Source: JAGLHV01 sp023132075 [NCBI: bacterium]
GTDB taxonomy: Bacteria > CBDUZB01 > JAGLHV01
NCBI GenBank assembly: GCA_023132075.1
Contig: JAGLYT010000071.1
Location: 1 to 7,789 of the forward strand
DNA length: 7,789 nt
Reading direction: 5' to 3'
Shown here: one piece after another, positions 1-7,789 of the stretch
Position numbering within the stretch: position 1 is the first letter of the stretch
Layout of the letters: each line of letters opens with the position of its first letter
The notes under the pieces: model-generated
Database searches by the model: none
Seen by the model: only the letters and a program-made list of their open reading frames with translations
What the model was told of the DNA's origin: nothing
Made by a program: the position numbers and the translations under genes

Positions 1-56
1 CAAATTAAATGTTCATAAGCTATCAACCATAGTTCTGAAAAAGTTATCTATATATC

Positions 57-125
57 ACCGAACGCTTGAACTCCCCTGCTTTTTACGCGAAGCGGAAAAA
101 TGTCAGGTGCAACGCATTGTTATAG
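57..125 (-). other. attC: attC-like integron recombination site
   Basis: This 69-bp imperfect inverted repeat lies at the 3' end of the small secreted-protein gene. Read on the minus strand, it opens with an R''-like box CTATAAC (119-125) that contains the gene's TAA stop. It closes with an R'-like box GTTCGGT (57-63). The two arms match when folded: AAC at the base, then CCTG paired with CAGG, then TTTTT with AAAAA, then CGC with GCG around a TTC tip. Mismatches and bulges between these blocks are typical of attC sites, which integron integrases recognise as folded single strands. The inner arms resemble the aadA-type attC as I remember it (AACAAT.CGTT on one side, TTCAAGCGTT on the other). 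The outer boxes fit RYYYAAC/GTTRRRY only partly. Assignment is by architecture and memory of known sites; no covariance search was possible. Confidence 0.72.
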
Positions 126-515
126 GTTGTAATTTTTTTTAATTTGTTCTGCCCATTTATTTGCTTCCCCATTTTCCACGTAGATTATTTGCATATGAGG
201 ATTTTTTTCGATTCCATTAATTATTGATTTTAGAGTTTTAGTGTTCAGCGTGTAATCAGAAAAAATGAATACATAAATGGCACTGCCGCTCCAAGCTACT
301 TCTTCAATTTTGGGAAAAAGTTCTTTTAAGGTAACATTTTTGACTTCTTCTGATTCGATACCTGTATGAAGACTATACTTAAAACCAGTTATTATTCTCG
401 AGCCAATATTATCTTCTTTTATTATAGCTTTGCATGAAATGGCGACACTTCTTAATTCGGCAAATGAAGGTAAAGTATAGAGGATAAAAAAAAGAAACAG
501 TATTAATTTTTTCAT
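120..515 (-). CDS. Small secreted protein, probable integron cassette gene
   Basis: This encodes 131 residues that I do not recognise. Residues 1-19 form a clear Sec signal peptide: MKK, a run of Leu/Phe/Ile, then a PSFA cleavage motif before Glu20. The mature protein is therefore about 112 residues and exported. It holds one cysteine (about residue 28), alternating hydrophobic strands such as the stretch AIYVFIFSDY, and a lysine-rich C-terminus. This suggests a small alpha/beta fold with no visible catalytic motif. An AGGAG site (522-526) six bases before the ATG supports the start. The stop codon sits inside the attC-like site, and the ribosome site overlaps the GTTATAG boundary, so coding sequence nearly fills the putative cassette. 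Its own promoter-like sequence lies about 65-90 bp upstream. Integron cassettes often carry orphan genes of this kind, so lack of recognition is expected. Confidence 0.8.
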   Translation of the reverse strand: MKKLILFLFFILYTLPSFAELRSVAISCKAIIKEDNIGSRIITGFKYSLHTGIESEEVKNVTLKELFPKIEEVAWSGSAIYVFIFSDYTLNTKTLKSIINGIEKNPHMQIIYVENGEANKWAEQIKKNYNL

Positions 516-524
516 TTTATTCTC

Positions 525-531
525 CTATAAC
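525..531 (-). other. Putative cassette 5' boundary (attI or secondary insertion site)
   Basis: The minus strand reads GTTATAG here, immediately before the gene's ribosome site. This is the exact reverse complement of the CTATAAC box at 119-125. In integron cassettes, the six bases after the crossover G at the 5' end pair with the R'' box of the same cassette's attC in the excised circle. If both boundaries are right, the cassette runs from 530 down to 63, 468 bp. The sequence just upstream (on the minus strand, TATATAAT) does not look like the end of another attC, so this would be the first cassette position or a secondary insertion site. Confidence 0.55.
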
Positions 532-578
532 ATTATATATTATCTATTTACTCTATTTTCAGAAAACTACACTATAGT

Positions 579-608
579 ATTGTAGAAAAAAAGGGGGGTT
601 AGTGTCAA
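579..608 (-). promoter_or_regulatory. Sigma70-type promoter for the cassette gene (Pc-like)
   Basis: The minus strand carries TTGACA (603-608), an 18-bp spacer and TACAAT (579-584), five of six bases matching TATAAT. The predicted start is near 572, giving an untranslated leader of roughly 55 nt before the ATG at 515. It lies about 50 bp upstream of the putative cassette boundary, outside the cassette. That is where an integron's cassette promoter would sit. The spacer holds C6 and T7 runs. Seen directly; activity is inferred. Confidence 0.65.
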
Positions 609-626
609 GTTTTTTTGGGCAGCAGG

Positions 627-664
627 CAATAGGGTAGACAATAGGGGCAATAGGGGACGGTTTT
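627..664. repeat. CAATAGGG(G) short repeat cluster ending in ACGGTTTT
   Basis: Three near-identical units, CAATAGGG (627-634), CAATAGGGG (639-647) and CAATAGGGG (648-656), run into ACGGTTTT. The last two are directly adjacent. The GGGGACGGTT phrase recalls dispersed intergenic repeats in several anaerobe genomes, some near REP-associated Y1 transposases. That link is from memory only. No transposase lies nearby, and no reverse-oriented ACCGTCCCC partner is visible. Confidence 0.5.
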
Positions 665-691
665 AAGATAATAAGTTAATGTTTTTTTCTT

Positions 692-727
692 ACACAGTTA
701 TACTACTTATAAGTAGTATAACTGTGT
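692..727. repeat. Perfect 36-bp palindrome
   Basis: Two 18-bp arms, ACACAGTTATACTACTTA and its exact reverse complement, abut with no spacer. On the minus strand the palindrome overlaps TTGACA (725-730), with a weak TAGTAT 19 bp further on, so it could be an operator over a promoter reading toward the cassette gene. It could also form a cruciform or an RNA hairpin. On the minus strand it is followed by AAGAAAAAAAC rather than T residues, so it is not a standard intrinsic terminator in that direction. Confidence 0.7.
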
Positions 728-746
728 CAATATAAAACTCTTTAAT

Positions 747-779
747 AATAATAACCACCCTTGAAGGGTGGTTATTATT
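747..779 (-). terminator. Strong hairpin terminator below the lower 53-residue gene
   Basis: A perfect 15-bp stem (AATAATAACCACCCT with its complement) has a 3-nt nominal loop. The CCACCC/GGGTGG core is flanked by A/T-rich base, so the structure has A-rich left and T-rich right sides in both directions. On the minus strand the stem ends in TTATTATTATT. It starts 21 bp past the stop at 800-802, which suits rho-independent termination of that transcript. It may act in both directions, separating the hydrogenase region from the cassette region. Confidence 0.75.
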
Positions 780-799
780 CCTTTGAGAAATTCTAAAGG

Positions 800-961
800 C
801 TACTTATCGTTTTTTTCCACGAATTTCTTAATCTCTTCAACATTCTCCAGTATCAGCTTGGCCTTCCTTAATCCGAATTGAAAAGGGTATTTATCCTCTT
901 CATCATTCTTAATGACCAACATGGGATTTCCTTTGAATTCCGACTCCGATACGATAGACAT
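800..961 (-). CDS. Conserved 53-residue protein, paralogue A
   Basis: This small gene encodes 53 residues starting MSIVSESEFKGNPMLVIKN. It follows a near-ideal GGAGGAG ribosome site with ATG seven to eight bases on. A second copy at 4169-4330 has 47 of 53 residues identical. Of about 25 differing codons, 18 are synonymous and one is the stop (TAG against TAA), so selection has kept the protein. The pattern is two or three short strands (SESEFKG, NPMLVIKN, YPFQFGLRKAKLIL), then an amphipathic helix (ENVEEIKKFVEKN). This resembles the small strand-strand-strand-helix layout of PC4-like single-strand nucleic-acid-binding proteins, but that is a guess from shape only. It is transcribed alone from an operator-bearing promoter and ends at a strong hairpin. 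Function unknown; that it is a real gene is well supported. Confidence 0.88.
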   Translation of the reverse strand: MSIVSESEFKGNPMLVIKNDEEDKYPFQFGLRKAKLILENVEEIKKFVEKNDK

Positions 962-1007
962 AATTTACTCCTCCTTTTTAATTTGTTAACATATAATTTT
1001 ATTAAGC

Positions 1008-1037
1008 CAATTTTACATAGATATGTAAAATTGTCAA
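1008..1037 (-). promoter_or_regulatory. Promoter with overlapping palindromic operator, upstream of paralogue A
   Basis: The minus strand reads TTGACA (1032-1037), a 16-bp spacer and TAAAAT (1010-1015), about 50 bp before the ATG at 961. A perfect inverted repeat with 12-bp arms (CAATTTTACATA, a GA spacer, then its complement; 1008-1033) fills the spacer and both box edges. A dimeric repressor bound there would block RNA polymerase. The TACATA..TATGTA core is reminiscent of BlaI/CopY-type operators, but no such regulator is in the window. No matching element precedes the other paralogue. Confidence 0.62.
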
Positions 1038-1075
1038 CACTTAAAATAAAAAAACACAATCATAAGTTTAAATGC

Positions 1076-1342
1076 TTATTCTTTACAAATATTATCGTCG
1101 GAGCAGGGTGGTTTATCACAGCGTTCGGTCCTGCCACAACATGTTCCGCCTGTGGGAGCACTCTTTTTGTTATCCGTTGCGTAAAATCCCGAACCTTTAA
1201 AAATAACCTGCATTCCCGTTCCAATCACGCGTTTTACATTTCCATCACATTGGGAACATTTTTCAATCGGTGGAGCTGTAATATTCTGAAATTCCTCAAA
1301 TTCATAACCGCATTTTTCACATTTATACCCATATGTAGGCAT
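1076..1342 (-). CDS. FmdB-family zinc-ribbon protein
   Basis: This 88-residue protein has the hallmark FmdB/CxxC_CXXC_SSSS N-terminus MPTYGYKCEKCGYEFE. A zinc ribbon is formed by C8-x2-C11 and C29-x2-C32. The family is small and cytoplasmic, often annotated as putative regulators after FmdB near formamidase and amidase genes; its biochemical role is poorly defined. The conserved GTGMQVIFKGSGFYATD segment (41-57) matches family members. The C-terminal tail adds five more cysteines (68, 69, 75, 80, 86), which may hold a second metal site. AGGAGG (around 1353-1358) precedes the ATG. The gene starts 30 bp after the 67-residue protein gene and probably ends the hydA-yjdF run, since the next gene down has its own promoter. 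Confidence 0.88.
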   Translation of the reverse strand: MPTYGYKCEKCGYEFEEFQNITAPPIEKCSQCDGNVKRVIGTGMQVIFKGSGFYATDNKKSAPTGGTCCGRTERCDKPPCSDDNICKE

Positions 1343-1372
1343 TTTCTTCTTCCTCCTTTAAATAAATATTTT

Positions 1373-1576
1373 TTACTTTAAATTTTCATCGAGTGTTCCG
1401 TCCGGCATCATATTGTCCGGATGATATACATTGTCTTCTTCCATTTTTTTTCTGATACATTTTGAATAATCCCCCCAACAATAATTTTCAATCCACTGTT
1501 TATTTATTTTCTTTTGTTGGTAAAAATTTTTAAGAGGACACACTTCAAACCACCGGCAAATTTTTTTATCGTTCAT
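1373..1576 (-). CDS. Small four-cysteine conserved protein
   Basis: This 67-residue protein has cysteines at 7, 13, 33 and 40 (Cx5C and Cx6C pairs), aromatic residues close to them (W9, F10, W28, Y32, W34), and a conserved-looking tail YHPDNMMPDGTLDE (51-64). The layout CxWFEVCP...WIxxYC...C...MEE...YHPDxMxPDG recalls small uncharacterised proteins I have seen in thermophiles and anaerobes, but I cannot name a family with confidence. The four cysteines could bind zinc or an Fe-S cluster. No strong Shine-Dalgarno is visible before the ATG. It begins 36 bp after the yjdF stop, so coupling or leaderless re-initiation in a polycistronic message is possible. It has no signal peptide and is likely cytoplasmic. 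Confidence 0.75.
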   Translation of the reverse strand: MNDKKICRWFEVCPLKNFYQQKKINKQWIENYCWGDYSKCIRKKMEEDNVYHPDNMMPDGTLDENLK

Positions 1577-1612
1577 AATTTTTATTAACAGACCCAGTTT
1601 ATATTACTTTTC

Positions 1613-2206
1613 TTATTTTTTCGTTCCTTTATTAATTTTTAAGAAAATTATACCGGAGAAAATCGCTCCTAAGCCGTCGGCAAACATATCTTTTTGGGCA
1701 TCCCAGATATCGCCCTGACTTCCTAAAAAGGCTATTCCTGCAGTAGGATTGGCGGTTACTGCATAGAGCCATTCAATAATTTCATATATTGCTGCAACTG
1801 TAAAGATAGACAATATACCGAATAACGCTGTAAGCAATCTTGAATTTACCAGATTTTTCCGGTTTAGATACTCTGCAACAGGAAAGGCATAAAATCCCAC
1901 GCTGAAATGAGCAATTCTATCAAAATGATTCCTTTCAAACCCAAAAAAATCAGTTATCCAATCAAAAGGTACTCTTTCAAAAGTAAAATGCCCACCCAGT
2001 GTATGTAAAAATATCAAAACACTCATCATAATGTATGACAGGTTTGAAAATTGAAATCTTCTATGGGTTACAGCCAGGAATAAAACTATCCCTACTATAG
2101 GCAGATTTTCCGCAAACCACACATCTCTATCATAGGGGTTTATTGCCAGGGCAATAAAAAATATCACATAGGTGAGCAGTAAATAATGCGGTAATTTTAA
2201 CTTCAT
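1613..2206 (-). CDS. yjdF: DUF2238/YjdF-family membrane protein
   Basis: This 197-residue integral membrane protein is typical in length for the family. Recognisable motifs are NPYDRDVWFAENLP (23-36), HTLGGHFTFE (68-77), RNHFDRIAHFSVGF (92-105), YEIIEW (141-146) and GSQGDIWDAQKDMFADGLGA (162-181). Hydrophobic spans lie near 7-22, 35-47, 56-70, 99-112, 123-145 and 175-190, giving about six membrane helices. The charged and aromatic motifs (His, Asp, Glu near membrane faces) suggest a metal- or substrate-handling site, but no reaction is established for YjdF. GAGGAG lies nine bases before the ATG. It begins 39 bp below the hydrogenase stop with no terminator between them, so cotranscription is likely. 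The family assignment is firm; any role with the hydrogenase is unsupported. Confidence 0.88.
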   Translation of the reverse strand: MKLKLPHYLLLTYVIFFIALAINPYDRDVWFAENLPIVGIVLFLAVTHRRFQFSNLSYIMMSVLIFLHTLGGHFTFERVPFDWITDFFGFERNHFDRIAHFSVGFYAFPVAEYLNRKNLVNSRLLTALFGILSIFTVAAIYEIIEWLYAVTANPTAGIAFLGSQGDIWDAQKDMFADGLGAIFSGIIFLKINKGTKK

Positions 2207-2245
2207 AAAAATTAGCTCCTCAAAAATTTAATTTTCTCTTTTAAT

Positions 2246-4039
2246 TTATCCCTTGGTTATTCTTAACTTATCTTTATAAGGACAGGAAAACTCGTCTCCT
2301 CCGTAAAGAGGACGATCATAGTATTGTGTGTGCAGTAACTTTCGGGCTTTATCACTTAAAGGTTCACCTAAATACTCTTTATATAACTGTTGAATATACG
2401 GATTCTTATGCGATTGGCGAACAGTCACCTCTTTTTCTTCCCGGTAAATTGCTTTAGCTCTTTTTTCCCTTATTTCCAATCCGCCATAAGGTTGTCCACC
2501 GCCGCCGACACATCCTCCGGGACAAGCCATTACTTCTATAAAATGATAGGTCAATTTATTTTTTCTTTTTCCCTCTGCTACCCGGTCTAAGACTTCTTTT
2601 ACATTACCTAAACCGTGAGCGACAGCAACTCTTATTTTTTTACTACCTATCTCAACTTCTGCTTCTTTTACTCCTTGTAAGCCGCGCACGGCTTCAAAAT
2701 CAATATTGGACAACTCTTTTTCGGTAATAAATTCATAAGCGGTTCTCAAAGCCGCTTCCATTACTCCTCCGGTAGCACCAAAGATTAAACCTGCTCCCGA
2801 ATAAATACCTAAAGGAGCATCCGCTTTTCCATCGGGGAGATTAGCCAAATCAATTCCCGCTTGTTTAATAACTCTGGCAAATTCCCGGGTGGTAATAGTA
2901 ACATCTACATCCTGAACCCCCGAGGAAAACATATCATAACAGCGAAGTATTTCGTATTTTTTTGCCGTACAGGGCATAATGGAAACCATAAATATTTTTT
3001 CTTTGGGGATTTTCATTTTTTCCGCCCAGTATGTTTTTACCATTACCCCCAACATTTGATGGGGAGATTTTGCCGAAGAGAAATTATCAATAAACTCAGG
3101 ACAAAATTTTTCTAAATAATCAACCCAGGCCGGACAACAACTGGTAATAAGGGGAAGTCTGTCTTTTTCTGTTTTATATCTTTTTACAAACTCCGATGCC
3201 TCTTCCATAATAGTTAAATCCGCACCAAAATTAGTGTCAAACACATAGTCAACACCTAATAATTTCAACGCAGTATAAATTTTTTTCGTAACGGAAGTAC
3301 CCACAGGCAAACCAAATTCTTCACCTAAAGCAACCCTTACTGAGGGAGCAATCTGGGCAACGACAACCTTTTCCGGATTATTAAGTGCTTCCCATACCTC
3401 CTGGGTATGTTCTTCTTCATAAATGGCACCTGTAGGACAATACGAGGTACATTGTCCACATTTAACACAAGGACTGTGAAGTAAATCCGGTTTTGCCGCC
3501 GCATAAACTTTGGAACCTCTTTCCATAATCGCTAATGCATTTACTTTTTGAATTTCACTACAAATATAAACACACCTTTCGCAGGCAATACATTTTTCGG
3601 AATTAATGTTTAAGGCTACAGAGGTATTATCCCGATGTTCCGTTTTTATATGGTTTGGAAAACGCAACTCTTCTCTAAGACCTAACTGAATGGCTAAATC
3701 CTGTAATTCGCAATTGCCATTTTTGATACAAATAAGACAATCTGTAGGATGGGAGGAAAGGATTAGTTCTAAATTCATCCGCCGGGCTTTAAGCACCCTC
3801 TGGGTATGAGTAAATATTTCCATCCCTTCTTCTACCGGAGTGGAACAAGCACATTCCAGGTGATCTCTTCCTTTTATTTCTACCAGACAAATGCGGCAAA
3901 CTCCATTTACTTTAAGATCCGGATGATAACACAAAGTAGGAATATTTATCCCTATTTTTTTAGCCGCGTCTAAAATGGTACTTTTTTCAGAAATATTCAG
4001 ATTCTGACTGTCAATGGTTAAACCTACCTCTTTATTCAT
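2246..4039 (-). CDS. hydA: [FeFe]-hydrogenase, multi-cluster catalytic subunit (HydA/HndD type)
   Basis: This 597-residue cytoplasmic enzyme reversibly reduces protons to H2. The N-terminal NuoG-like [2Fe-2S] domain uses C37, C48, C51 and C65. A His-ligated [4Fe-4S] site uses H97, C101, C104 and C110. Two ferredoxin-type [4Fe-4S] clusters use C150/C153/C156 with C201, and C191/C194/C197 with C160. The H-cluster motifs are intact: TSCCPAW (299-305), MPCTAKKYE (355-363) and EVMACPGGCVGGGGQP (502-517). Ligands are C302, C357, C506 and C510, and C301 is the proton-relay cysteine. The C-terminal small-subunit-like segment follows, around residues 540-575. Length matches HndD and clostridial CpI, without the extra C-terminal [2Fe-2S] domain of Thermotoga HydA. 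I chose ATG 4039 because AGGAAG lies seven bases upstream; an ATG six codons earlier would place that site inside the gene. No HydB/HydC or HydEFG genes are present, so the electron partner is unknown: NAD(P)H and bifurcation, or ferredoxin. Confidence 0.96.
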   Translation of the reverse strand: MNKEVGLTIDSQNLNISEKSTILDAAKKIGINIPTLCYHPDLKVNGVCRICLVEIKGRDHLECACSTPVEEGMEIFTHTQRVLKARRMNLELILSSHPTDCLICIKNGNCELQDLAIQLGLREELRFPNHIKTEHRDNTSVALNINSEKCIACERCVYICSEIQKVNALAIMERGSKVYAAAKPDLLHSPCVKCGQCTSYCPTGAIYEEEHTQEVWEALNNPEKVVVAQIAPSVRVALGEEFGLPVGTSVTKKIYTALKLLGVDYVFDTNFGADLTIMEEASEFVKRYKTEKDRLPLITSCCPAWVDYLEKFCPEFIDNFSSAKSPHQMLGVMVKTYWAEKMKIPKEKIFMVSIMPCTAKKYEILRCYDMFSSGVQDVDVTITTREFARVIKQAGIDLANLPDGKADAPLGIYSGAGLIFGATGGVMEAALRTAYEFITEKELSNIDFEAVRGLQGVKEAEVEIGSKKIRVAVAHGLGNVKEVLDRVAEGKRKNKLTYHFIEVMACPGGCVGGGGQPYGGLEIREKRAKAIYREEKEVTVRQSHKNPYIQQLYKEYLGEPLSDKARKLLHTQYYDRPLYGGDEFSCPYKDKLRITKG

Positions 4040-4114
4040 TTTTTCACTTCCTAACATTCAAAATGTTTTTAACAACTCTTCGAATCTATCGAATTTTTCT
4101 TTTCAAGGCTTACC

Positions 4115-4134
4115 TTTCAGGACTTTTCCTGAAA
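4115..4134. other. Hairpin in the leader upstream of hydA
   Basis: A perfect 8-bp stem (TTTCAGGA / TCCTGAAA) with a 4-nt loop lies 76 bp above the hydA start. Neither side carries a clear T-run in the minus direction, so it is a weak terminator candidate at best. It may be a leader structure between the upper 53-residue gene and hydA. A second, weaker 5-bp inverted repeat (TTCGA..TCGAA) lies just below it, near 4079-4093. Confidence 0.4.
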
Positions 4135-4168
4135 ATTATTTCTCCGCCAAGAAACTGAGATATAAAAA

Positions 4169-4330
4169 TTATTTATCGTTTTTTTCTACGAATTTCTTAA
4201 TGCTTTCAATATTCTCTAAAATCAGTTTCGCTTTTCTTAGACCGAATTGAAAAGGAAATCTGTCCTCTTCAAAGTTTTTGATGACTAATATGGGATTCCC
4301 TTTGAATTCCGATTCCGAGACGATAGACAT
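4169..4330 (-). CDS. Conserved 53-residue protein, paralogue B
   Basis: This is the second copy of the 53-residue gene, starting MSIVSESEFKGNPILVIKN. It differs from the copy at 800-961 at six residues: M14I, D20F, K24R, Y25F, V41I and E43S. DNA identity is about 81% over the coding sequence, mostly synonymous change. The identical leader AAGGAGGAGTAAATT precedes both start codons, while flanking DNA beyond that is unrelated. The duplicated unit as now visible is therefore ribosome site plus gene. The buried-looking core (FQFGLRKAKLILEN) is fully conserved, and changes cluster in the 20-25 loop and on the helix face. It lies 129 bp above hydA in the same direction. No strong promoter was found, so the source of its transcript is unclear. 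Function unknown, as for paralogue A. Confidence 0.87.
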   Translation of the reverse strand: MSIVSESEFKGNPILVIKNFEEDRFPFQFGLRKAKLILENIESIKKFVEKNDK

Positions 4331-4643
4331 AATTTACTCCTCCTTGTTAAATAAAGTAAAACATCTACATCTAAAAATTTCGAAACTTCAATGCCGGAAT
4401 TGATTAAGACTAATAATTCAAATCTTGATGCTGCTAATTCCATTCCCGCATTGGATAAAATATAACATTTTTATAAGTCAGAAGAATATGAGCCTATTTT
4501 AAAAAAACCACTCTTACCAAAAAATAAATATTAAGCACAAAAACTTCATAGTTATAAACATTTATTCCCTGAACCAACATCATTAAATAAACCCGTATAA
4601 AAATTTGCCGCTTAAATATATCTATTACTAATGATAATACTTG
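4331..4643. other. Gene-free AT-rich interval
   Basis: I see no convincing gene in these 313 bp. On the plus strand one frame beginning at ATG 4391 reads 24 codons to TAA. It continues through two further open stretches in the same frame, each ended by TAA (4532-4534 and 4598-4600). This could be a decayed gene or chance in AT-rich DNA. On the minus strand an open frame crosses 4455-4340 but has no ribosome site and runs into paralogue B in another frame. The interval should contain the transcript end of the 58-residue gene and the start of the paralogue B transcript, but no strong hairpin or promoter stands out. Confidence 0.5.
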
Positions 4644-4820
4644 TTATCTGGTAAAAGCATAATAAATTACATAAATCCATGATAACAATCCGTGAATTAT
4701 TGCCCAGATGATCGACTCATTAACCGACCAGGAAATAACCATTGCCAGAGCCGAGCCAAAACTAATCCCGGACTTTATTACCTGTTTTTTACTTTGGTAA
4801 AAAAGCGCTTCTGTTCCCAT
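4644..4820 (-). CDS. 58-residue two-helix membrane protein
   Basis: This short gene encodes 58 residues beginning MGTEALFYQSKKQVIKSG. A ribosome site AAAGGGGGT lies just before the ATG. Two hydrophobic segments, about residues 18-33 (FGSALAMVISW) and 37-56 (IIWAIIHGLLSWIYVIYYAF), flank a short SVNES turn. Basic residues sit before helix 1 (K11, K12, K16) and a single Arg ends the chain, giving a helical hairpin with both termini probably inside. I do not recognise a family, although the composition and clean start make a real gene likely. It is 55 bp below the phosphofructokinase stop, in the same direction, and shares with that gene a 17-bp repeat just upstream of its start. Function unknown. 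Confidence 0.78.
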   Translation of the reverse strand: MGTEALFYQSKKQVIKSGISFGSALAMVISWSVNESIIWAIIHGLLSWIYVIYYAFTR

Positions 4821-4840
4821 TTTGACCCCCTTTATTTTTT

Positions 4841-4857
4841 AGTAATGTCAAAAATGT
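4841..4857. repeat. 17-bp direct repeat, copy 1 (below pfk, above the 58-residue gene)
   Basis: AGTAATGTCAAAAATGT occurs here and again at 6212-6228 in the same orientation, 1371 bp apart. On the minus strand this copy sits about 20 bp before the start of the 58-residue gene. The strand that is transcribed contains TTGACA, but no -10 box follows at normal spacing. Confidence 0.7.
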
Positions 4858-4875
4858 AAGCCTGATTCTAAAATT

Positions 4876-6186
4876 TTACTCTGTTATAGCCAATATCGTT
4901 TGCCAAAAAGTATTTTCAGGATTAATTTTCTTTCTTTTATTGATGGCCATAGTCAGTGGAACATGGGTAAAACGCTGGCTCCAGGAACTAATAAACATAT
5001 CGGTTTTTCCTGCCATACCGGCATGAACGGCGTTCTGCCCAAAAAACAGACAAAGCACAGAATCAAACGCATTAGCAGGACAACTGCGGATAGTATAACT
5101 GGGATCAATATATTTTACCGTAATGGGAATATTTTTCTTTTTAAAATATTCCTTAATCGATTGTTTCAAAAAAAATCCTATATCTTTATGTCGAACATTT
5201 CCGGAAGAATCTTTTACTGTTTCTTTACTTTGTCCCATAAGATATTGTCCTGCACCTTCAGCAACAACGATGACTGCATGCTGTTTTCGCTCCAATCTTT
5301 TCTCTAACCGCCGCAAAAATCCTTTATCCCCATCAAGAGCAAAAGGCACTTCCGGAACCAGACAAAAATTTACATCACTATTAGCAAGAGATGCCCCGGT
5401 CGCTATAAATCCGGAATCTCTTCCCATCAGCTTGACCAACCCAATCCCGTTAAAAGCGGCTTTAGCTTCTTCGTTTGCCGCAGCAATAGAATTACGCGCT
5501 TCTTCCACAGCAGTGGCAAACCCGAATGTTGTCTCCGAACAGTAAATATCATTATCAATCGTTTTCGGAATTCCAATTACAGAAATAAGTTCTCCCTGCC
5601 TTTTTATCTCTTTACAAATATTATGTGCTCCGTTAAACGTTCCATCCCCTCCAATAGTAAAAAGAATCTTTATTTTATACTTGATGAGTGTCTTTACCAT
5701 ATCCTCAAGATTCTGGTGTCCCCGGCTGCTTCCTAATATAGTTCCTCCTTTGTGTTGGATCTCTTTAACAACAGAAGGATTTAATTCCAACGGCTCTTTC
5801 CTTGCTCCCGAAGAAATTCCTTCATATCCGTACCTAAAACCTAATACTTTCTTAACCCCATATTGCCATTGCAGGGTTAAAACTATTGTCCTGATAACAT
5901 CATTTAATCCCGGACAAATTCCACCGCAAGTAACAATCCCGCAAGTTATTTCCTCCGGATTGAAAAAAATCTTTTTCCGGGGACCGGCAGGTTGAAAAGC
6001 CGGGGGAGTTTCCCTACAGTCAAAATACTGCTTATTTTTCTTACTATCGGAATGAACTAAAATTTTGTCATCATCATTGACAAACAAAGCATCATCCAGG
6101 TTTAAAGGAGATTTTATTTTAGCCTCTCCTAAAGAATGTATGTCTAAATTTTTTAGCTCCTCATCTCCGGGAATATTTAATTCCAT
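4876..6186 (-). CDS. pfkA: ATP-type 6-phosphofructokinase, long (TP0108/plant-like) clade
   Basis: This 436-residue enzyme phosphorylates fructose 6-phosphate to fructose 1,6-bisphosphate in glycolysis, in the cytoplasm. Visible motifs are the phosphate-binding GGICPGLNDVIR (88-99), GGDGTFNGA (179-187), PKTIDND (207-213, catalytic base D211), MGRDSGF (254-260), PEVPF (278-282) and YIDPSYTIRSCPANAFDS (359-376). The Gly in GGDGT favours ATP; pyrophosphate enzymes have Asp there. The Lys in PKTIDND is the pyrophosphate-type residue. This mixed Gly/Lys signature is known from plant ATP enzymes and the Treponema TP0108 group. An approximately 75-residue N-terminal extension precedes the catalytic core, also typical of that clade. 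I chose ATG 6186, six bases after AAGGAG; a TTG two codons earlier overlaps that spacing. It lies 43 bp below the scaffold gene. The ATP assignment is by residue signature only. Confidence 0.92.
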   Translation of the reverse strand: MELNIPGDEELKNLDIHSLGEAKIKSPLNLDDALFVNDDDKILVHSDSKKNKQYFDCRETPPAFQPAGPRKKIFFNPEEITCGIVTCGGICPGLNDVIRTIVLTLQWQYGVKKVLGFRYGYEGISSGARKEPLELNPSVVKEIQHKGGTILGSSRGHQNLEDMVKTLIKYKIKILFTIGGDGTFNGAHNICKEIKRQGELISVIGIPKTIDNDIYCSETTFGFATAVEEARNSIAAANEEAKAAFNGIGLVKLMGRDSGFIATGASLANSDVNFCLVPEVPFALDGDKGFLRRLEKRLERKQHAVIVVAEGAGQYLMGQSKETVKDSSGNVRHKDIGFFLKQSIKEYFKKKNIPITVKYIDPSYTIRSCPANAFDSVLCLFFGQNAVHAGMAGKTDMFISSWSQRFTHVPLTMAINKRKKINPENTFWQTILAITE

Positions 6187-6211
6187 AACCAACTCCTTTT
6201 TTTATAGATTA

Positions 6212-6228
6212 AGTAATGTCAAAAATGT
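6212..6228. repeat. 17-bp direct repeat, copy 2 (above pfk)
   Basis: This is identical to 4841-4857 and lies in the 43-bp gap between the scaffold gene stop and the pfk ribosome site. Together the copies precisely flank pfk. On the minus strand TTGACA is followed by TATAAA only 10 bp away, too close for a sigma70 promoter. Confidence 0.7.
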
Positions 6229-6229
6229 T

Positions 6230-6607
6230 TTATTCTTTTTCTTGTTTTTTAAAATAATCATCAATGGCTAATTTTAAAGCATCTTCGGCAAGAACAGAAC
6301 AATGTGTTTTTTTAGGCGGTAATCCGCCTAACGCTTCAACAACTATTTTATTAGATATTACCTTTGCCTCATCTATGCTTTTCCCTTTAATAAGTTCGGT
6401 AAGCATTGACCCACTGGCAATAGCGGCACCACAACCAAATGTTTTGAATTTTACATCAACAATTATATTATCTTTGACTTTAATATATAATTCCATAACA
6501 TCCCCGCAAACAGGACTACCTACATGGCCAATACCATCAGGCTCTTTCATTTCTCCGACATTTCTGGGATGCTGAAAATGTTCTATTACTTTTTCAGTAT
6601 ATTGCAT
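6230..6607 (-). CDS. nifU: Fe-S cluster assembly scaffold, IscU/NifU N-terminal type
   Basis: This 125-residue cytoplasmic scaffold takes sulfur from a cysteine desulfurase and iron to build [2Fe-2S]/[4Fe-4S] clusters for apoproteins. The N-terminus YTEKVIEHFQHPRNVGEM is diagnostic. The three cluster cysteines are present: C34 in SPVCGD (with D36), C59 in FGCGAAIASGS, and C103 in KTHCSVLAEDA with H102 next to it. It consists only of the IscU-like domain and lacks the ferredoxin-like and C-terminal Nfu domains of full NifU. The LPPKKTHC segment differs from the LPPVKLHC and HSCxxHI versions of classic IscU but fits anaerobe NifU-like scaffolds. GAGGAG (6615-6620) precedes the ATG by seven bases. 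It starts 30 bp after the desulfurase gene, so the two form an operon. Confidence 0.95.
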   Translation of the reverse strand: MQYTEKVIEHFQHPRNVGEMKEPDGIGHVGSPVCGDVMELYIKVKDNIIVDVKFKTFGCGAAIASGSMLTELIKGKSIDEAKVISNKIVVEALGGLPPKKTHCSVLAEDALKLAIDDYFKKQEKE

Positions 6608-6637
6608 CGTTACGCTCCTCTGTATACAATTTTTTCT

Positions 6638-7789
6638 TTATTTCTTTTTATAAAAGGGGGATATTCCCCTCAACCGGTTTACAATTCCGGACAAGATATC
6701 CGCAACATAATCAATGTCCTCTTGAGTATTACCTTCACCGAGACTAAACCTTATTGCCCCTTGAGCAACCTGTGGATTTACTCCCATTGCTTTTAAAACA
6801 TGAGACGGTTCTAACGTTCCCGAAGTACAGGCTGACCCGGTTGAAACAGCTATGCCTTTCATATCCAGGTCAAGAATTATTGCTTCCCCTTCTACCCCTT
6901 CAAAGCTTAAATTTAACGTATTGGGTAATCTTTCCCTTTCATGCCCGTGCAAAAAAACATCTTCTATTTTTTCATTGATACGGACCCATAACCTATCGCG
7001 TAAATTAGTCAGCCGTATTGCTTCTTCTTCCATCGTAACAGAGGCAATTTCCATCGCTTTAGCCAGTCCAATAATCCCCGGAACATTTTCTGTTCCGGCC
7101 CGTTTATTTTTTTCATGGTGTCCGCCATGAATTAATGGCTGAATTTTTGTCCCTTTACGAATATAAAGAATGCCCACACCTTTAGGCCCATAGAGTTTAT
7201 GCCCGGATAAGGAAACTAAATCCACATTTAATTCATCTACTTTTACCGGAATCTTGCCTGCCGATTGAACGGCATCTATATGAAAATAAATCCCTTTTTC
7301 TTTAGCTATTTTTCCAACTTCGGCAACAGGCTCTATTGTCCCCATCTCATTATTGGCATGCATAATACTAATAAGAATTGTTTCCTCCCCAATTGTTTTT
7401 TTTACCTCTTCAGGATTAATTAAACCATATTTATCTACCGGAAGGAAGGTAATTCGAAACCCTTGTTTTTCTAAATATTTACAAGAATTTAAAACCGCAT
7501 GATGTTCTATTGACGAAGTTATGATATGTTTCCCTTTAGCCTGATTTGCATAAGCTATTCCTTTAATAGCAAAATTATCCGCTTCCGTTCCGCCGCCGGT
7601 AAAAATTATTTCCCCGGACTTAGCCCCAATAAAAACGGCCACTTTTTCCCTCGCCTCTTCCACCGCTTTTCGTGCCTGTTGACCAAACTGATGAAAACTG
7701 GAGGCATTACCATAAATTTCCCTGTAATAAGGTAACATTTCTTTAATTACTTCCGGATGCACCGGAGTAGTAGCATTATAATCTAAATA
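6638..7789 (-). CDS. nifS: Cysteine desulfurase, NifS/IscS family (5' end cut by window)
   Basis: This PLP enzyme removes sulfur from L-cysteine as a persulfide and supplies the scaffold encoded next door. The 383 visible residues include LDYNATTP (2-9), GGGTEADN (65-72), IEHHAV (94-99), HANNEMGTIEP (144-154), DAVQSAGK (172-179), the PLP lysine K198 in SGHKLYGPKG (195-204), RAGTENV (230-236), and the persulfide cysteine C321 in GSACTSG. The frame is open to the window edge, where YLDYNATTP normally lies about three to five residues after the initiator Met, so almost the whole protein is present. A GTG at 7760-7762 is not the start, because conserved family sequence continues before it. The short active-site loop is group I NifS/IscS type. 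With the adjacent scaffold, this is a minimal desulfurase-scaffold pair. Confidence 0.96.
   Translation of the reverse strand, partial: YLDYNATTPVHPEVIKEMLPYYREIYGNASSFHQFGQQARKAVEEAREKVAVFIGAKSGEIIFTGGGTEADNFAIKGIAYANQAKGKHIITSSIEHHAVLNSCKYLEKQGFRITFLPVDKYGLINPEEVKKTIGEETILISIMHANNEMGTIEPVAEVGKIAKEKGIYFHIDAVQSAGKIPVKVDELNVDLVSLSGHKLYGPKGVGILYIRKGTKIQPLIHGGHHEKNKRAGTENVPGIIGLAKAMEIASVTMEEEAIRLTNLRDRLWVRINEKIEDVFLHGHERERLPNTLNLSFEGVEGEAIILDLDMKGIAVSTGSACTSGTLEPSHVLKAMGVNPQVAQGAIRFSLGEGNTQEDIDYVADILSGIVNRLRGISPFYKKK

What the first reader, a model, noticed from the sequence alone, without database searches (positions are those of the whole stretch)
57..531. Integron-type gene cassette with both boundaries, but no integrase
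The minus strand shows, in order: a promoter, GTTATAG directly before a ribosome site, a small secreted-protein gene, CTATAAC overlapping its stop codon, and a 69-bp imperfect inverted repeat ending AGCGTTCGGT. The 5' GTTATAG and 3' CTATAAC are exact complements, as expected for R' and R'' of one excisable cassette, giving a 468-bp unit. No integrase gene is within 7 kb on the upstream side. This could be the edge of an integrase-less attC cluster, a cassette at a secondary site, or a chromosomal integron that lost intI.
Basis: partly seen in the sequence, partly recalled or inferred. Interest (0 to 1): 0.66.

Follow-up and report, generated by a model that had tools for sequence, protein, structure and literature searches.

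The report
Many integron docks, no integrase gene

Summary
A covariance model trained only on attCs of another species scores it 37.3 bits (E 1.8e-5). No integron integrase was detected in this draft genome or two congeners.

The ~88 bp before the cassette (TTGACA-18-TACAAT promoter plus ...GATAATATATAATG|TT) is a dispersed element: 3 copies in this genome, 10 in a congener, all breaking off at the same crossover (one has A|TT). The first ORFs behind 12 of 13 docks are mutually unrelated. R'' fits its own cassette start at 61 of 64 variable positions (shuffles: mean 32, maximum 52). The window's dock is syntenic with one in the congener that holds a different gene.

Best reading: a distributed integron, with many promoter-attI docks, one on a plasmid-like contig, loaded by an integrase that acts, or acted, in trans. 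Cassettes and integrase-less arrays are known kinds; the dispersed dock is an unusual variant. Draft MAGs cannot prove intI absent.

The parts
63..530 (-). integrated gene cassette, crossover to crossover (468 bp)
   Evidence: G531|T530 and G63|T62; start GTTATAG and R'' CTATAAC exactly complementary
120..515 (-). cassette ORF, 131 aa, signal-peptide-like N-terminus (by eye), no recognised family
   Evidence: no hit in Pfam, PADLOC, NCBIfam, or plasmids by tblastn
57..125 (-). attC site (R'' 125-119, R' 63-57, CGCTTCGCG tip)
   Evidence: held-out covariance model R1: 37.3 bits, E 1.8e-5; DNA similarity to two other attC regions of G002
528..615 (-). dock element core (promoter plus attI-like site), copy 1 of 13; crossover at G531|T530
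   Evidence: BLAST and profile R2: 3 copies in G000, 10 in G002; alignments
603..608 (-). -35 box TTGACA
   Evidence: sequence; best consensus pair scores 10-12 of 12 in 12 of 13 copies (no chance control)
579..584 (-). -10 box TACAAT, 18-nt spacer
   Evidence: sequence
531..555 (-). attI-like tail ending ...GATAATATATAATG|
   Evidence: 97% mean pairwise identity over the last 5 nt before the junction in 13 copies; 20 of the 32 invariant alignment columns lie in the last 32 positions (two copies were entered without their first part)
1..62 (-). sequence right of the attC crossover, to the contig end; next cassette or right flank, undecided
   Evidence: window is the whole contig
649..688 (-). 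short dispersed repeat (GTCCCC-containing, REP-like by eye) upstream of the dock
   Evidence: further partial copies in G000 and G002

Best explanation
The window holds one unit of a distributed integron. The 88-bp element is a cassette promoter (Pc) joined to an attI-type docking site. A circular cassette is inserted at the G|TT at its end, in the orientation that lets Pc express the cassette gene. The genus carries many such docks (13 found in two species, one on a contig with plasmid-type genes), none beside a detected intI gene, so the integrase must act, or must have acted until recently, in trans. Shown: repeated dock, common junction, attC sites, R''/start complementarity, different genes at related docks, no intI detected. 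Inferred: that the element is recognised as attI by an IntI, that Pc is active, that the integrase worked in trans rather than being lost from each place, and how the docks were copied.
For: 13 copies (G000: C359 = window, C201, C373; G002: C50, C157 x3, C48, C26, C159, C5, C121 x2) found by BLAST and by a profile. Over 290 genomes the profile matched this genus and, weakly and in the promoter part only, one other (23.6 bits, stricter filters). The copies break off at one crossover: 97% mean identity in the 5 bases before it, 23-46% in bases 4-8 after it, and no shared DNA starting at the junction among the 13. First ORFs behind 12 of 13 docks are unrelated (best non-self blastp E 0.078). R'' matches its own cassette start at 61 of 64 variable positions in 16 cassettes; 0 of 100,000 shuffles reach that. 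C373 (G000), C48 and C159 (G002) share about 460 bp up to the junction (86-95% identical) yet have different first genes (190, 129, 318 aa). The window's dock and C50's dock follow the same gene neighbourhood, but the window's cassette protein has no match in G002. An 86-aa gene is second behind dock C48 and third behind dock C159.
Against: All three genomes are drafts (G000 86.7% complete in 389 contigs; G001 94%; G002 97%), and 5 of 13 docks lie within 1 kb of a contig end in the downstream direction, so an intI could be unbinned. An attC was not found behind 4 of 13 docks (C157a, C26, C5, C121a); C5 has a group II intron there, C121a ends about 1 kb on. C26 has A|TT at the junction. After the junction, bases 9-13 rise again to 63% identity (A-rich), then 29-40%. 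In C201 and C121 a dock lies downstream of another cassette's attC, so not every copy is an independent platform. G001 has the promoter part without the attI-like tail, in front of another gene, so part of the conservation may be a native promoter family. No recombination was measured.
Confidence: 0.77

Rival explanations
1. Ordinary integron seen through a bad assembly: a normal intI-attI-array exists in each species and intI was lost in binning; the dispersed copies are duplicated pieces of it. (The rivals overlap with each other and with the best explanation, so their odds do not add to one.)
For: Fragmented MAGs; drafts are known to overstate integrase-less arrays (passage of PMC9024848).
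Against: The syntenic dock in C50 has about 20 kb of assembled upstream sequence without any PF00589 recombinase; none of the 10 dock contigs carries a detected intI; both dock-bearing species lack one.
Confidence: 0.35
2. Secondary-site (attG-type) insertion: cassettes landed in a dispersed repeat that happens to hold a good G|TT, not in a true attI.
For: Secondary-site insertion seems to occur here: contig C21 of G002 has a single cassette at a G|TT without the dock. A promoter-only relative exists in G001.
Against: The 13 copies with the tail all break off at the crossover and share no DNA beyond it; the part nearest the junction is the most conserved.
Confidence: 0.12
3. The docks spread as attI-tailed ('delta-attI-type') cassettes: segments bounded by an attC crossover on the left and the attI crossover on the right that are excised and reinserted as units.
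For: This layout is seen in C201 (attC, whose R' reads ATTAAGC, then a truncated cassette X, then the dock) and C121 (attC, two ORFs, dock). Such cassettes are functional with IntI1 (abstract of PMC12901181).
Against: I saw no crossover-like sequence at the left ends of the other copies (by eye); C48/C373/C159 share 460 bp upstream, more like copies of a plasmid or island.
Confidence: 0.25
4. A recombinase other than IntI (XerC/XerD, or the 174-aa plasmid-type catalytic domain on C159) moves these cassettes.
For: These are the only tyrosine recombinases detected; the dock tail resembles part of a dif site (consensus recalled, not tested).
Against: By eye the two arms would be closer together than in known dif sites (recalled); attC recombination is attributed to the IntI-specific extra domain (passages of PMC9668308 and PMC9024848).
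Confidence: 0.06

Closest known systems
[quoted passage not shown]
   Same: attC-bearing cassettes without a linked intI; proposed origins are off-target insertion by an IntI elsewhere, loss of intI, or rearrangement (passage of PMC8618304).
   Different: Here arrays or single genes mostly follow a conserved promoter-attI-like element present in many copies; CALINs are defined by attC only, and attI sites outside class 1 are poorly described and not detected by IntegronFinder (passage of PMC9024848).
[quoted passage not shown]
   Same: A second attI heads an integrase-less array in the same prophage (passages of PMC9892861).
   Different: Two copies with a full intI present; here 13 copies in two species and no intI detected.
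Delta-attI-type gene cassettes of mobile integrons
   Same: attI-derived sites inside arrays, in place of attC (abstract of PMC12901181).
   Different: Known from resistance arrays of mobile integrons with IntI1; here in an uncultured lineage, with a promoter, dispersed over many loci.
Secondary-site (attG) cassette insertions
   Same: Cassettes inserted away from attI and attC (attG as described in a passage of PMC12444791; the original paper not seen).
   Different: attG sites are described as consensus sequences spread over many loci; here ~88 bp including a promoter is conserved.

Membership tests
Integron gene cassette | attC with R''/R', hairpin arms | tested here: met
   held-out model 37.3 bits; folding energy alone unremarkable
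Integron gene cassette | R'' complementary to the cassette's own start (R' of the circle) | tested here: met
   7 of 7 bases in the window; 61 of 64 variable positions in 16 cassettes
Integron gene cassette | excisable as a circle by IntI | not testable with these tools
   needs a recombination assay
Complete integron | intI gene | tested here: not met
   no TIGR02249 match above cut-off 265 in 3 genomes (best stretch 94.5 bits; best whole protein, XerD, 146.5); PF00589 finds two recombinases per genome; drafts, so absence is provisional
Complete integron | attI site with crossover at G|TT beside the first cassette | tested here: met
   13 aligned copies break off at one crossover, 12 with G|TT and one with A|TT; recognition by IntI not testable
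Complete integron | Pc promoter directed into the array | tested here: inconclusive
   -35/-10 match in 12 of 13 copies, no chance control; activity not measured
CALIN | two or more attC without a linked intI | tested here: inconclusive
   window contig has one attC before its end; C50 has five and C159 two attC matches without intI
attI-headed integrase-less array (Shewanella M16-3 type) | an attI copy in front of an intI-less array | tested here: met
   13 dock copies, none with a detected intI on its contig; first attC found behind 9 of 13 by one test or another

The most novel reading that the evidence does not exclude
This genus runs a working integron without any integrase gene in cis: a dozen dispersed promoter-attI docks, on chromosome and plasmid, exchange cassettes (several of them defence genes) through a recombinase supplied in trans, possibly not an IntI at all.
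Probability: 0.22. Interest if true: 0.85.

Novelty: new variant of a known kind. Interest (0 to 1): 0.6.

Why it matters
Integrons are thought of as one integrase beside one attI. A genome with many promoter-attI docks and no linked integrase would mean that cassette capture can be spread over a genome and its plasmids, so that many cassettes, not one, stand first behind a promoter. It also suggests a way to find attI sites that current software does not detect, by comparing what stands in front of unrelated first cassettes, and a testable account of how some integrase-less arrays arise.

Tried and rejected
Folding energy of the attC alone: not different from shuffles. A hand-made attC scan gave hits in coding sequence as high as the window's site, so I built a covariance model instead. 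Rfam: two matches in the window, both far below their gathering scores, none relevant. Dock 21-mer in viral contigs: no match. Cassette protein: no homologue in plasmids; one 24%-identity match (E 4.5e-4) among the other 40 of 41 genomes, inside an 802-aa frame. AlphaFold without an alignment gave mean pLDDT 52.6; no fold search was made on it. The idea that the C201 dock with its cassettes had inserted into cassette X was dropped: X is also present, longer, at the right end of that array and is truncated at the left. A search for the orthologous stretch of the window locus in G001, to see the state without a dock, found none. An XerC/XerD-dif reading was considered and set low without a test. 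Literature: one search was useless (the term matched 'attitude'); 'multiple attI' with 'integron' gave no paper; searches gave listings from which I read passages of five papers (PMC8618304, PMC9892861, PMC9668308, PMC12444791, PMC9024848) and the abstract of one (PMC12901181). None of what I saw describes many dispersed attI copies without intI.

Full report
Observation. The window is one whole contig (C359, 7,789 bp) of a 1.87-Mb draft genome, G000, 86.7% complete in 389 contigs. Crossover to crossover is 468 bp. The protein has no recognised family.

Is the attC real? Folding energy alone says nothing. I built a covariance model from 8 attC sites of a congener (G002) only. It scores the held-out window site 37.3 bits, E 1.8e-5 over 105,655 bases. 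As a control, 77 of the 79 loci that come from other organisms (L032 and L053 were not given; 849,762 bases) gave 7 matches at E<=10, two of them above 30 bits: 39.1 bits in L048, where two more matches lie on the same strand and a true array is possible, and 34 bits in L031. Genome-wide at E<=1 the model finds 3 sites in G000 (54.8, 37.3, 27.9 bits), 17 in G002 (8 of them training sites) and 1 in G001 at E 0.61, which I do not count as real (only the best 150 first-look candidates per genome were scored, so these are lower bounds).

The dock. The 165 bp in front of the cassette, used as a query, matched many places in G000 and G002. Alignment shows a core of about 88 bp: TTGACA, 15-18 nt, a TATAAT-like box, then roughly GTGTAGTTTTGTGAAAATAGAGTAACCAGATAATATATAATG|TTA (12 of 13 copies have a recognisable -35/-10 pair, C5 does not). 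A profile of it finds 3 copies in G000 (C359, C201, C373), 10 in G002 (C50, three on C157, C48, C26, C159, C5, two on C121) and one in G001 that lacks the attI-like tail. In 290 genomes, with stricter filters, only these three genomes and, weakly, the promoter part in G046 (23.6 bits) matched at E<=1e-4. The 13 sequences built the profile, so their scores are by construction; the evidence is the BLAST and their common end.

The 13 copies break off at the same crossover (12 with G|TT, C26 with A|TT). In an ungapped alignment from the junction, mean pairwise identity is 97% over the last five bases before it; after it the bases TTA/G stay similar, bases 4-8 fall to 23-46%, bases 9-13 rise to 63% (A-rich), and the rest is 29-40%. 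Beyond the junction lie unrelated genes: among the first ORFs behind 12 docks (C5 has no ORF of 60 aa or more) the best non-self blastp match has E 0.078, and no DNA match among the 13 starts at the junction (the two C121 copies overlap each other's stretch).

Cassettes behind the docks. For 16 cassettes whose start and R'' could both be read by eye (14 behind docks or later in dock-headed arrays, one each on C21 and C155), R'' matches its own start at 61 of 64 variable positions; re-paired at random the mean is 32, the maximum of 100,000 shuffles 52. In four of the 16 the R'' core reads AAT, not AAC. These 16 were chosen because both ends were visible, cassettes without a recognisable attC were left out, and for C157c the R'' was recognised partly by its fit, which favours the result slightly. 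Of the 13 docks, the first attC is supported by the covariance model for 6 (C359, C50, C157b, C48, C159, C121b; those of C50, C157b and C159 were training sites), by the hand scan and an exact R'' for C201, by R'' at a contig end for C373, by R'' alone for C157c, and not found for 4 (C157a, C26, C5, C121a). In C5 a group II intron lies behind the dock.

Related docks, different cargo. The window's dock lies after the FmdB-like (zinc ribbon) and 53-aa genes, as does the dock of G002 contig C50, where several other genes, by eye toxin-antitoxin-like among them, intervene. The window's cassette protein has no match in G002. Docks C373 (G000), C48 and C159 (G002) share about 460 bp up to the junction, 95% (C373/C48) and 86% (C159 with each), and then carry genes of 190, 129 and 318 aa. 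An 86-aa gene is second behind C48 and third behind C159. C159 bears ParA-like and TraD-like genes, both below the NCBIfam cut-offs, so 'plasmid-like' is a description, not an identification.

Cargo. First genes behind docks include a PADLOC candidate defence protein PDC-S54 (C201, E 1.1e-128), a type II methyltransferase followed by an MvaI/BcnI-family endonuclease (C157b), a protein with deaminase and HATPase_c_4 matches (C26) and a pyridoxamine-phosphate-oxidase-like protein (C121b). The first genes of C373, C50 and C157c had no Pfam match at E<=0.01; those of C157a and C121a were not searched.

The integrase. TIGR02249 gave no match above its cut-off of 265 bits in G000, G001 or G002 (best stretch 94.5; the XerD of G000 as a whole protein 146.5). 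PF00589 at E<=10 found two recombinases in each of the three genomes: in G000 XerD and XerC, both above NCBIfam cut-offs; in G002 one full-length protein and a 174-aa catalytic-domain-only protein on C159, below all cut-offs. I did not classify those of G001 and the full-length one of G002 further. The C50 dock has about 20 kb of upstream contig without any. Because the genomes are drafts this is absence of detection.

Interpretation. Steps shown: attC cassettes; a repeated promoter-attI-like element ending at the crossover; different genes at related and at syntenic docks; no detected intI. Steps inferred: that an integrase recognises the element, that the promoter works, that the integrase acts or acted in trans, and how docks were copied. 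Two docks (C201, C121) lie inside arrays, downstream of another attC, the layout of 'delta-attI-type' cassettes (abstract of PMC12901181). Eight copies share a longer upstream block of about 150-190 bp, three of these 460 bp; C5 has parts of both blocks with a gap between; C359 and C50 share 107 bp; C201 and C157b have essentially the core only with the others (C157b also shares short stretches further up). More than one way of copying is likely.

Known and new. Integrase-less attC clusters are common (passages of PMC8618304, PMC9024848, PMC9668308, PMC12444791); a Shewanella prophage has a complete integron and an integrase-less array each with its own attI (passages of PMC9892861). I saw no report of many dispersed promoter-attI copies without intI in searches; the library holds only open-licence papers, and I read passages, not whole papers. 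I rate it a new variant of a known kind.

Noticed in passing
window 794-981 and 4163-4350: Two copies (82% identical over 188 bp) of a 53-aa gene with its upstream region; G002 has a copy with the same protein sequence as the first.
   Followed up: no
window 681-738: A 29-nt inverted repeat (86%) with ATACTACTTATAAGTAGTAT at its centre; in G002 a similar palindrome stands before a gene that looks AbiEii-like by eye.
   Followed up: no
L132 5859-6878 (G000:C201) and L191 1000-2019 (G002:C155): REP-associated tyrosine transposase-like genes (first: PF01797 above cut-off, NCBIfam just below; second judged by its similar sequence) close to attC sites; GTCCCC-type short repeats are dispersed in the genus.
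   Followed up: partly
L188 (G002:C21), about 1840-3120 of the reverse strand: A single cassette (370-aa ORF) at a G|TT without a dock: a probable secondary-site insertion.
   Followed up: partly
L195 1560-1628 (G001:C107): The promoter half of the dock, without the attI-like tail, in front of an ORF that looks TonB-receptor-like by eye.
   Followed up: partly
L048 1724-4883: Three attC-like matches on one strand in a Sulfurospirillum MAG contig (20.4, 39.1, 26.6 bits).
   Followed up: no
L138 150-393 (G002:C5): Group II intron behind a dock (Rfam RF02005, 99.3 bits).
   Followed up: no
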